NCBI RefSeq assembly: GCF_018866305.1
Contig: NZ_CP076456.1
Coordinates: 1,178,001-1,242,000 of the forward strand
Direction of reading: 5' to 3'
Length of the DNA stretch: 64,000 nt
Source: Arthrobacter sunyaminii
Lineage (GTDB): Bacteria > Actinomycetota > Actinomycetes > Actinomycetales > Micrococcaceae
Positions 1-64,000 of the stretch are shown in pieces (the stretch's first letter is position 1; each line of letters opens with the position of its first letter). Below the pieces are notes generated by a model. It was not told where the DNA came from. It saw nothing but the letters and a program-made list of their open reading frames with translations, and did no database searches. The position numbers and the translations under genes were made by a program.

Positions 1-75
1 CGGGGCCAGACCAATCAGTGAGGCTGCCGCGAGCAGAATGCCGGCCAGAACAGCTGTAATCTTCTTGCGCATCAT
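1..75 (-). CDS. N-terminus of an exported protein (cut by window edge)
   Basis: Twenty-five codons run off the left edge. The translation starts MMRKKITAVLAGILLAAASL: a basic n-region followed by a hydrophobic stretch, so this is a Sec signal peptide or first membrane segment. GGGAG lies 4 nt before the first ATG (75) and 7 nt before the second (72), so the second ATG is an equally good start. The mature part is outside the window and no function can be given. It is divergent from sufS. Confidence 0.55.
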   Translation of the reverse strand, partial: MMRKKITAVLAGILLAAASLIGLAP

Positions 76-170
76 GATCTCCCGCCTGGGTGCCCCCAGC
101 ACCATGTGTGTGCCCCAGCGGCACCTGCGGGTGCAGAGAGCGCCCGCTAAGAAAAGGTTTAGCCGCTGCG
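76..170 (-). other. Stem-loop-rich leader of the exported protein gene
   Basis: The sequence just upstream of the minus-strand start can form three short hairpins: GGTGC/GCACC at 89-103, GTGCC/GGCAC at 110-124 and GCTAA/TTAGC at 146-163. It may be the 5' leader of the exported protein mRNA. I could not match it to a known riboswitch class. The rest of the divergent gap to sufS (171-356) shows nothing I can name. Confidence 0.3.
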
Positions 171-356
171 CCCGGGGGAGAGCATGAGTAGGGGTTACTT
201 GTCTTCCGCCGGACTCCACTCAGCCCTCCACCCGCGTGCCAACTAAGGCCCAACTCACGTGCGCTCGCGGGCGTGCAGTGGGATGATTAGCACAGACTTA
301 TGTGGCGTAATGCAGATTACCCGCGCACACCGACGGCCAGCCAAGGAGTTTTTCCC

Positions 357-1673
357 GTGCCTGTGGTTTCCACCCCCGCTACCCTCAAGCCCGCACCGGA
401 GCTGATGGACAACGCCGAGGTCCTGCGCATCCGCAATGACTTCCCCATCCTGGACCAGCAGGTCAACGGCCATCCGCTGGTCTACCTGGACTCCGGCGCC
501 ACCTCGCAGAACCCGCTCAGCGTGATCGAGGCCGAACAGGAGTTCTACGAACAGCGCAACTCCGCCGTGCACCGCGGCGCGCACACCCTCGCCGTCGCCG
601 CCACGGACGTGTACGAGGACGCCCGCGCCAAGGTGGCCGCGTTCATCAACGCCCGGCCCAATGAGATTGTCTGGACCTCCAACGCCACCGAGGCGCTGAA
701 CCTGGTGGCCTACGCGTTCTCCAACGCCGCCGCCGGCCGCGGGGGAGAGGCCGCCCGCCGCTTCGCGCTGGGCGAGGGCGACGACATTGTGGTCACCGAA
801 ATGGAGCACCACGCCAACCTGATTCCCTGGCAGGAGCTGGCCGCGCGCACCGGCGCCACGCTGAAGTTCATTCCGGTGGACGACGACGGCGCGCTGCAGC
901 TGGAGGAGGCCGAGCGGCTGATCACCGGGCGCACCAAAATCGTGGCATTCACGCACGCCTCCAACGTGCTCGGCACCATCAACCCGGTGGAAACCCTGGT
1001 GACCCTGGCGCACAACGCGGGGGCGCTCGTCGTCCTCGATGCCTGCCAGTCCGTGCCCCACCTGCCGGTGGACGTGAAGGCGCTGGATGTGGATTTCGCT
1101 GCGTTCTCCGGGCACAAGATGCTCGGCCCCACCGGCATCGGCGTGCTCTACGGGAAGGCCGAGCTGCTCAACGCCATGCCGCCGTTCCTCACCGGCGGCT
1201 CCATGATCACCACGGTGACCATGGAAAAGGCCGAGTACCTGCCCGCACCGCAGCGTTTCGAGGCCGGCACGCAGCGCATTTCCCAGGCCATGGCGCTGGG
1301 CACCGCGGTGGACTACCTGAGCGAGACCGGCATGGACCGAATCCACGCATGGGAGGCCACGCTGGGCCAGCGGCTGGTGTCCGGCCTGGAAGCGATCGAG
1401 GGCATCCGCGTGCTCGGTCCCCGCGCCGGCGTGGAGCGGATCGGGTTGGCGGCGTTCGACGTCGACGGCGTCCACTCCCACGACGTGGGCCAGTTCCTGG
1501 ATGACAAGGGCATTGCCGTGCGCGTGGGCCACCACTGCGCGCAGCCGCTGCACCGCCGGCTCGGCCTGATCTCCACCACCCGCGCCAGCACCTACCTGTA
1601 CAACACCACTGACGACGTCGACGCGTTCCTGAACGCGGTGGCCGGCGTGCGTCCGTTTTTTGGAGTGAAGTAA
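357..1673 (+). CDS. sufS: Cysteine desulfurase SufS
   Basis: PLP-dependent class V aminotransferase-fold enzyme that removes sulfur from L-cysteine for Fe-S cluster assembly in the cytoplasm. The PLP-binding Lys is in FSGHKMLGPTG (about K254) and the persulfide Cys in RVGHHCAQP (about C394). The start is placed at GTG 357 because AAGGAG sits 8 nt upstream, giving 438 residues, normal for SufS. An upstream in-frame ATG at 300 lacks a ribosome site. The TAA is immediately followed by the ATG of sufU, so the two are translationally coupled and form the SufS-SufU sulfur transfer pair of Gram-positive bacteria. Other suf genes are not in the window. Confidence 0.95.
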   Translation: MPVVSTPATLKPAPELMDNAEVLRIRNDFPILDQQVNGHPLVYLDSGATSQNPLSVIEAEQEFYEQRNSAVHRGAHTLAVAATDVYEDARAKVAAFINARPNEIVWTSNATEALNLVAYAFSNAAAGRGGEAARRFALGEGDDIVVTEMEHHANLIPWQELAARTGATLKFIPVDDDGALQLEEAERLITGRTKIVAFTHASNVLGTINPVETLVTLAHNAGALVVLDACQSVPHLPVDVKALDVDFAAFSGHKMLGPTGIGVLYGKAELLNAMPPFLTGGSMITTVTMEKAEYLPAPQRFEAGTQRISQAMALGTAVDYLSETGMDRIHAWEATLGQRLVSGLEAIEGIRVLGPRAGVERIGLAAFDVDGVHSHDVGQFLDDKGIAVRVGHHCAQPLHRRLGLISTTRASTYLYNTTDDVDAFLNAVAGVRPFFGVK

Positions 1674-2144
1674 ATGAGCGCCGAGCTGCAGCAGTTGTAC
1701 CAGCAGATCATCCTTGACCATGCCAAGGCCCGTCACGGCGCCGGGCTGGCGGAGGTGCCGGCCGGGGCGAAGTCGGGGGAGAGCCACCAACTGAACCCCA
1801 CCTGCGGTGACGAGATTACGCTGCGCGCGGTGATGGGTGCCGCAGCGGAGAACGACGGCGGTTCCGCGGTTGAGGGCATCAGCTGGGAAGGGCAGGGGTG
1901 CTCCATTTCCATGGCGTCGGCCTCGGTCCTGACCGATCTGGCCGCCGGCATGTCCCGGGACGAAGTGATGGACCTGGTGGAGAACTTCCGTGAGGTGATG
2001 CGCTCCCGCGGCACCGTGGAGGCGGACGAGGAGGTGCTCGGCGACGCCGCTGCGTTCTCCGGCGTTTCCCGCTATCCAGCGCGGGTTAAGTGCGCCATGC
2101 TCGCCTGGGTGGCGCTGGAGGAAGCGCTGCTCGCCGCTAACTGA
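1674..2144 (+). CDS. sufU: SUF system protein SufU, zinc-dependent sulfurtransferase
   Basis: SufU, 156 residues, accepts the persulfide sulfur from SufS. In this family a zinc ion bound by three Cys and one Asp is exchanged during transfer. The expected ligands are visible: C44 and D46 in NPTCGD, C76 in GQGCSIS and C140 in VKCAML. It starts directly after the sufS stop codon with no spacer, so it is coupled to sufS. Length and motif spacing are typical and nothing is missing. Confidence 0.93.
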   Translation: MSAELQQLYQQIILDHAKARHGAGLAEVPAGAKSGESHQLNPTCGDEITLRAVMGAAAENDGGSAVEGISWEGQGCSISMASASVLTDLAAGMSRDEVMDLVENFREVMRSRGTVEADEEVLGDAAAFSGVSRYPARVKCAMLAWVALEEALLAAN

Positions 2145-2263
2145 CGCCGAGGCGCGTCGGGTCCGCGGCATCCCTCCCACCCGGCTGCACAACCCGGCAT
2201 CCCGAGTCAGGGTCCAAGTACGGACAGCGAGCGGCACCGTCAGAACGCCGCTTTGGTGCGCAG

Positions 2264-3004
2264 CTAGGAACGCCGGAGCCGGGTGCGGCCGAGAAGAATC
2301 ATCACGTTGGTGAGGAAAGCCATCCGCGCCTTCAGGATGGCGGGCACGCCGCGGACCTTGTCCGGGGTCAGGTTGCCGCCGTGCAGCCGGTGCAGCACGG
2401 TGTCCTCCTCCAGATACCGAATGCTGCCGGCAAGGTTTCCGGCCATGGCCAGCCACTGGTCGTGGGACTCACGCAGGTAGCCGGGGAACGGCAGCGCCTG
2501 GTTCAGGAACTCGGCCCGCAGTGCCATGGCGCAGCCCCAGTGCAGCCGGTAGCCCACCACAATGCCCAGCACGTTCGCCGCATGGCGGGATGAGTCGGCG
2601 GCCCGCAGCCGGATCTGATGAAACCGTCCCGGCGGGGCGCCGAAATGCCGGCAGTTGGACACCACCACCATGTCCTCCTGCAGCGCCTTGAGCATTCTGT
2701 CCACCCGGCCGGGCAGCCAGATATCGTCCTGGTCGGAGAGGAACAGGAAGTCGCCGACGGCCTCGCGCAGCGCCCGCTCAAAGGTCTTCACCTGGCCCAG
2801 GTTCTGCTCGTTCCGCAGCAACCGGATGCGAGGATCAGCCACTGCTGCCACCACGGTGGCCGTGCCGTCGGAGGAGCAGTCATCCACCACTAGGACTTCA
2901 TCGGTGTCGCTGAGTTCGGACAGGATGGAGCGCAGCTGCTCTTCGATGTAGGCGGAGCCGTTGTAAGCAGCCAGACAGACGCTGATCCGAACGTGGTTCC
3001 GCAT
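2264..3004 (-). CDS. Family 2 glycosyltransferase (rhamnosyltransferase-like)
   Basis: GT-A fold transferase of about 246 residues. The N-terminus carries the nucleotide-binding strand (RISVCLAAYNG), then DDCSSDGT and the metal-binding acidic motif in FLSDQDDIWLPGR, typical of the WcaA/RfbF-like group that adds a sugar to a polysaccharide precursor. The ATG at 3004 is chosen because the fold begins immediately after it; the frame stays open to a GTG at 3103, and no start has a convincing ribosome site. It is convergent with sufU and lies just outside the polysaccharide locus beginning at ugd, so it may supply a side-chain sugar. Donor and acceptor cannot be read from sequence. Confidence 0.8.
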   Translation of the reverse strand: MRNHVRISVCLAAYNGSAYIEEQLRSILSELSDTDEVLVVDDCSSDGTATVVAAVADPRIRLLRNEQNLGQVKTFERALREAVGDFLFLSDQDDIWLPGRVDRMLKALQEDMVVVSNCRHFGAPPGRFHQIRLRAADSSRHAANVLGIVVGYRLHWGCAMALRAEFLNQALPFPGYLRESHDQWLAMAGNLAGSIRYLEEDTVLHRLHGGNLTPDKVRGVPAILKARMAFLTNVMILLGRTRLRRS

Positions 3005-3185
3005 GGGGGAGCCCAGCCCTTCTGCCGGCACGCGCTGCGGTGCAGCGTCGAATGGGGATTGGCCGGAGCCTACCGTGGCGGGAGGAACACCGGAACAGTG
3101 CACTCGGCATCTTGGCTCTTGTGCGCGTAGGGCGGGGCGCGAAAGCGAGTAGCAACCACCGTTTTGGAGTTCAGGGCGGGGTCAT

Positions 3186-3335
3186 ATGTTCGAATGCATG
3201 GACACACTTGAGCCCACCAGAGAATGGCGCCGGAAGCACTACCGGCGTACGAGCCGCGAGTGGCTCACTCTCGCCGGATTGGCACTGCTGGTCATGGTCA
3301 CCACGGTGGTGGTGGCGGCAGCCTTTGCCCGCTGA
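3186..3335 (+). CDS. Small single-pass membrane protein
   Basis: Forty-nine codons starting at ATG 3186, with a second possible ATG at 3198. The product has a short charged N-terminus (TREWRRKHYRRTSREW) and one hydrophobic segment ending in FAR. The stretch GGCGGGG precedes the first ATG. Family unknown. The REWR-type basic N-terminus plus single membrane helix resembles the 47-residue protein at 39399-39542. The evidence is the positive-inside pattern and a start with a plausible ribosome site. Confidence 0.45.
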   Translation: MFECMDTLEPTREWRRKHYRRTSREWLTLAGLALLVMVTTVVVAAAFAR

Positions 3336-3356
3336 TCCTGGCAGGGAGCCCGGAGA

Positions 3357-3623
3357 TTATGCGGCCTTAGTGAGGGCGTCCGGTGAAACCGAACTCTCCT
3401 GGGAGGCTGGTGCGAGCTGTTCTGCATCATCAATTGGCTGATTTCGGCGGCGTGCCGAACCGACCGTGATGAGTCCGGTGAGCATCCCGGCCAGCCCTAC
3501 CAAGGCCCAGATGATCATGCCGGTGCTGGCGAAAAGGCCCGAAATTGGAAGTGCTGAGACTGATGCTGCTGAAAGCAAGAAATTCCCCCAGGAATTTGGT
3601 GTCGTAAACGAGACTGTTGCGCT
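3357..3623 (-). pseudogene. Orphan C-terminal sorting-signal-like fragment
   Basis: An open frame between stops encodes ASTG followed by a hydrophobic helix (MIIWALVGLAGMLTGLI) and SARRR, the order found at the C-terminus of sortase-anchored surface proteins. A 30-residue tail follows the arginines, which is abnormal for a sorting signal. No ATG or GTG with a good ribosome site precedes it; a TTG at 3578 has GGGGGA upstream and would give 73 residues. I read it as the remnant of a lost surface protein or a small membrane protein. It lies between the small protein at 3186 and ugd. Confidence 0.3.
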
Positions 3624-3697
3624 CTAACCGGTTCCGCCGTTTGGCACGGCGAGCAGATTGATCTTAGCAGGGCTTTACCGCTGCGGATAGGGGTAGA

Positions 3698-3747
3698 AAC
3701 CAATGTGCTGCAGGACCCAGAGAAATTGGTCCTACAGTACATTGGTT
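3698..3747. repeat. Long imperfect inverted repeat
   Basis: Arms of 20 bp (3698-3717 and 3728-3747) pair at 18 Watson-Crick positions plus one G-T wobble and one mismatch, around a 10-nt loop. It lies just past the 3' end of ugd. No T-run follows on either strand, so it is not a classical intrinsic terminator, although it could still end ugd transcripts or be a small mobile-element remnant. Confidence 0.6.
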
Positions 3748-3767
3748 AAAGCTTATTCCCTGGCGAG

Positions 3768-5081
3768 CTACGGGCGGCCCATGCCTTTAAAGTTCCAGCC
3801 TGCTTCGCGCCAGGCTGCGGAATCCAGGACATTGCGGCCGTCAATGATGTTCTTTTCCGTGACCAGCGCGCCAACGGTCCGGGGATCCAGCGCTCGGTAT
3901 TCCTTCCATTCCGTCAAAAGCACCAGCGCATGGGCGCGTTCGATGGCGTTTTCTGTGATGGGCTCGTAGCCCAGTTCCGGGAAGCGGCCTTTGGCATTCG
4001 ACAGTGCTTCGGGGTCGGTCACCGTGACAGTGGCACCCTGCAGTTGCATCTGTGCTGCAGCACTGAGCGCAGGGGAGTCCCGGACGTCATCGCTGTCGGG
4101 CTTGAAAGCAGCGCCCAGAATGGTGACGCGCTTGCCCATGAGTGAACCGCCGCAGATCTCCCGGGTCATTTCCACCACACGTGTGCGGCGGCGCATGTTG
4201 ATCGTATCCACTTCGCGCAGGAAGGTCAGCGCCTGGTCTGCGCCAAGCTCGCCGGCGCGGGCCATGAAGGCGCGAATATCCTTCGGCAGGCAGCCGCCGC
4301 CGAAACCGACTCCGGCGTTCAGGAATTTACGGCCGATCCGGTCGTCCATACCGATGGCATCAGCCAAAGCTGTGACATCTGCCCCGGCGGCATCACAAAC
4401 TTCGGCCATGGCGTTGATGAAGCTAATTTTGGTGGCCAGGAAAGAGTTGGCGGCCGTCTTGACCAGCTCAGCAGTGGCGTAGTCCACCACAAGGCGCGGA
4501 GTGCCGGTCGACAGAGGAGTGGCGTACACCTCGTCCAGTGCAGCGACGGCAGATGTGCCGGGATCGCCATTCGGGACTCCGTAGACAAAACGGTCCGGGG
4601 TGAGAGTGTCCTGCACAGCGTGACCTTCACGGAGGAACTCGGGGTTCCACACCAGGATCGCCTCCGGTGCCGATTCCTGCAGACCCTCAGCCAGACGTGC
4701 CGCAGTCCCGACCGGAACGGTGGACTTTCCTACCACCACGTTACCGGGCTTGAGATAAGGAGCTAAGGAAGAGAATGCAGCATCCACGAAACGGAGGTCC
4801 GCGGCATATTCACCTTTGCGCTGCGGTGTTCCCACACAGACAAAATGAACATCTGCACCTGCGGCGTCAGCCATGTCCGTGCTGAAGCTCAGCCGCCCGG
4901 AGGCAATAGACTCGGTCAGCAGCTCCGGCAGGCCCGGTTCAAAGAAGGGCGCCCGGCCGGAGGTGAGTTCGCTGATTTTTGCCTGGTCAACGTCAATTCC
5001 CACAACGTCGTGCCCGAGTTTTGCCATGGACGCAGCGTGCACGGCTCCCAGATAGCCGCAGCCGATGACAGATATACGCAC
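3768..5081 (-). CDS. ugd: UDP-glucose 6-dehydrogenase
   Basis: Oxidises UDP-glucose to UDP-glucuronate with two NAD+, giving an acidic sugar donor for exopolysaccharide. The 437-residue protein shows the NAD-binding GCGYLGAVHA at the N-terminus, GKSTVPVGT (about 118-126), the NPEFLREG motif (146-153) and the catalytic Cys at about C264 in GFGGGCLPKD. A Leu replaces the more usual Phe after the catalytic Cys. GTG start at 5081 preceded by AGGGGA. It is the minus-strand terminal gene of the polysaccharide locus, separated from the next gene by a terminator hairpin, so it has its own transcript. Confidence 0.93.
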   Translation of the reverse strand: MRISVIGCGYLGAVHAASMAKLGHDVVGIDVDQAKISELTSGRAPFFEPGLPELLTESIASGRLSFSTDMADAAGADVHFVCVGTPQRKGEYAADLRFVDAAFSSLAPYLKPGNVVVGKSTVPVGTAARLAEGLQESAPEAILVWNPEFLREGHAVQDTLTPDRFVYGVPNGDPGTSAVAALDEVYATPLSTGTPRLVVDYATAELVKTAANSFLATKISFINAMAEVCDAAGADVTALADAIGMDDRIGRKFLNAGVGFGGGCLPKDIRAFMARAGELGADQALTFLREVDTINMRRRTRVVEMTREICGGSLMGKRVTILGAAFKPDSDDVRDSPALSAAAQMQLQGATVTVTDPEALSNAKGRFPELGYEPITENAIERAHALVLLTEWKEYRALDPRTVGALVTEKNIIDGRNVLDSAAWREAGWNFKGMGRP

Positions 5082-5168
5082 GGTTCCCCTAAATAAATTT
5101 CATGCAGATCAAAAAGTGTTGGCGTCGTCTGTGGTTTTCCATTACGGCGCCAAATTAAGACACAAGTC

Positions 5169-5202
5169 GGGAGGGCAGAAACCATATGGTTTCCGCCCTC
5201 CC
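5169..5202 (-). terminator. Terminator of the LAXTG surface protein gene
   Basis: GGGAGGGC/GCCCTCCC arms continue through one mismatch into GAAACCAT/ATGGTTTC, giving a 17-bp-long stem. On the minus strand it is followed by a T-richer stretch. It lies 22 nt after the stop at 5224, separating that gene from ugd. Confidence 0.75.
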
Positions 5203-5223
5203 GGTTTACGAGATAAAACTGAG

Positions 5224-5784
5224 TTATGCGTTCTTGCGGCGCGCTACGGCAACCGAGGCAACGCCGGCACCAACGGCTACGATGCCTGCCGCGCCCCAGA
5301 GAAGCATGGCCGAGTCGGCGCCGGTGTCGGCAAGGTCACCATCGTTATCAGAACCACCACTGCTGGCACCTTCCGCGAAGGACGGATCGACGGAAACAAC
5401 AGCGGTGACAACCTTGCCCGATTCCAGACCGGTGGCTGTCAGAGTGTAAGTTCCAGCCTCACCCAGGGTGATATCAGTGCTGAATCCACCCTGTGCGTCT
5501 GCATTGGTAGTGAAGGTGTTGATCAGTTCGGCCAAGATGATGACGCCGTTGACGCCGGCACCGGGAACTACAACAGGAGCGTTGTCGTAATCGACGTCAA
5601 TTCGGATGGCTTCACCCGGGGTAAAACCGGTTCCGCTGAAGCTTACGGTGGCGCCGGGGGCTACCGTTGCGTCGCTGACGCCGCCGGGAACCGGAGCCGG
5701 GTAGTTCTCGACGGCATTAGCGGCGCCGGCACCGAAGAAGGCGAGCGATCCAGCGAGGACCAGAGCGGATGCGGTTTTTTTCAT
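5224..5784 (-). CDS. LAXTG-anchored secreted surface protein
   Basis: 186 residues from ATG 5784, with GGGGAG 6 nt upstream. A signal peptide (MKKTASALVLAGSLAFFGAG, cleavage near ANA) precedes an Ig-like beta-rich domain (VAPGATVSFSGTGFTPGE) often seen in actinobacterial wall proteins. The C-terminus has LADTG, a hydrophobic helix and a basic ARRKNA tail. LAXTG is the motif of class E sortases of high-GC Gram-positives, so the protein is predicted to be covalently wall-anchored. No sortase is in the window. It lies beside the polysaccharide genes and may be displayed with them; its ligand is unknown. Confidence 0.8.
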   Translation of the reverse strand: MKKTASALVLAGSLAFFGAGAANAVENYPAPVPGGVSDATVAPGATVSFSGTGFTPGEAIRIDVDYDNAPVVVPGAGVNGVIILAELINTFTTNADAQGGFSTDITLGEAGTYTLTATGLESGKVVTAVVSVDPSFAEGASSGGSDNDGDLADTGADSAMLLWGAAGIVAVGAGVASVAVARRKNA

Positions 5785-6246
5785 ATGAGACTCCCCAAGC
5801 GATTGATAAAGACTGGTGTAGGTACTGACTGGTCCGGTCCTCACCAACAACTCATGAAAACCGACCGAACTTCTAAATCTGTGTCCATCCGGGAGTTCGC
5901 CCCAGCACCACCGGGCGACATTTGATATCAATATAGTCCAGTGGAAACGCTCCTTAGGCTAACAGGTACTTTCGTGAGTTCCAAGCGAAGTGTGTTAGAT
6001 AGCTGAATATCCACAAGATCACGGGCTCCTTTCGTCGAGTGAAGCAACTCCTCAACCGACTGGACGCTAGGAGCTACACGAAGAAGACACGACTGAAAGC
6101 CATGACCTGTGCTTGCGGAACTGAGAAAAAGCTATCATTGATCTTTATGGTAACCGGCAGTTCGAATTTGTACCCACGAACGGAAACTGTGAATTCACTG
6201 GGGTTGGGAAGGCGTGTATACCAGCACCTGGCTCAACGTTCACCGA
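5785..6246. other. Intergenic region of 460 bp with no recognised gene
   Basis: This separates the LAXTG gene from the DUF4012 gene, both on the minus strand. It is AT-richer than the surroundings. I see no RNA gene, repeat or strong hairpin. It presumably holds the promoter and 5' leader of the surface protein gene, but no consensus elements are clear. Confidence 0.4.
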
Positions 6247-8124
6247 TCATCGGCACGAGCTGTCGAACTCCGGCGGTAGCAGGACATCCTCCAGCGGCTG
6301 GATGCCGGGGGTTAACCGCAGTTGAGGTTCGGATTCCTGTACGACCTGAAAAAATGTCACTTCCAAAACCGCGTTCTCTCCTGGACCAAGTTCTGTTGTC
6401 ACCGTGCCCAGCGGGCGCTGCCCATGCTTGCCGGCGCCAAAAGGTACCTTCTCACCGTTCAGGGTGGCGCTTTCCACCAGAGCTTGCGCGGGTCCGTACA
6501 CCACGTTGTTGGTGCGGACGCGGCCCGGGGCAACGTTGAATACGCCCGCGCCGGTGACATAGTCCGGTAGGCTGGTGGCTGCATCCTCCGGTGCCGTGTT
6601 CGCGACGGTCAGGCGCACGGTGTAACGACTGTAACCATCGGGCTGGCAAGTTTTACGTAGCTGGGCCGTCCGCTTTACGTAATAGTCCATCTTGGCGCCC
6701 GTGCCGTCATTAAAGTAAGCACCAAATGTGGCCCCGCCCGAGCCGGATCCGGTTACCGATCCGGCCAAGGCAGTGGAACTGATGATGTTCTGCTCGCCCG
6801 CATGGCTGGACCAAAGGTAGAGTCGACGGTCCTCCACGCTACTGGTCAGGGCCCTGAGTAGCTGGGTCTCGTCCCCGCCGCCGGCGGTAAAGGCGGCGAA
6901 TACCTCTCCAGCCACCGCGGCGAAGTAGGCATCCTGAAGCTCTGGCTCCTCGATCTCCCGGTAAACGTCGGAGAGCAAGGTGGATATCACATTTTCCTGC
7001 GTCAAGGAGGTCGGTAGATCGGTGCCCTGCAGCAGGCGGAGGACTTCGGGGTCCGTGAGTTCCACGGGGCCCGTCACATCCAGTAGACGGGACAGCACCA
7101 CGGGGTCGAGGGCCAGCACACCGTCCACGGTCTGGCCTTCGTGCCGGCTGTCCCACATCCGCTTAGCTGTCTCGGCGGCTGTGGGGAAGTCGGGGGTGAG
7201 GTTTACGTTCTGCATTTGCACACCGAGCCGCGCCGAGTAGATCGCGACCTGTTCCGGGTCGACCTCTAGAGGCGGGATGAACCGGTCAATGGCGCCAGCG
7301 CTGCTCTGCTCGCCCAGCTCAAGGCGGCCGTCTACCACCTTCAGTATCGCCAGTGCCCCAGGAATACCCCCTGTTGCGCGGGCCTCTCCATTGTTCTGAA
7401 TCAGTATGAGGTAATTGCGCGGCTCGCTGGCTCCTAGCATAGGTGGGAGGAGTTGTCCGGCCGCTGAAGCGGTTTCCAAGGCCTCGCCGATATCTCCCAG
7501 CTGTGTGGTTGCCGCGTCAACGGCATTGGCGACCTCCGGGATCAGCCTTTCGGTATTAATTGCCGCAAGCCGCTCATGGGAGAGCTGAACGGTGTTGGCT
7601 GACGCGGTGAGGATGGGCGCAGCATCCTGCAGCTGCCCAACATCTATCCGACCATCTGTGGGGGAGAGCGCCCGCCAATCAAAGGAATCGTATCTGGCCA
7701 GGAGGGGACCTACCGCCCGGGCTGCCACGTCATCGGCGGAGACTACAGCTTCGGTGACGGCCTGAAAGTTCGGGCCTACGACGGGAACGACAGCTGCGGC
7801 TTTCCACAGCGGTCCGGTGGCGGTGGCGCGGGCCGAACTTATCTGCTCCTGCATCGCATCGAACGTCTGTTTTACCTCGGTCGACCTGCCGTCTTGAAGC
7901 TGATTACGAATCTGGGGAAGAGCCGCGACGACCTGCTCCAGCTCGTCGCGAACAGTGTTAGCCTGGTGCGTCAGCAGAACCCCGCAACCAAGTGCAACCG
8001 CGCCCAACGAGGTAAGGCCAAGGCCTGTCACAATGAGCGTTCTGCGGCATCGTTTGGCCAGCCTCTTTCGTGGACCTGCAGCTGATGCCACCATCGTAGC
8101 GGGGTCGTTGGTATTGGGGATCAT
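6247..8124 (-). CDS. DUF4012 domain protein of the polysaccharide locus
   Basis: 625 residues from ATG 8124, with AAAGG 8-9 nt upstream. A basic N-terminus (GPRKRLAKRCRR) is followed by one membrane helix and a long extracytoplasmic region that contains the DUF4012 signature around NYLILIQNNGEARATGGIPG. DUF4012 proteins are repeatedly found in capsule or exopolysaccharide loci of Actinobacteria. By similarity in overall plan, a role in transferring or attaching glycopolymer to the wall has been suspected, but this is not established and I do not assign a reaction. It follows the sugar transferase gene in the same direction with a 37-bp gap. Confidence 0.8.
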   Translation of the reverse strand: MIPNTNDPATMVASAAGPRKRLAKRCRRTLIVTGLGLTSLGAVALGCGVLLTHQANTVRDELEQVVAALPQIRNQLQDGRSTEVKQTFDAMQEQISSARATATGPLWKAAAVVPVVGPNFQAVTEAVVSADDVAARAVGPLLARYDSFDWRALSPTDGRIDVGQLQDAAPILTASANTVQLSHERLAAINTERLIPEVANAVDAATTQLGDIGEALETASAAGQLLPPMLGASEPRNYLILIQNNGEARATGGIPGALAILKVVDGRLELGEQSSAGAIDRFIPPLEVDPEQVAIYSARLGVQMQNVNLTPDFPTAAETAKRMWDSRHEGQTVDGVLALDPVVLSRLLDVTGPVELTDPEVLRLLQGTDLPTSLTQENVISTLLSDVYREIEEPELQDAYFAAVAGEVFAAFTAGGGDETQLLRALTSSVEDRRLYLWSSHAGEQNIISSTALAGSVTGSGSGGATFGAYFNDGTGAKMDYYVKRTAQLRKTCQPDGYSRYTVRLTVANTAPEDAATSLPDYVTGAGVFNVAPGRVRTNNVVYGPAQALVESATLNGEKVPFGAGKHGQRPLGTVTTELGPGENAVLEVTFFQVVQESEPQLRLTPGIQPLEDVLLPPEFDSSCR

Positions 8125-8161
8125 GATTAGGCCTTTTGTGGAAACGGAGTCAACGGTCTTA

Positions 8162-9631
8162 TCAGAACGCGCCGTGGCGGGAAACAACCGCGCGGAAAGT
8201 TTTGAGCAGAATCGCGAGGTCGCCAGCTATCGACCAGTTCTCCACGTAGTAGAGATCTAGTCGTACGGTGTCGTCCCAGGAGAGCAAGGAACGGCCGCTG
8301 ACCTGCCACAGTCCGGTCAGGCCTGGGCGAACCATGAGCCGACGATGCACGTGGCTTTGATACAGAGCTACCTCAGAAGGCAACGGTGGGCGCGGGCCCA
8401 CTAAACTCATAGTCCCGTTGAGCACGTTAAACAACTGGGGGAGTTCGTCCAAACTATAGCGTCGCAGGAAATGCCCAACCCTAGTGATCCGGGGATCTGC
8501 CTTTAGCTTGAACATGACGCCGTTGCCCTCGCTCCTCGCTCGGAGTGCTTCGAGGCGATCTTCAGCATCGCTGACCATTGAACGGAACTTGTACATCCGG
8601 AACGGACTTCCGCTCGCGCCCACTCGTTCCTGTTTGAAGAGAACGGCGCCGGGAGAATCTGCTTTCACAACGAGCGAAATGGCTATGAGGATGGGCGACA
8701 GGACCAGTACGAGACACGCTGCTCCAAGTAGGTCAAAGCCTCTCTTCATTAGGCGCTGTCCTAGCCCGAGATTAGGAGTGGACACATGGATGAGAGGTAA
8801 GCCCGCCACAGGTTGGGTGTGGATTCGCGGGCCAGCCACGTCTGTCAGCGCCGGGGCCATAATCATCTTGACCTGCATGTCTGTGAGCGCCCAACCGAGT
8901 TCCCGAATGACTTGAGGCGGTAACGGAACGCCGCTGGAAAGCGCAACTACGTCCGGACGGGCCTGGCGAACGGCGGCCACGATGGCTGAAACGCTCGGCT
9001 CGTGCCCCATATTTGGTAAGCCGACGTCGGGAGCTGTTGCCGTGCCTTCGGAAGTCCCGGGAAGATAAGTCGCGACCGGACGGTACCCGGCCATGGGCTG
9101 ACTTCTCAATGCTTTTGCCAGGTGCTCGACATTGCGTAACCCTCCAATGAGAAGGACTGAGGAACTGCTTCTCCCGGCCTGACGCTGTCCACGAAGGTGA
9201 GAACGGACAAGGACACGAGCGACCATAAGCGATAACGCACCAGCTGGTAAGGCAAGAATAATATACCCGCGCGCGATTTCAAGCTGGAAAATGTACGAGA
9301 ATGTAGCTACAAATCCAAACAACCAAAATGAAGCACTTAATACTCGTTTGAACTCGTCTGTCCCATAACCTAAGACACTAGCCTCACGACTACGCCAGAA
9401 TCCGAGGCAGAACCACCAAACTCCCGCGAGAATGAGCGTCACAATAACGTACGAAGGGCCTTCCGTTTGTGTCCGCTCCCATGCTCCCGGGGTGCCAAAT
9501 CGGAGAACTAATGCTCCGGACATTGCCCACAAGATTGCCCCTGCATCCACAAAACCAAGAAGACGCCTGTGCTGCTTACTCCAGTCCGTTGTCAAAGTGC
9601 CTTCTGACCGAGTTCTAGGTGCGAAGAGCAT
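8162..9631 (-). CDS. Undecaprenyl-phosphate sugar-1-phosphate transferase (WbaP/WcaJ type)
   Basis: Initiating enzyme that moves a sugar-1-phosphate from a nucleotide sugar onto undecaprenyl phosphate. The N-terminal part holds several membrane helices and a CoA-binding-like domain. The C-terminal catalytic domain shows KRGFDLLGA, FKQERVGASGSPFRMYKFRS, SLDELPQLFNVL and MSLVGPRPP, the polyprenyl glycosylphosphotransferase signature. The ATG at 9631 gives 489 residues and overlaps the BY-kinase stop by 17 bp; a GTG at 9688 is possible but has no ribosome site. Coupled to the BY-kinase gene. The sugar added first cannot be told. Confidence 0.88.
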   Translation of the reverse strand: MLFAPRTRSEGTLTTDWSKQHRRLLGFVDAGAILWAMSGALVLRFGTPGAWERTQTEGPSYVIVTLILAGVWWFCLGFWRSREASVLGYGTDEFKRVLSASFWLFGFVATFSYIFQLEIARGYIILALPAGALSLMVARVLVRSHLRGQRQAGRSSSSVLLIGGLRNVEHLAKALRSQPMAGYRPVATYLPGTSEGTATAPDVGLPNMGHEPSVSAIVAAVRQARPDVVALSSGVPLPPQVIRELGWALTDMQVKMIMAPALTDVAGPRIHTQPVAGLPLIHVSTPNLGLGQRLMKRGFDLLGAACLVLVLSPILIAISLVVKADSPGAVLFKQERVGASGSPFRMYKFRSMVSDAEDRLEALRARSEGNGVMFKLKADPRITRVGHFLRRYSLDELPQLFNVLNGTMSLVGPRPPLPSEVALYQSHVHRRLMVRPGLTGLWQVSGRSLLSWDDTVRLDLYYVENWSIAGDLAILLKTFRAVVSRHGAF

Positions 9632-11114
9632 TATTGCTGCTTGCTTCAGTCGAGATGTCGTCGAAGGATGCCTCTTGCCTCCGGCCACGACGTCGAGTCT
9701 CTAGGTGGCTACCGCTTAGGGCCTTCGATCCCGCGTGTCCTTGCTGGTTTTTCCTTGACACTGGTTTGGATTCGTAGGAGTAATAGCCGTATGAATACGC
9801 ATCTGGCCCCTTTGTGGGAAGCAAATTCAGAACGATTCCAAGGAGGTGGGCATTTACGAATTCCAGGGCGGATATAGATTTCTCCAAGTCTTGAGTTCGT
9901 ATCTTCTCTGAACCTGCGACCAAGACAACTCCTCCGACTCGCTGGCCCAGAACGGCAGCGTCGGTAACCGGAATCAGCGGAGGAGCGTCGATGATAATCA
10001 CGTCGAATTCCTTTTCCAATTCGAGCAACAGCATCGTCATATCTTCGGAACCCAGCAGCTCGCTTGGATTCGGGGGAATTTCACCCGAGGTCAGGACCAT
10101 AAGCTCGTTTTGGCCCCACGGTTGCATTAGATCAGAGAGAGTGGCAGAGCCAATGAGTGCTGTTGTCAGTCCCGCGCTTCCTTCAAGACCCAGATAGTTC
10201 GCCACCATGGGTCTACGAAGATCGGCGTCCACAAGAGCTACACGATTTCCGGCTTCAGCCATAGCGATAGCCATGTTGCACGCTGTCGTACTCTTGCCTT
10301 CTCCTGGGAGCGAGGACGTAACAAGCATTGTTTTTGACGTGGCGCTAACGACTGCGAACTTCAAATTCGTGCGTATTTGGCGGAATGATTCCGCACGAGA
10401 GCTTTGCGCACCAACCTGAGTAATAAGCGGCTTCTTTTCGGCATCAGCGTCATATGCGACGCCCCCTAAGATGGCGGAGTCGGTGATCCGTGCAACGTCA
10501 CGGTCATTTCGTACTCTCGTGTCCAGCGTAGTGCGGAGGAAGGCCACCGCGAGTCCCGCGCTAAGGCCGGTCAGTAGGCCTAAAGCAAGGACAAGGGACC
10601 GGTTAGGGTTGGAGGCAAATTCGGGAGCGGTTGCGGGGCTGACTACCGAGAGTCGCACTGGCGATTCCCCGGTCTGTGGCGTTTCAAGTTGGTCGACAGC
10701 GTTGATGAGGCTTTCAGCAACTGATTGGGCTATCGCTGCAGCCTGCACCGGGGACTCGTCTTTGGCCGTGACCGTAATTATAACAGTGTTGTTTTTGGTG
10801 CTGGCATTGACCATCCGAGATAACTGGGCAGGAGTCGCGGTAAGGGCGAGTGAATCTATAACCGGTTGCAGGACCAAGGGTGTTCCAACAGTCTCTATAT
10901 AACTCTGGACACGTGCTTGAGTGAAGGTGTTGCCCTGTTGCAGTTCAGATACGTTGTTTGAATTTTGAACTGATACGAATAACTTGGTCCTAGACTCGTA
11001 TGTCGGCTGTGCGAATAATATGTAAATTGCAGCCGTTAATGCGCCGGCAACACAGAGCGAAACTATAGACACCCAATGGAGCCGCAGTACTCGGAGGTAT
11101 CCGATCAGATTCAA
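9615..11114 (-). CDS. Wzz-type chain-length determinant fused to BY-kinase
   Basis: 499-residue tyrosine autokinase controlling polysaccharide chain length and export. The Wzz domain has membrane helices near residues 14-34 and 172-193. The cytoplasmic kinase has Walker A LPGEGKST (269-276), Walker A' VALVDADLRRP and Walker B VIIIDAPP. A tyrosine cluster near the C-terminus (YSYGYYSYES) is the expected autophosphorylation site. It starts at TTG 11114 with GAGGGA 6 nt upstream. The single-chain form, with transporter and kinase fused, is usual in Actinobacteria. The phosphatase at 26048 is the likely counter-enzyme although 15 kb away. Confidence 0.9.
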   Translation of the reverse strand: MNLIGYLRVLRLHWVSIVSLCVAGALTAAIYILFAQPTYESRTKLFVSVQNSNNVSELQQGNTFTQARVQSYIETVGTPLVLQPVIDSLALTATPAQLSRMVNASTKNNTVIITVTAKDESPVQAAAIAQSVAESLINAVDQLETPQTGESPVRLSVVSPATAPEFASNPNRSLVLALGLLTGLSAGLAVAFLRTTLDTRVRNDRDVARITDSAILGGVAYDADAEKKPLITQVGAQSSRAESFRQIRTNLKFAVVSATSKTMLVTSSLPGEGKSTTACNMAIAMAEAGNRVALVDADLRRPMVANYLGLEGSAGLTTALIGSATLSDLMQPWGQNELMVLTSGEIPPNPSELLGSEDMTMLLLELEKEFDVIIIDAPPLIPVTDAAVLGQRVGGVVLVAGSEKIRTQDLEKSISALEFVNAHLLGIVLNLLPTKGPDAYSYGYYSYESKPVSRKNQQGHAGSKALSGSHLETRRRGRRQEASFDDISTEASSNNALRT

Positions 11115-11211
11115 AACATTCCCTCAGTTCTAGGGTGCAGAGGCACCCTCCAATAACACGGTGACAGCAAATAACCGCACCGCTGCTTGCCCGGTAGCAT
11201 GAAGTTCGAGA

Positions 11212-12684
11212 CTAGCTCGCGCTCCGGCGTTTCATACCTTGCCTGACGACCTCAGCGACCATAACCACGTCAAGCCGGCTTGCTGGCACGCAATAGAGCA
11301 GAACAGCAATGTAACAGCCCGGAACGGCCACGGCTGCAATGATTGCGAGGAGCCAATGCGACACTAGGATGACTGAACAAGCCCCCAACACTGCGATCGG
11401 CAAAAACATGAGGAAAAAGCTTCTCAGGCCGTCAGTCATCAGGCTCCTCAGATTAAGTCCCGATACCCGTTGGCACCACCACAGTCCGACAAGCCAGTTG
11501 CAAGCAAAAGCCGCAGAGTGAGCGACCGCTACGCCGATTGGCCCCCAAATGACCCCTAGCATCATGCAGGCCGCTATCAACGGCTGCGAAACAAGGGAGT
11601 AACGCAGCTGATGGCCCGTAAGACCCAAAGCTAGGTATGCCCAGAACTGCACCTGGGCGAGAGCCCGAAAAAGTCCACCCAGCGCCAGAACTTGAAAGAT
11701 TGGGACCAGTGGGAGCCATTGTTCGCCGAAAAAGAGTCCGATCAGTGGATCTGCAATACCGACCAGCAGCCCATAAGTGACCGCGGCAATGACTCCTCCA
11801 ATCCGCTGTCCCTTGCGAAGGAAGCTCGTAAAGCGTTCCGGTTCGTCTTGCAGCCTGGAAAGAACAGGTAAGGCAACACGAGTCATGGGAAACAAGAGTT
11901 GATTCAGTGGGAGTAGGAGAAGTTGGTAGGCGCGCGAATAAAGCCCCAAGGAGGCCGCTCCCCAGACATACCCGATTGCCACCGTATCGACATTCTTGGT
12001 CAGGTAGCTCACCATATGGCTGCCCGCGACCCCTCCTCCATAACGGAAGAACCCCCGCATGGGCTCACGGCGGCTTGGCAGGCCTGGAGTCCACCGCGCG
12101 ATGGCTACAACCAGAACTAACCCTGCAAAGGCAGCCATGAGTTGTTGTGCAACGAGAGCGTAGTAGCTGCCCGTCAGTGATGCATAAACCAAAGCCGCTG
12201 CGAGAGCCATCACTTGGGGAAGCGTATCAGCAGCATTCAGTGCGAAAAACCGCATTTGTCTATTGAGTTCACTCCGGAACTGGGTTGCCATTCCATTTAG
12301 AAGGAAAGTAACGCTTAATAACTGCCCAATAGGCTCAATGCGTGCATCTCCATAGAATGCGGCTATCGCTCCGCTCGATGCGTAAACAATAACCGCAAAT
12401 AGCAGCCCGATGCCCGTGTTCACCCAAAACAGATTGTTCTTTTGTCCCTTAGACAGGTGTTTAGCTTGAATGGCTGCAATTGAAAGCCCAGCATCTCGAA
12501 TAATTTCTCCGATGCCGACTACCGCCGTCGTCATCGCCACCAGGCCAAAGTCACTGGGACTCAGAAGGCGCGCCAAGGCCACCAGGCCGATAACTTGCGA
12601 CCCAACACGAACCGCCTGCCAGACGACTGTTTGTACGGCGCCCCGTGAGGCATGGTTCCCCAGGTTTGCCGTGTCGACCGTCAC
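11212..12684 (-). CDS. Wzx-like lipid-linked oligosaccharide flippase
   Basis: 490-residue polytopic membrane protein of the MOP superfamily (RfbX/Wzx, MATE-like), with around a dozen hydrophobic segments. The N-terminal SRGAVQTVVWQAVRVGSQ and the LARLLSPSDFGLVAMTTAVV stretch are characteristic of this family. It moves undecaprenyl-linked repeat units to the outer face for Wzy polymerisation. GTG start at 12684. It is the first gene of the minus-strand polysaccharide operon, separated from the BY-kinase by about 100 bp. It is divergent from the polymerase across a 400-bp gap. Confidence 0.85.
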   Translation of the reverse strand: MTVDTANLGNHASRGAVQTVVWQAVRVGSQVIGLVALARLLSPSDFGLVAMTTAVVGIGEIIRDAGLSIAAIQAKHLSKGQKNNLFWVNTGIGLLFAVIVYASSGAIAAFYGDARIEPIGQLLSVTFLLNGMATQFRSELNRQMRFFALNAADTLPQVMALAAALVYASLTGSYYALVAQQLMAAFAGLVLVVAIARWTPGLPSRREPMRGFFRYGGGVAGSHMVSYLTKNVDTVAIGYVWGAASLGLYSRAYQLLLLPLNQLLFPMTRVALPVLSRLQDEPERFTSFLRKGQRIGGVIAAVTYGLLVGIADPLIGLFFGEQWLPLVPIFQVLALGGLFRALAQVQFWAYLALGLTGHQLRYSLVSQPLIAACMMLGVIWGPIGVAVAHSAAFACNWLVGLWWCQRVSGLNLRSLMTDGLRSFFLMFLPIAVLGACSVILVSHWLLAIIAAVAVPGCYIAVLLYCVPASRLDVVMVAEVVRQGMKRRSAS

Positions 12685-13091
12685 AGCTGGTACCGGCGGT
12701 TAAGCTCGCCGTCATTTAGTTCATTACGTTCCACGGGTGTCCTGTATTCTTAAATACGAAAAAAAACATGCTATAGATCACCGTGGACTCTAGCATGCAT
12801 CCCATAACTACTCTTCGAGCGGCGCATTGGAGGCCGGCTGTCATCGCTAGCGAGCAACGGACGGGCCAAAGCATGGTGACCAAACGCGCAACGAAATGTA
12901 GACGAAGTATACCGGTTCCGTTTTGCTTAATGCGCGTGGCGTACTCTTCGAGCCCGTTCGAAGAGCGGAAAGCGAGTCCCTCATGTCCGGGAGTGCATGG
13001 CGGATGGATGTTCGGAAAGACTGGTACATCAGCCTCAGCTAGGCTTGGGGTCCTTAGTCGGATTGCTACGTAGTCAGGAAACAGGTGCAGT
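12685..13091. promoter_or_regulatory. Divergent control region of the polysaccharide locus
   Basis: About 400 bp between the divergent wzx-like and wzy-like genes, with AT-rich patches (near 12755-12780). An 8-bp inverted repeat CTCTTCGA/TCGAAGAG with a 6-nt spacer sits at 12944-12965 and could be an operator. No strong -35/-10 pair was identified. No protein-coding frame here looks real. Confidence 0.4.
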
Positions 13092-14402
13092 ATGGCAGTA
13101 ATAGGGCTTTTTGGCGCCTGGGTCGTTCTTTTGGTGGCCATGCTCATACCGGTACATATATTGCCATCAATGATTTTAGCTGTATACGCTCTCCTACCTC
13201 TAGGAGCTATTTCAGCTGGTCCTCTCGCTTCCTTCCCTGCGCTTGGACTATTGTTCCTGATATGGCTGGTGCGTCGGAGGTTTACTGCTCCCATAGATCA
13301 GGTGGGCCTTTACTCAAACGCCACGCGATCCGCTGTCCTGACTGTCGCGACGGTGCTGTTTCTTGGGTGGTGTGGAGTTTCGGTATTTCTATCTGACTAC
13401 CGTTTGAACTCACTTTCGTGGGTTTTCAGTGCAATCGTTGGTATTGGTCCAGGCCTCATGGCGAACCAGCCCGTACGTGAGGCAGAAATACTCAAGAAGA
13501 CATGGATCTATCTTGGGGTGGTCTTTGGCGCGTATGCATCAATTGAAGGCGCGTTACAGAGCAACTTTATTTATGGCCCGTTAAATGCCCTGTTCGGTCA
13601 GGAATCCACTCAGCATTGGTCTGTGTACCGGGCCGAAGGGTCATTCGGTCACCCTCTAGCACTTTCCACCTTTCTGGCGATTGCACTCTCTTTGGCAGTT
13701 ACTCTGGGCGCGCAGCGATGGACGCCAACTTTAGCGGTCTCTGCCGGCCTCATTCTGGCTGGATTAGTGGCCACTGCGTCACGTGGCGGGCTTCTTGCGG
13801 GTGGAATCGGAGTACTTATTGGTGTCTTGATGATGCTCACCGCCGTGGATCGGACGAAGCGAAGCAGGATAGTGTTGACGCTCGGCGCAGCGGGTGCAGC
13901 AGCAGCGCTGGTGCTTCAATCGGCCCTCATTCAGGCCCGTGGGGAGTCTGTAGAAGCGACCAGGTCGAGTGCTGCGCGTGTGCAGGTTACCGAACAGGCA
14001 ATGCAAACACTAAGACAAAGTAATTGGCTGGGAACAGGTGGAGGAACTTCTTCACGAGTCATCATGGACGCTGGCAGTCCGGTGCCGTTGGAGAACTCTG
14101 CCCTTCAGGTATTGGTTAGTCTGGGCATACCTGGGGCTATCCTTATGGCAGCACTTTTGTGGATGCTGCTCATAAAAGGAACGGCTAGCAGAGATGCAGC
14201 CGCTGTCGGTGCATTAGTGGCTCTCTGCATCGCTTATCTCGGCTACAATGCGTTTGATGACAAACCGTCGATGCATATAGTCATCGGGTTGGTATTCCTC
14301 ATGCTCAATGGGTCTTCCCAGCAGATGTATCGCGCGCGGACTATAGGTGCAGGTCCCTTAGCTGGCCCACTAACAGTCGGTTCTAAAAAGAAAAGAGCGT
14401 AA
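13092..14402 (+). CDS. Wzy-like O-antigen polymerase/ligase family protein
   Basis: 436-residue polytopic membrane protein with about ten to twelve hydrophobic segments. A large extracytoplasmic loop around residues 150-190 is followed by the Wzy_C-type region TASRGGLLAGGIG. Such proteins polymerise lipid-linked repeats at the outer face of the membrane. ATG start at 13092 follows CAGGTG. Sequence divergence is expected in this family, so the call rests on topology, the SRGG motif and position among flippase and glycosyltransferase genes. First gene of the plus-strand half of the locus. Confidence 0.75.
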   Translation: MAVIGLFGAWVVLLVAMLIPVHILPSMILAVYALLPLGAISAGPLASFPALGLLFLIWLVRRRFTAPIDQVGLYSNATRSAVLTVATVLFLGWCGVSVFLSDYRLNSLSWVFSAIVGIGPGLMANQPVREAEILKKTWIYLGVVFGAYASIEGALQSNFIYGPLNALFGQESTQHWSVYRAEGSFGHPLALSTFLAIALSLAVTLGAQRWTPTLAVSAGLILAGLVATASRGGLLAGGIGVLIGVLMMLTAVDRTKRSRIVLTLGAAGAAAALVLQSALIQARGESVEATRSSAARVQVTEQAMQTLRQSNWLGTGGGTSSRVIMDAGSPVPLENSALQVLVSLGIPGAILMAALLWMLLIKGTASRDAAAVGALVALCIAYLGYNAFDDKPSMHIVIGLVFLMLNGSSQQMYRARTIGAGPLAGPLTVGSKKKRA

Positions 14403-14443
14403 GGATCATAAAAAGTAGGAATGATAAGCAGCTCGTCCTTCAT

Positions 14444-15457
14444 GTGGGCCCAGTCGGAGACGTTCCCGGAGGGATGGCGCAAGTCGTAAACGGTTATGTC
14501 TCCTATGATTTTGAGAATGTCAGGGTAAAGGCCCTCTGTTCAACAAAAGGCAGAAGGGACCCCTTGTCAGCGGCGCGTTGGGTTTGGACCCTTTTACGAC
14601 TTCTGGGCTACCGATGCTGCGTCCGTGATCTCATAGTTGTGGTACATCTTTCGGCTGGTGGATCTTTCATCCGTGAAGGATCGCTGCTGTTGTGGGCACG
14701 CGTGCTAAAAGGACGCACCGGAATACACTTGCACGGTAGTAGATTTGCAGTATTTTCGCGTCGATACCCGAAACTGACGAGCTTCATATGCAGAGCATCA
14801 GATTCTGTCTTTGTGCTTACAGATGAGATGCGCCAGATTGTGTCCAGTTTTCTTGATTCTGCTGAGAAAACAGAGATCGTGATGGTACGAAATATGGTTG
14901 AAGTCCCACCACTTACTCAGCGCCGGAACGATACGGTTGTTTTTGCGGGCGAGGTCGGTGAGAGGAAGGGGGCTGACACGCTCCTTTCTGCATGGAATAA
15001 CATAGCAGGCCAGCGCCGCTCCGGTTGGAAGTTAATTATTGCTGGTCCAATAGTCATGGATTTGTCCGCATACCCGATTGATGAGTCAGTCGAATTTCTG
15101 GGTACCGTCCCGCATAAAGATGTAGTTGAATTGCAGAGAACTGCAAGAATAGCCGTCCTTCCCTCGAGGCATGAAGCTCTTCCGATGTTCCTGCTGGAAT
15201 CGATGGCGGCGGGATGTGCAGTGATTAGCACTGATGTTGGGCAAATAAAGGAGCTATTGAGTGACGAAGCAGGGGTGCTGGTTCGCCCCGCGGACAGTGA
15301 TGGCCTGCTTCAAGCGCTGACGGGGTTGATGGAGAATGCAGAAGCCCGAGAGACGACAGCTAACCGGGCAAGGCAAAAGGTTGAAACAGAATATTCGCTA
15401 CGATCGCAATCGGTCGGCCTTGAAACGGCTTGGTTGTCCATTGGGAAGGTTAAATAA
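14444..15457 (+). CDS. Family 4 glycosyltransferase with unclear start
   Basis: GT-B enzyme. The C-terminal domain has the EX7E pair in HEALPMFLLESMAAGCAV and a GTVPHKDV acceptor-side segment. The first usable start is GTG 14444, giving 337 residues starting GPVGDVPGGMAQV. However, the frame is open upstream to 14387 and encodes KQLVLHV directly before that motif, which is the first beta-strand expected in this family. No ATG, GTG or TTG exists there. Start may be a rare codon (ATC/ATA at 14405-14410 after AAGG), or a one-base change separates the true ATG at 14421. The stop overlaps the next ATG by one base. Confidence 0.75.
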   Translation: MGPVGDVPGGMAQVVNGYVSYDFENVRVKALCSTKGRRDPLSAARWVWTLLRLLGYRCCVRDLIVVVHLSAGGSFIREGSLLLWARVLKGRTGIHLHGSRFAVFSRRYPKLTSFICRASDSVFVLTDEMRQIVSSFLDSAEKTEIVMVRNMVEVPPLTQRRNDTVVFAGEVGERKGADTLLSAWNNIAGQRRSGWKLIIAGPIVMDLSAYPIDESVEFLGTVPHKDVVELQRTARIAVLPSRHEALPMFLLESMAAGCAVISTDVGQIKELLSDEAGVLVRPADSDGLLQALTGLMENAEARETTANRARQKVETEYSLRSQSVGLETAWLSIGKVK

Positions 15458-16428
15458 TGCAGAGTCCACTCCTTGAGGAGAGCGCAGGAAAGCGTGCAGT
15501 CCTGGCAGCATCGACCGGTGGTCACCTGGCTCAGCTGCATCGAATTGCACCAAACTTGGGACTCAGTCAGCCTCCGCTATGGATCACGTTCGACAATGCG
15601 CAGTCTCGAGCTCTCCTTGCTGATGAAAATGTCTTGTTCGTGCCTTACATCGCTCCGCGAGATTACCGAAACTTGACTCGTGCACTCCGTCCGATCGGCA
15701 GGGCTCTAAAAAGATCCGACTATGATGTCGCTATCAGTACTGGCGCCGCCTTGGCTGCTGCCGTCCTTCCTCTAGCTAAAGTTGGTGGCAAGGAAGCAAT
15801 TTACATAGAAAGCGTTTCGCGCTTCAATGGACCGTCACTTACTGGAAAGATAATGTCGTTGTGCCCAGGCATCGTAACGGTCACTCAACACGAATCATGG
15901 GCGTCGTCAAAGTGGCCGTATCGGTTCTCAGTACTTGACGAGTATGCGGCGTCCGCTGTTCCATCTCCTTCCATAAAGGAACTGAAGGTCTTCGTGACCT
16001 TAGGTACCATTCGTCCGTATAGATTTGATGCCTTGGTTGATGCTCTTTTAGCAGTTCTGCCTCCTTCAGCGTCAGTGGTGTGGCAGCTGGGCGAGACTGA
16101 TCGGCATGGCCTTCCCGGAGAGTCTTTTCGAAGTTTGACGAGTGAACAGTTTGACAGCAACGTCCAATGGGCCGATGTCGTCGTGACGCATGCCGGCGTG
16201 GGCAGTGCCATGAGGATTCTGGAACTAGGAAAGGCCCCGTACATGGTGCCCCGGCGTATGAGTCGAGGCGAGCATGTCGATGATCATCAACTTCAGATCA
16301 TGAACTATCTCCAGGGTCGTCACTTGGCAATTTGTAGCGAAGCAGAGGAGATTTCGGTTGAAGGAATGATCAAGGCAGCAAGCTTAGCGGTCAGCACTTC
16401 TAGCTCCATTGGGACCGGGGAACGGTAG
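15457..16428 (+). CDS. Alg13/Alg14-like fused glycosyltransferase
   Basis: 323 residues combining both halves of the UDP-sugar transferase that is split in many organisms. Residues about 8-150 are Alg14-like, with the glycine-rich STGGHLAQL loop and a membrane-associating region. Residues about 175-310 are Alg13-like, with VFVTLGTIRPYRFD and the donor-binding VTHAGVGSAM. In bacterial polysaccharide loci such pairs (EpsE/EpsF, PssD/PssE type) add the second sugar to the lipid carrier. ATG overlaps the previous stop by one base. The donor is inferred to be a UDP-sugar, possibly UDP-glucuronate from Ugd, but this is not provable here. Confidence 0.82.
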   Translation: MQSPLLEESAGKRAVLAASTGGHLAQLHRIAPNLGLSQPPLWITFDNAQSRALLADENVLFVPYIAPRDYRNLTRALRPIGRALKRSDYDVAISTGAALAAAVLPLAKVGGKEAIYIESVSRFNGPSLTGKIMSLCPGIVTVTQHESWASSKWPYRFSVLDEYAASAVPSPSIKELKVFVTLGTIRPYRFDALVDALLAVLPPSASVVWQLGETDRHGLPGESFRSLTSEQFDSNVQWADVVVTHAGVGSAMRILELGKAPYMVPRRMSRGEHVDDHQLQIMNYLQGRHLAICSEAEEISVEGMIKAASLAVSTSSSIGTGER

Positions 16429-16435
16429 GATCGCA

Positions 16436-17413
16436 ATGGGGGTACTCCTTAGCATAGTTCTTACGCTTCATAATTCTGTAGATGATGTAACTTTAATCAG
16501 GCGCAACATTGCGGCAATGAAGTCGAGCCGAATGGAACTCGTCATAATAGACGATGGTTCATCTGATGGTACTCAGAATCACCTTGACGGCTTGGCTGCA
16601 CTATGGGATCGGACGAAGATTCTAAGAAACACTGCTTCCGTCGGTGTTGCTCGAGCGCGGAATTACGCACTTAGTCATGTCTCCGGTGAGTATGTATGGT
16701 TCGTGGACAGCGATGACGAATGGAATGCGGAAACGGCCCTGAAGGCGTTGGCTAAGGGGCAAGGAGCGGACGTTGTTGTAGCACGAGCACAAATTGTTGA
16801 AGGAAAACAAACACGATGTTTGAATCCTCCCCCAGGTAGGCGCTTATATGGGGGGAGCGATATGTTTGAGTTCCTAGCGCATGGAGCGATCCATGGCTAT
16901 TTGTGGGATAAGTTGTTTCGCAGGAGTATATTGGGAAAGGATCCATTCGCTCCGCTTACGTCGCAGTCAGATTTTACTGGCGTCATTAGAGTCGCTGATA
17001 AATGCCCCACGCTAGCTGGGGTCGATTTTTTGATATATGTTCATCGGCTTAGACGTGGTTCCATAACGCAGTCAAAAAATCCTAACTTAGATAATCTTGT
17101 TTTGTGTTTTGAGTTATTTCAGTCAATGCACGAACGCCACAATGTGTCTAAAAATCTCGTTCGCTACTTTTCTGTGTGGTTTGTAGCTATTCCTGCTGCT
17201 TTCACTCCCTCTCGCAATGGAGCCCCACGTGAAACAGTTGTAAAGGGAATAAGGTTGGCGAAAGCGCTCCTCCGGATCACAGCCCTAACTTCAACCTGGC
17301 GGTATTCCAAGGCGACATTTGTTCGCGCGAGTATTGTCCGGCTGGCGGGTCCACTCGTTCCCAGTTTTTATCTGACGGCAAGACGAATTAAAGGTGTGAA
17401 CATTGATAAATAA
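16436..17413 (+). CDS. Family 2 glycosyltransferase
   Basis: 325-residue GT-A enzyme with VLTLHNSVDD at the N-terminus, IIDDGSSDGT and the metal-binding motif in WFVDSDDEW. The ATG at 16436 follows the previous stop by 7 bp and has TAGGA upstream. The C-terminal half contains KLFRRS, as in wall polysaccharide transferases of the EpsJ/TagA-like type. AT-rich codon use is pronounced toward the 3' end. It overlaps the next gene by 11 bp, so the four transferase genes form one operon. Confidence 0.82.
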   Translation: MGVLLSIVLTLHNSVDDVTLIRRNIAAMKSSRMELVIIDDGSSDGTQNHLDGLAALWDRTKILRNTASVGVARARNYALSHVSGEYVWFVDSDDEWNAETALKALAKGQGADVVVARAQIVEGKQTRCLNPPPGRRLYGGSDMFEFLAHGAIHGYLWDKLFRRSILGKDPFAPLTSQSDFTGVIRVADKCPTLAGVDFLIYVHRLRRGSITQSKNPNLDNLVLCFELFQSMHERHNVSKNLVRYFSVWFVAIPAAFTPSRNGAPRETVVKGIRLAKALLRITALTSTWRYSKATFVRASIVRLAGPLVPSFYLTARRIKGVNIDK

Positions 17414-18512
17414 CGGTCCACTTCGGGTGGGTGTCTTGGCTGGAAGTCTTGACGGTGGGGGTGCAGAATTTGTGGCTCGTACCTGGGCTAACTATTTGGC
17501 GGGATCCGGTCATTCGGTGACTTTTATTTCCGTGGCGGCCGAAGGTGATAAGAGTCTTCTTCACCCAGAAGTAAATGCAGTCTTCATAGGCGAGAGACAT
17601 AATCATGTCTTCAAGGTATTTAAATTGCGACGAACTCTCGAAGCGGCCCGGTTTCATGCTGTAGTGAGCGCACAAATGTATCCCAATCTTTTGCTTCAGG
17701 CGGCCTCTATTGGCATGAAGGGCTCGAGACCAAAAGTCATCCTGAGTGAGCACAACCTTGTTTCGCTTGGTATGCCTGATGCCACCCCGGCGCACCGGAG
17801 GAAGGTTGCAGTGGCACGCCTCACGTACCGATTTGCAGATCATGTTGTGGCAGTTTCTCATCCGGTTGCGGGCGAGCTCGTTAGCTGGTTCCAGGTTCCG
17901 GGGAAGAAATGCACCGTGGTCGCAAACCCAGCCGCAGATAAGGTGGGACTGACTAACCAGAAGATGCGGCTTCCGCAGGGGGAAATGGGAATCCAGATCA
18001 TACTTCCATGCCGCCAAGTGATTCAGAAGCAGCCGCACCTTGCTGTCCTCACGGCAGCGGTTCTTACCAAAAGAGGCATTGATGCCTCTGTGGTGGCGTT
18101 TGGTGGAGGTCCTATGTCTGAGGAGCTAAACAAATTGGCCGCCGACAACGGAGTTGAACTCCAACAGCGCGGTTGGGTTCACCGCTGGTTCGACCATGTG
18201 GCTCCTGGCAGCATCGTTCTTCTGCCCTCGAAGCGGGAGGGGTTCGGAAATGTCTTGGTAGAGGCAGCTGCAGTTGGGATTCCAAGCGTTGCCTTTTCCG
18301 GTGCGCTAGGGGTAGCGGATGCTGTCCTGCCAGGCATCACCGGTGAGCTGGTCGCTGATGACAGTCCAGAGGCCTTTGCGGATGGAATACTTCGTGCGCG
18401 AGAACTCGACCCGCTGGTTGCTCGTCGATGGTTGTCCCGTTTTTCCGCAGATGCGAGTGGCGAGACTCTGGAAGGTGTTTTAACAAGATGTGTCGGAGGA
18501 ATGGCATCGTAG
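17403..18512 (+). CDS. Family 4 glycosyltransferase
   Basis: 369-residue GT-B enzyme. The N-terminal domain begins RVGVLAGSLDGGGAE, a typical GT4 acceptor-side loop. The C-terminal domain has the EX7E motif in KREGFGNVLVEAAAVGIP. It starts at TTG 17403, with AAAGGTG 7 nt upstream and an 11-bp overlap with the preceding gene. It ends the plus-strand polysaccharide operon. Resembles GalNAc/galactosyl or PglA/PglH-like transferases in outline, but the sugar cannot be read. Confidence 0.83.
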   Translation: MINNGPLRVGVLAGSLDGGGAEFVARTWANYLAGSGHSVTFISVAAEGDKSLLHPEVNAVFIGERHNHVFKVFKLRRTLEAARFHAVVSAQMYPNLLLQAASIGMKGSRPKVILSEHNLVSLGMPDATPAHRRKVAVARLTYRFADHVVAVSHPVAGELVSWFQVPGKKCTVVANPAADKVGLTNQKMRLPQGEMGIQIILPCRQVIQKQPHLAVLTAAVLTKRGIDASVVAFGGGPMSEELNKLAADNGVELQQRGWVHRWFDHVAPGSIVLLPSKREGFGNVLVEAAAVGIPSVAFSGALGVADAVLPGITGELVADDSPEAFADGILRARELDPLVARRWLSRFSADASGETLEGVLTRCVGGMAS

Positions 18513-19025
18513 ACGTAGCGCGTAGCTGGCGCGTGTCTGCCCAATATTGATGGTCGCCGTTGCGGCTACGCTGGTTACACTGGCGTAGCCAGGCCCGACC
18601 CACCCAGACCAATATGCCTGGGAGATTCCAGAGGTAGAAAGAGCAGAAGGTTTGGTGGCTGACTTCACTCATGTTGTTGTTCACCACCGAGTCTTGGCGT
18701 CGTCGTTACCATGCGTTGCGCTGACAAGGTGGACTCTGATTTCTTTTCACCACCAATAGTGGTCCGGAGCAGTCTGCGTGAACTGCCGGCAAGCCCCAGT
18801 TTCCCGTTGGCACACGGGCGCTGAGCGGACTCGCGGAAGTGCTCTAAGAGGAGATGATGCGCTTACAAGCGAATTCCTCCCAATATCGGCGGCACTTTTA
18901 TCAGAGCACCAGCGGCCGCCACGGGAACGTCCATAACGCGTTCAACGGGGTGATGTGTCCGAGGTAAGGACCCGACACCGGGACAGGGCACATTGCTGCG
19001 AGCGGTCGCATGGAATCCAGGGGCG
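18513..19025. other. Boundary region between polysaccharide and kinase genes
   Basis: About 510 bp without a convincing gene. An inverted repeat GGCTACGC/GCGTAGCC (18564-18571 and 18583-18590, 11-nt loop) lies 50 bp after the last glycosyltransferase and may terminate the operon, although no T-run follows. Several short frames are open but none has a good start or recognisable content. It may contain decayed sequence, since the adjacent kinase is a pseudogene. Confidence 0.4.
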
Positions 19026-20718
19026 TCAACCGCCGACAAAAGGGGACCTAAGGGCCGTGCCCGGAAGCTCAACTCGAAACGTAGTCCCAACTCCCAGCTC
19101 CGACTCAAGAGAAATCAATCCGCCGTGGGCCTCCACAATGGACTTGGTGATGACCAGGCCAAGGCCCACGCCGGGAATGGCCGCCTTGCGGACCGATCCG
19201 GTGCGGAAGAACTTGGTGAACACCTCCAGCTAGTCCAGTACGCTCATGCCCATGCCAGTGTCCGCCACTTCCATGATCACTGACTCTTCCTTGGCCCAGG
19301 CACGGACGGTCACCACGCCGCCGTCGGGGGAGTACTTGATGGCGTTGGAGAGCAGGTTGTCCAGCACCTGGAGGATCCGCCCGGCGTCCACCTGCAGGAT
19401 CAAATCCCCGGCCAGTTCACGGCGCAGCTCCACCCCGGCCGCCCGGGCCCGCGGGCCGGCGGAGTCCAAGGCAATCTCGATCAATTCGCCCAGCTTCTCC
19501 TCGGACAGCATGAGCTGGAGGGAGTCGGAAGCGGTGGCCAGCAAATCGGAGACCAGAGCGAGCAGCCGCTCGGCGTTGCGCTGGACCACCAAGAGGGCGG
19601 ACGGGATGGGGCCGGCCATGTTCCGGTCCTCGGCCTCCTCCAAGGCCAGGTCCAGATACCCGAGGATGGAGGTCAAGGGAGTGCGCAGCTCGTGGGACAC
19701 GTTGGCTACAAAGTCATCCTTGCTCTGCAGCGCATTGACCATGTCCGTGACATCGGAGAGGGCGAGCACCGAGCCGTTGAAGGCGCCGTCGTCGTCGGTC
19801 ACCGGGCGGGCGGCCACGGCCAGGGCGCGCTGGCGCTCACGGAACCCACCCACACCACGTAGTCGGAGAAGGAATCACCCCGCATGGCGCGCTGGGCCGG
19901 ACGGGCGTGCGGTGGCAGCTGCGCCTCCGGTCCAGACCGAAAATCTCCAGCGTCTCCTCCACAAAGCTGGTGGTCCCCACCGGCAGCGTGAGCTCGTGGT
20001 TGATCACCTGCGGGTTGTTCATCAGGATGATTTCGCCGTGCCGGTCCAGCGCGAGGACGCCCACATCCACGGTGTCCAGCACGGCGCTGAGCAGCGCGGA
20101 ACTGCGCCGGCTCTCCAGCAGGCTCTCCTGCAGTTCCACCTTGGCGGCACGGAGCTGCTTCTGCTGCTCCACGGTGTCCCGCTCCACAATGGCCACGGTG
20201 CCGAAGATCGCCAGCATGATGAAGGGAATCAGCATGGGGGCGGCCAGGTCCCGCAGCTCGGTCTGGCCGGCAATTATCAACGGCGTCCACACCACCAGAA
20301 CGGTCCCGGCAAAGCTCAGCAGCCCGGCCAGCCAGGGCGCGGCACCGGACCACGCCAGCCAGAAGACCGGCAGCACGCACAGCAGGCTTAGGCCGGTCAC
20401 GGAGTCCCGGCCACCCGTGTACAACAGGCAGATCACGCCAAAATCCAGCAGCGGGATCAGCCAGTACGCCGGCACAAAGAGCCGATCCCAGGGAATGGCA
20501 AGGGAGGCGGCAGTGGCCACGGCCAGCAGCCCCAGGCCGAGGCGGAACGCTGGTTCCCCGAACGTTTCCGGACTCCCCGCCGCCACCAGGGGCAGTGCAA
20601 TAAACACCGAGATCACCAGCGGAAGCTGGGTGATGGCCACCTTCAGCCGAAGCGAGAATTCATGGAAATGAGTGCGGATTCCCAATAGGGTCAGGGCCCG
20701 GCGCTCGAAACTGGACAT
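19026..20718 (-). pseudogene. Broken membrane histidine kinase, paralog of the one at 23143
   Basis: The full kinase plan is readable across three frames. The N-terminal part (20718 down) has membrane helices and the start of a PAS region. The frame shifts near 19920-19930, where AQLPPHARPAQRAMRGDSF continues. It shifts again in the run at 19841-19851, restoring RERQRALAVAARPV. HisKA follows (NVSHELRTPLTSI), then HATPase. An in-frame TAG at 19230-19232 replaces the Gln of DQKE in the paralog. Downstream sequence (FTKFFRTGSVRKAAIPG) still aligns to 19026. Three independent lesions make sequencing error unlikely. It is divergent from the response regulator at 20837, probably its former partner. 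Confidence 0.88.
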
Positions 20719-20739
20719 ATAAAAGCGAACCCCTGATCC

Positions 20740-20764
20740 TTGACAGCTATAGCTGCGATTATAG
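20740..20764 (+). promoter_or_regulatory. Candidate promoter and palindrome before the response regulator
   Basis: TTGACA at 20740-20745 runs into a perfect 12-bp palindrome CAGCTATAGCTG (20744-20755) and then TTATAG (20759-20764). The 13-bp spacing is short for a normal promoter, so the pieces may not work together. The palindrome could be an autoregulatory site of the divergent regulator. Confidence 0.35.
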
Positions 20765-20836
20765 GGGGAGCCTGTAGTATCTCGAGTAAGGGGAGCGGGT
20801 TATCAGAAGGTCTCGCAGGACGGAAAATCACCACAT

Positions 20837-21685
20837 ATGGAAACACAGCGCGTTGCAGTCATCATTGAGGACGACAAAGATATCCGCGACCTATTAAATG
20901 CGGTATTGCAGCAGTCGGGTTTCAAGGTTTTCACCGCTCCCAACGGCACCGAGGGCGTGGAAGCTGTCCGCACGCACAATCCCACGGTGGTCACCCTGGA
21001 CCTGGGTCTGCCGGACATTGATGGCTTTGAAGTCATCCGCCAGCTGCGCCTGTTCTCCGACGCCTACATCGTGATGCTCACCGCCCGTGCCGAGGAACTC
21101 GACACCCTCATGGGTCTGGAAGCCGGCGCCGACGACTACATCACCAAACCCTTCCGTCCGCGTGAACTGCGCGCCCGCATCTCCGCCATGCTGCGCCGCC
21201 CCCGCGCCAGCGAGGACAGCCACGCCGCCGAAGGCACGGCGTCGGACCAGGCTGCCGCCGATCACGTACCGGAAGCATCGGCACCCGCGGCGGCATCGCC
21301 GTCGGCCGGCGTGACACCGACCGGCACACAGACCGCAGACGCCGAGGCAACAGAAGAAGGACGCTTCCGGCACAACGGCCTGAGCCTGGACTTTTGCACC
21401 CGCACCACCGAAATAGACGGCAAGCCTGTGGACCTGACCCGCACCGAGTTTGAACTGCTGCACGCCGTGCTGGAAAGCGGGCGGAGGGTCCGCACCAAGA
21501 CTGACCTGGTGCGCCGGCTGCGCGGGGATGAATACGACGCCGGCGGGTTCATCAGCGAAGCCGACGAACGCACCGTCGAAGTCCACGTGGGCAACGTCCG
21601 CCGCAAGCTCGGCGACGACTCCCGCTCGCCGCGCTGGCTGGAAACGGTCCGCGGCGTCGGCTACCGGCTGGCCCCGTCCCGCTAG
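20837..21685 (+). CDS. OmpR-family response regulator with long linker
   Basis: 282 residues. The receiver domain has the acidic pocket EDD (11-13), phospho-acceptor D55 in TLDLGLPD and K104 in YITKPF. The C-terminal winged helix (about 180-282) has TRTEFELLHAVL and VEVHVGNVRRKLG. The linker of about 55 residues between them is Ala/Pro/Thr-rich and longer than usual in OmpR proteins. Divergent from the broken kinase, with the intact paralogous kinase 1.5 kb downstream on the other strand, so the intact enzyme may now be its partner. Only a distant ribosome site (AGGA, about 17 nt) precedes ATG 20837. Confidence 0.88.
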   Translation: METQRVAVIIEDDKDIRDLLNAVLQQSGFKVFTAPNGTEGVEAVRTHNPTVVTLDLGLPDIDGFEVIRQLRLFSDAYIVMLTARAEELDTLMGLEAGADDYITKPFRPRELRARISAMLRRPRASEDSHAAEGTASDQAAADHVPEASAPAAASPSAGVTPTGTQTADAEATEEGRFRHNGLSLDFCTRTTEIDGKPVDLTRTEFELLHAVLESGRRVRTKTDLVRRLRGDEYDAGGFISEADERTVEVHVGNVRRKLGDDSRSPRWLETVRGVGYRLAPSR

Positions 21686-21761
21686 CGGACGCCCGGGGCC
21701 TGCACCGGCGCGGAACCGGACTCGTGCCCGACTGACCCTGCAACAATGCGTTCGCGGGACG

Positions 21762-22292
21762 CTACCCGGTCGGTGACAATGCCGCCATTAGGCGTTCCAG
21801 GCCATAATCAAAGGCCCTCTCCAAGTCTCCCTCCAGGCGGAACGCGCCGGCGAGCTCCATGCTGATGAATCCGGTGACCCAGGCAGTGACAAGGCGCGCG
21901 GCGTCCAGTGCCTGCGCGGACCCCACCAGCTCCTCGGCGGCGCTCAGCAGCGGGGCGCTCACCCGCTGCGGAGTCGACGGATCACCCGCGGCGGAGAGCA
22001 GCAGCCGGAATCCCTCCGGCCGCTGCTGCGCAAAGGCCCGGTAGGCGCGCGCCATGGCCGGCAGCGTTCCGTCCGTGGCCGCGAGCCGCCGCACCAGCTC
22101 CTCAACGGCGGCATCCGCCACCAGATCGATCAGCGCGCTGCGGTCCCGCACCCGCTTGTAGAGCGACGGCGCACGCACGCCTACCCGCTGCGCCACGGCC
22201 TGCATGGTGACGCGGGAGAGTCCCTCACTCTCGAGGATCTGCCCTCCCGCGGCCACAATCTCCGCCAGTGTTGTGCGCTCAGGCGTCGGCAT
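21762..22292 (-). CDS. TetR-family repressor with WHG-type C-terminal domain
   Basis: 176 residues from ATG 22292 (GGAG 6 nt upstream; a second ATG at 22295). The helix-turn-helix is at about residues 10-50: AGGQILESEGLSRVTMQAVA, then RVGVRAPSLYKRV. The ligand domain contains YRAFAQQRPEGFRLL and a GFISMELAG helix, as in the TetR_C_13/WHG group. It is divergent from the MBL-fold hydrolase gene across a 94-bp gap containing a perfect palindrome, so it probably represses that gene and itself. The inducer is unknown. Confidence 0.85.
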   Translation of the reverse strand: MPTPERTTLAEIVAAGGQILESEGLSRVTMQAVAQRVGVRAPSLYKRVRDRSALIDLVADAAVEELVRRLAATDGTLPAMARAYRAFAQQRPEGFRLLLSAAGDPSTPQRVSAPLLSAAEELVGSAQALDAARLVTAWVTGFISMELAGAFRLEGDLERAFDYGLERLMAALSPTG

Positions 22293-22315
22293 CATGTACT
22301 CCGTTCTCAAGGCTA

Positions 22316-22345
22316 TTGACATTAGCCATGATGGCTAAGTACCGT
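22316..22345 (+). promoter_or_regulatory. Promoter with palindromic TetR operator in its spacer
   Basis: TTGACA (22316-22321) and TACCGT (22340-22345) are 18 bp apart. The perfect inverted repeat TTAGCCA/TGGCTAA (22322-22338, 3-nt centre) fills the spacer. This is the classic arrangement for a TetR repressor blocking polymerase. It lies between tetR and the hydrolase gene it would control. Confidence 0.65.
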
Positions 22346-22386
22346 AGCTATTCCTATCACATCCAGATTCCTGAAGGGGTTCTCCC

Positions 22387-23118
22387 ATGAAACTCGGCCC
22401 GCACCTGCACCGCATCGGCAATGACATTGTGGCCGCCTACCTCGTGGAAACCAACGACGGCATCACCGTCATCGACGCCGGGCTGCCCGGACACTGGAAG
22501 GAACTGCTGGCGGAGCTGGACGCCATGGGCCGCAGCCTGGCGGACATCCGCGGCGTGGTGCTGACCCACGGAGACAGCGACCACCTCGGCTTCGCAGAGC
22601 GGCTGAGGCGCGAGCACGGGGTCCCCGTCTACGTGCACGCCGCCGACGCCGAGCGGGCGCGCGGCGGAAAGAAGCCCAAACTCAGCATGGGCCGCTCACG
22701 GCTGCGCCCCGTGGCCGGGTTCCTGCTGTACTCCCTGGGCAAGCGCGCCTTGCGCACCAGCTATCTCACCGAGGTGACCGAGGTGGCCGACGGCGAAACG
22801 CTCCCGCTGCCCGGCGCCCCGAGAGTCATCTCAATGCCGGGCCACTCGCCCGGCAGCATCGCCGTGCACGTGCCCGCAGCTAATGCCGTGTTTGTGGGTG
22901 ATGCTCTCACCACCCGCAGCGTGCTCACCGGAACCATCGGCCTGCAGCCCTCGCCCTTCACCGACGAACCGTCGCAGGCGCTGGACTCCCTCGGCCGGCT
23001 GAACGGCATTAATGCTGCCTGGGTGCTCCCCGGGCACGGCGCTCCTTGGCGCGGAAACCCGGCCGCGGTACAGGACACAGTGCGGGCGGCCGCTGACGCT
23101 CAGGCTTCCAAGGACTAG
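22387..23118 (+). CDS. MBL-fold metallo-hydrolase
   Basis: 243-residue metallo-beta-lactamase fold protein. The metal motif reads THGDSDH (60-66): the second His of the canonical HxHxDH is an Asp, as in some subfamilies. Later ligands are in MPGHSPGS, VFVGDAL and LPGHGAPW. AAGGGG sits 8 nt before ATG 22387. Divergent from the TetR gene and probably under its control, so the substrate may also be the inducer or a related small molecule. No substrate can be named. Confidence 0.85.
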   Translation: MKLGPHLHRIGNDIVAAYLVETNDGITVIDAGLPGHWKELLAELDAMGRSLADIRGVVLTHGDSDHLGFAERLRREHGVPVYVHAADAERARGGKKPKLSMGRSRLRPVAGFLLYSLGKRALRTSYLTEVTEVADGETLPLPGAPRVISMPGHSPGSIAVHVPAANAVFVGDALTTRSVLTGTIGLQPSPFTDEPSQALDSLGRLNGINAAWVLPGHGAPWRGNPAAVQDTVRAAADAQASKD

Positions 23119-23142
23119 GCCTAAAGGCAAAACCGAAGCGTT

Positions 23143-24834
23143 CTACGGCGCGCTGACGGCCAGCGACGAGGAATGGGGCAGGGACACCGTGAACGCGGAT
23201 CCCACGCCGGGGCGGCTGACCAGGGTAATAGTGCCGCCGTGGGCCTCCACAATGTTCTTGGAGATGGCCAGGCCGAGCCCGGCGCCGGGGATGCCCGCCT
23301 GGCGGACGGCGCCGGTGCGGAAGAACTTGGTGAACAGCTCCTTCTGGTCCTCCTCGCTCATGCCCATGCCGGTGTCCCGGACCTCCAGGCAGGTGCAGGT
23401 ATCGTCGGCCCAGGCACTCACCGTCACGGTGCCGCCGTCAGGCGAGTATTTGATGGCGTTGGAGAGCAGGTTGTCCAGCACCTGGGCCAGCCGCACCGGG
23501 TCCGCCTGCACCGCCAAAGCGGGTGCGCAGCTGGCGGCCAGCTCCACTCCGGCGGCGGCGGCCCGCGGGGCGGCCGCGCGCAGGCAGGTGGAGATCAGCT
23601 CGGCCACCGGCACCGGCCGGGGATCCACCGACACGCTGCCCGACGCAGTGGCGAGCAGGTCCGAGACCAGGCGCAGCAGCCGCTCGCTGTTGCGCTGGGC
23701 CACGGAGACGGCGTGCGGAATGGCGCCGGTCAGCCCCGTGTCCTCTGCCTCCTCCTGGGCCAAGTCCAGGTAGCCCATGATGGAGGTCAGGGGAGTGCGC
23801 AGCTCATGGGAGACGCTGGAGACGAAGTCGTCCTTTGCCCGCAGCGCGTCAACCAGCGGGGTGATGTTGTGGAAGGCGATGACGGCGCCGTTGAATCCCT
23901 GCTCGTTGCGCAGGACGCGCGCGGAACAGGACAGGGCCAGCTGGTCCTCCGGCGGACCGGCGTACAAAAGCACGTCCTCGAAGGATTCGCCCCTAATGGC
24001 GCGGGCCACGGGCCGCTGGTCGGCGGGCAGGGCGGTGGTGCGGTCGAGTCCGAAAAACAGCAGGTCCGGTTCCTGGGTGTGCTTCATGCCGTCAGGCCGG
24101 ATCCGGCCGTCCAGGGCTTCCATGGAGTTGTTCTTGTGCACGGCGGTGCCGTTGGCCTTGACCACCAGTACGCCGACGTCGATAGCGTTCAGCACAACGT
24201 CCAGGAGCTCGGAGCGCTCGGTGCTCAGGTTCAGGGCATTTTCCAGCTGCTGGTCCTTGGCCTGCAGTGCAGCCTGCTGGGCGGCCATGTCCTTGCGCAT
24301 CACGGTGACGGTAACCGCCACGGCCAGGGTGACCAGCGGCCCGAGGATGGGTGCGGCGAGCCGCTGCCCGGTGATGGGTTCTTCGGAGGCAAACACCGGA
24401 TTCCAGACGATGGCCAGCGGGCCGAGGAAACTCAGGATGCGGGCGCCGAGGGTCGAAACGCGGGACCAGGACAGCCAAAAAACGGGAAAGATGGCCAGCA
24501 GGTAGATGCCAATGGCCAAACCCAGGCTGCCGGCGTACAGGTAGCCGATGGCGATAAAGTCCAGGATCGGCAGGATCCAGTAGAAGGGATACCAGAGCCG
24601 GTCCCAGGGAACGACGGCGGTGAGCACCGTGGTTGCCACGAGCAGCGCCAGCCCGGTCTGGAACAGCGGCCGGGTCAGGATGTCCGGCAGCAGCGTGGCG
24701 AAGATGATGCAGAGCAGGACGACGGTGATGACCAGCGGGGCGTGGCTGATCCGGACCCGCTGGGACAGCGTCATCTCGTGGAAATCGCGGTTGGAGCTCA
24801 AGGCGGAGAGCATGCGTGCGGAGAGCCGTGACAT
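23143..24834 (-). CDS. Membrane sensor histidine kinase with PAS domain
   Basis: 563 residues. The N-terminal region has about six hydrophobic segments between residues 33 and 180, then a coiled region (about 180-210) and a PAS-like domain (210-325). HisKA has phospho-acceptor His343 in SSVSHELRTPLTS. The HATPase has N-box NLLSNAIKYSPDGG, DTGMGM, FTKFFR and GLGLAISKNIVEAHGG. ATG 24834 has GGGGAGAG upstream. It is a close paralog of the pseudogene at 19026-20718. The HPt-like gene lies 85 bp upstream in the same direction and is probably cotranscribed. No sensor ligand can be assigned. Confidence 0.9.
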   Translation of the reverse strand: MSRLSARMLSALSSNRDFHEMTLSQRVRISHAPLVITVVLLCIIFATLLPDILTRPLFQTGLALLVATTVLTAVVPWDRLWYPFYWILPILDFIAIGYLYAGSLGLAIGIYLLAIFPVFWLSWSRVSTLGARILSFLGPLAIVWNPVFASEEPITGQRLAAPILGPLVTLAVAVTVTVMRKDMAAQQAALQAKDQQLENALNLSTERSELLDVVLNAIDVGVLVVKANGTAVHKNNSMEALDGRIRPDGMKHTQEPDLLFFGLDRTTALPADQRPVARAIRGESFEDVLLYAGPPEDQLALSCSARVLRNEQGFNGAVIAFHNITPLVDALRAKDDFVSSVSHELRTPLTSIMGYLDLAQEEAEDTGLTGAIPHAVSVAQRNSERLLRLVSDLLATASGSVSVDPRPVPVAELISTCLRAAAPRAAAAGVELAASCAPALAVQADPVRLAQVLDNLLSNAIKYSPDGGTVTVSAWADDTCTCLEVRDTGMGMSEEDQKELFTKFFRTGAVRQAGIPGAGLGLAISKNIVEAHGGTITLVSRPGVGSAFTVSLPHSSSLAVSAP

Positions 24835-24919
24835 GGTGATGAACTCTCCCCCTGGTAAGCGAACTGCTTGGCTTCCAGCGTACCCGGCTCCGACGTGGGG
24901 TTTCGCCCGCGGCGTGGGC

Positions 24920-25282
24920 TTAGTCCAGAGACGCGAGCAGGCAGGGCATGGTTTCCTGGCCGCAGACGGCGATGACGCCCAGCATGGAAGCCAGATCCGC
25001 CGCCCCGACCTGCTTCAGACGCTCCTGGGCGCAGCGGGCCAGAGCTGCCAGACGCTGGGCGCCGGCCATTTCGCTGGCGATTTTGATGCTCAGCACCACG
25101 TCCATGGCGGCGGCGTCGTCCGCGGCGATGACGGCCGTACGCAGCCGGTCAAAGCGGCCTTCCCACATGGCCACGTAGTTGCCGACAAACTCGCGGCAGG
25201 ACGCCGGGCCGAGCTGGTCGGCGAGATCCAGCAGCTGCTCGCGGTGCAGCAGATCCGGGGCGTGCTCGGCGGTGGTCATCAT
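24920..25282 (-). CDS. HPt-like protein lacking the phospho-accepting histidine
   Basis: 120 residues, all helical by composition. The central segment VVLSIKIASEMAGAQRLAALA matches the HPt core pattern HSLKGSxxxxGAxxLAxLA, but the His position is Leu64; Lys67 and the GA pair are kept. It therefore should not carry phosphate in the usual way and may instead bind and inhibit a kinase or regulator. AGGAG is 7 nt before ATG 25282. Directly upstream of the intact histidine kinase, likely one operon. The HPt assignment is by eye and is the weaker part of the call. Confidence 0.55.
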   Translation of the reverse strand: MMTTAEHAPDLLHREQLLDLADQLGPASCREFVGNYVAMWEGRFDRLRTAVIAADDAAAMDVVLSIKIASEMAGAQRLAALARCAQERLKQVGAADLASMLGVIAVCGQETMPCLLASLD

Positions 25283-25393
25283 GAACAGACTCCTGCCGGC
25301 GGCGAGGGGGAGGACGAATCCGATGCTCTCGGAGCCATGGGTGTTCCTCCGCTCTGGGGGCCGCTGTGGTGTGCGGCGGGTCTGGGTGATTGA

Positions 25394-25511
25394 TAAGGCT
25401 GCTTGATCTATATGACAATGCCAGCCTTAGCTCAGGAACGTCCCCCGCGAAGGCGCAAGATCGGGGAAAGATTCCCGGGCGGGGCAACCGCCGGCGCCGG
25501 GTGCCGTTCCT
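25394..25511. other. Two adjacent structured elements upstream of the HPt-kinase operon
   Basis: An 8-bp stem (25394-25401/25422-25429) is followed by a folded block. Outer arms AGGAACG/CGTTCCT (25434-25440/25505-25511) enclose GGCGC/GCGCC (25452-25456/25494-25498), which in turn encloses a 4-bp and a 5-bp hairpin, a three-way-junction pattern. On the minus strand it lies between the VanZ stop and the HPt-like start. It could be a leader RNA or a terminator; no T-run is present. High GC makes chance pairing possible. Confidence 0.35.
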
Positions 25512-25523
25512 TTATGGCCGCAT

Positions 25524-26051
25524 TTAGGGTAGCGGCGGACGGGTGCGGGAGCGCCAGGCGTACACCGCAATACAGCCCAGGGCCGCGCCCAGTGAGTTGG
25601 CGGTGACGTCATAAATCGTCGCGTAGCGGTTGGGCAGCAGCAGGGCCTGCGCCGCCTCGATGGTGCAGGAGGCGGCAATGCCGACGGCGGCGGCCAGCCA
25701 GGTGCGGTCTCTGTCCAGCCAGGCGGCGCCGATCACGCCGAAGGGAATGAACATCACCACGTTGGCGATGGTTTCCACAAAGCCGTAGTTAATCCAGCCG
25801 GGCACGCCGGCGCCGTGCAGTTTGCGCAGGATCACCTTGAGCGTGCCGGCGGAACCCTCATCCACGGGGGAGGGCCAAAACACCACCAGCGCCAGCACCC
25901 CTATATAGAGGAGGAAAAGCACGGCCAGCGTCCGCCGCTGCCGGACCCGCCGGGACGCGGGTTTCGGGGTCGCGGGCGTTGGCGGCCTCTGGGGTGTTTG
26001 AGCTCCGGGTGGCGGGGGCGGCGGCTGCCGGGCAGGTCCGGTGTCCGTCAC
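25524..26051 (-). CDS. VanZ-like family membrane protein
   Basis: 175 residues. A proline-rich cytoplasmic N-terminus (residues 1-35) precedes about four membrane helices with the VanZ pattern: VVFWPSPVD, NVVMFIPFGVIGA and IEAAQALLLPNRYATIYDVTANSLGA. VanZ proteins are linked to teicoplanin tolerance and envelope polymers, but the biochemical role is unclear. GTG start at 26051 overlaps the phosphatase stop by 4 bp (GTGA), so the two are coupled. Confidence 0.82.
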   Translation of the reverse strand: MTDTGPARQPPPPPPGAQTPQRPPTPATPKPASRRVRQRRTLAVLFLLYIGVLALVVFWPSPVDEGSAGTLKVILRKLHGAGVPGWINYGFVETIANVVMFIPFGVIGAAWLDRDRTWLAAAVGIAASCTIEAAQALLLPNRYATIYDVTANSLGAALGCIAVYAWRSRTRPPLP

Positions 26052-26623
26052 CGGTACCGGCGTTCCCAGGCCAGCAGGGCGTTCACGGCGGGGGTGAGTT
26101 CGTGGACCATCTGCTGGTAGGTTTCCTCGCTGCGGCGGTACGGGTCCACGACGTCGTCCTCCTCCGGCCCGCCCGGGTTGGCCGTGCGCAGACGCAGCGC
26201 ACGGCCCAGGGCGGCGGTCCAGCGTTCGGAGGCGCCGACGTCGGCCTGTCCGTCAATGTGCGGCAGGAGCCGTGCCAGCTCGCGCAGGGTAAAGGTGCGG
26301 CGCAGTAGCCCCGGGGCGAGTTCCACGATTTTGCTGCGGTGCGCCCGGCTCAGAGCGAGCACAAGATCCTGGCCGGCGAGGATGTCGGCGCTGAGCTGGC
26401 GGGAAGTGAAGTTGGTGGAGTCCCCGCCGAAGACGTTCACGAAACCGGCCACGTGCGGTTCGATGCCCGAACCCACCAGGGCGCCGGTGCCGGCGCTGGT
26501 GACGGTGAACTCGCCGGGGACCATGGCGTCGAAGCCGGCCTGGAGCAGGCGCTCGGCCATGGGGGAGCGGCAGATGTTGCCGGTGCAGACGGTCAGGATG
26601 CGGAACGGGGTGTTAATGCTCAT
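26048..26623 (-). CDS. Low-molecular-weight protein tyrosine phosphatase (Wzb-like)
   Basis: 191 residues. The P-loop VCTGNICRSP carries the nucleophile C13 and R19; the general acid Asp is in DDVVDPYRRS near residue 160. In polysaccharide systems such phosphatases dephosphorylate the BY-kinase tyrosine cluster. The fused Wzz/BY-kinase at 9615-11114 is the obvious candidate substrate, though the genes are 15 kb apart. ATG 26623 has GAGGAC close upstream. Coupled by 4-bp overlap to the VanZ gene. Confidence 0.9.
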   Translation of the reverse strand: MSINTPFRILTVCTGNICRSPMAERLLQAGFDAMVPGEFTVTSAGTGALVGSGIEPHVAGFVNVFGGDSTNFTSRQLSADILAGQDLVLALSRAHRSKIVELAPGLLRRTFTLRELARLLPHIDGQADVGASERWTAALGRALRLRTANPGGPEEDDVVDPYRRSEETYQQMVHELTPAVNALLAWERRYR

Positions 26624-26899
26624 GTCCTCGGGCTTCGAATTGCGCGTCTTTATGGTTGCTATTGCGTGTACTGCGGATGCTTTGGAGCGCTAAAACGGGC
26701 GTTTGCGGACAAATCCACGGTTCATTGCGCTGTTGTTGAGGTTACCTTGTGCGGGCCTTGAGCTTTGGCCAAACGTTGCATCAACCCTGCGGGAAGGACG
26801 CGCTGTTTCTTGAGGACGGGGCGGCAAAGTAATACCCAGCGGCAAGGAAAACCTTCCTAGGCCGAAGCAGTCTCAAGCACAACGAACAAGGGGAACACA

Positions 26900-27469
26900 A
26901 TGAACAAGATGGCTAAAGGCGCACTGGCAATCGGCGTAGGCGCAGCACTCCTCCTCGGCGGCGGCGGAACCCTCGCCGTCTGGAACCAGACGCAGGCAGC
27001 CAATGCCGGCCAGATCCAAGCTGGTGACCTGGAACTGACGACCCAGCCCGGTGTGTGGAAGAACGCCTACGGCACTGTGGTGGACCTGGTCCCCAACAAT
27101 GGCATCGAAGATTACAAGGTCGTTCCGGGCGATGTCCTCACTTACAGCCAGGAGATGAACGTCAAGCTCACGGGTGACCTGATGCAGGCCAAGCTCTCCA
27201 TCCAGAACCTTCCCAAGAGCGAATTTGCTCTGCAGAACGTGAGCATCGAGAACGTTGTTGTCAGGGACTCCGCAGGCAAGGATCTGAAGGACGCCATCCT
27301 CAAGCCGGCCAACTCGGGAACGGTCACCGCATCGGCAAAGTTCACGTTCAAGCAGGACACTGATCTGCGGGCCAATGTCAATGCAGTGGCTGACTTCGCG
27401 GCCGTCTCCTACAAGCTGGACCAGCAGGTTCTGCCGACGCCGACCGCCTCAGCCACGCCCGGCAAGTAA
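26900..27469 (+). CDS. SipW-dependent TasA/camelysin-like exported protein
   Basis: 189 residues. The N-terminus MNKMAKGALAIGVGAALLLG followed by GTLAVWNQTQAANAGQIQAG is the alternate-type signal (hydrophobic stretch, then W and AGxIxAG) used by SipW-processed proteins such as TasA and camelysin. The mature domain has the GDVLTYSQEMNVKLTGDLMQ pattern of TasA-like beta-sandwiches. The C-terminus is a short Pro/Thr tail. GGGGA precedes ATG 26900. First gene of a five-gene run whose third gene is a SipW-type signal peptidase. Probably forms extracellular fibres or a biofilm matrix component, by analogy only. Confidence 0.78.
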   Translation: MNKMAKGALAIGVGAALLLGGGGTLAVWNQTQAANAGQIQAGDLELTTQPGVWKNAYGTVVDLVPNNGIEDYKVVPGDVLTYSQEMNVKLTGDLMQAKLSIQNLPKSEFALQNVSIENVVVRDSAGKDLKDAILKPANSGTVTASAKFTFKQDTDLRANVNAVADFAAVSYKLDQQVLPTPTASATPGK

Positions 27470-27557
27470 CACCGGCTAACGCCACCTTGTTCTAACCCCT
27501 GGCTGTGCGCGGTGCACACGCTCCGCGCACAGCCTGTTCCCCCTGGAGATGCATTCC

Positions 27558-28100
27558 GTGAAGAGTCTTCGAGCACTGAAAGCGACCGGCCTGATCCTTG
27601 CCGCCGTGGTGCTCGGGCTGATGACAGTCCAGGGAAGCTACGCACTATGGAACGCAGCAGTGCCGTCCAACGCCGGCACCATCCAAGCAGCGGACTTCAA
27701 AGTGACGGTCAAAGACACGCTGCTGTCACCGGGCCAGGAGTTACAGTTACCGGCAGCCAAACTGAGTATGGCTTCGAGGGAATTGATCACACCGGTCAGC
27801 GTCGCCAGCGCTGTGAACGTCACTCGGGATTCTCCTTTTAGGAGCATCACAACCCTGACGGTGAACCCGGTTGCCGCGCCGCTGGTTGTTGGCGTTGCCC
27901 TCAGCAACACCAACGGAACCTGCCCGGCAGTTGCCGCCATGTACAAGGCTTCGGCAGCCACGCTGCCCCAGAAAACGATGGTGAAGCAGACCTTCTGCTT
28001 CCGTACGGCGCTAAAAGACGGAACCACGAATCAGATGCTCGGCGTTCCCGTAATTGGACCCTCGGCAACACTCGACGTGACGCAGGTCGCTTCCAATTGA
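27558..28100 (+). CDS. Second SipW-dependent exported protein
   Basis: 180 residues from GTG 27558, with GGAG 9 nt upstream (an ATG at 27549 is too close to that site). A hydrophobic signal is followed by SYALWNAAVPSNAGTIQAADF, the same W...AGTIQA pattern as in the upstream gene. The mature part is beta-rich with two Cys (GTCPAV, TFCFRT) that could form a disulfide. Stop overlaps the region before the signal peptidase gene. Distantly related to the first gene, so a minor fibre subunit or anchor is plausible. Confidence 0.72.
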   Translation: MKSLRALKATGLILAAVVLGLMTVQGSYALWNAAVPSNAGTIQAADFKVTVKDTLLSPGQELQLPAAKLSMASRELITPVSVASAVNVTRDSPFRSITTLTVNPVAAPLVVGVALSNTNGTCPAVAAMYKASAATLPQKTMVKQTFCFRTALKDGTTNQMLGVPVIGPSATLDVTQVASN

Positions 28101-28129
28101 TTCAAACTAGAGACGAGATAGGAAAAACC

Positions 28130-28903
28130 ATGAGCGGTCGCAGGAAAGCGGAAGTCAAAGCCAGCCCCCTGAGCTTCATCGCCACCGGCGTCAGCTACAT
28201 CGCGCTTTGCCTCGCAGCCCTGGCCGCCCTCGCTCTGGTTGTCGTTCCGATGCTCACCGGCTCACAGACCTATAGCGTCCTCACCAGCTCCATGGCCCCG
28301 AAGTACGCACCAGGAACCTTCCTAGTGGTCAAGCCCATTCCCTTCGAGGAACTGCGCATTGGCGACGTCATCACCTACCAGATTGAATCCGGTTCTCCGG
28401 CCGTCATCACCCACCGCATCACCGCCATTAGCGCGGAGCAGAGCGGAGAAATGGTGTTCACCACCAAGGGCGACAACAACGACGTTGAAGACGAACTGCC
28501 GGTGCGGGAAATCCAGGTCAAGGGAAAGCTCTTCTATGCGGTCCCGTTTGTCGGCTTCATTGCCAACGGTCTGGGCAACTCCGACCGCGGTGCCATCGCC
28601 CAGTGGGCAGCCTTCGCGCTGATGGGATACGGAGTGGTTGCTCTGGTCCGCGGTGCCCTGGCTAAGAAGCGCAACGACGACGACGCCTCCTCGGAAGGTC
28701 CGACCGGGCAGGCCCCCGGCGCCGGCGGCGATGACGGCACCATCTTCCCGAGCTTCGGCTCCTCGGCCGGCAGCGGCTCGGACATCCTCGAGTTCAGCGA
28801 TCCCATCCTGACGGACTGCGACGGCTGCGACCATGACCACTCCCGTGACGACAACACCTCAGGCCGCCACCGCGTCCAAACCCGAAAGCGCGCCACCGTC
28901 TGA
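28130..28903 (+). CDS. SipW-type (Ser-His, ER-like) signal peptidase I
   Basis: 257 residues from ATG 28130, with AGGA 8 nt upstream. After a membrane helix (20-45) come the catalytic Ser54 in VLTSSMAPKYAPG and His95 in VITHRI, replacing the Lys of ordinary bacterial signal peptidases, then the GDNND box (114-118). A second membrane helix follows around 165-185, and a cytoplasmic acidic tail rich in Gly/Asp. This is the archaeal/ER-like form, as in SipW, that matures TasA-like proteins. The stop overlaps the next ATG (TGATG). Confidence 0.88.
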   Translation: MSGRRKAEVKASPLSFIATGVSYIALCLAALAALALVVVPMLTGSQTYSVLTSSMAPKYAPGTFLVVKPIPFEELRIGDVITYQIESGSPAVITHRITAISAEQSGEMVFTTKGDNNDVEDELPVREIQVKGKLFYAVPFVGFIANGLGNSDRGAIAQWAAFALMGYGVVALVRGALAKKRNDDDASSEGPTGQAPGAGGDDGTIFPSFGSSAGSGSDILEFSDPILTDCDGCDHDHSRDDNTSGRHRVQTRKRATV

Positions 28904-29811
28904 TGAATCGGTCTACAGCATCCACGGCGGGATGGTGCCGGCGATTAATCGGCGCGTCCGCCGTCGGAGCTGTTGCCGCAGCCGTATCCCTGGCCGGAGC
29001 GCCCGGCGCTTTCGCGGCCGATGACTATCTCGAATTCAGTCTCGACGGAACGACGTACGCACCGTCGATAGCCGCACCGATCTTCAGCGAAGCATTCCAC
29101 TATGTTCCCGGTGCAGCTACCGGATCTACCCTGTGGATCCGCAACGGCAGCGGGGAGCCGGCCCGGCTGTCCGCTGCTGCTGTGATGGTCCGGTCCGATC
29201 CTCAGCTGAACGGCCAGCTCGGCCTGACAGCGGGACTTACTTCCGGCCTCCCGGGTCGCTCTGTCCTGGGGCCGCAGGGCAGCTGTACCGATGTCCCGGA
29301 GATCTGGGACCTAGGCTCCGGGGAGGAACACGCGTTGAGTCTGGTGGTGGACCTTTCCATTGATGCGCCGAATGAGACGATGAACCGTTCGGCAGACGTC
29401 GATATGATTTTCCTCCTGGAATCCACAGACGCTGCGCCCCGCCGGGCCTGTGATGCACTGTTTGGTCCAGGTGAGCCCGCTGAATTCGGTGCAGCTCCTG
29501 GCAGCCCTGGACCGAGGTTGACAGCTGGGTCTTCCGCAGAGCCGGTGACATTGCCCGGGATATCCGATGCCGGGGAGACGGCAGGACCCAACAGTGTTTT
29601 TCCGGCTGCCCTGCCGGAACGCCAAGCTGAAGCACGTGCGCCCCAGGCTGTTGTCCCAGCCGAGCAGCAGCCTCCGGCCGGCATTACCCCGGCGGGCTTC
29701 CAGAGCACCGTGGAACCAATCATCCGGTCACTCTCGGGTACGCTCCTGATAGGTATGTCGGTGGCTTTCTGCGCCGCAGTAGTTCTTCGTTTACGGAATA
29801 GGTCAGCATGA
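28903..29811 (+). CDS. Exported, C-terminally membrane-anchored protein of the SipW operon
   Basis: 302 residues. The signal peptide ends near GAPGAFAADD. An extracellular beta-rich domain (about 37-170) has two Cys, in GSCTDVP and RRACDAL. A low-complexity Pro/Ala/Glu linker follows, then a C-terminal membrane helix (about 278-295) and RLRNRSA. That layout suggests a cell-bound anchor or chaperone for the SipW substrates. Start overlaps the peptidase stop by one base. Family unknown to me. Confidence 0.7.
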   Translation: MNRSTASTAGWCRRLIGASAVGAVAAAVSLAGAPGAFAADDYLEFSLDGTTYAPSIAAPIFSEAFHYVPGAATGSTLWIRNGSGEPARLSAAAVMVRSDPQLNGQLGLTAGLTSGLPGRSVLGPQGSCTDVPEIWDLGSGEEHALSLVVDLSIDAPNETMNRSADVDMIFLLESTDAAPRRACDALFGPGEPAEFGAAPGSPGPRLTAGSSAEPVTLPGISDAGETAGPNSVFPAALPERQAEARAPQAVVPAEQQPPAGITPAGFQSTVEPIIRSLSGTLLIGMSVAFCAAVVLRLRNRSA

Positions 29812-30413
29812 GCAGGGAACAGTTGGGGGCTGTGCCGGGGGACGAAAGCCAGCCCGTGCCGGAGAAGCGTCTGGGGTGGTTTGGGCGCCTCCGGTCCCAG
29901 CCCGGATTTCGTACGGCGTCAGTTGCTTTTGTACTGACCGTGGTGCTGGGAATAGGTAGTACCGTTGCCTACGCCTACTGGGGCCAGCGGAACACCGTGA
30001 CGCAGCTCGTGACCACCGAGCGCCAGGCGCTTCCAGCGATCACGGGAAAACCTACCTGCCGTCAGTTCGCGAGCGTGGGCATCGTCTACATCGACTATAC
30101 GAAGGTTGATCCGGTTCTACTCCCAAGCGGCGCCCAGATTCTCGTTACCGTTTCAGCTAGGGGACGAGAAGCTAAAAAGAGCTTCGTAGTCGAAAATACT
30201 GGCTCTTTCGCTTTGAGGGACCTGCCAGGCCTTGATGACTTCATCGGGCCGTCGATTGATTCCAAGACGATATATGTCGATGTAGCCACGGCATACGTAG
30301 AGCCGCTTCCTCAGCGGCTGCCAGAGGCGCTGAACGCTTCAACGAAAATTATTGGCCCCACGCCCTCGGCGGGGGCTGTAGAAGCGAGATTCCGGGCGTC
30401 GTACTTCTGTTAG
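29808..30413 (+). CDS. Single-pass exported protein ending the SipW operon
   Basis: 201 residues. A cytoplasmic N-terminus of about 35 residues (KRLGWFGRLRSQ) precedes one membrane helix, then AYAYWGQRNTVTQLVT and an extracellular domain with a Cys pair (TCRQF and the C-terminal YFC). The AYAYW stretch resembles the tail of the alternate-type signal, so it may also be a peptidase substrate. ATGA overlap with the preceding gene. No recognised family. Confidence 0.68.
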   Translation: MSREQLGAVPGDESQPVPEKRLGWFGRLRSQPGFRTASVAFVLTVVLGIGSTVAYAYWGQRNTVTQLVTTERQALPAITGKPTCRQFASVGIVYIDYTKVDPVLLPSGAQILVTVSARGREAKKSFVVENTGSFALRDLPGLDDFIGPSIDSKTIYVDVATAYVEPLPQRLPEALNASTKIIGPTPSAGAVEARFRASYFC

Positions 30414-30432
30414 CTAGGCTGTGCTTCCACCA

Positions 30433-31821
30433 CTAACGCCCGCCGTCGTCGTCGTAAACATCCGGAATGCCGTCCTGGTCCGCGTCGGCCGTCTCCTCTT
30501 CCTGCACCAGCCGGTAGTGCCGGTTGCGGATCCGCAGCAGGATTGAGGCCAGCAGTGCGGCTGTGACCGACGCCGCCAGGATGGCGACCTTCGAGTGGTC
30601 GTTGTGCTCAGTTCCCGGATCGAAGCTCAGGTCGTTAACCAGCAGGGACACGGTGAAGCCGATCCCGGCCAGGATGCCGATGCCGAGCAGGTCGATCCAT
30701 TTCACGCTGGAATCCAGCCGGGCGCGGGTGGCGGCGGTGACCACCCACGTGGTGGTCAGGATGCCCAGCGGCTTGCCCAGCACCAAGCCGGCCAGGATGC
30801 CGAGCGCCACCGGGTCGGTCAGTGCCGAGCCCAGACCGTTGAAACCGCCGATCGCCACGCCCGCGGAGAAGAACGCAAACACCGGCACAGCAAAACCGGT
30901 GGAAACCGGACGGAATCGGTGTTCGAAGATTTCCGCCAGCCCCGGCTTGCCCGGCTGCGGCTGCACCGGTGTGCCGTCGGGGCCGCGGCGCAGCACCGGA
31001 ATGCAGAAGCCCAGCAGCACGCCGGCCACTGTGGCGTGTACGCCGGACGCGTGCATCAGCGCCCACACGGCCACTCCGATGGGCAGCAGGACCAGCCAGG
31101 CGGCCGCCGGATGGGTGCCGAAGAACCGCCGCTTGGACTGCGCCAGGTACAGGAACAGCGCCAGCGGGGCCAGCATGACCAGCAGATAGAGCAGGTGCAC
31201 GTCTTCGGAGTAAAAGAACGCAATGATGGTGATGGCAATCAGGTCATCCACCACGGCCAGGGTGAGCAGGAAGATCCGCAGCGCCGAGGGCAGGTGCGAG
31301 CTGATCACGGCCAGCACGGCCAGCGCAAACGCAATGTCGGTGGCGGTGGGAATCGCCCAGCCGCGCATCCCGCCGGAGTCGGTGGCAAAGTTGATTCCGG
31401 CGTAGATCAGGGCGGGAACGATGACGCCGCCCGCCGCGGCTGCCACGGGCACAATGGCCTTGCTGATCTGTCGCAGGTCGCCGGCCACGAATTCGTACTT
31501 GAGTTCCAGCCCCACCAGGAAGAAGAACACGGCCAGCAGGCCGTCCGCGGCCCAGGCGCCCACGCTCAGTTTCAGGTGCCACGGTTCGTAGCCGAACTCG
31601 AAGTCGCGGAGCGCAAAGTAGGAGTCCGACGCCGGGGAGTTGGCCCAGATCAGTGCGGCCACCGTGGCGATCAGCAGCAGCACGCCGCCCACGGTTTCCT
31701 TGCGCAGGACCGCCGCGATGCGCAGGAACTCCGGATAGCTGGAGCGGGCCAGCACCGTGCCGCCCGGACGGGCGGGCGGCACAGGGCGGCCGGCGGGGTG
31801 GTTCTGTGAATCCGGTGCCAT
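30433..31821 (-). CDS. nhaA: Na+/H+ antiporter NhaA
   Basis: 462 residues. Polytopic antiporter exchanging protons for sodium, important for pH and salt tolerance. Family hallmarks include [41 protein letters not shown] (the two Asp of the transport site), [13 protein letters not shown] and [15 protein letters not shown]. The C-terminal tail is acidic ([14 protein letters not shown]). GAGGAG is 5 nt before ATG 31821. Convergent with the SipW operon. Length is slightly above the E. coli form because of N- and C-terminal extensions. Confidence 0.93.
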
Positions 31822-31905
31822 GGAACTCCTCAGCAGAGAATCCTCCGTCAGAAAAGACGGGGTCTCCGCATTCTGGCACCAACCGGGGGTGTTAACCCAC
31901 CGCTG

Positions 31906-32139
31906 TCAGCCCATGAGGGCGCGGAAGCCCACGATGATGGTGACCAGGCCGAAGACCATGGAGGTGGTGACCTTCATCAGGTTCACCGTCAGGTACCGGG
32001 TGGGCGCACCCTTTTCGTCGCGGGCCTTGGGGCTCTTGTACGCCTCGATCAGGTACGGCGGCCAGACGATCAGGGACCACAGCCCGGCAATGATGAGGAT
32101 GACCGCCAGTGCGGTGGGCAGGGAAATGCTGTTATCCAC
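31906..32139 (-). CDS. SCO4848-family small membrane protein
   Basis: 77 residues with two membrane helices: LAVILIIAGLWSLIVWPPYL and VTTSMVFGLVTIIVGFR. A charged loop (KSPKARDEKGAPTRY) lies between them. This matches the plan of the actinobacterial SCO4848 family, whose role is unknown. GTG start at 32139 with only a weak ribosome site. Lies 12 bp after the DUF2505 gene, so likely cotranscribed. Confidence 0.7.
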   Translation of the reverse strand: MDNSISLPTALAVILIIAGLWSLIVWPPYLIEAYKSPKARDEKGAPTRYLTVNLMKVTTSMVFGLVTIIVGFRALMG

Positions 32140-32151
32140 GGGTGCCCGGCC

Positions 32152-32649
32152 CTAGCGGCTTTCGATCCACGTGCCGGCCTGGCCGGCCTGGATGGTCAGT
32201 GCCTTGCCGATCATCGGCTCGGCCTGCTTGGCGATCTTGTCGCCCAGGAACGGGATGGAGGAACTGACCTTGCCGTCCACGTCCACCCGGGTGCCCTCGG
32301 CCACCGGAACCAGGCGCTGGACGGCATTGACCTTCAGCGGCACGCCGCCCACGGAGAGGTCCACGGAGGCTTCACGGGAACCGTCGGGCCCCGGTGCGGC
32401 CCAGTGCTCCTTCTGGGTGACGGTCAGCGTGGCGCCGACAAACTTCTTGGCGATGTCCGGCAGCCGGTCCGTGGGCAGGGTGCGCACGGCGGTCAGGACA
32501 AACGCTCCGGCGGTATCGCCCTCCACGGTGGCGGAGACCAGGGAGCCGCCCACGTGTTCGCTGACGCTGCGCAGGAAGTCCTCGTTGGTGAACGTGTCGG
32601 TGACTGTCCGGGCGTCGTAGGGCAGGGTGGTCGAGGCGTTCAAAGCCAT
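32152..32649 (-). CDS. DUF2505 (SRPBCC-like) protein
   Basis: 165 residues with the DUF2505 pattern: start MALNASTTLPYDARTV, then the RVDVDGKVSSSIPFLGDKIA segment and a terminal helix. The fold is expected to be a START/SRPBCC-like helix-grip with a hydrophobic pocket; ligand unknown. GGAGGAC precedes ATG 32649. In one run with the SCO4848-family gene. Confidence 0.8.
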   Translation of the reverse strand: MALNASTTLPYDARTVTDTFTNEDFLRSVSEHVGGSLVSATVEGDTAGAFVLTAVRTLPTDRLPDIAKKFVGATLTVTQKEHWAAPGPDGSREASVDLSVGGVPLKVNAVQRLVPVAEGTRVDVDGKVSSSIPFLGDKIAKQAEPMIGKALTIQAGQAGTWIESR

Positions 32650-32770
32650 GGGTCCTCCAGATAGGGATGTCGGTTTGCCGGCGCTCCGTGCGCGTTTGCA
32701 CAGTACAACCGGCCCGGAATCATCCTAATCCGCGCGGGCCTTCAGCTCCGAAACGTGCCCGTCGCTCCGG

Positions 32771-33478
32771 CTACCGCTCCAGGCTCACGCAGGCCACGGC
32801 CCGGTCATCATCGTCGGTCGCGCTCGGGCTCGGCGTCTCGTCGTCGTCGAGGGTGATCAGCAGCGAGCGGCCAATGCCGTCGTCGGGCAGGACCCACGGC
32901 ACGGTGACGCTGGCAGTGGCTCCGCCGTCCGTGTCGGTAGTGAAGTCCAGGTCCAGATCGTCGGAGTCCTCGCTCCGGGTGTCGTCGTATTCCTCTCCGG
33001 CGTCCGAGGGGGACGCGCCGCACAGCCTCTCATGCAGCGTGGCACTGAACTCGGTGTTGGGCGCGAAGCCGCGGGCGATCATCTCCAGCGTGGTGGCCGC
33101 GTCCGTCTCATCGATGGTGATGGTGGTGTCCGCGCCGTCCGGCACCGCAGACGTGTCGTACGTGGTGGCGATGGCGTTCTCGCAGTAGGAGCCGAACGTT
33201 CCCTGGATAATGCCGCTGGCAATGGGGCTGGGGGTGGTGGTGCCGCAGCGGTCCGGGCTCTCGGTGACGCCCGGGACGCCCTGCGCCTCGCAGCTGGCCT
33301 GGGCTTCGCTGCCGGGGGACTGGCTGTCGCACGCGGCGGCCGACGCCGATTCCGAACTCAGCGTGGTTTCCGTGGCGGTGGCCGGCGATTCCGAGTCCTC
33401 GCCGGCATTGCTGCAGCCGGCCAGAGCGAAGAGGGACAGGAGCAGTGCGCCGAAAAGGAGCTGGGCTTTGCGTGCCAT
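32771..33478 (-). CDS. Lipoprotein with degenerate SodC-like domain
   Basis: 235 residues from ATG 33478, with AAGG 8 nt upstream. A lipoprotein signal ends in the lipobox LAGC. A Ser/Thr-rich spacer follows, then a domain with the order seen in actinobacterial Cu/Zn-superoxide-dismutase-like proteins: EFSATLHERLCG, AGEEYDD, LDFTTDTDGGATASVTVPW and GRSLLITL. Most metal-ligand His residues are replaced (one His remains, in ATLHERLC), so it should not be an active dismutase. The remainder has several Cys that could form disulfides. Probably tethered outside the membrane. Confidence 0.6.
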   Translation of the reverse strand: MARKAQLLFGALLLSLFALAGCSNAGEDSESPATATETTLSSESASAAACDSQSPGSEAQASCEAQGVPGVTESPDRCGTTTPSPIASGIIQGTFGSYCENAIATTYDTSAVPDGADTTITIDETDAATTLEMIARGFAPNTEFSATLHERLCGASPSDAGEEYDDTRSEDSDDLDLDFTTDTDGGATASVTVPWVLPDDGIGRSLLITLDDDETPSPSATDDDDRAVACVSLER

Positions 33479-33844
33479 GGGGCAATCCTTACGTGCGGAG
33501 GGATCTGGCGTATGCCCGTGCCATCCCAGCGTGGCAGTGGGCGGAACGAAAATCCAGAACACCTGGCTGGATTGGGGTCCCGGCTGCCCGGCTCGGGGCT
33601 TCCGGGCCGGGTTTCCGGCTTGGGTAAAACCCTTCAACCTAGCGTGTGGCCGGATGGGGCGAAACAGAGACGACGGCGGCACGGGGCTTTTCGCTGCAAC
33701 TTCACCTAATTGGCGGTCTTCACTGTCCCGCCGGGCTGCAGTGTCCTACCGTCAGCCGCACGGCACCCCGGGGGAGGCGCCCGAAGTCCGGCCGGTGCCA
33801 TCGCGCCGCCGGATCTGACATCACTCGCACCTATGAGGGGAAGC

Positions 33845-35524
33845 ATGAAAACACCACGTATCCTCCGCGGAACTGCGCTCGCAGCCGCTGTTGTCCTTAC
33901 CGCCGGAACCGCAGGCCCGGTGTTCGCCGAATCCGGCGGAGCCCGCGCCACCGTCACCGATGACGGCACCGCCGCCGTCACGGACAGCGGCGGCAAGGGA
34001 CACCATCCGGGCAAACCGGGGAAGCCAGGAAAACCGGGAAAGCCGGGGAAACCAGTCAAGCCCGTGAAGGATGAGAGCGCCAAGCTGCGTGCCGCCGTCA
34101 CCCTCCACAACGTCTTCGACCATCTGGAGGGGCTGCAGGACGCCGCCGATGCCAATGACGGCAACCGGGCTTCCGGCACTCCAGGCTACGAGGCGTCCGG
34201 GCAGTACATCGAGGACCAGCTGCGCCGGGCCGGTTACAAGCCCGTGCGCCAGGATTTCTCCTACGACCAGTTTGCGGTGACCAGCGAAGCCCTGGAACAG
34301 ACCGCACCAACGGCCACGTTCTACACAGCCGGAACCGACTTCACCACCATGACCTACTCCGGCGCGGGGGATGTCACGGCACCCGTCAGTGCTGTGGACA
34401 TCAACCTTTCCGGGGACCGGGTTACCACCTCCGGCTGCGAGGCTGAGGACTTTAGCGGATTCGCCGCCGGCAGCATTGCGCTGATGCAGCGCGGCGAATG
34501 CTCCTTCGGGATCAAAGCGGCGAATGCGGCAGCGGCGGGTGCCTCCGGCGTCGTCATCTTCAACCAGGGGGACGAGGTGGCCAACGATGACCGCTTTGGG
34601 CTGGTCAACGGCACCCTGGGTGAGCCGTCAACCATCCCCGTGGTTGGCACCACCTTTGCCATTGGCGAAGCGCTGGCCGGCACTGACGGAGTGGAACTGC
34701 GGCTCAACATTGACGCCGGAGTGCAGACCACCAACTCGTTTAACATTCTGGCTGACACACCCCGCGGAAACGCGGACCGTACCGTCGTCGTCGGCGCCCA
34801 TCTGGACTCCGTGCCGGTGGGACCGGGAATCAATGACAACGGCAGCGGCAGCGCGGCGATCCTGGAAACCGCCATCCAGCTCGCCGAGACCACCAAAAAG
34901 TACCCGCTGCAGAACCGGGTCCGCTTTGCCTTCTGGGGCGGAGAAGAGGACGGTCTGCAGGGCTCCAACCACTACGTCGAGCAGCTGGATCAGGCCGGAC
35001 TGGACGGCACCCTCGCGAACCTGAACTTCGACATGCTGGGTTCGCCGAACCTGGTCCGTTTTGTATACGACGGCGACGGGTCTGCGTTCCCGGAGAGTGA
35101 CGCTCCGCGGCCGACGGGATCCGACGAGATCGAGAGGATCTTCGAGGAGTACTTTGCCGGGCAGAAGCTGGCCTCGGCTCCCACTGAGTTCAGCGGACGC
35201 TCCGACTACTCGGCGTTCATCCTCAACGATATTCCGGCCGGCGGGCTGTTCAGCGGTGCCGAAGGCATCAAGACCGAGGAGGAAGCGGCCGTGTTTGGCG
35301 GCACGGCGGGGGAAGCGTACGACCCCTGCTACCACCAGAAATGCGATGACCTCGGCAACATCAACCGCCGCGGACTGGACCAGATGTCCGACGCCGTGGC
35401 CCATGCCGTGCTGACCTTCGCCCGGACGGACGCGGACCTGCGCGGCGGCGGCGACGTCCGGTCGAAGCGGCTGGCACCGGCCGAGGTCGACCTGCAGTTC
35501 CGGGGTGATGAGGCGCTGAAGTAA
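33845..35524 (+). CDS. Secreted M28-family zinc aminopeptidase with PA domain
   Basis: 559 residues from ATG 33845, with GAGGGG just upstream. A signal peptide (MKTPRILRGTALAAAVVLTA, cleavage near VFA) is followed by a short repeat of GKP units, then a protease-associated domain (about 120-250) and the M28 catalytic domain. Zinc ligands are visible in VGAHLDSVP, NDNGSGSAA, WGGEEDGLQG, NLNFDMLGS and DPCYHQKCDD. It resembles Streptomyces/Arthrobacter leucine aminopeptidases that free N-terminal residues outside the cell. It ends at a perfect terminator hairpin. Confidence 0.9.
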   Translation: MKTPRILRGTALAAAVVLTAGTAGPVFAESGGARATVTDDGTAAVTDSGGKGHHPGKPGKPGKPGKPGKPVKPVKDESAKLRAAVTLHNVFDHLEGLQDAADANDGNRASGTPGYEASGQYIEDQLRRAGYKPVRQDFSYDQFAVTSEALEQTAPTATFYTAGTDFTTMTYSGAGDVTAPVSAVDINLSGDRVTTSGCEAEDFSGFAAGSIALMQRGECSFGIKAANAAAAGASGVVIFNQGDEVANDDRFGLVNGTLGEPSTIPVVGTTFAIGEALAGTDGVELRLNIDAGVQTTNSFNILADTPRGNADRTVVVGAHLDSVPVGPGINDNGSGSAAILETAIQLAETTKKYPLQNRVRFAFWGGEEDGLQGSNHYVEQLDQAGLDGTLANLNFDMLGSPNLVRFVYDGDGSAFPESDAPRPTGSDEIERIFEEYFAGQKLASAPTEFSGRSDYSAFILNDIPAGGLFSGAEGIKTEEEAAVFGGTAGEAYDPCYHQKCDDLGNINRRGLDQMSDAVAHAVLTFARTDADLRGGGDVRSKRLAPAEVDLQFRGDEALK

Positions 35525-35547
35525 TCAGGCGCTGACCCGCACATCCG

Positions 35548-35589
35548 CACACAACCGCCGCCCGTCATGTGACGGGCGGCGGTTGTGTG
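35548..35589 (+). terminator. Terminator of the aminopeptidase gene
   Basis: Arms of 20 bp (35548-35567/35570-35589) pair perfectly, with a very short central loop. A short GTGTTT stretch follows. It lies 24 bp after the peptidase stop. Confidence 0.85.
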
Positions 35590-35735
35590 TTTACGCAGCG
35601 GCCGCCCGCCTCTCCGCCGGGAGCGGACGGGGCCCGCCGCGTTACCGTCATGCGGGTAGGCTGGAAGAAAAGCCCCGGGGTTCCTCAGTGAACTTCGGGT
35701 TATTTGCGTTGCCTCACGTCAAGGAGCCCCTCCCC

Positions 35736-38700
35736 ATGAGCCTGAACGGACTGCGCGCCGCCCTGGCCGAAGACCCGTCCTACGCACGGGTGCGAACCCT
35801 CGCCTCGCGCACCCCCGAGCGCCGCAGCGATGACCTGCAGATCGGCGCGCCGCAGGGCATGCGTGCGGCGCTGCTGGCGGAAATGGTGGACGGGCTCGCC
35901 GAAGCAGCCAACGACGCCGGAACCGCCAACGCTGCTTCCGCGCCTCCGGTGGTGCTCGCCGTGACGGCCACCGGCCGCGAAGCCGAGGACCTGGCCGCAG
36001 CGCTGCGCTCCTACCTGCCGCTGGCCGGCATCGAGGAGTTTCCGTCCTGGGAGACCCTGCCGCATGAACGCCTCTCGCCGCGCTCGGACACCGTGGGCCG
36101 GCGGCTGTCCGTCCTGCGCCGCCTTGCCCATCCCGAGGGCCATCCCATTCAGGTGATCGTGGCACCGGTGCGCGCCGTCGTCCAGCCGCTGGTCGGCGGG
36201 CTCGGCGACCTGCAGCCGGTGGCGCTGAAGGTGGGGGAGGAGCGGCCGTTCAACGACGTCGTCAAGGCCCTCTCCGAAGCCGCCTACGCCCGGGTGGACA
36301 TGGTCTCGCACCGCGGCGAGTTTGCCGTCCGCGGCGGCATCCTGGATGTCTTCCCGCCGACCGAGGACCATCCGATCCGCATTGATTTCTTCGGCGACGA
36401 AGTGGACTCGATGCGCTGGTTCGCCGTCGCCGACCAGCGCACCCTCACCGGCCCGCACATCACCCACCCCACCGAGCTGTACGCTCCGCCCTGCCGCGAA
36501 ATCCTGATCACCCCGTCGGTGATGCGTCGCGCCGCGAAGCTGCAGTCCCAGATGCCCGCCGCCGCGGACATGCTGGAGAAGATCGCCGGCGGCATCGCCG
36601 TCGAGGGCATGGAATCCCTGGCTCCGGTGCTGGTGGATGAAATGGTGCCGCTGATGGGCCAGCTGCCCGCCGGGTCATTGTCCGTGGTGATCGAACCCGA
36701 AAAGGTCCGCGCCCGCGCCCATGACCTGGCGGCCACCAACGAGGAATTCCTCGCCGCCGCGTGGGCCACAGCGTCCGACGGCGGCGCCGCACCTTTGGAT
36801 CTGTCCGCCGGGATCAGCGCGGATCTGGAGGCCGCGAGCTTCCGCTCCCTGGCCGACACCCGCTCCGCCGCCCTGGCCAACTCGGTGGGCTGGTGGTCCA
36901 TCACCTCCTTCAACCCGGACGATGAAACCGTCCTGGACATCGACACCCTGACCATCAACGCCCGCGAACCCCGCGGCTACCAGGGCGACGTGGCGGAGAT
37001 GATGGAATTCATCGGCTCCCGCGTGCGGGACGCCTGGCGCGTTGTCGTCGTCACCGAAGGCCCCGGCCCCGCCTCGCGTCTGGCCGAACTGTTCCGTGAC
37101 AATGACATTCCGGCCTCCCTGACCGAATCCCTGGACATCGAACCGGTGCCGGGCATCATCTCCATCACCACCGCCAGCGCCGGGCGCGGCTACGTCTTTG
37201 ACGGGCTGAAGACCGGGCTGCTGACCGAGGCTGATCTGCTTGGCCGGGCCAGCGCCTACTCCACCCGCGACATGCGCAAGATGCCCTCCAAGCGGCGCAA
37301 CGCCGTCGACCCCCTGCAGCTGCACGAGGGCGACTTTGTGGTGCACGAGCAGCACGGCGTGGGCAAGTTTGTGGAGCTGATCCAGCGGGCCACCGGCGCC
37401 GGGCAGAACAAGACCGTGCGCGAGTACCTGGTGCTCGAATACGCGCCGGCCAAGCGCGGCGGCCCCGGCGACCGGCTGTTTGTGCCCACGGACCAGCTGG
37501 ACCAGATCACCCGCTACGTGGGCGGGGAAACCCCGGTGCTGTCCAAGATGGGCGGCTCGGACTGGGCCAAGACCAAGTCCCGGGCCCGCAAGGCGGTCAA
37601 GGAAATTGCCGGGGAACTGATCCGGCTCTACTCCGCCCGGATGGCGTCCAAGGGACACGCGTTCGCGAAGGACACCCCGTGGCAGCGCGAGCTGGAAGAG
37701 GCCTTCCCGTACGTGGAAACCCCGGACCAGCTGACCACCATCAACGAGGTCAAGGCGGACATGGAGAAGGAAGTCCCGATGGACCGCCTGGTCTCCGGCG
37801 ACGTCGGCTACGGCAAAACCGAAATTGCGGTGCGCGCCGCGTTCAAGGCCGTGCAGGACGGCAAGCAGGTGGCGGTGCTTGTGCCCACCACGCTGCTGGC
37901 CCAGCAGCACATGGAAACCTTCGGTGAACGTTTCTCCGGCTTCCCCGTGCGGGTGGAATCCCTGTCCCGGTTCCAGACGGCCAAGCAGGCCAAGGAAACC
38001 ATCGAGGGCGTGAAGAACGGCTCGGTGGACGTGGTGATCGGCACGCACCGGCTGCTGTCCCAGGAGGTCCAGTTCAAGGACCTCGGCCTGGTGATCGTGG
38101 ACGAGGAACAGCGTTTCGGCGTGGAGCACAAGGAAGCGCTGAAGAAGATGCGCACCAACGTGGACGTCCTGGCGATGAGTGCGACGCCGATTCCGCGCAC
38201 CCTGGAAATGTCGCTGACCGGCATCCGGGAAACATCCACCCTGGCCACCCCGCCGGAGGAACGGCATCCGGTGCTGACCTATGTGGGCCCGTACACGGAC
38301 CGGCAGGCCTCAGCGGCCATCCGCCGCGAGCTGATGCGCGAAGGCCAGGTGTTCTTCGTGCACAACCGGGTGTCCTCCATCGACCGGACCGCCGCGCACC
38401 TGCAGGAGCTGGTCCCGGAGGCGCGCATCGCCGTCGCGCACGGACAGATGAGCGAATCCAAGCTCGAGCAGATCATCGTGGACTTCTGGGAGAAGCGTTT
38501 TGACGTGCTGGTGTGCACCACGATCATCGAGACCGGGCTGGACATTTCCAATGCCAACACCCTCATCGTGGACCGGGCGGACCACTTCGGCCTGTCCCAG
38601 CTGCACCAGCTGCGCGGACGTGTGGGCCGCGGGCGGGAACGCGCGTACGCGTACTTCCTGTATCCCTCGGAGAAGCCGCTGGGCGAGGTGGCGCTGGAGC

Positions 38701-39353
38701 GGCTCAAGGCCGTGGCCACGCACAACGAGCTCGGCGCCGGTATGCAGCTGGCCATGAAGGACCTGGAAATCCGCGGCGCCGGCAACCTGCTCGGCGGGGA
38801 ACAGTCCGGCCACATCGCAGGGGTGGGCTTTGACCTGTACATCCGGCTGGTGGGCGAAGCCGTGGCAGATTACCGCGGCGAGGCCGAGGAGAAGGCCGCG
38901 GAAATGAAAATCGAGCTGCCGGTCAACGCGCACCTGCCGCACGAGTATGTGCCGGGGGAGCGGCTGCGGCTGGAGGCTTACCGCAAGCTGGCCTCAGCGG
39001 TGACGTACGAGGCGATTGACGAGGTGCTCGCCGAGCTGGTGGACCGCTACGGCGAGCCCCCGCAGGCCGTGCAGAACCTCATCGACGTGGCCCGTTTCCG
39101 GGTGGGTGCCCGCGAGGCCGGGCTGACCGATGTGGCACTGCAGGGCAACTTCATCAAGTTTGCTCCGGCGGACCTGCCCGAGTCCCGCGTGATGAGGCTG
39201 CAGCGGATGTACCCCGGGGCCTCGGTGAAGCCGGCCCTGAATGCGGTGCTGGTGCCCAAGCCCAAGACCGCCCGGATTGGCGGACGGGATTTGGTGGATG
39301 CCGAAATCCTGGCCTGGGCGCAGCAGGTGGTGGACGCGGTTTTCAAGGAGTGA
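35736..39353 (+). CDS. mfd: Transcription-repair coupling factor Mfd
   Basis: 1205 residues. It removes stalled RNA polymerase and recruits the nucleotide excision repair proteins. Order: UvrB-like N-terminus (SWETLPHERLSP), RNA-polymerase-interacting domain (DFVVHEQHGVGKF near 530), then the translocase with Walker A GDVGYGKTE (about 688), the DEEQRF box (about 788), SATPIPRTLEMS, GRVGRG and the C-terminal TRCF domain. ATG 35736 is chosen because AAGGAG precedes it and the family begins here; the frame is open further upstream. Length is normal. Confidence 0.95.
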   Translation: MSLNGLRAALAEDPSYARVRTLASRTPERRSDDLQIGAPQGMRAALLAEMVDGLAEAANDAGTANAASAPPVVLAVTATGREAEDLAAALRSYLPLAGIEEFPSWETLPHERLSPRSDTVGRRLSVLRRLAHPEGHPIQVIVAPVRAVVQPLVGGLGDLQPVALKVGEERPFNDVVKALSEAAYARVDMVSHRGEFAVRGGILDVFPPTEDHPIRIDFFGDEVDSMRWFAVADQRTLTGPHITHPTELYAPPCREILITPSVMRRAAKLQSQMPAAADMLEKIAGGIAVEGMESLAPVLVDEMVPLMGQLPAGSLSVVIEPEKVRARAHDLAATNEEFLAAAWATASDGGAAPLDLSAGISADLEAASFRSLADTRSAALANSVGWWSITSFNPDDETVLDIDTLTINAREPRGYQGDVAEMMEFIGSRVRDAWRVVVVTEGPGPASRLAELFRDNDIPASLTESLDIEPVPGIISITTASAGRGYVFDGLKTGLLTEADLLGRASAYSTRDMRKMPSKRRNAVDPLQLHEGDFVVHEQHGVGKFVELIQRATGAGQNKTVREYLVLEYAPAKRGGPGDRLFVPTDQLDQITRYVGGETPVLSKMGGSDWAKTKSRARKAVKEIAGELIRLYSARMASKGHAFAKDTPWQRELEEAFPYVETPDQLTTINEVKADMEKEVPMDRLVSGDVGYGKTEIAVRAAFKAVQDGKQVAVLVPTTLLAQQHMETFGERFSGFPVRVESLSRFQTAKQAKETIEGVKNGSVDVVIGTHRLLSQEVQFKDLGLVIVDEEQRFGVEHKEALKKMRTNVDVLAMSATPIPRTLEMSLTGIRETSTLATPPEERHPVLTYVGPYTDRQASAAIRRELMREGQVFFVHNRVSSIDRTAAHLQELVPEARIAVAHGQMSESKLEQIIVDFWEKRFDVLVCTTIIETGLDISNANTLIVDRADHFGLSQLHQLRGRVGRGRERAYAYFLYPSEKPLGEVALERLKAVATHNELGAGMQLAMKDLEIRGAGNLLGGEQSGHIAGVGFDLYIRLVGEAVADYRGEAEEKAAEMKIELPVNAHLPHEYVPGERLRLEAYRKLASAVTYEAIDEVLAELVDRYGEPPQAVQNLIDVARFRVGAREAGLTDVALQGNFIKFAPADLPESRVMRLQRMYPGASVKPALNAVLVPKPKTARIGGRDLVDAEILAWAQQVVDAVFKE

Positions 39354-39398
39354 ACAGGTGGCCGGGGCGTCGGACGGGGCGTCCCGGCCACCGCCCGG

Positions 39399-39542
39399 TT
39401 AGACCGGCTGGGTAAGCGCCACAATGAAAACGGCCACGCACATTACTGCGGTGGCAATGACAATCCCGTAGCCGATGCGCATGGTGCGCTGCTGACGGGC
39501 ACGGTCCTGGCGCCATTCCCGGCGCGTCATAGTGGTGCTCAT
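39399..39542 (-). CDS. Small single-pass membrane protein
   Basis: 47 residues. A basic N-terminus (TRREWRQDRARQQR) precedes one hydrophobic segment from about 24 to 43. No strong ribosome site precedes ATG 39542. Its plan echoes the small protein at 3186-3335. Convergent with mfd. Function unknown. Confidence 0.5.
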   Translation of the reverse strand: MSTTMTRREWRQDRARQQRTMRIGYGIVIATAVMCVAVFIVALTQPV

Positions 39543-39673
39543 GGAATCGAATATAGGAGACCGGCTTACCGGTTTCTTAGCGTAGTGAGTACGTGGATGC
39601 CTGCCGGAAGTACGCGTTAATCACTTGGAACGGGGCCTGTTGGGGGCCCAGGGCTGGTATTTGCCCGTTAAAC

Positions 39674-39715
39674 ACGTTTGCACGCAGCCGGTCCGGCTGC
39701 GTGCAAACGTTTTTT
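39674..39715. terminator. Strong intrinsic terminator, T-run on the plus strand
   Basis: A 16-bp stem (39674-39689/39695-39710) with a 5-nt loop ends in six T on the plus strand. On the minus strand it lies right after the gene at 39729, so it may serve both strands. The nearest plus-strand gene, mfd, ends 320 bp earlier. Confidence 0.85.
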
Positions 39716-39728
39716 GAAGAGGCTGCTG

Positions 39729-39980
39729 CTACTTGCCGGCAACCCGGCCTTCGGCCAGTTCCTTGGCCGTATCCGAACGGCCCGTCACGAACGGCACGAA
39801 GTACGCCAGCGTACCCAGAGCCAGGCAGATCACCATCGGCCAGACGTTGTCCAGGCTCAGCCAGCTCAGCGAGTAAAGGCCAACGGCAAAGATCGCCAGG
39901 AAGATGATAAAGGTGACGAGGTTGCTGACAAGGTGCCCTTCACCCGAGTGCGTGGGCTGCTTGGACCGTGTTCCTGCCAT
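39729..39980 (-). CDS. Small two-helix membrane protein
   Basis: 83 residues with two hydrophobic segments (LVTFIIFLAIFAVGLYSLSW and VWPMVICLALGTLAYFVPF) and short polar ends. GGAG lies 6 nt before ATG 39980. Family not recognised. Downstream of deoC on the same strand with a 40-bp gap, so likely one transcript ending at the hairpin at 39674. Confidence 0.65.
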   Translation of the reverse strand: MAGTRSKQPTHSGEGHLVSNLVTFIIFLAIFAVGLYSLSWLSLDNVWPMVICLALGTLAYFVPFVTGRSDTAKELAEGRVAGK

Positions 39981-40019
39981 GGTGTTCTCCGTTTCAAAAA
40001 GATTTCAGTAGCCGGCGGA

Positions 40020-40694
40020 TCAGTAGTCCGACGCGGCGTTCCCACCCTTAACAATAGCGATACCGGAGCTCGCTCCGATACGCGTGGCACCGGCGTCGAT
40101 CATTGCCTGCGCATCTTCGCGCGAACGGACACCTCCCGAAGCCTTGACCCCGAGGTCCGGTCCAACGGTCTTGCGCATGAGGGCAACGTCCTCCACGGTG
40201 GCTCCGCCGCCGTTGAATCCGGTGGACGTTTTCACGAAATCCGCTCCGGCTTCCACTGCTGCCTCGCAGGCCAGGACCTTCTGCTCGTCGGTGAGCAGCG
40301 CCGTTTCAATGATGACCTTCAGGATGCCGTTGCCGGTGTGAACCTCGTCGGCCACGGCGGCAATGTCGCGGACCAGGGCGTCCCGGTCTCCGCGGCGGGC
40401 GGCGGCGATGTCGATGACCATGTCAATCTCGTCAGCGCCGTCCTGGAGTGCACCCCGGGCTTCGAACACCTTCACTTCGGTGGTGGTGGCGCCCAGCGGG
40501 AAGCCGATGACCGAGCAGGTCAGGACGCCGCTGCCCTTGAGCGCGGTGCGAACGGTGCCGACCCACAGCGGGTTGACGCAAACGGACTTGAAACCGTATT
40601 CGGCGGCTTCGGCGCAGACTTTTAGGATGTCCTCACGGCTCGCCTCGGGTTTGAGGAGCGTGTGGTCAATGTACGAGGCAATGGCTGTAGACAT
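40020..40694 (-). CDS. deoC: Deoxyribose-phosphate aldolase
   Basis: Cleaves 2-deoxyribose-5-phosphate to glyceraldehyde-3-phosphate and acetaldehyde in nucleoside catabolism. About 224 residues from ATG 40694 (a further ATG at 40703 is possible). Class I aldolase motifs: [26 protein letters not shown], and the Schiff-base Lys in DFVKTSTGF, followed by GVKASGGVR. With the phosphosugar mutase at 44398 and purine nucleoside phosphorylase at 46202 it forms a nucleoside salvage set, interrupted by the accessory block at 40.7-44.4 kb. Confidence 0.93.
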
Positions 40695-40742
40695 GCCAAC
40701 CATCTTGCCACAGGAGGGGTGCCGTTGGGCCCTGGAAAGACT

Positions 40743-40780
40743 ATGGCCGGGTAAACGTCTTTCGACGCTGACCCGGCCAT
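40743..40780. terminator. Hairpin isolating the small peptide gene from deoC
   Basis: ATGGCCGGGT/ACCCGGCCAT arms (10 bp) continue past a small internal loop into CGTC/GACG. A T-rich stretch follows on the plus strand. It lies 8 nt past the stop of the secreted peptide gene and 48 bp before deoC, so the peptide gene has its own transcript. Confidence 0.75.
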
Positions 40781-40788
40781 TTTGTTAC

Positions 40789-40932
40789 CTACGGGAAAAT
40801 GATGGGAAACATCGTCGTCAGCGGATTTACTACAGACGCTCCCAGGCTGAGTGTTGCTGCCGACGCGGGTGCTGCTGCGCCAGCGACGGCGATTGTGGTG
40901 GCAAGAAGCAGAGCGGATGCCAGTTTTTTCAT
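40789..40932 (-). CDS. Short secreted peptide (candidate pheromone precursor)
   Basis: 47 residues from ATG 40932, with a strong GGAGG 5 nt upstream. A clear Sec signal peptide (MKKLASALLLATTIAVAGAA) ends with an APASA-A site, leaving about 21-22 mature residues: ATLSLGASVVNPLTTMFPII plus FP. The mature part is hydrophobic with no Cys. It is divergent from a TPR-only protein gene and closed by its own terminator. This is the arrangement of RRNPP pheromone precursors, whose active form is a C-terminal 5-8 residue peptide. The coding call is good; the signalling role is inference. Confidence 0.72.
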   Translation of the reverse strand: MKKLASALLLATTIAVAGAAAPASAATLSLGASVVNPLTTMFPIIFP

Positions 40933-41137
40933 TGAGTCCTCCAAGTAGTAAATAACGACAAAGTAAAGTCTCGCTGAAGCAAGCGAATAAATCGATAGGT
41001 TGGAGGTAAAATCTATGGTCATTTTTTTCAGTATCCAAAGTGTAAGATTCGATGCACTTCAGTTTTATGACGGGGACGCTCGCGGCGGCCCGCCTGGAGT
41101 ACTGTAGGCGGAACAAGTCTTGTAATGAGCGAGTTAG

Positions 41138-42181
41138 GTGCAGTGGGAATTGGACAACTCTGTCGATCAAATGCTGAACGAGTATCGGGCACGCCTGCAC
41201 TGGGACCGCCGCGAGTATAAGGCGGCCTTAGGCCATGCAACGGCGGCGGCCGGTGAAGCCCTCATTAAAGAGGACATCACCGGGTATTGGCGCATGACAC
41301 TCCTGCTGGCGGAATGCCAAATGGAGCTGGGTCTGATTCAGGAATTCGCTACGAGCACCAAGGCACTGTCGGAAAGCTCGGCGCTGCAAGGTGATCAGGC
41401 AATGGTTGCGCGGGCCAAAGCCCTGTATTCAAGAGCGTTGGAGAGCTTGGGGCACATAGGCGAGTCCCTTGTCGTCGCTCAAGAAGCAGCGGCAATAGAA
41501 CTCAATGAACCTTCGGACACCGTGGACGAAATCGAGATGCTGCATGGTCTCGTCGCCGCTCTCGCTGAGAGCGACAAAGCCAGCGAGGCCTGGCCACACG
41601 CACTGAGGCTTGCAGCCCTGGCCGGGCAGCAGGACGATCAACATATCGCCGGCAAGGCGTACTGGGCAGTTGGCAACGTTGCGTTCCTGAACGGTGACGC
41701 TGAGAACGGTATTCGATACCATAAACTGGCCGCTGAAAATCTCGCCCCGGATAATGACGTGAATACGTGGGCATTTTTCAACAAAGGGTCCGCCCAAGCG
41801 CGTCTCTCAGCAGGCATAGCGGACCAAGAAACCCTCGAATGCATTGAACGGGCTGAGCTGGCCAACTCAGTTACCGGCGGAAGCCCACTCATGGAACTGG
41901 AGCTTTCCACTGCCCGGGCACAGTGGCTCGTATCCAACAACGGTGCTGAGGAAGCCGTGGCCTGCGTTCAGCAAATACTTGACCAGCGGGAACTTCTGCC
42001 CGAACATTTGCTTGCGGACGTGGAATACGTTGCAGCCCTTGCTTTGCATGAGCTCGGGCGGAATGATGAAGCCTTGGCTGCAGCGGTTCATTCCGAAAAA
42101 GTCTTCATTGCGCACGGTGGCCGACGCCGGGCGCTGGAGGTCCGCAGCATCATTGACAGCATTAATGCCGGCAGTCACTGA
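41138..42181 (+). CDS. TPR-repeat protein (RRNPP-receptor-like, no HTH)
   Basis: 347 residues from GTG 41138; in-frame stops just upstream rule out a longer protein in this frame. The whole chain is helical with TPR-like pairs: EYRARLHWDRREYKAALGHA, AKALYSRALESLGHIGESL, AYWAVGNVAFLNGDAENGIR and VAALALHELGRNDEALAA. No helix-turn-helix, signal peptide or membrane segment. TPR-only receptors such as Rap bind short peptides and partner proteins rather than DNA. A 205-bp divergent gap links it to the secreted peptide gene. It could instead be a generic scaffold or the remnant of a larger HTH-TPR regulator. Confidence 0.7.
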   Translation: MQWELDNSVDQMLNEYRARLHWDRREYKAALGHATAAAGEALIKEDITGYWRMTLLLAECQMELGLIQEFATSTKALSESSALQGDQAMVARAKALYSRALESLGHIGESLVVAQEAAAIELNEPSDTVDEIEMLHGLVAALAESDKASEAWPHALRLAALAGQQDDQHIAGKAYWAVGNVAFLNGDAENGIRYHKLAAENLAPDNDVNTWAFFNKGSAQARLSAGIADQETLECIERAELANSVTGGSPLMELELSTARAQWLVSNNGAEEAVACVQQILDQRELLPEHLLADVEYVAALALHELGRNDEALAAAVHSEKVFIAHGGRRRALEVRSIIDSINAGSH

Positions 42182-42290
42182 TCGGAAAAAGCACGTGCGG
42201 GGCTAGTAAGCATCAATTTCGGGAGTAGGCGCGGGGCACGACACTGCAGCGGCATCGCGCAGCTACTTTCCGGCGCTTCTGGGGGGAAGC

Positions 42291-42770
42291 ATGACACAGC
42301 AACGATCGGTCGAAAGAACAGTCTGGAATGACTGTCCGGATGAGCGTTCTTCAGGCACAGGTACGGGCGCGGGGGTTTACGGGTGCGGATGTGCTCCGGC
42401 GCCGGACAAAGGGCCGAGGGTGGACGTGTCCATGGCGCCCGACGGACACATTGTGCTGGTCCTCCCGCCCGGCGAAGTAGTCACCGGAACCATGGCCGCA
42501 GCGGCGAATGACGAAGTGGGGCGGCTGGCAGGCATCAGGAAGATGCCGATGCTGCTGGTCCTGACCGGCGTTGAAGCTGTCACCAGGAGTGCGCGCACTG
42601 TGTTCAGCAGCGCTCAGTCGCTGGCCGCCGTCGCGGTTCTCGGCATGACGCCCGTGGACCGTGTCATCGCCAACTTCCTCCTGGGCGGAACCGTTCAGCC
42701 CTGCCCCACCCGCTACTTCTCCTCTGAACAGGAAGCCCTGGGCTGGCTGAAGAGGAAAAGCGTTGCCTGA
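42291..42770 (+). CDS. DUF7793/STAS-like protein coupled to a c-di-GMP enzyme
   Basis: 159 residues. The N-terminal 45 residues are low-complexity and Cys/Gly-rich (GVYGCGCAPAPDKG). The remaining domain, from about DVSMAPDGHIVLVLPPGE through KMPMLLVLTGVEAVTRSAR to RYFSSEQEALGWLKR, has the alternating strand-helix order of the STAS/SpoIIAA-like DUF7793 family. GGGGGAAGC precedes ATG 42291. The stop overlaps the TTG start of the GGDEF-EAL gene, so the proteins are made together; it may be a small regulatory partner. Family name assigned from memory. Confidence 0.6.
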   Translation: MTQQRSVERTVWNDCPDERSSGTGTGAGVYGCGCAPAPDKGPRVDVSMAPDGHIVLVLPPGEVVTGTMAAAANDEVGRLAGIRKMPMLLVLTGVEAVTRSARTVFSSAQSLAAVAVLGMTPVDRVIANFLLGGTVQPCPTRYFSSEQEALGWLKRKSVA

Positions 42771-44385
42771 TGCCCGGCGCGGGACACCGGCTGCGCCGGA
42801 CATCGCACCGGAAACGCCGCAAGTCGCCCGCCGTCCGCCGGGAGAAGACGACCGCCTGAGTCAAGTTGTCGAAGGCATCATCCGAATAGCGTCAGGCGAT
42901 CTCAGCACGCACATCCCCGTCTCCAAGGCCCGGGACCAGGTGGACGCCGTCATCACGGGCATCAACCTGCTGGCCGATGAACTCAACGAGGTCTACGCCG
43001 CTTTTGAAGAGCGGGTGGAAACACGCACCCGCGAGCTGCGCGAAGCACACCTGACCATGCAGAAGATGGCTATGACCGATCCGCTCACAGGCATCGGCAA
43101 TCGCTCATCCCTGCACGAGGCGCTGACTGCTGCGGTCGCCAACCGCAGGGACGGCCAGCCGGGGCCGGCCGTCCTCCTGCTTGACCTGGACGGTTTCAAG
43201 GAGGTCAATGACAGTCTGGGGCATGATTCCGGGGACCTGGTACTGATCGAGATTGCCGCACGGCTGGTGGCGGCGGCCGGCCCCGGCAGCGTTGTGGCAC
43301 GCCTGGGCGGGGATGAGTTTGCCGTGCTGCTGCCGGTCTCCACCGTCCAGCAGGCACGCGGCACAGCGCTGAAAATCATGGACTCCCTCAAGCAGCGCAT
43401 CCCGTTGGAGGACATCGATGCCTGGACCGGAGCCAGCATCGGGATCCATCTGGCGCAGCCCCGGGAAGACGCCAGTGCCATCATGCTGCGTGCGGACACT
43501 GCCATGTATGCGGCCAAGGAGGACGTTCACCGGCGGATCAAAGTGTTTGAGCCGGTGATGCTGTACCGCAGGCAGCTGCGCCGCCAAACAGCGCGCGAGC
43601 TTCGCCAGGCCGTTTCGAACGGTGAGCTGTTCCTGGAATACCAGCCCGTGGTGGAGTTGCAGAGCGGCCGGCTGCAGGGCGTTGAAGCGTTGGTGCGGTG
43701 GAACCATCCCAGCCGCGGTTTGGTGATGCCGGATGACTTCATCCCGCTGGCCGAAGAGACGGGGCTGATTGTCGGAATCGGCCGCTGGGTGCTGCACACC
43801 GCGCTGCAGCAGCTTGCACAGTGGCGCCGGCTGCTGCCCGCCGATAGGAAATTCCTGCTCCGGGTCAATCTGGCGGCCTCGGAACTGCAGAGCATGGATC
43901 TGGTGGACTTCGTGCGCGGCTCCCTGCGCAAAACGGGAGCTGAACCCGGGGAACTGGTCCTCGAGATTACCGAAAGCGCTCTTCTCTCGGGCGGTGACGT
44001 GGAGACCTACTCGCTGCGCTCCCTGCAGGCGCTGGGCGTTGGCCTGGAAATCGATGACTTCGGCACCGGCTATTCCTCCATCAGCTACCTGCACCGGCTG
44101 CCGGTGGACACGGTCAAGGTGGACCGGTCACTGATTTCGGACATGGCCGACGACGACGGCCAGCTGAGGTTTGTGGCGGCGGTCCACAACCTGATCCGTG
44201 CCGCCGGCATGGATGCCGTCTTTGAAGGCATTGAAACCGCCAAGCAGGCACGGCAGCTGCAGGAGATGGGTTGCTGCTGCGGGCAGGGCTACTACTTCAG
44301 CAGGCCGCTTCCCGCGGTCCAGGTGACCGACCTGCTGCGGGAGGGGCGCACCCTCCCGCAGGCCGTCGTCGTTCTTCCCGGGTAA
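42763..44385 (+). CDS. GGDEF-EAL cyclic di-GMP enzyme, no membrane segment
   Basis: 540 residues from TTG 42763 (AGAGGA upstream, 8-bp overlap with the previous gene). An N-terminal HAMP-like helix pair (LSQVVEGIIRIASGDLSTHI) and coiled coil lead to GGDEF (LGGDEFAVLLP, about 182), then EAL (GVEALVRWNHP, about 307). EAL catalytic residues are kept: NLAASEL, DDFGTGYSS, VKVDRS, FEGIETAKQ, GQGYYFSRP. Both domains look active, so it may make and degrade c-di-GMP. No RxxD inhibitory site precedes GGDEF. No transmembrane part despite the HAMP-like start, so input probably comes from a partner protein. Confidence 0.87.
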   Translation: MPDARRGTPAAPDIAPETPQVARRPPGEDDRLSQVVEGIIRIASGDLSTHIPVSKARDQVDAVITGINLLADELNEVYAAFEERVETRTRELREAHLTMQKMAMTDPLTGIGNRSSLHEALTAAVANRRDGQPGPAVLLLDLDGFKEVNDSLGHDSGDLVLIEIAARLVAAAGPGSVVARLGGDEFAVLLPVSTVQQARGTALKIMDSLKQRIPLEDIDAWTGASIGIHLAQPREDASAIMLRADTAMYAAKEDVHRRIKVFEPVMLYRRQLRRQTARELRQAVSNGELFLEYQPVVELQSGRLQGVEALVRWNHPSRGLVMPDDFIPLAEETGLIVGIGRWVLHTALQQLAQWRRLLPADRKFLLRVNLAASELQSMDLVDFVRGSLRKTGAEPGELVLEITESALLSGGDVETYSLRSLQALGVGLEIDDFGTGYSSISYLHRLPVDTVKVDRSLISDMADDDGQLRFVAAVHNLIRAAGMDAVFEGIETAKQARQLQEMGCCCGQGYYFSRPLPAVQVTDLLREGRTLPQAVVVLPG

Positions 44386-44397
44386 CTCCTGCCGGCG

Positions 44398-46158
44398 TTA
44401 CAGTCCCAGAGCGGCGTTCACGTCGGCGAGCACCGCATCAAGCCGGGCGCGGCCCTGTTCGCGGGCCGCCGGAAGGTCCGCTGCGGATTCCACCGGCACA
44501 ATCACCTCGAGGTAGCACTTGAGCTTGGGCTCGGTGCCGGAGGGGCGGATGATCACCCGGGTGCCGTCAGCCGTGAGGTACTTCAATCCGTCGGTGGGCG
44601 GCAGCTCGGCGCTTCCCTCGGCCAGGTCCACGGCGGATTCCACGGGGGAGCCGCCCAGGGACACAGGAGCCTGGGCACGCAGCCGCGCCATCATCTCGCC
44701 CAGCAGGCCCAGATCGGAAACCCGGATGGAGAGCTGGTCGGTCAGGTGCAGCCCGTGCTCCAGGGCCAGGTCATCGAGTTCATCGAAGAACGTCCGCCCC
44801 TGCATCTTCAGGGCAGCAGCCATTTCAGCCACCAGGAGTCCGGCGGAAATGCCGTCCTTGTCGCGGACCAGGCCCGGCGCCACACAGTAGCCCAGGGCTT
44901 CCTCATAGCCGTAGGTCAGGTGGGGCACACGGGAGATCCACTTGAAGCCGGTGAGGGTCTCAACGTGGGCAAAGCCGGCAGCTTCGGCAACGCGCGCCAG
45001 CAGGCGTGAGGAGACAATCGAGTTCGCGAAAACGACGCCCTTGCGCGTCTTCTCCCCGCGGACCTTCCAGTGCCCGGAGGTGATGCGGCGGGTCAGATGC
45101 CGGCCCAGCAGGGCGCCCACTTCATCGCCGCGGAGCATCCGCCACTCGCCGTCGGCCGGGTTGAGAGCCGCCACGGCAACGCGGTCGGCGTCGGGATCAT
45201 TGGCGATGACCAGGTCGGCGTTGTGCTCGACGGCGGTTTCCAGTGCCAGGTCAAGCGCGCCGGGTTCCTCCGGGTTGGGGAAGGCCACGGTGGGGAAGTC
45301 CGGGTCCGGCTGGGCCTGGGCAGCCACCGGAATGACCTTGCGGAAACCGGCGTCCTTCAGCACGGACTTCATGGTTTCCCCGCCCACGCCGTGCAGCGAG
45401 GTCAGGACAATCTTCAGATCCCGTTCCGGGAACCGTTCGCGCGATGCCAGCCGGTCCACGGCGTTGATGTAGTCCGCCACGATGGACTCGGACACGTCGG
45501 TCCAGCCTTCCGGGGCAATCTCAATGCTCTTCAGCGGCACGCTGTAGTCGATGCGGGCGGCAATTTCAGCGTCGTACGGCGAGACAATCTGCGCACCCTT
45601 GCCCGGGCCCTTCACCGTCCGCCCGCCTAGGTACACCTTGTAGCCGTTGTCCGCCGCCGGATTGTGGCTGGCGGTGACCATCACACCGGCGTCGGTGTCC
45701 AGGGCACGGACCGCGTAGGCGAGCACCGGCGTCGGAAGCGTGCAGGGGAGCAGGAAGGTTTCGATGCCGGCGGCAGCGAACACGGCCGCCGTCTCCAGCG
45801 CGAAGGCGCGTGACTTGTGCCGGGCGTCGTAGCCGATCACTGCACTGGGGGTGTACTTGTCACCGGCCGTGTCCTGCAGGAACGAGGCGATGCCGGCGGC
45901 CGTGCGGCGCACCACCGCACGGTTCATCCGGCGGGGTCCGGCGCCCAATGCAGCGCGCAGGCCGGCCGTGCCGAATTCCAGCGTGCCGGCAAACCGGTCC
46001 GCCAGCTCTTCCGCGGCAGCTGCTGCTGCGGAAGCATCGGCGGACAGCTCCGCGAGCAGCCCCCGCAGCTCGGCCGCTGTTCCGGAATCGGGGTCTTCAT
46101 CCGCCCAGCTCTTGGCGGCGGTCACGAGCTCGTTCAGCTCGGTGGGATTCAACGTCAT
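44398..46158 (-). CDS. Phospho-sugar mutase (phosphoglucomutase/phosphopentomutase family)
   Basis: 586 residues from ATG 46158. Alpha-D-phosphohexomutase superfamily: phosphoserine loop GVMVTASHNP, metal-binding NDPDADRVAV, sugar loop GYEEALGYCV and phosphate-binding RPSGTEPKLKCY. It lies 43 bp after the purine nucleoside phosphorylase gene, which suggests it handles ribose-1-phosphate (PGM2-like), while a glucose-1-phosphate role feeding UDP-glucose and Ugd is also possible. Length fits the PGM2-type forms. Confidence 0.9.
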   Translation of the reverse strand: MTLNPTELNELVTAAKSWADEDPDSGTAAELRGLLAELSADASAAAAAAEELADRFAGTLEFGTAGLRAALGAGPRRMNRAVVRRTAAGIASFLQDTAGDKYTPSAVIGYDARHKSRAFALETAAVFAAAGIETFLLPCTLPTPVLAYAVRALDTDAGVMVTASHNPAADNGYKVYLGGRTVKGPGKGAQIVSPYDAEIAARIDYSVPLKSIEIAPEGWTDVSESIVADYINAVDRLASRERFPERDLKIVLTSLHGVGGETMKSVLKDAGFRKVIPVAAQAQPDPDFPTVAFPNPEEPGALDLALETAVEHNADLVIANDPDADRVAVAALNPADGEWRMLRGDEVGALLGRHLTRRITSGHWKVRGEKTRKGVVFANSIVSSRLLARVAEAAGFAHVETLTGFKWISRVPHLTYGYEEALGYCVAPGLVRDKDGISAGLLVAEMAAALKMQGRTFFDELDDLALEHGLHLTDQLSIRVSDLGLLGEMMARLRAQAPVSLGGSPVESAVDLAEGSAELPPTDGLKYLTADGTRVIIRPSGTEPKLKCYLEVIVPVESAADLPAAREQGRARLDAVLADVNAALGL

Positions 46159-46201
46159 GGGATGTACCTGCGGATCGGGGATAGGAGTTAAGCGGCGGCC
46201 G

Positions 46202-47002
46202 TTAGAGCTTGCCGATGATGTCAGCCAGCAGCCGGGAAATCCGGGGGCCTGCAGCGGCTCCGGCTTCCAGGACCTCGGTGTGGCTGAGCGGCTCCGGGCT
46301 GATGCCGGCGGCCAGGTTGGTGACCAGCGAGATGCCGAACACCTCCATGCCGGCGTGCCGGGCGGCGATGGCCTCGAGCGCGGTGGACATGCCCACCAGA
46401 TCTGCGCCGATGGTCTTGGCGTACCGGACTTCGGCGGGCGTCTCGTAATGCGGACCGGTGAACTGGGCGTAGACGCCTTCATCCAGGGACGGGTCCACGG
46501 TGCGGGCCAGCTCGCGCAGGCGGGAGGAGTAGAGGTCCGTCAGGTCCACGAAGGTGGCGCCTTCCAGCGGGGAGGTGGCGGTGAGATTGATGTGGTCGCT
46601 GATCAGAACCGGGGTTCCGGGCTTCCAATCGGGGTTCAGGCCGCCGCAGCCGTTGGTGAGAACCATCACCTTGGCGCCGGCCGCAGCTGCGGTGCGGACT
46701 CCGTGGACGACGGCGCGGACGCCCTTGCCCTCGTAGTAATGGGTGCGTGCGCCGAGAACCAGCGCGCGCTTGCCCGACGGCGTCAGCACGGACCGAATGG
46801 TCCCCACGTGCCCCTGCACAGCGGGGGCGGAAAAGCCCGGGATATCCGTAGCGTTGAGGGTGGCAGTGGTCTCGCCGATCAGTTCGGCGGCCTCACCCCA
46901 GCCGCTGCCGAGGACCAGGGCAATGTCATGGTTGGGCACGCCGGTTTCCTCGGCAATGTACTTGGCGGCCTGCTGGGCTAGTTCAAAAGGATCGTTGCTC
47001 AC
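46202..47002 (-). CDS. Purine-nucleoside phosphorylase
   Basis: 266 residues, trimeric class I PNP. It splits purine nucleosides with phosphate into base and ribose-1-phosphate. Motifs: [10 protein letters not shown] (phosphate loop), GRxHYYEG-like [36 protein letters not shown] and [12 protein letters not shown], then VTNLAAG. GTG start at 47002. Cotranscribed with the phospho-sugar mutase; divergent from the quinone reductase gene across 105 bp. Confidence 0.92.
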
Positions 47003-47107
47003 TGGTCCAACCTACCGTGACTTATGCGTGCACCGCATGGTGGCTGAGCTTGAGGCGAAGCTTCCGGCGTTTGAGCGGGCGGCGGGGATGGGACAGAATG
47101 GACAACT

Positions 47108-48511
47108 GTGACGACCCAACTTGATTTTACTGCCCGAAAAATTGCGATCCTCGGCGGCGGCCCGGGAGGATACGAAGCCGCCATGGTAGCCGCGTCCCTC
47201 GGGGCGGACGTCACCATTGTGGAGCAGGACGGATTGGGCGGCTCAGCCGTGCTGACCGACGTCGTGCCTTCCAAAACCCTGATTGCCACCGCCGACGTGA
47301 TGACCCGCTTCGCTTCGGCCTCCTCCCTGGGCGTGGACTTTGGCTCCACCGGGCAGCCCGCGGTGGCGGACCTGAAGATGGTCAACAACCGGCTCCTGGC
47401 CCTGGCCAAGGAACAGTCCAATGACATTCACCGCACCCTTGAGCGGGTGGGGGTGAAGGTCATCACCGGCAAGGGCCGGCTGCTGGACAACAAGACCCTC
47501 GAGGTTGTCACGAAAGACGGCACGCAGACTGTTGAGGCTGAGGCGCTGCTTATTTCGGTTGGCGCCAGCCCGCGCGAGCTGGAATCCTCCATGCCCGACG
47601 GCGAACGCATCTTCACCTGGAAGCAGGTCTACAACCTCACCGAGATCCCCGAGCACCTGATCGTCATTGGCTCGGGCGTCACCGGCGCGGAATTCGCGTC
47701 CGCCTACAACGGCCTGGGCACCAAGGTCACGCTGATCTCCAGCCGCGACCGGGTCCTGCCCGGCGAAGACGCGGATGCCGCCGTCGTGCTCGAGGACGTG
47801 TTCCAGGCCCGCGGGATGACCGTGCTGAACCGTTCGCGCGCCGAGTCCGTGAAGAACACCGGCAACGGCGTACTGGTTACGCTCGACGACGGCCGCACCG
47901 TGGAAGGCAGCCACTGCCTGGTGGCCGTGGGCGCCATCCCCAACACGGCAGGCATCGGTCTGGAAGAGGCCGGCGTGCAGCTCGATGACCGCGGACAGAT
48001 CAAGGTCGACGGCGTTTCCCGCACCACCGCCTCCAACGTCTACGCCGCCGGCGACTGCACCGGCGTGTTCAACCTTGCCTCCGTGGCCGCGATGCAGGGC
48101 CGGATCGCCATTGCACACCTGATGGGCGACGGGGTGAAGCCGCTGAAGCTCAAGAACGTCGCCTCGAACATCTTCACCTCCCCGGAGATTGCCTCCGTGG
48201 GCGTATCCGAGCAGGACATCGCCGAAGGCCGCTATCAGGGCGACGTCATCAAGCTCTCCCTGCACACCAACGCACGGGCCAAGATGATGGAGGTCAAGGA
48301 AGGCTTCGTGAAGATCATTTCGCGCAAGGGCTCCGGCACCGTCATCGGCGGCGTTGTGGTGGGCCCGCGCGCTTCGGAGCTGATCTTCCCGATCGCCATC
48401 GCGGTCACCCAGAAGCTCCACGTCGATGACCTGGCCAACACCTTCACGGTGTACCCGTCGCTGACCGGTTCCATTTCCGAGGCTGCCCGTCGTCTGCACG
48501 TGCACATGTAG
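47108..48511 (+). CDS. NAD(P)H-quinone dehydrogenase (disulfide-less flavoprotein)
   Basis: 467 residues of the flavoprotein disulfide reductase fold: FAD motif ILGGGPGGYEAAM, NAD motif VIGSGVTGAEFA, FAD second motif VYAAGDCTGVF and a C-terminal dimer domain ending SEAARRLHVH. The redox-active CxxxxC is replaced by GLGGSAVLTDVVPSK, as in the actinobacterial LpdA/Rv3303c group that reduces quinones rather than lipoamide. Here no Cys remains at the second position either (Val). GTG start at 47108. Role: electron transfer to quinones, oxidative stress. Confidence 0.88.
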   Translation: MTTQLDFTARKIAILGGGPGGYEAAMVAASLGADVTIVEQDGLGGSAVLTDVVPSKTLIATADVMTRFASASSLGVDFGSTGQPAVADLKMVNNRLLALAKEQSNDIHRTLERVGVKVITGKGRLLDNKTLEVVTKDGTQTVEAEALLISVGASPRELESSMPDGERIFTWKQVYNLTEIPEHLIVIGSGVTGAEFASAYNGLGTKVTLISSRDRVLPGEDADAAVVLEDVFQARGMTVLNRSRAESVKNTGNGVLVTLDDGRTVEGSHCLVAVGAIPNTAGIGLEEAGVQLDDRGQIKVDGVSRTTASNVYAAGDCTGVFNLASVAAMQGRIAIAHLMGDGVKPLKLKNVASNIFTSPEIASVGVSEQDIAEGRYQGDVIKLSLHTNARAKMMEVKEGFVKIISRKGSGTVIGGVVVGPRASELIFPIAIAVTQKLHVDDLANTFTVYPSLTGSISEAARRLHVHM

Positions 48512-48910
48512 TTTCCCGTCCGGCCGGGTCCTATCGGCACTTACGCAATATGCTGCCATCGCAGATGCGGCGACAAGCGCTGGACAAGTCATGACGCTGG
48601 GGACTTGTCCGTTTGTCACCGCCACAAACAAGTTTGGGTCGTCTCTGCCTCTCTTCCAGCAGCTATTCCCGAAGACGATTGAGTCGAAAGGCATTGGGCC
48701 CCGATCGCGCTTCCAAATAGCTAGGGAACCGAAGTGCCGCTCGGTGTCAACAGCGTTATGACCATGAGTGTGGCTTAGAATGACGTTCGATGCAGCACCG
48801 CCGAGTCTGAGGAGAACGGACGCAGCGCACTTTGATTTCCCTAAAATGAAACATATCGTCCTCTACACGTTCCTGTGATACTGTCACCTAGGAATTTATG
48901 TCAGTGGGGA
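48512..48910. other. Gap before the acyltransferase block
   Basis: About 400 bp. One plus-strand frame (about 48544-48756) stays open and reads like protein (CPFVTATNKFGSSLPLFQQL), but has only an internal ATG with no ribosome site. It may be a remnant. GC content falls from here on, marking the left edge of the accessory block. No RNA gene or repeat seen. Confidence 0.35.
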
Positions 48911-49978
48911 ATGTTGGACGCTCAAGAAATCTTAAAGGGAAATGAGCCTCTAAAGGCCGCGGCGCTTCGGAAGACTCGGGATATTTCCATCGATTCTCTT
49001 CGCGGAATTGCCGTACTCCTGATGGTCGCGGGCCATGTAATCGGTTCCGCTTCGGATCGTGGAATGGATGTGCCGGACGATTCGGCCTGGCGCTATTTCT
49101 ACGTGGCACTAGAAGACATCCGAATGCCGCTCTTTGCGGCGCTGTCTGGGTACATCTATGCTCGTCGTCGGGTCTGGGGACCCGAAGCAATGGGCGCCCT
49201 CATTAGCGGGAAGGTGCGGCGACTTCTCGTGCCCCTTATTACTGTAGGAGCCGCATTTCTGCTCGCCCAAATGATCATTCCCTTCAGCAATTCGGAGCCG
49301 GGCTTAAGCGATTTCTGGAAGATGTTTGTATACGGCGGCGAGCATCTATGGTTCCTGCAGGCGATGTTCTTGATTTTCGTGTTTGTTGGTGCCCTCGATA
49401 TGTTTGACGTACTATCAACACTCAAACGCTGGGCGATAGTTTTTGGATCAGGGTCTGCGGCATTTGTGCTTGTCTCGATCCCTTCGGACGCCAATGTTTT
49501 CAGCCTAAACGGCGCCATTCGCTTGTTACCATTTTTTCTCCTTGGGTATGGGTTGAGACAGTTCGATATAACGAATAAGAACCGACGCATTCTGATCTTT
49601 TGTGTCCCAATGTTCGCGGCCGTATACACTATTCGGCTCTATACTGTCCTCAGTTCCTATGAAGACACCAATCCCGCAATGCGAATTCTTGAACTATGCG
49701 TCGGACTATTCGCAATAACAGCCCTTATCCTACTTCGTTCATATCTTTGCAGTCGTCCGTTGGCATGGCTCGGAAAATATTCGTTCAGCATATATCTGCT
49801 TCACCTGTTTGCATCAGCAGGGACGAGTAAGATACTGAACCAATTGGGTGTTGACAGCAACTTTACACTTTTCTTGGTTGGAATGATCGTGGCTGTCGGC
49901 TTCCCCATTATCTTCGAGAAGACTATCGGCAGAGTGAATTGGATCAGTTGGGCGGTACTCGGGCAGAGAACACGCTGA
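48911..49978 (+). CDS. Acyltransferase 3 family membrane protein
   Basis: About 355 residues from ATG 48911 (TTG 48914 or GTG 48875 also possible). Ten or so membrane helices; family signature ISIDSLRGIAVLLMVAGHVI with the active-site His, then MPLFAALSGYIYARR and GKYSFSIYLLHLF near the C-terminus. Such proteins acetylate or acylate surface glycans such as polysaccharide repeat units. Codon use is markedly AT-rich compared with the neighbouring quinone reductase, a sign of transfer. The precise acceptor is unknown. Confidence 0.82.
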   Translation: MLDAQEILKGNEPLKAAALRKTRDISIDSLRGIAVLLMVAGHVIGSASDRGMDVPDDSAWRYFYVALEDIRMPLFAALSGYIYARRRVWGPEAMGALISGKVRRLLVPLITVGAAFLLAQMIIPFSNSEPGLSDFWKMFVYGGEHLWFLQAMFLIFVFVGALDMFDVLSTLKRWAIVFGSGSAAFVLVSIPSDANVFSLNGAIRLLPFFLLGYGLRQFDITNKNRRILIFCVPMFAAVYTIRLYTVLSSYEDTNPAMRILELCVGLFAITALILLRSYLCSRPLAWLGKYSFSIYLLHLFASAGTSKILNQLGVDSNFTLFLVGMIVAVGFPIIFEKTIGRVNWISWAVLGQRTR

Positions 49979-50268
49979 AGACTGCGGCGTCCTGCGCCGT
50001 GATGACCTGGTCATATCTACAGTGGATTCCTGCTGCCTATGCGTCGAGCTAGTATTCTGGGATAGCAAAAGGTGATGCAGTCATAGGCGCAAGCCTTTAA
50101 TCACCATGCCGCACGCGTGCGGTAAAGTAGTAATTCTAGAATGGGGCGCCCATTCGCTTGTTGACGCGGCTAGTTGGGCCGAGCACACAATAAATTCTGA
50201 CTTCAGGACGATCCCGATCTGATGTACCCGTCTCGAGCTTTGTGGCTCTCTGTGTTTTGGGGGAAGTA

Positions 50269-52365
50269 ATGAGAAACCTTTTGTCTCAAAGAGTCAGGGG
50301 GAAGCTTGTGCCGGTAGATAATCAATTGCGACTTGATATTCAAGGTCTACGTGCCATAGCTGTAGGTGCGGTGCTGCTCTATCATGCGGGATTAGGGTGG
50401 ATCCCTGGTGGCTTCGTAGGCGTAGATGTGTTTTTTGTCATATCTGGTTTCCTTATCACGGGTGGAATTATCAGAGAAATCGACAGGACGGGCAGGCTGT
50501 CCCTTGTCGGATTCTATGCGCGGAGGGCGGCGCGAATCTTGCCAGCTGCGACCGTCGTGCTAGTTGTTGTGGTAATCGCGAGCTACCTGCTGATGCCCAT
50601 GACGCGATGGTTGCAAGTCGGAAAAGATGCCATGGGGAGTGGCCTTTACGTAATCAACTGGATGTTGGCCAATGACTCCATTGACTATCTCGCAAATGAT
50701 CAAGCTCCTAGTCCGCTCCAACATTTCTGGTCCCTAGCGGTAGAAGAACAATTTTACGTTGTTTGGCCGCTAGTCGCGGTAGTGGCAGCTTGGTTAGCCA
50801 CTAGGATGCGCCGGAATCGAAAGAGGGTCATGGGGATTGCACTCATGACACTGGCCGTTCCTTCATTCGCATGGTCACTATACATGGTTGAGACAAGTTC
50901 GGGACCAGCCTATTTTGTCACTACAACGCGCCTCTGGGAGCTTGCTGTTGGTGCGGGGTTAGCACTTCTCGGCCCAGTGGGTTTGAGAAGTCCGAAGGCA
51001 CTTGCGGCTATTGTCGGATGGTGCGGGTTGGCCGCGATCATGGCGGCGGCTTTGACTTACACAAGCGTTGTACCTTTCCCTGGGGCCACGGCGCTGCTGC
51101 CGACGGTGGGTGCCGCAATGATCATTTGGGCAGGCCCAGTGGCCGGGAGGTTTGGGCCGACCGCAGCACTTGGACTACGTCCTATGGTGTGGGTTGGCAC
51201 CATGTCGTATTCCCTTTACCTTTGGCACTGGCCGCTGCTGGTATTGACGTCGGCAGTCGTCGGAGAGTTAAGCCCGATGGCAGGCCTTGTTGTTGTAGTG
51301 GCTTCCTTTCTGCCCGCTTGGATGAGCTTGCGGTACGTGGAGCAACCTGCGCTGGCGTGGGGGAAGCGTGCACGGGGCGGAGGCCCCACGTTGCGGGCGG
51401 GGGCGCTAATGTCGCTTGCTGCAGTAACCGCTGGCGTTCTCTTGGCCATCATGGTTCCTCCGGTGCCGCCATCCACAGACATAGAGTTTTCGGCTTCGCC
51501 GCTTCCCAATAGTTCCGCTGTGCCAGAACCTCTGGCGGGGGCTTCTGTTCTGATTAGTGATCCGAGTCAAGGGGTACCTATAGAATCCTTCGCATCCATC
51601 ACCCCTACCGCCGTTGCGGCATCTTCTGATGTTCCTAGGACATGCCTTCAGTCGGAGACGAGCGATGCGGTACAGAAATGTGTGATGGGCGACACGGATT
51701 CCTCCACTGTAGTGGCCGTGGTGGGTGATTCTCATGCTGCGATGTTTGTACCTGGAATTGCAGCAGTTGCCAGCGAGCAGGGGTGGCGGTTGGACGTTTA
51801 TACGAAGGGGTCATGTCCGTTTACGGCTCAGATGGTGCTTGTCGATGGGCGCCCATACGAGAACTGTCTTTCTTGGGGCGAGAACGTTGCTAAGGATCTA
51901 ATGAATAATCCGCCAAGTGCGCTAATAGTTGGAACAAGTCGGTACCAGGCAGCTGGCTTTAGTGACCGGTCCGCCAGCGAAGATGCTCTAATTCAGGGGA
52001 TGCGTGCGGCTTGGACGCCCTTCGTGGAAGCCGGCGTTCCCGTTATATCGCTGAAGGATGCTCCGCGCCCCGGCGAGTCTGTTCCGGACTGCGTCGCGCA
52101 AAACGAGACGGAGTTGTCTCGGTGTGCGCTGCCTAGGCAGAATCTCCTTTCCAAGAGATCGCCTGAGGTTGAGGCAGCTGAAGGTATGACCGGCGTGTAT
52201 GTTGTCGATCTCACTGACGCAATTTGCCCGGGCGAGATGTGCCCAGCGGTCATTGGAGGCGTACTAATTTATCGGGACGGAAATCATCTAACGGCAACTT
52301 ACTCGCGCACTATGAAACCGCAAATCATGGCCGCCCTTGTTCCACTGATAACACCGGCCCAGTAG
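50269..52365 (+). CDS. OafA/YrhL-type acyltransferase with SGNH domain
   Basis: 698 residues from ATG 50269 with GGGGGA upstream. N-terminal acyltransferase-3 domain of about 370 residues: RLDIQGLRAIAVGAVLLYHA, GGFVGVDVFFVISGFLIT, FYARRAARILPA and HFWSLAVEEQFYVVWP. A membrane helix and Ser/Pro linker lead to an extracytoplasmic SGNH domain (VVGDSHAAMF; catalytic Ser and, late, GNHLT with the His). Two-domain forms O-acetylate peptidoglycan or surface polysaccharide. AT-rich like the previous acyltransferase. The Ser of the SGNH box is intact. Confidence 0.88.
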   Translation: MRNLLSQRVRGKLVPVDNQLRLDIQGLRAIAVGAVLLYHAGLGWIPGGFVGVDVFFVISGFLITGGIIREIDRTGRLSLVGFYARRAARILPAATVVLVVVVIASYLLMPMTRWLQVGKDAMGSGLYVINWMLANDSIDYLANDQAPSPLQHFWSLAVEEQFYVVWPLVAVVAAWLATRMRRNRKRVMGIALMTLAVPSFAWSLYMVETSSGPAYFVTTTRLWELAVGAGLALLGPVGLRSPKALAAIVGWCGLAAIMAAALTYTSVVPFPGATALLPTVGAAMIIWAGPVAGRFGPTAALGLRPMVWVGTMSYSLYLWHWPLLVLTSAVVGELSPMAGLVVVVASFLPAWMSLRYVEQPALAWGKRARGGGPTLRAGALMSLAAVTAGVLLAIMVPPVPPSTDIEFSASPLPNSSAVPEPLAGASVLISDPSQGVPIESFASITPTAVAASSDVPRTCLQSETSDAVQKCVMGDTDSSTVVAVVGDSHAAMFVPGIAAVASEQGWRLDVYTKGSCPFTAQMVLVDGRPYENCLSWGENVAKDLMNNPPSALIVGTSRYQAAGFSDRSASEDALIQGMRAAWTPFVEAGVPVISLKDAPRPGESVPDCVAQNETELSRCALPRQNLLSKRSPEVEAAEGMTGVYVVDLTDAICPGEMCPAVIGGVLIYRDGNHLTATYSRTMKPQIMAALVPLITPAQ

Positions 52366-52679
52366 CGGGTCTGGAGGCAACGGACACTGTGGGGCTGTGC
52401 GGAGACTCTCCTCCGGTGAGGGGTGCCGTGCTGCCGTCTGGGCGCTTTCGGCGTCTGCTAGTCGTGATCAAGGCGCGTACGGCGTCCGCTTCCATGACCG
52501 AGGGGAGTGGGCGCCCTCGGGGTTCTCAGGTGTCTGTTTCGCGGTCCGAAGGGCATCGGCAGGGCAACAGTATATGTTCCGCAACCCTCCATCTCGCTAT
52601 GTGGACACGATGTCCGAATCGTGGGATGTGGCTCTTAGCATTATGCAAATAACCTCACTCCCACTGAGAAAGACCTCCA
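52366..52679. other. Gap after the acyltransferase block
   Basis: About 310 bp between the OafA-like and MFS genes. Frames are open in it, but none has a good start or a recognisable product. No hairpin or repeat stands out. It probably holds the MFS promoter, not identified. Confidence 0.35.
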
Positions 52680-54092
52680 ATGTCTACTACCGATCCCTCC
52701 GCGACACCTACGCCGGCACCGGCGCCGGCAAAGGCCAACACCAAGGGCCGGGTGATTGTCGCCAGCCTCGTCGGAACGTCCATCGAGTTTTATGACTTCT
52801 ACGTCTACGCGACCGCTGCGGTCCTCGTCTTCCCGCGCCTGTTCTTTCCGAATGCGGAGGGCGTCACAGCCCTGCTGAGTTCGTTCGCGGTCTTCGGTGT
52901 GGCCTTCATTGCCCGCCCGCTGGGATCCATTGTTTTCGGCCACTTCGGCGACAAGGTGGGACGCAAGGGAACCCTGGTGGCCTCGCTGCTGACCATGGGT
53001 ATTGCCACCTTCCTGATCGGCTGCCTGCCCACGGCCCTCACTCCGGGCTGGACGATCCTGGGCCCGGCACTGCTGGTGGTCCTGCGTTTCGCCCAGGGCC
53101 TGGCCCTCGGCGGCGAATGGTCCGGAGCCGCACTGCTGGCTACGGAGAACGCACCGGCGGACAAGCGTGCCGTGTGGGGAACCTTCCCGCAGCTCGGCGC
53201 TCCGATCGGCTTCATCCTGGCCAACGGCCTGTTCCTGCTGCTGAGCTTCCAGCTGACCAGCGACCAGTTCGACGACTGGGGTTGGCGCGTTCCCTTCCTC
53301 GCCAGCGCCGTCATGGTGATCATTGGCCTGTATGTCCGGCTGAAACTGGTGGAGACCCCGGCCTTCCAGAAGGTTGTCGATTCCGGTGAAGTGAGCAAGA
53401 TGCCGCTGAGCCGCGCGTTCAAGTACAGCTGGCGCGAGATGATTGCCGGCACGTTCATCATGCTGGCCACGTACGTGCTGTTCTACCTGATGACCACCTT
53501 CACGCTCTCCTACGGCACCGCCGCCAAGAGCGAGGAGGCTGCCCGCGCCACCGCCGAGAAGGCAGGCAAGGCCTTCGACCCGGACACCTTCGCCGCCGGC
53601 CTGGGCTACGCCCGCAACGACTTCCTGATCATGCTGATCATCGGCGTCGTGTTCTTCGGAATCTTCACGCTCGTCTCCGGTCCGCTGGCCGAGAAGTTCG
53701 GCCGCCGCAAGACGCTGTTGGTGGTGACCACGGGAATCCTGCTCTTCGGTTTCACCTTCTCCCCGCTGCTGGGCGGCGGAACCGTCGGTGTCATGGCCCT
53801 GCTGATCATCGGCTTCACGCTGATGGGTCTGACGTTCGGGCCGATGGGCGCCATGCTGCCCGAACTGTTCCCCACCAACGTGCGGTACACCGGGTCGGCG
53901 ATCGCGTACAACGTCTCCTCCATCCTGGGCGCGGCAGTGGCTCCGTTCATCGCGGTGGCACTGTGGCAGGCAGCCGACGGCAGCCCGTGGCTGGTAGGTG
54001 TCTACCTGTCCTCGATGGCCGTGCTGACGCTGATCGCGCTGTTCGTCACCAAGGACACCAAGGACGTGGACTACACGAACCACTCCAGCTAA
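52680..54092 (+). CDS. MFS transporter, metabolite:H+ symporter (MHS) family
   Basis: 470 residues, about twelve membrane helices. N-terminal VGTSIEFYDFYVYATAA and the loop GHFGDKVGRKGTL are hallmarks of the MHS family (ShiA, ProP, KgtP-like), followed by RFAQGLALGGEWSGAALL. Transports an organic acid or related solute with protons; which one cannot be read. A Pro/Ala-rich N-terminal tail (about residues 5-20). Weak ribosome site before ATG 52680. Followed by a strong terminator. Confidence 0.88.
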   Translation: MSTTDPSATPTPAPAPAKANTKGRVIVASLVGTSIEFYDFYVYATAAVLVFPRLFFPNAEGVTALLSSFAVFGVAFIARPLGSIVFGHFGDKVGRKGTLVASLLTMGIATFLIGCLPTALTPGWTILGPALLVVLRFAQGLALGGEWSGAALLATENAPADKRAVWGTFPQLGAPIGFILANGLFLLLSFQLTSDQFDDWGWRVPFLASAVMVIIGLYVRLKLVETPAFQKVVDSGEVSKMPLSRAFKYSWREMIAGTFIMLATYVLFYLMTTFTLSYGTAAKSEEAARATAEKAGKAFDPDTFAAGLGYARNDFLIMLIIGVVFFGIFTLVSGPLAEKFGRRKTLLVVTTGILLFGFTFSPLLGGGTVGVMALLIIGFTLMGLTFGPMGAMLPELFPTNVRYTGSAIAYNVSSILGAAVAPFIAVALWQAADGSPWLVGVYLSSMAVLTLIALFVTKDTKDVDYTNHSS

Positions 54093-54110
54093 CCCCGCAG
54101 CCTTAACGAC

Positions 54111-54154
54111 AACGGCTCGGTCCCCGGTAAAGGGGGCCGAGCCGTTTTGTTGTT
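54111..54154 (+). terminator. Intrinsic terminator after the MFS gene
   Basis: A 15-bp stem, arms 54111-54125 and 54132-54146, six-base loop, followed by TTGTTGTTG. It lies 19 bp after the MFS stop and just before the convergent carboxylase stop, so it may also act on the other strand. Confidence 0.88.
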
Positions 54155-54163
54155 GTTGCCGGG

Positions 54164-56053
54164 TCAGTCCAGGATCGACGCGATCACAGCACCGGCGGAC
54201 ACCGTCGCACCGGGCAGTGCGCTCAGCCCCGACACGGTGCCGGACTTGTGCGCGGTGAGCGGCTGCTCCATCTTCATGGCTTCGAGTACGACGACGAGAT
54301 CACCTTCAGCGACCACCGCACCGTCCTCGACGGCCACCTTGACGATGGTGCCCTGCATGGGGGAGGTCAGGTCGTCGCCGGTGGCGGCCGGGTTGGCTCC
54401 GCCGCGGCTGCGCGAGGACTTGCGGGCCTTGCCGTTGGCGCCGGCTGTGCGGTTGCCCGTGCCGTTGGACGCGCTGCCGTTGCCGCCGAGTCCGGCCGGG
54501 AGCACAACGTCGAGCCGCTTGCCGCCTACCTCCACTGTGACGCGCTGCCGGCCGCCGTCGTCGTTCCGTGAATTCTGCTCACCGGACCACGAGGGGATGT
54601 TGTTGACGAAGTCCGTCTCGATCCAGCGGGTGTGGACCTTGAACGGGCCGGCCGCCGGGGCGAAATCCGGATGCGCGACCACGGCGGCGTGGAACGGCAG
54701 CACGGTGGGCATGCCGGTGATTTCCATTTCGGCCAGGGCGCGGCGGGCGCGCTGGAGGGCCTGCTCGCGGGTGGCGCCGGTGATGATCAGCTTGGCGAGC
54801 ATGGAGTCGAAGTTGCCGCTCACGGTTTCGCCGGCTTCGATGCCCGAATCCACGCGCACGCCGGGGCCGGTGGGCAGCTTGAGCGTGTCCACGGTGCCCG
54901 GAGCCGGCATGAAGCTGCGGCCCGGATCTTCGCCGTTGATGCGGAATTCGAAGGCGTGGCCGCGGATCTCGGGATCGCCGTAGCCGAGCTCCTCGCCGCG
55001 GGCCAGCCGGAACTGCTCGCGGACCAGGTCCAGGCCGGTGACTTCCTCGGACACCGGGTGCTCCACCTGCAGGCGCGTGTTGACCTCAAGGAAGGAAATG
55101 GTGCCGTCGGTGCCGACCAGGAACTCGCAGGTGCCGGCGCCCTGGTAGCCGGCCTCGCGCAGGATAGCCTTGGAAGCGTTGTACAGGCGCTGGTTCTGCT
55201 CTTCGGTCAGGAACGGAGCGGGGGCTTCCTCGACCAGCTTCTGGTTGCGGCGCTGCAGTGAGCAGTCGCGGGTGGAGACGACGACGACGTTGCCGTGCGC
55301 ATCGGCCAGGCACTGGGTTTCCACGTGGCGCGGGGCGTCCAGGAAGCGCTCGATGAAGCACTCGCCGCGGCCGAACGCTGCGGTGGCTTCACGGACGGCG
55401 GAGTCGAACATTTCGGGGATTTCTTCACGGGTCCGGGCCACCTTGATGCCGCGGCCGCCGCCGCCGAAGGCTGCCTTGATGGCCAGCGGCAGGCCGTGTT
55501 CGTCGGCGAAGTCCAGGACCTCCTGGGCGTTCTTCACCGGATCGGCGGTGCCCGGCACAAGCGGGGCGCCAACCTTGGCCGCGATGTGGCGGGCCTGGAC
55601 CTTGTCACCGAGCTGGGAGATGGCGTGCGGGGAGGGACCGATCCAGGTCAGCCCGGCGTCGATGACGCGCTGGGCGAACTCCGCGTTTTCGGAGAGGAAA
55701 CCGTACCCGGGGTGGATGGCATCGGCGCCCGACTTGCGGGCGGCGTCGAGGATCTTGCCCATGTCCAGGTAGGACTCCGCGGCGGTGCTGCCGCCCAGGG
55801 AGTAAGCCTCGTCGGCGAGACGGACATGCAGGGCGTCCCGGTCGGGGTCGGCGTAGACGGCAACCGAAGCCAGGCCTTCATCGCGGGCGGCCCGGATGAC
55901 CCGGACGGCGATTTCGCCGCGGTTGGCGATCAGGATCTTGGTGATGCTGCGGGTGCTGATCTGCGTGGTCTGGGTGGCGTCCTGCGGGTCCTGCAGGGTG
56001 CCCTGAGGGGTTTCCTGCAGGCTGCCGGCGGGTGCGGGGTTGAACTGGCTCAT
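54164..56053 (-). CDS. Acyl-CoA carboxylase alpha subunit (biotin carboxylase + BCCP)
   Basis: 629 residues from ATG 56053. Carboxylates biotin with ATP and bicarbonate to make malonyl-CoA or methylmalonyl-CoA with a beta subunit. Biotin carboxylase: [22 protein letters not shown]-grasp loop [29 protein letters not shown] and [16 protein letters not shown] linker rich in Gly/Asn/Ser follows, then the biotinyl domain with EAMKMEQPL (K594). AAGGAG is 12 nt before ATG 56053; GTG 56062 is also possible. Partner subunits are at 61585-63437. A palindrome lies 100 bp upstream. Confidence 0.92.
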
Positions 56054-56152
56054 TGAATGCACTGGCTCCTTTTGATCTGTTCGGAGCCTAGCGCGATTTT
56101 GTGGTTTCCAGCCATATTGCGTGCTGTTTCTGCGTGGGACACCCGGTTTCGT

Positions 56153-56167
56153 TGTGGGGACCCTACA
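56153..56167. promoter_or_regulatory. Palindrome upstream of the carboxylase alpha gene
   Basis: TGTGGG-gac-CCTACA, a near-palindrome about 100 bp upstream of the alpha subunit start. The same pattern, TGTAGG-gat-CCTACA, sits upstream of the beta subunit (63570-63584), and flanking bases also match (CTACAAT, CCGTT). Candidate operator for a shared fatty-acid-related regulator. Confidence 0.5.
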
Positions 56168-56297
56168 ATCCAGTGCCGTTCGTCGGGCGGGCGGGGCAGG
56201 GCTAACTGCTGCCTGTTTCCCTGCACAGCGGGAAGCAGCCCCGCGGCTGTACCCAGTGGCGTCCACCAGATGCCGCAAGTCCGGCCCGGCATGGTTG

Positions 56298-57245
56298 ATG
56301 GATTATATGAGACTGCCGAAGCCGCTCCCTCGACCGCTGGAGGGTCAGCCTTTTACCGTCGTCGAAGCCAAAATGCTGGGGGTGGGAACCGAACGGCTGC
56401 GTGCCTCTGACCTCCGCACTCCCAGCCGCTCCATTCGGGTTCCGCGAGGCTCGGCGACGAATCTCGTCAACAGCTGCAGGCCGTATCTTGATCTGTTGCC
56501 CGATGCCGTTATCAGCCATGCCACGGCTGCAAGGCTTCACGGTCTGGTGCTGCCGCGGCGGCTGGCGGAAGAACATGTGCTGCACCTGAGCCGCGGCTTC
56601 GGCAAGGGACAATCACGGCGGCGAAATGTTGTGGGACACCGTCTGGAGCTGAGCCCCGAGGAAAAGAGCATCATTTCGGGCTTGGCTGTGACCGGCATAG
56701 CCCGAACCTGGTTGGACGTTGCGGGGCTGCTTTCGTTGGAAGAGCTCATTGTGATGGGGGACCAGATTGTGAGCGAGCATCATCGGAACTTTGGTCCGCC
56801 ACGGCTGCCGCTCGTTCCCTTGCAAGAACTGCGGGCGTTTATTGAGGGCAAGCACCGTGTTGCGCACGTTCGCAAGTGCCGCTCCGCGCTGGAACGCCTT
56901 CGTGTTGGTGTGGATTCACCGCCCGAAACCGTGCTGCGGCTCATGCTGTCGAACGATCCACAAATGCCCGAGTTTGTACCCAACGTGGCTATCTGCGATG
57001 GCAGCGGTGAGCCGCACATTTGGACCGACCTCGGCTGCCGGGAATTCCGGACCTGTCTCGAGTACGACGGCGCGCATCACCTCACCCCTGAGCAGCAGGC
57101 TCGCGACCATTACCGCGACCTAAAGACGGCTGAACTCGGTTGGGTGCAGGTCAAAATCAGCAAAACGGATCTAGCCCGGGGCCAGCGCTACGTCTGGGCA
57201 AAGGTGCGCCGCGGATTGGCCTTGGCCGGTTGGCGCCCTTCGTAA
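56298..57245 (+). CDS. AbiEi-like/DUF559 endonuclease-fold protein
   Basis: 315 residues from ATG 56298. N-terminal part resembles the wHTH/AbiEi-like region seen in many actinobacterial proteins ([22 protein letters not shown], then [19 protein letters not shown]). The C-terminal part is a Vsr/DUF559-like PD-(D/E)xK domain: [20 protein letters not shown] followed by [13 protein letters not shown], with the Asp and paired His expected for metal binding. Role unknown; it is single, without an obvious antitoxin. The longer frame back to 56121 overlaps the palindrome and has no ribosome site. Confidence 0.75.
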
Positions 57246-57270
57246 ACGGGTCTGCATCACGGGTCATTCG

Positions 57271-57370
57271 TAGAACAGGTAACGGGCTTCTGGACCGGGA
57301 ATGAGCCCGTTATCTGTTCTATCGACGGGCTCAGGACCCGGGATGGCCCCATTATCTGTACTACGGACGG
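57271..57370. repeat. Inverted and direct repeat cluster between convergent genes
   Basis: Arms of 18 bp (57271-57288/57304-57321) around a 15-nt loop, with one G-T wobble. The right arm and flank are repeated imperfectly 42 bp on (57303-57329 and 57345-57371), giving a REP-like cluster. It lies between the convergent DUF559 and maf genes, so it may act as a bidirectional terminator. Confidence 0.65.
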
Positions 57371-57434
57371 ACACGGGTGTCGGCGGGAGGGCCTGGAGGC
57401 AGGCTCGTGTTCGCGCCGAAGCAGAGAAAGAACC

Positions 57435-58070
57435 CTACCGGCCCCAGAGGTCCGTGATCTTCACGCCGGCGCTGGCGAGCAGCTCGCGCAGCATCGAGAC
57501 GGAAAGGCCGACGACCGCATGCGGGTCACCGTCGACCTTCTCGATGAACGCTCCGCCCAGGGAGTCGATCGTGAAGGACCCGGCCACCTGCAGGGGCTCG
57601 CCCGTGGCGACGTAGGCGTCGATCTCCTCGTCGGTGAGCTTGGCGAAGTACACCGAGGCCGAGCTGACGCCGCCGAGCGTAGCACCGGAGCCGCCGTCGT
57701 CGTCCGTGTCCCGGCAGTCCACGAGCCAGTGTCCGGTATGCAGCACGCCCACTTTTCCGCTCATCCGGCGGATGCGCTCGCGGGCCACTTCGGGTTCCCA
57801 GGGCTTGCCGTGCGCTTCGCCCTCGAACTCGAAGACCGAGTCGCAGCCGATCACCAGGGATCCCTCGGCCTCGGGCAGGGCAGCAACGGCTTCGGCTTTG
57901 GCACGGGCGAGCAGCAGCGCGGTGTCGTGCGGGTCCGGTGTGCCGTAGCGGGCGGTGACGGCGTCTTCGTCGACGTCGGACACGAGCACGGAATGGGCAA
58001 TTCCCGCGTTGGTCAGCAGCTTGGTGCGGGCGGGAGAGGCGGAAGCGAGGATCAGGTTCAGGTCAGTCAC
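57435..58070 (-). CDS. maf: Maf-type nucleotide pyrophosphatase
   Basis: 211 residues. Hydrolyses dTTP/UTP or modified nucleotides to monophosphates, a house-cleaning role. Motifs: LILASASPARTKLL at the N-terminus, VIGCDSVFEFEG (catalytic Asp), HGKPWEPEVARERIRRMSG and GSFTIDSLGGAFIEKVDGD, then VVGLS. ATG 58070. Part of a run with acyl-CoA carboxylase genes that I recall as conserved in Actinobacteria. Confidence 0.92.
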   Translation of the reverse strand: MTDLNLILASASPARTKLLTNAGIAHSVLVSDVDEDAVTARYGTPDPHDTALLLARAKAEAVAALPEAEGSLVIGCDSVFEFEGEAHGKPWEPEVARERIRRMSGKVGVLHTGHWLVDCRDTDDDGGSGATLGGVSSASVYFAKLTDEEIDAYVATGEPLQVAGSFTIDSLGGAFIEKVDGDPHAVVGLSVSMLRELLASAGVKITDLWGR

Positions 58071-58115
58071 CCCTCAAGCCTAACGGGGCCGGTGCAGGGG
58101 CCCGGAACGCAGGAA

Positions 58116-58141
58116 GGCCGCCCCGGAAATCCGGGACGGCC
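58116..58141 (-). terminator. Hairpin after the dicarboxylate transporter gene
   Basis: GGCCG/CGGCC and CCCGG/CCGGG stems with one mismatch between them and a 4-nt AAAT loop (minus-strand ATTT). It lies 24 nt past the stop of the gene at 58166, with no T-run. Probably a terminator. Confidence 0.6.
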
Positions 58142-58165
58142 CTCACAGCGACAACAATCAGTACA

Positions 58166-59593
58166 TCAACGCGCCTGGGCGGTGGCGGGCACCGTGGCCT
58201 CGACGGCGTCGGTCACCTCGGCGGCAACCTCTTCGGAGTCGTCGGCGAACGGATCACCGTTGCGCTTGGCGTTGTACATCGGCAGGTCCAGCAGGCCGTT
58301 GCGCTTGGCGACGATCGCGGGAACGACGGTCTGTCCGGCCACGTTCACGGCGGTGCGGCCCATGTCCAGGATCGGGTCAATGGCCAGCAGCAGACCCACG
58401 CCGGCCAACGGCAGGCCCAGGGTGGACAGGGTCAGGGTCAGCATGACGACGGCGCCGGTGGTTCCGGCGGTCGCGGCAGAACCCAGCACGGACACCAGGG
58501 CGATCAGCAGGTAGTCGGTGAAGCCCAGATCAATGCCGAAGAACTGCGCCACGAAGATCGCAGAGATGGCCGGGTAGATCGAGGCGCAGCCGTCCATCTT
58601 GGTGGTGGCGCCCAGCGGCACGGCGAAGGAGGCGTAGGCCCGGGGTACGCCGAGGTTCCGCTCGGTGACACGCTGGGTCAGCGGCAGGGTGCCCACGGAG
58701 GAGCGGGAAACGAAGGCCAGCTGGATGGCGGGCCAGGCGCCGGAGAACCACTGGCGGATGGACAGGCCGTGGGCCTTGATGAGCACGGGGTAAACCACGA
58801 ACAGCACGATGGCCAGGCCAACGTAGATGGCAATGGCGAACATGCCCAGTGAACCGATGGTGTCCCAGCCGTAGGTGGCCACGGCACGGCCGATCAGGCC
58901 CACGGTGCCCAGCGGAGCCAAGCGGATGATCCACCACAGGACCTTCTGGATGACGGCCAGTGCAGAGGCGTTCAGTGCCAGGAACGGGGCAGCGGGCTTG
59001 CCGACCTTCAGCGCGGCAATGCCGACGGCGATCGCGATGACCAGCACCTGCAGCACGTTGAAGTTCATGGCGGTGGAGGCGGCGCCGGACTCGGCGATCG
59101 AGGTGCTGGCGGTCAGGCCCAGGAAGTTGGCCGGAATCAGGCCGGTCAGGAAGCCCATCCAGCTTCCGGTGCCGCCCTGGTATTCGGCGGGCGGCTCGGC
59201 ATCGGCGTTGGCGCCGGGCTGCATGATCACGCCCAGCAGGATGCCGATCACCACGGCAATAAGTGCCGTGATCGCGAACCAGAGCAGCGTCTGCCAGGCC
59301 AGGCGGGCGGCGTTGGACACCTCGCGCAGGTTCGCAATGGAACTGACGACGGCGGTGAAGATCAGGGGGACGACGGCGGCCTTCAGCAGCGAGACGTAAC
59401 TCGTGCCGATGGTGGTCAGCGTGGTCGTCAGCCAGTTGGGCTCGCCGTCACCGACGGTGCCCATGTTCTTGGCCAGCAGGCCCAGCAGCAGGCCCGCAAT
59501 GAGGGCGATGATGATCTGCGGTCCGAACGCAGTCATCCAGCGGGGCAGCCTGCGGCCGGAGGAAGTCTTGGGGGAGGGGGTCTGTGTGGTCAC
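58166..59593 (-). CDS. Dicarboxylate/amino acid:cation symporter (DAACS family)
   Basis: 475 residues, GltP/DctA-like sodium or proton symporter. Eight transmembrane helices plus re-entrant loops. Family motifs: AAVVPLIFTAVVSSI, SRSSVGTLPLTQR, PLGATTKMDGCASIYPAI and GTTGAVVMLTLTLSTLGLP, then DMGRTAVNVAGQTVV. A C-terminal acidic tail follows. GTG start at 59593. Substrate is a C4-dicarboxylate, glutamate or similar. Confidence 0.9.
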   Translation of the reverse strand: MTTQTPSPKTSSGRRLPRWMTAFGPQIIIALIAGLLLGLLAKNMGTVGDGEPNWLTTTLTTIGTSYVSLLKAAVVPLIFTAVVSSIANLREVSNAARLAWQTLLWFAITALIAVVIGILLGVIMQPGANADAEPPAEYQGGTGSWMGFLTGLIPANFLGLTASTSIAESGAASTAMNFNVLQVLVIAIAVGIAALKVGKPAAPFLALNASALAVIQKVLWWIIRLAPLGTVGLIGRAVATYGWDTIGSLGMFAIAIYVGLAIVLFVVYPVLIKAHGLSIRQWFSGAWPAIQLAFVSRSSVGTLPLTQRVTERNLGVPRAYASFAVPLGATTKMDGCASIYPAISAIFVAQFFGIDLGFTDYLLIALVSVLGSAATAGTTGAVVMLTLTLSTLGLPLAGVGLLLAIDPILDMGRTAVNVAGQTVVPAIVAKRNGLLDLPMYNAKRNGDPFADDSEEVAAEVTDAVEATVPATAQAR

Positions 59594-59688
59594 CTAAAGA
59601 TGCTAGTAGGCAGTCTTTATCAGAGGAGATTGCTCGTTGCGAAATGTTACGCCGCAGAATCGGCACCGTCCGTGGCGGATCAAGGGAA

Positions 59689-59729
59689 AACCCCCGGGAT
59701 ATGGCGGTGTGCTGCCTACCCCGGGGGTT
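59689..59729 (-). terminator. Terminator of the DUF885 gene
   Basis: AACCCCCGGG/CCCGGGGGTT arms (10 bp) around a 21-nt loop with its own small stem. On the minus strand it is followed by TTCCCTT. It lies 47 bp after the stop at 59776. Confidence 0.75.
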
Positions 59730-59775
59730 ATTCCGGCTCCTGCTGTGATGAATGTCGCTCTGAAAGTGGCGGGGG

Positions 59776-61500
59776 TTACGCCTCCAGCAGCGCCCGGCGC
59801 AGCGTGTCCAGTCCCACCGACCCGAGCTCCAGGGCGCGGGTGTGGAAGCGCTTCTGGTCGAAGTCCTCGCCTTCCCGGCTGCGCACCTCGTCGCGGATCT
59901 GCTCCCAGAGCCGCTGGCCCAGCTTGTAGGCGGGGGCCTGTCCGGGCCAGCCGAGGTAGCGGGTGAACTCGAAGTTCAGCTGTCCTTCGGAGATGGCGAT
60001 GTTCTGCTTCAGGAACTCGTATCCCTTTTCGGAGGTCCAGGTTCCGGAGCCCCAGCGTTCGGGGATTTCCAGTTCCAGGTGCACGCCGATGTCGAAGACC
60101 ACGCGGGCGGCCCGCATGCGCTGGGCGTCCAGCATGCCCATCTTGTCGCCGGGATCGCTGAGGTAGCCCAGCTCGTCCATGAGCCGCTCGGCGTACAGGG
60201 CCCAGCCTTCGCCGTGTCCGGAGACCCAGCAGATGTTGCGGCGCCAGTTGTTCAGCAGTCCGCGGGCCGCCGTCGCCGTCGCGATCTGGAGGTGATGTCC
60301 GGGAACACCCTCGTGGTAGACGGTGGTGGTTTCCTTCCATGTGGTGAAGGTGTCTTCACCGGCGGGGACGGACCACCACATGCGGCCCGGGCGGGAAAAG
60401 TCGTCGCTGGGACCGGTGTAGTAGATGCCGCCTTCCTGGGTGGGGGCAATCATGCACTCGATCTCGCGCATGGGTCCGTCAATCTGGAAGTGGGTGCCGG
60501 CGAGGTCCTGTACGGCGCGGTCCGCCAGACCCTGCATCCAGGCCTGCAGCTCATCGGTGCCGTGCAGCTGCCGCTCGGGATCCTCGTCCAGCAGGCGCAT
60601 GGCCTCTTCGACGGTGGCGCCGGGCTTTATCTGCTCGGCCACGGCTTCCTGCTCGGCAATGATGCGGTCCAGTTCGGCCACGCCCCACGCGTAGGTCTCT
60701 TCCAGGTCCACGGCGGAACCCAGGAAGCGGCGGGACATCAGGGCATAGCGCTCCCGGCCGACGGCGTCCTTTTCCGGAGCCTTGGGCAGCAGCTCGTTTT
60801 CCAGGAACGCGGCCAGGTTGCGGTAGGCGGCGCGGGCGGAGTCGGCACCGGTGCGCAGAGCAGCGTTGAGGCTCTCGGGAAGGTCGCCGCCGTCGGCCAG
60901 TGCGGCACCGGTGACGTAACTGTCAAAGAAGCCGCCGTCTTCGGCGTACTTGGTGGTTTGCTCCATGACAATCAGCACCTGGCGGCGGGCCGGCGGCAGG
61001 CCGCGCTCGCTCCCGGCACGCAGGGAGGTGATGTAGCCGGAGACAGCGTCGGCAACGTTGTGCAGGCGGCCGGCAATGTGCTGCCAGTCCTCAACGGTGG
61101 CAGCGGGCATGAGGTCGAAGATCGACCGGATTTCCTGGGCCGGGGACGCGATGTTGTTCAGGTCCGAGAGGTTCCATCCGGACTCATGGATTTCCAGTTC
61201 CAGGCCCAGGCGCTCATGCATGGCGTCGAGGGTTACCCGGTCAACGTCGTCGCTGGGCTGCAGGCCGTCCAGGCGTTCCAGCGTCTCCCGGATGGCTTCG
61301 GTAACGGATTCCAGGCCGGCGGGCGAATAGTCCGCGTACTCGGTTTCGTGGCCGGGGATGCCCAGCGAGGTGGCCAGGGACGGATCCAGCTGCAGCAGCG
61401 TCTCGGTGAAGGCATCGGCAACGGCGTCGATGGCGGTCGGCTGGCGGGTGCGCGAGCCAGCGAAGGACAGGGGATCTGATGAAGGAGTCTGTTGGGTCAC
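59776..61500 (-). CDS. DUF885 metallopeptidase-like protein
   Basis: 574 residues. Helical protein with the zinc motif HEGVPGHH in TTVYHEGVPGHHLQ (HExxxHH-like), characteristic of the DUF885 family related to thermolysin-clan carboxypeptidase-like enzymes. A further conserved segment GEGWALYAERLMDELGYL follows. No signal peptide, so cytoplasmic. GTG start at 61500. It precedes dctA-like gene in the same direction. Physiological substrate unknown, perhaps peptides. Confidence 0.85.
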   Translation of the reverse strand: MTQQTPSSDPLSFAGSRTRQPTAIDAVADAFTETLLQLDPSLATSLGIPGHETEYADYSPAGLESVTEAIRETLERLDGLQPSDDVDRVTLDAMHERLGLELEIHESGWNLSDLNNIASPAQEIRSIFDLMPAATVEDWQHIAGRLHNVADAVSGYITSLRAGSERGLPPARRQVLIVMEQTTKYAEDGGFFDSYVTGAALADGGDLPESLNAALRTGADSARAAYRNLAAFLENELLPKAPEKDAVGRERYALMSRRFLGSAVDLEETYAWGVAELDRIIAEQEAVAEQIKPGATVEEAMRLLDEDPERQLHGTDELQAWMQGLADRAVQDLAGTHFQIDGPMREIECMIAPTQEGGIYYTGPSDDFSRPGRMWWSVPAGEDTFTTWKETTTVYHEGVPGHHLQIATATAARGLLNNWRRNICWVSGHGEGWALYAERLMDELGYLSDPGDKMGMLDAQRMRAARVVFDIGVHLELEIPERWGSGTWTSEKGYEFLKQNIAISEGQLNFEFTRYLGWPGQAPAYKLGQRLWEQIRDEVRSREGEDFDQKRFHTRALELGSVGLDTLRRALLEA

Positions 61501-61584
61501 AGGTGAAGCCTAACGCGTCCCTCGGACATCCCCGGATGAATGAAATCCCAACGTAACGCAAACAGTTGCCCCGTGGGCCGCCGG

Positions 61585-61845
61585 TTAGCGGAAGCTGCGC
61601 CGCCAGGAGCCGGGGCCGGGTTTGGGTGCGAGGCTGAGCATCCGCCGCCGGTGCCACGTGCGGCGGGCGGACTCCGGCGCGGGGCGGGAGGCGCCGTCGT
61701 CGGCCGTGAGGCCCATGACGACGGCGGCCAGCGCCGCGAGTTCCTCCTCGGACGGGTTTCCCGACAGCACGGAGAACAGGGGAGGCTGCGGCGGCGCGCT
61801 CTGCGGTTCCCGGCCCCAGGTGTCCGGCATATCCCAGGCGGTCAC
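61585..61845 (-). CDS. Acyl-CoA carboxylase epsilon subunit
   Basis: 86 residues. Small actinobacterial subunit that stabilises the alpha-beta complex. The segment [20 protein letters not shown] with VV following is the family signature. The rest is Pro/Arg-rich and disordered-looking, as usual. It overlaps the beta subunit stop by 4 bp and is cotranscribed with it. Confidence 0.88.
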
Positions 61846-63437
61846 AGCGGGATGTTCCCGTGCTTCTTGGCGGGCAGCGACGCGCGCTTGTCCCGCAGGG
61901 CGCGCAGCCCGCGGATCAGCTGGAGGCGGGTTTCGGAAGGGGCGACGACGGCGTCAACGTACCCGAGCTCGGCGGCCTGGTACGGGTTGAGCAGTTCCTC
62001 TTCATACTGCGTGATGTAGTCCGCGCGTGCCTGCTCAACGCTTTCACCGGCGTCGGCCGCCTGCTTGAGCTGGCCGCGGTAGAGGATGTTCACCGCGCCC
62101 TGGGCGCCCATGACGCCAATCTGGGCCGTGGGCCAGGCGAGGTTCAGATCCGCACCGAGCTTTTTGGAACCCATCACGATGTACGCGCCGCCGTACGCCT
62201 TGCGGGTGATGACAGTGAGTTTGGGAACCGTAGCCTCGGCGTAGGCGTAGAGCAGCTTGGCGCCGCGGCGGATGATGCCCTGGAACTCCTGGTCCTTGCC
62301 CGGCAGGAAGCCCGGCACGTCCACGAAGGTGAGGATGGGGATGTTGAAGGCGTCGCAGTGGCGGACAAACCGGGCGGCCTTTTCGGAGGCGGCGATGTCC
62401 AGGGTGCCGGCGAACTGCATCGGCTGATTCGCCACGATGGCCACCGTGTGTCCTTCGATCCGGCCGTAGCCGATCATCACGTTGGGCGCGTAGAGGGCCT
62501 GCATCTCCAGGAAATGGCCGTCGTCGAGCACCTGCTCAATGACGGCGCGCATGTCGTAGGGCTGGTTGGCGGAATCCGGGATCAGCTCATCCAGGGCAAG
62601 ATCGCCGTCGTTCAGTTCCATGTCCGAAGCGAACGCTGCCAGCGGAGCCTCGGCAAGGTTGTTGGACGGCAGGAAGTCCAGCAGCTCGCGGACAAACTCA
62701 ATGGCGTCCTCTTCGTCGGAGGCCAGGTACGCGGAGGTGCCGGTGTTGGTGTTGTGCTGCCGGGCGCCGCCGAGGGTTTCCATGTCCACGTCCTCGCCGG
62801 TGACGGTCTTGATGACGTCGGGCCCGGTGATGAACATGTGGCTGGTCTTGTCCACCATGACCACAAAGTCGGTCAGTGCGGGGGAGTAGGCAGCCCCGCC
62901 GGCGGACGGGCCCATGATGAGGGAGATCTGCGGGACCACGCCGGAGGCATGGACGTTGTTGCGGAAGATGTCCGCAAACATGGCGAGTGAGGCAACGCCT
63001 TCCTGGATGCGGGCGCCGCCGCCGTCCAGGATGCCGACGACGGGGCAGCCGTTTCGCAGAGCGTGTTCCTGGACCTTGACGATCTTCTCGCCGTTGACCT
63101 GGCTCAGCGATCCGCCGTACACGGTGAAGTCCTGGCTGTAGACGGCGATGGGCCGGCCGTCCACGGTGGCGTAACCCGACACCAGGCCGTCGCCCAGCGG
63201 CTTCTTCTTTTCCATGCCGAACGCGGTGGACCGGTGTACGGCGAGGGCATCGAATTCGACGAAGGATCCGGCATCAACGAGCATCTCGATGCGCTCGCGG
63301 GCGGTGTGTTTGCCCCGGGCGTGCTGCTTCTCCACGGCGGCCGGACCGGACGGCATTTGCGCCTGCTCCTGGCGGCGGCGGTACTCTGCGATCTTGCCGG
63401 CTGTGGTCTGCAGATCAAGGTCCTGGTCGATGCTCAT
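61842..63437 (-). CDS. Acyl-CoA carboxylase beta subunit (carboxyltransferase)
   Basis: 531 residues from ATG 63437, with GGAG 5 nt upstream. Transfers the carboxyl group from biotin to acetyl- or propionyl-CoA. Crotonase-like domains: [67 protein letters not shown] (oxyanion hole) and [20 protein letters not shown] in the C-terminal half. Followed by the epsilon gene. Alpha is at 54164. A palindrome shared with the alpha promoter lies about 130 bp upstream. Confidence 0.93.
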
Positions 63438-63569
63438 CTGGTCTCCGGAGTGCGCAGTGGTTGGGGCATGTGCCGTGCGGTATCGGTGCGGCATTTCTGC
63501 GTTAAGTAGGAAACGCACAACGCGCACGGCGATTTATCCAGTCTAGTGAGGTCATTCACCCACCCCCGG

Positions 63570-63584
63570 TGTAGGGATCCTACA
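63570..63584. promoter_or_regulatory. Palindrome upstream of the carboxylase beta gene
   Basis: TGTAGG-gat-CCTACA, a perfect 6+6 palindrome with a 3-nt centre, about 130 bp upstream of the beta gene. Counterpart of the site at 56153 before the alpha gene, so a shared operator is likely. Confidence 0.55.
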
Positions 63585-63959
63585 ATTTCGCACCGTTGCC
63601 CTTGGCCTGGTGTGCTCGGGGCGAAGCTCGCTGGGGCCTTTGCGGCGCATCCGGGGTTCAACCGGGTGACTGGTCAGATACTCGGAAAAATTGCTGGACT
63701 ACGTGGGTCGGTCCGAGGAAATACTCTGTTTTGGCGTTGTGGAGACGCGTAGTATCTATCCGGCCAATAGCGAAAAGCGCTACTCGTCAGGAGCACTCTG
63801 CCGTCGGAATCCGCGGGCAGGCCGGTCTCCCGGGAGTGGAACGAAAGCAGTCTCGGAGCAACCTGCTGCCGACGTTTTCTTCCGCCGGGGGCTGCCCGCA
63901 GCGAGCTGCTCCGCCGGCATGGGGTACACAGTGCGCCCTACAGCTAGGAGCATCACCAA
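63585..63959. other. Divergent gap with no recognised feature
   Basis: About 375 bp between the beta subunit palindrome and the gene at the window's right edge. I see no RNA gene or strong repeat. Presumably promoter and leader sequence. Confidence 0.3.
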
Positions 63960-64000
63960 TGAGAAGATCTCAGTTCACCCGCCAACGGTCCGCCGGCCCG
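63960..64000 (+). CDS. N-terminus of an unknown protein (cut by window edge)
   Basis: ATG 63960 with AGGAG 7-8 nt upstream, and thirteen complete codons to the right edge: MRRSQFTRQRSAG. The N-terminus is strongly basic, which fits the n-region of an exported or membrane protein, but nothing more can be said. Confidence 0.5.

Follow-up and report, generated by a model that had tools for sequence, protein, structure and literature searches.

A candidate RRNPP-like peptide and TPR receptor gene pair beside a GGDEF-EAL gene in Arthrobacter and its relatives

The locus described here lies in a window of 64,000 nucleotides from the genome of Arthrobacter sunyaminii (contig NZ_CP076456.1, positions 1,178,001 to 1,242,000), by which we mean the whole stretch of DNA that was analysed. 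The genome itself (label G000) is one contig of 3.9 Mb. A small peptide gene and the gene for a TPR protein are divergently oriented, and the locus contains the following features:

40020..40703, minus strand: deoC, flank of the conserved module (domain search)
40743..40780, minus strand: strong terminator-like hairpin in the interval between the peptide gene and deoC (folding energy against shuffles)
40789..40932, minus strand: peptide precursor gene, 47 aa, exported type (ATG at 40932-40930, stop at 40791-40789)
40938..40942, minus strand: Shine-Dalgarno sequence GGAGG of the peptide gene (read from the sequence)
41138..42181, plus strand: candidate TPR-only receptor, 347 aa, GTG start
42291..42770, plus strand: DUF7793 gene, 159 aa, between the receptor and GGDEF-EAL genes (domain search)
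42763..44385, plus strand: HAMP-GGDEF-EAL gene, the proposed output (domain search)
44398..46482, minus strand: phosphoglucomutase/phosphomannomutase family gene, downstream flank (domain search)

The downstream flank is also present in three longer relatives (L062, L067 and L068). Its reading frame at 44398-46482 carries about 168 residues ahead of the first domain, and the start was perhaps called too early. The DUF7793 protein has an additional SpoIIAA-like match, which is weak and falls below the cut-off.

The 47 codons of the peptide gene translate into MKKLASALLLATTIAVAGAAAPASAATLSLGASVVNPLTTMFPIIFP, with a signal covering approximately residues 1-26 and a mature end reading ...TTMFPIIFP. 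A preliminary description of this DNA had reported a secreted-type peptide gene with a ribosome site, and both are borne out by the GGAGG element and by a Sec-type signal with an Ala-x-Ala site, the latter assessed by visual inspection and a hydropathy rule. The same description had closed the gene with its own terminator. Here, the hairpin at 40743-40780 is indeed strong (96-nt stretch, -40.4 kcal/mol, z -4.05, matched by 0 of 200 shuffles), but a clear T-run after the stem is missing, so that the terminator is confirmed only in part.

The divergent neighbour is, as described earlier, a TPR-only protein of 347 residues. It has zero Pfam or NCBIfam matches at E 0.1, and its assignment is based on the predicted fold and on relatives with TPR_12 matches. 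Structure prediction had been suggested as a check, and for the TPR protein alone it yielded a 17-helix TPR superhelix (pLDDT 93.3) with which Rap, AimR, and NprR align along most of the length; however, other TPR proteins match the model as well as or better than these three, and Foldseek placed LGN-type proteins at the top and RapF at rank 31. Comparison of the TPR profile A1 with PDB sequences recovered RapF (E 0.055) and RapJ (E 0.55), while generic TPR proteins scored better. Nine of the 17 conserved polar or aromatic positions, defined as those shared by 95% or more of 54 sequences, fall on helices H9, H11, and H13. One relative (P0051, 38% identical) appears in a public source as Vibrio cholerae, in all likelihood through mislabelling or contamination.

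Within the genus, the TPR protein is encoded by 29 of 29 genomes, compared with 2 of 30 other genomes. At 29 of the 30 TPR loci examined, it is accompanied by a divergent gene for an MKK-type peptide with W-P or F-P close to the C-terminus; the remaining locus (G034) encodes an XRE-HTH-TPR relative and has its own precursor with two copies of IGNWPDP. The peptide is also carried by the genus genome G011 (at L097), completing 29 of 29. Given that deoC and the TPR, DUF7793, and GGDEF-EAL genes, peptide included, are clustered at all 29 genus loci, the module is core in the genus and the former notion of an accessory block was discarded.

At family level, a profile search found relatives of the TPR protein in 116 of 245 genomes and 17 of 32 genera, and across the class profile A1 matched in 10 of 296 genomes only. 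A scan of a collection of genome contigs with the single TPR protein gave one locus. For XRE-HTH-TPR proteins, which form a sister class, the corresponding profile matched 112 of 394 class genomes and 48 of 138 genera, with many matches spanning the HTH only. To arrive at a common receptor set, nine repeat loci, the partial XRE match L086, and the second pieces of L007 and L096 were dropped from 156 receptor matches, leaving 144 genes at 142 loci (58 TPR-only and 86 XRE-HTH). The dropped locus L086 has the peptide MKRNPWPGRAVTKVGNWPD. The receptor genes L007 (in G013) and L096 (in G004) each lie in two pieces in different frames and are apparently broken by a frame change.

Beside 56 of the 58 TPR-only genes stands a divergent ORF that has the motif and, in every case, a signal as judged by hydropathy; this favours the earlier proposal that TPR homologs would have a secreted peptide next to them. 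At XRE-HTH-TPR genes a divergent motif ORF was found in 50 of 86 cases, 34 of them with a signal. These counts refer to a non-random sample, made up of the genus loci, the profile-search loci, and 60 further places from the family search; before L092, L132, L191, and L192 were moved from the TPR-only to the HTH class by the HTH profile, they stood at 57 of 62 and 49 of 82, respectively. Of 2880 dinucleotide shuffles, 0.73% contained signal plus motif, 3.3% any signal ORF, and 22% the motif without a signal. Because of this last value, the control gives no support to the 16 HTH-class ORFs without a signal. In Arthrobacter, fourteen of these occupy the same position and finish in VG[ND]WPD; L179 and L180, which do not, may be due to chance.

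The peptide gene also bears the marks expected of a coding sequence. In 16 close pairs, which were hand-picked, share genomes, and are not independent of each other, pN/pS was 0.11 for the signal, 0.48 for the linker, and 0.22 for the three motif codons, the raw changes amounting to 10.3 synonymous versus 12.7 other in the motif and 121.4 versus 155.6 in the linker. These substitution rates, all well below 1, show purifying selection at the level of sequence comparison, in line with the conservation that the preliminary description had anticipated, and the pattern is what one would expect if the gene is translated and the active part of its product is conserved. A chance ORF was rejected on the low pN/pS together with the shuffle frequency of signal plus motif, and the low values in signal and motif led us to set aside the idea that the small ORF matters as DNA only.

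The motif itself is WP in the found precursors, with FP instead in three of 106; among the 29 aligned peptides, W is replaced by F in three. The hydrophobic FPIIFP end is thus present in the window as first described, but as a general C-terminus it was rejected, and judging from the precursor sequences it is the form that one clade has of a wider WP motif. WP is found in 0 to 8 copies per precursor, with at least two copies in 41 of 106, and 32 of the 50 HTH-class precursors found have 2-8 copies. The unit IGNWPDPM, picked by exact sequence, occurs 71 times in 31 DNA versions, and variants of it, among them IGNLPDPM and IGNWADQ, exist as well. This multi-copy arrangement resembles the yeast alpha-factor precursor. 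Such precursors could, of course, also be read otherwise: the small ORF might encode a secreted or surface mini-protein, for example an antimicrobial or envelope-active one, next to an unrelated TPR regulator that is divergent by chance. The precursor is of the Sec type, its re-import is a prediction, and secreted peptides made in several copies can have roles other than signalling, all of which would suit a mini-protein. Nevertheless, the small gene co-occurs with two receptor classes across genera, its short motif changes more slowly than the linker, and the predicted fold of the TPR protein aligns with Rap and AimR, so that we regard a mini-protein as quite improbable.

Another regularity of the TPR-only class concerns its neighbours. 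In the DNA examined, a GGDEF-EAL gene lies within about 7 kb of 58 of 58 TPR-only genes as opposed to 0 of 86 HTH genes. When the first flanks only were considered (medians of about 1.5 kb at TPR-only genes and 1.3-1.5 kb at HTH genes), the ratio was 51 of 58 to 0 of 86; wider DNA revealed the GGDEF-EAL gene a few kb further on for the remaining seven TPR-only genes (six loci), and GGDEF-EAL was absent from the wider DNA of six HTH genes. In the window, the protein matches Pfam GGDEF (7.1e-37) and EAL (1.9e-72), and both motifs read as intact, predicting a cyclic di-GMP enzyme. The A. sunyaminii genome has one GGDEF match and one EAL match, both in the gene at 42763..44385, and each of the 29 genus genomes has exactly one GGDEF match, located beside the TPR gene by coordinates; the EAL count refers to the own genome only. 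The effector domain MshEN gave no match in the own genome.

Together, this linkage lends strong support to the GGDEF-EAL gene as the putative output. It is nonetheless conceivable that the TPR protein does respond to the peptide as its pheromone but acts on another partner, the GGDEF-EAL gene being merely a stable neighbour. Linkage is not contact, and the separation of the two genes ranges from adjacent to about 5 kb with intervening genes. Given the clear division between the two receptor classes, and given that the association is kept at loci without a nearby deoC and with an altered gene order, we consider another partner unlikely. Further afield, a family-2 glycosyltransferase (PF13632) and a GH18-CBM5/12 protein are encoded near the TPR-only and GGDEF-EAL genes at eight loci (L201-L206, L213, and L216), which hints at a polysaccharide output there. 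These genes are visible only at loci with wide flanks, which are a minority; the family-2 transferase is absent from four genus genomes and lies on another contig in G035.

The XRE-HTH-TPR receptors carry their HTH at the N-terminus (Pfam HTH_31, 1e-11 in L107), the HTH matches of the paralog in the own genome being weak and below the cut-off. Their predicted model aligns better with LGN-type TPR proteins than with Rap or NprR. Divergent from the own paralog is a mini-ORF of 19 codons (L063:5914-5973, plus strand) with the sequence MKRNEFRLRAGAAVGNWPD. Fourteen Arthrobacter mini-ORFs of 19-23 aa end in VG[ND]WPD and have no signal peptide. No mini-ORF was found at 13 genus XRE-TPR genes (L076, L080, L081, L084, L085, L087, and L089-L095); L081 retains an in-frame remnant, ...AGTWPD, that is missing the stop after it, and inspection of all short ORFs at 10 of the 13 genes yielded, besides L081, nothing alike at the other nine. 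Arthrobacter XRE-TPR receptors without a mini-ORF might listen to the peptide of the other locus.

In genus g7, the DNA between the divergent precursor and XRE-TPR genes contains a block conserved at 14 loci (L025, L106, L107, L109-L115, and L119-L122). This block, which is what one would expect of a promoter or operator, includes an imperfect palindrome, CAGAGCgtGCTTTG, read by eye from the alignment and a candidate operator. A conserved block was not found in the intergenic DNA of eight focal-clade loci, which represent a more diverse set of species than the 14 loci of g7.

Across the class, a divergent ORF of exported type accompanies 42 of 69 XRE-TPR loci (2.8% in shuffles) and contains [WY]P at 16 of them (0.43% in shuffles). 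The 69 loci comprise the best-scoring full-length profile matches and three others; nine are also among the 144 receptors, and two have fewer than 300 bases upstream. All 19 divergent exported peptides found in family f38 end in CC. CC-ending divergent exported peptides (e.g. WPGMCC and SPGDFCC) may represent a second kind of pheromone used by other families within the class (L239, L241, L243, L247, L248, L252, L253, L256, L258, L259, L262, L263, L265, L266, L268, L274, L275, L279, and L280, and further L227, L230, L233, L277, L278, L283-L285, L287, and L290).

Gene pairing, conservation, predicted fold, and linkage are computed results, and on this basis we consider it likely that the peptide and TPR genes form an RRNPP-like pair, in which TPR-only receptors would steer cyclic di-GMP and XRE-TPR proteins would act as transcription factors. 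The earlier reading of the locus as such a pair is strengthened by the presence of the peptide beside TPR homologs, by its conservation, and by the alignment of the fold with Rap. The precursor would leave the cell by Sec, after which signal peptidase and other proteases would cut out a short piece of the C-terminus that surrounds the W/F-P motif. This peptide could then be re-imported by an oligopeptide permease, and the own genome encodes 12 SBP_bac_5 proteins, candidate binding proteins of such permeases by presence only. Inside the cell, the peptide may dock on the concave face of the TPR protein. Since the TPR-only receptor is without a DNA-binding domain, it would act by protein contact, in a Rap-like manner, on the DUF7793 and GGDEF-EAL proteins, and this contact would shift the synthesis or breakdown of cyclic di-GMP with cell density. 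XRE-HTH-TPR proteins with (G)NWP-type peptides would constitute the transcription-factor arm. The same genes and parts would equally fit an export-import timer, a role proposed for some Phr peptides, in which a cell senses its own processed peptide and there is no true density sensing. Self-sensing and group sensing are indistinguishable by sequence, which offers no argument against a timer; the multi-copy precursors suggest high output, and we rate a timer as very unlikely.

Peptide pheromones with intracellular TPR receptors have been described for Bacillota, where Rap proteins act on response regulators through phosphatase or anti-activator activity. In contrast to Rap-Phr, a member of the RRNPPA group, the pair presented here comes from an actinobacterium, has a W/F-P motif, and is linked to DUF7793 and GGDEF-EAL genes instead of response regulators, without clear sequence homology. 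The sister class shares with PlcR, NprR, Rgg, PrgX, and AimR an N-terminal XRE HTH, TPR repeats, and, often, an adjacent peptide gene, and differs in its (G)NWP-type, often multi-copy peptides. We file the focal pair as RRNPP-like because its architecture agrees with the RRNPPA pattern (a TPR-repeat receptor with a predicted Rap/NprR/AimR-like fold, an adjacent small gene for an exported propeptide at the focal gene as at nearly all TPR-only genes, and a short segment conserved within a less conserved precursor), while sequence matches to known receptors are marginal and binding is a prediction. In outline, the pair also fits the strict definition of RRNPP_detector, namely a TPR receptor of 250-500 aa adjacent to a small propeptide gene; the survey covered Firmicutes and virus genomes, and it describes the signals of Actinomycetota as typically small molecules that enzymes produce (PMC10075063). 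In Bacillota, precursors that hold more than one pheromone copy have been documented (PMC11343458). Searches of the open literature, a scope outside of which most subscription papers and preprints fall, turned up no report of such a system for Actinobacteria; excerpts of three articles (PMC10075063, PMC11343458, and PMC4748050) do not report one, and a term look-up in two others (PMC9765709 and PMC12700828) gave no mention of Actinobacteria, Arthrobacter, or Streptomyces.

Taken further, actinomycetes could share a broad RRNPP-like language, often written in multi-copy precursors, with one receptor class acting directly on cyclic di-GMP turnover, including that of the single Arthrobacter GGDEF-EAL enzyme; to this wider view we would give even chances. 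If true, a large group of soil bacteria would be shown to possess a language of linear, genetically encoded peptides, and the predicted pheromone sequences would be ready for synthesis and testing. A peptide signal would also be tied directly to cyclic di-GMP, in a setting that is simple to dissect given the single GGDEF match per genome throughout the genus.
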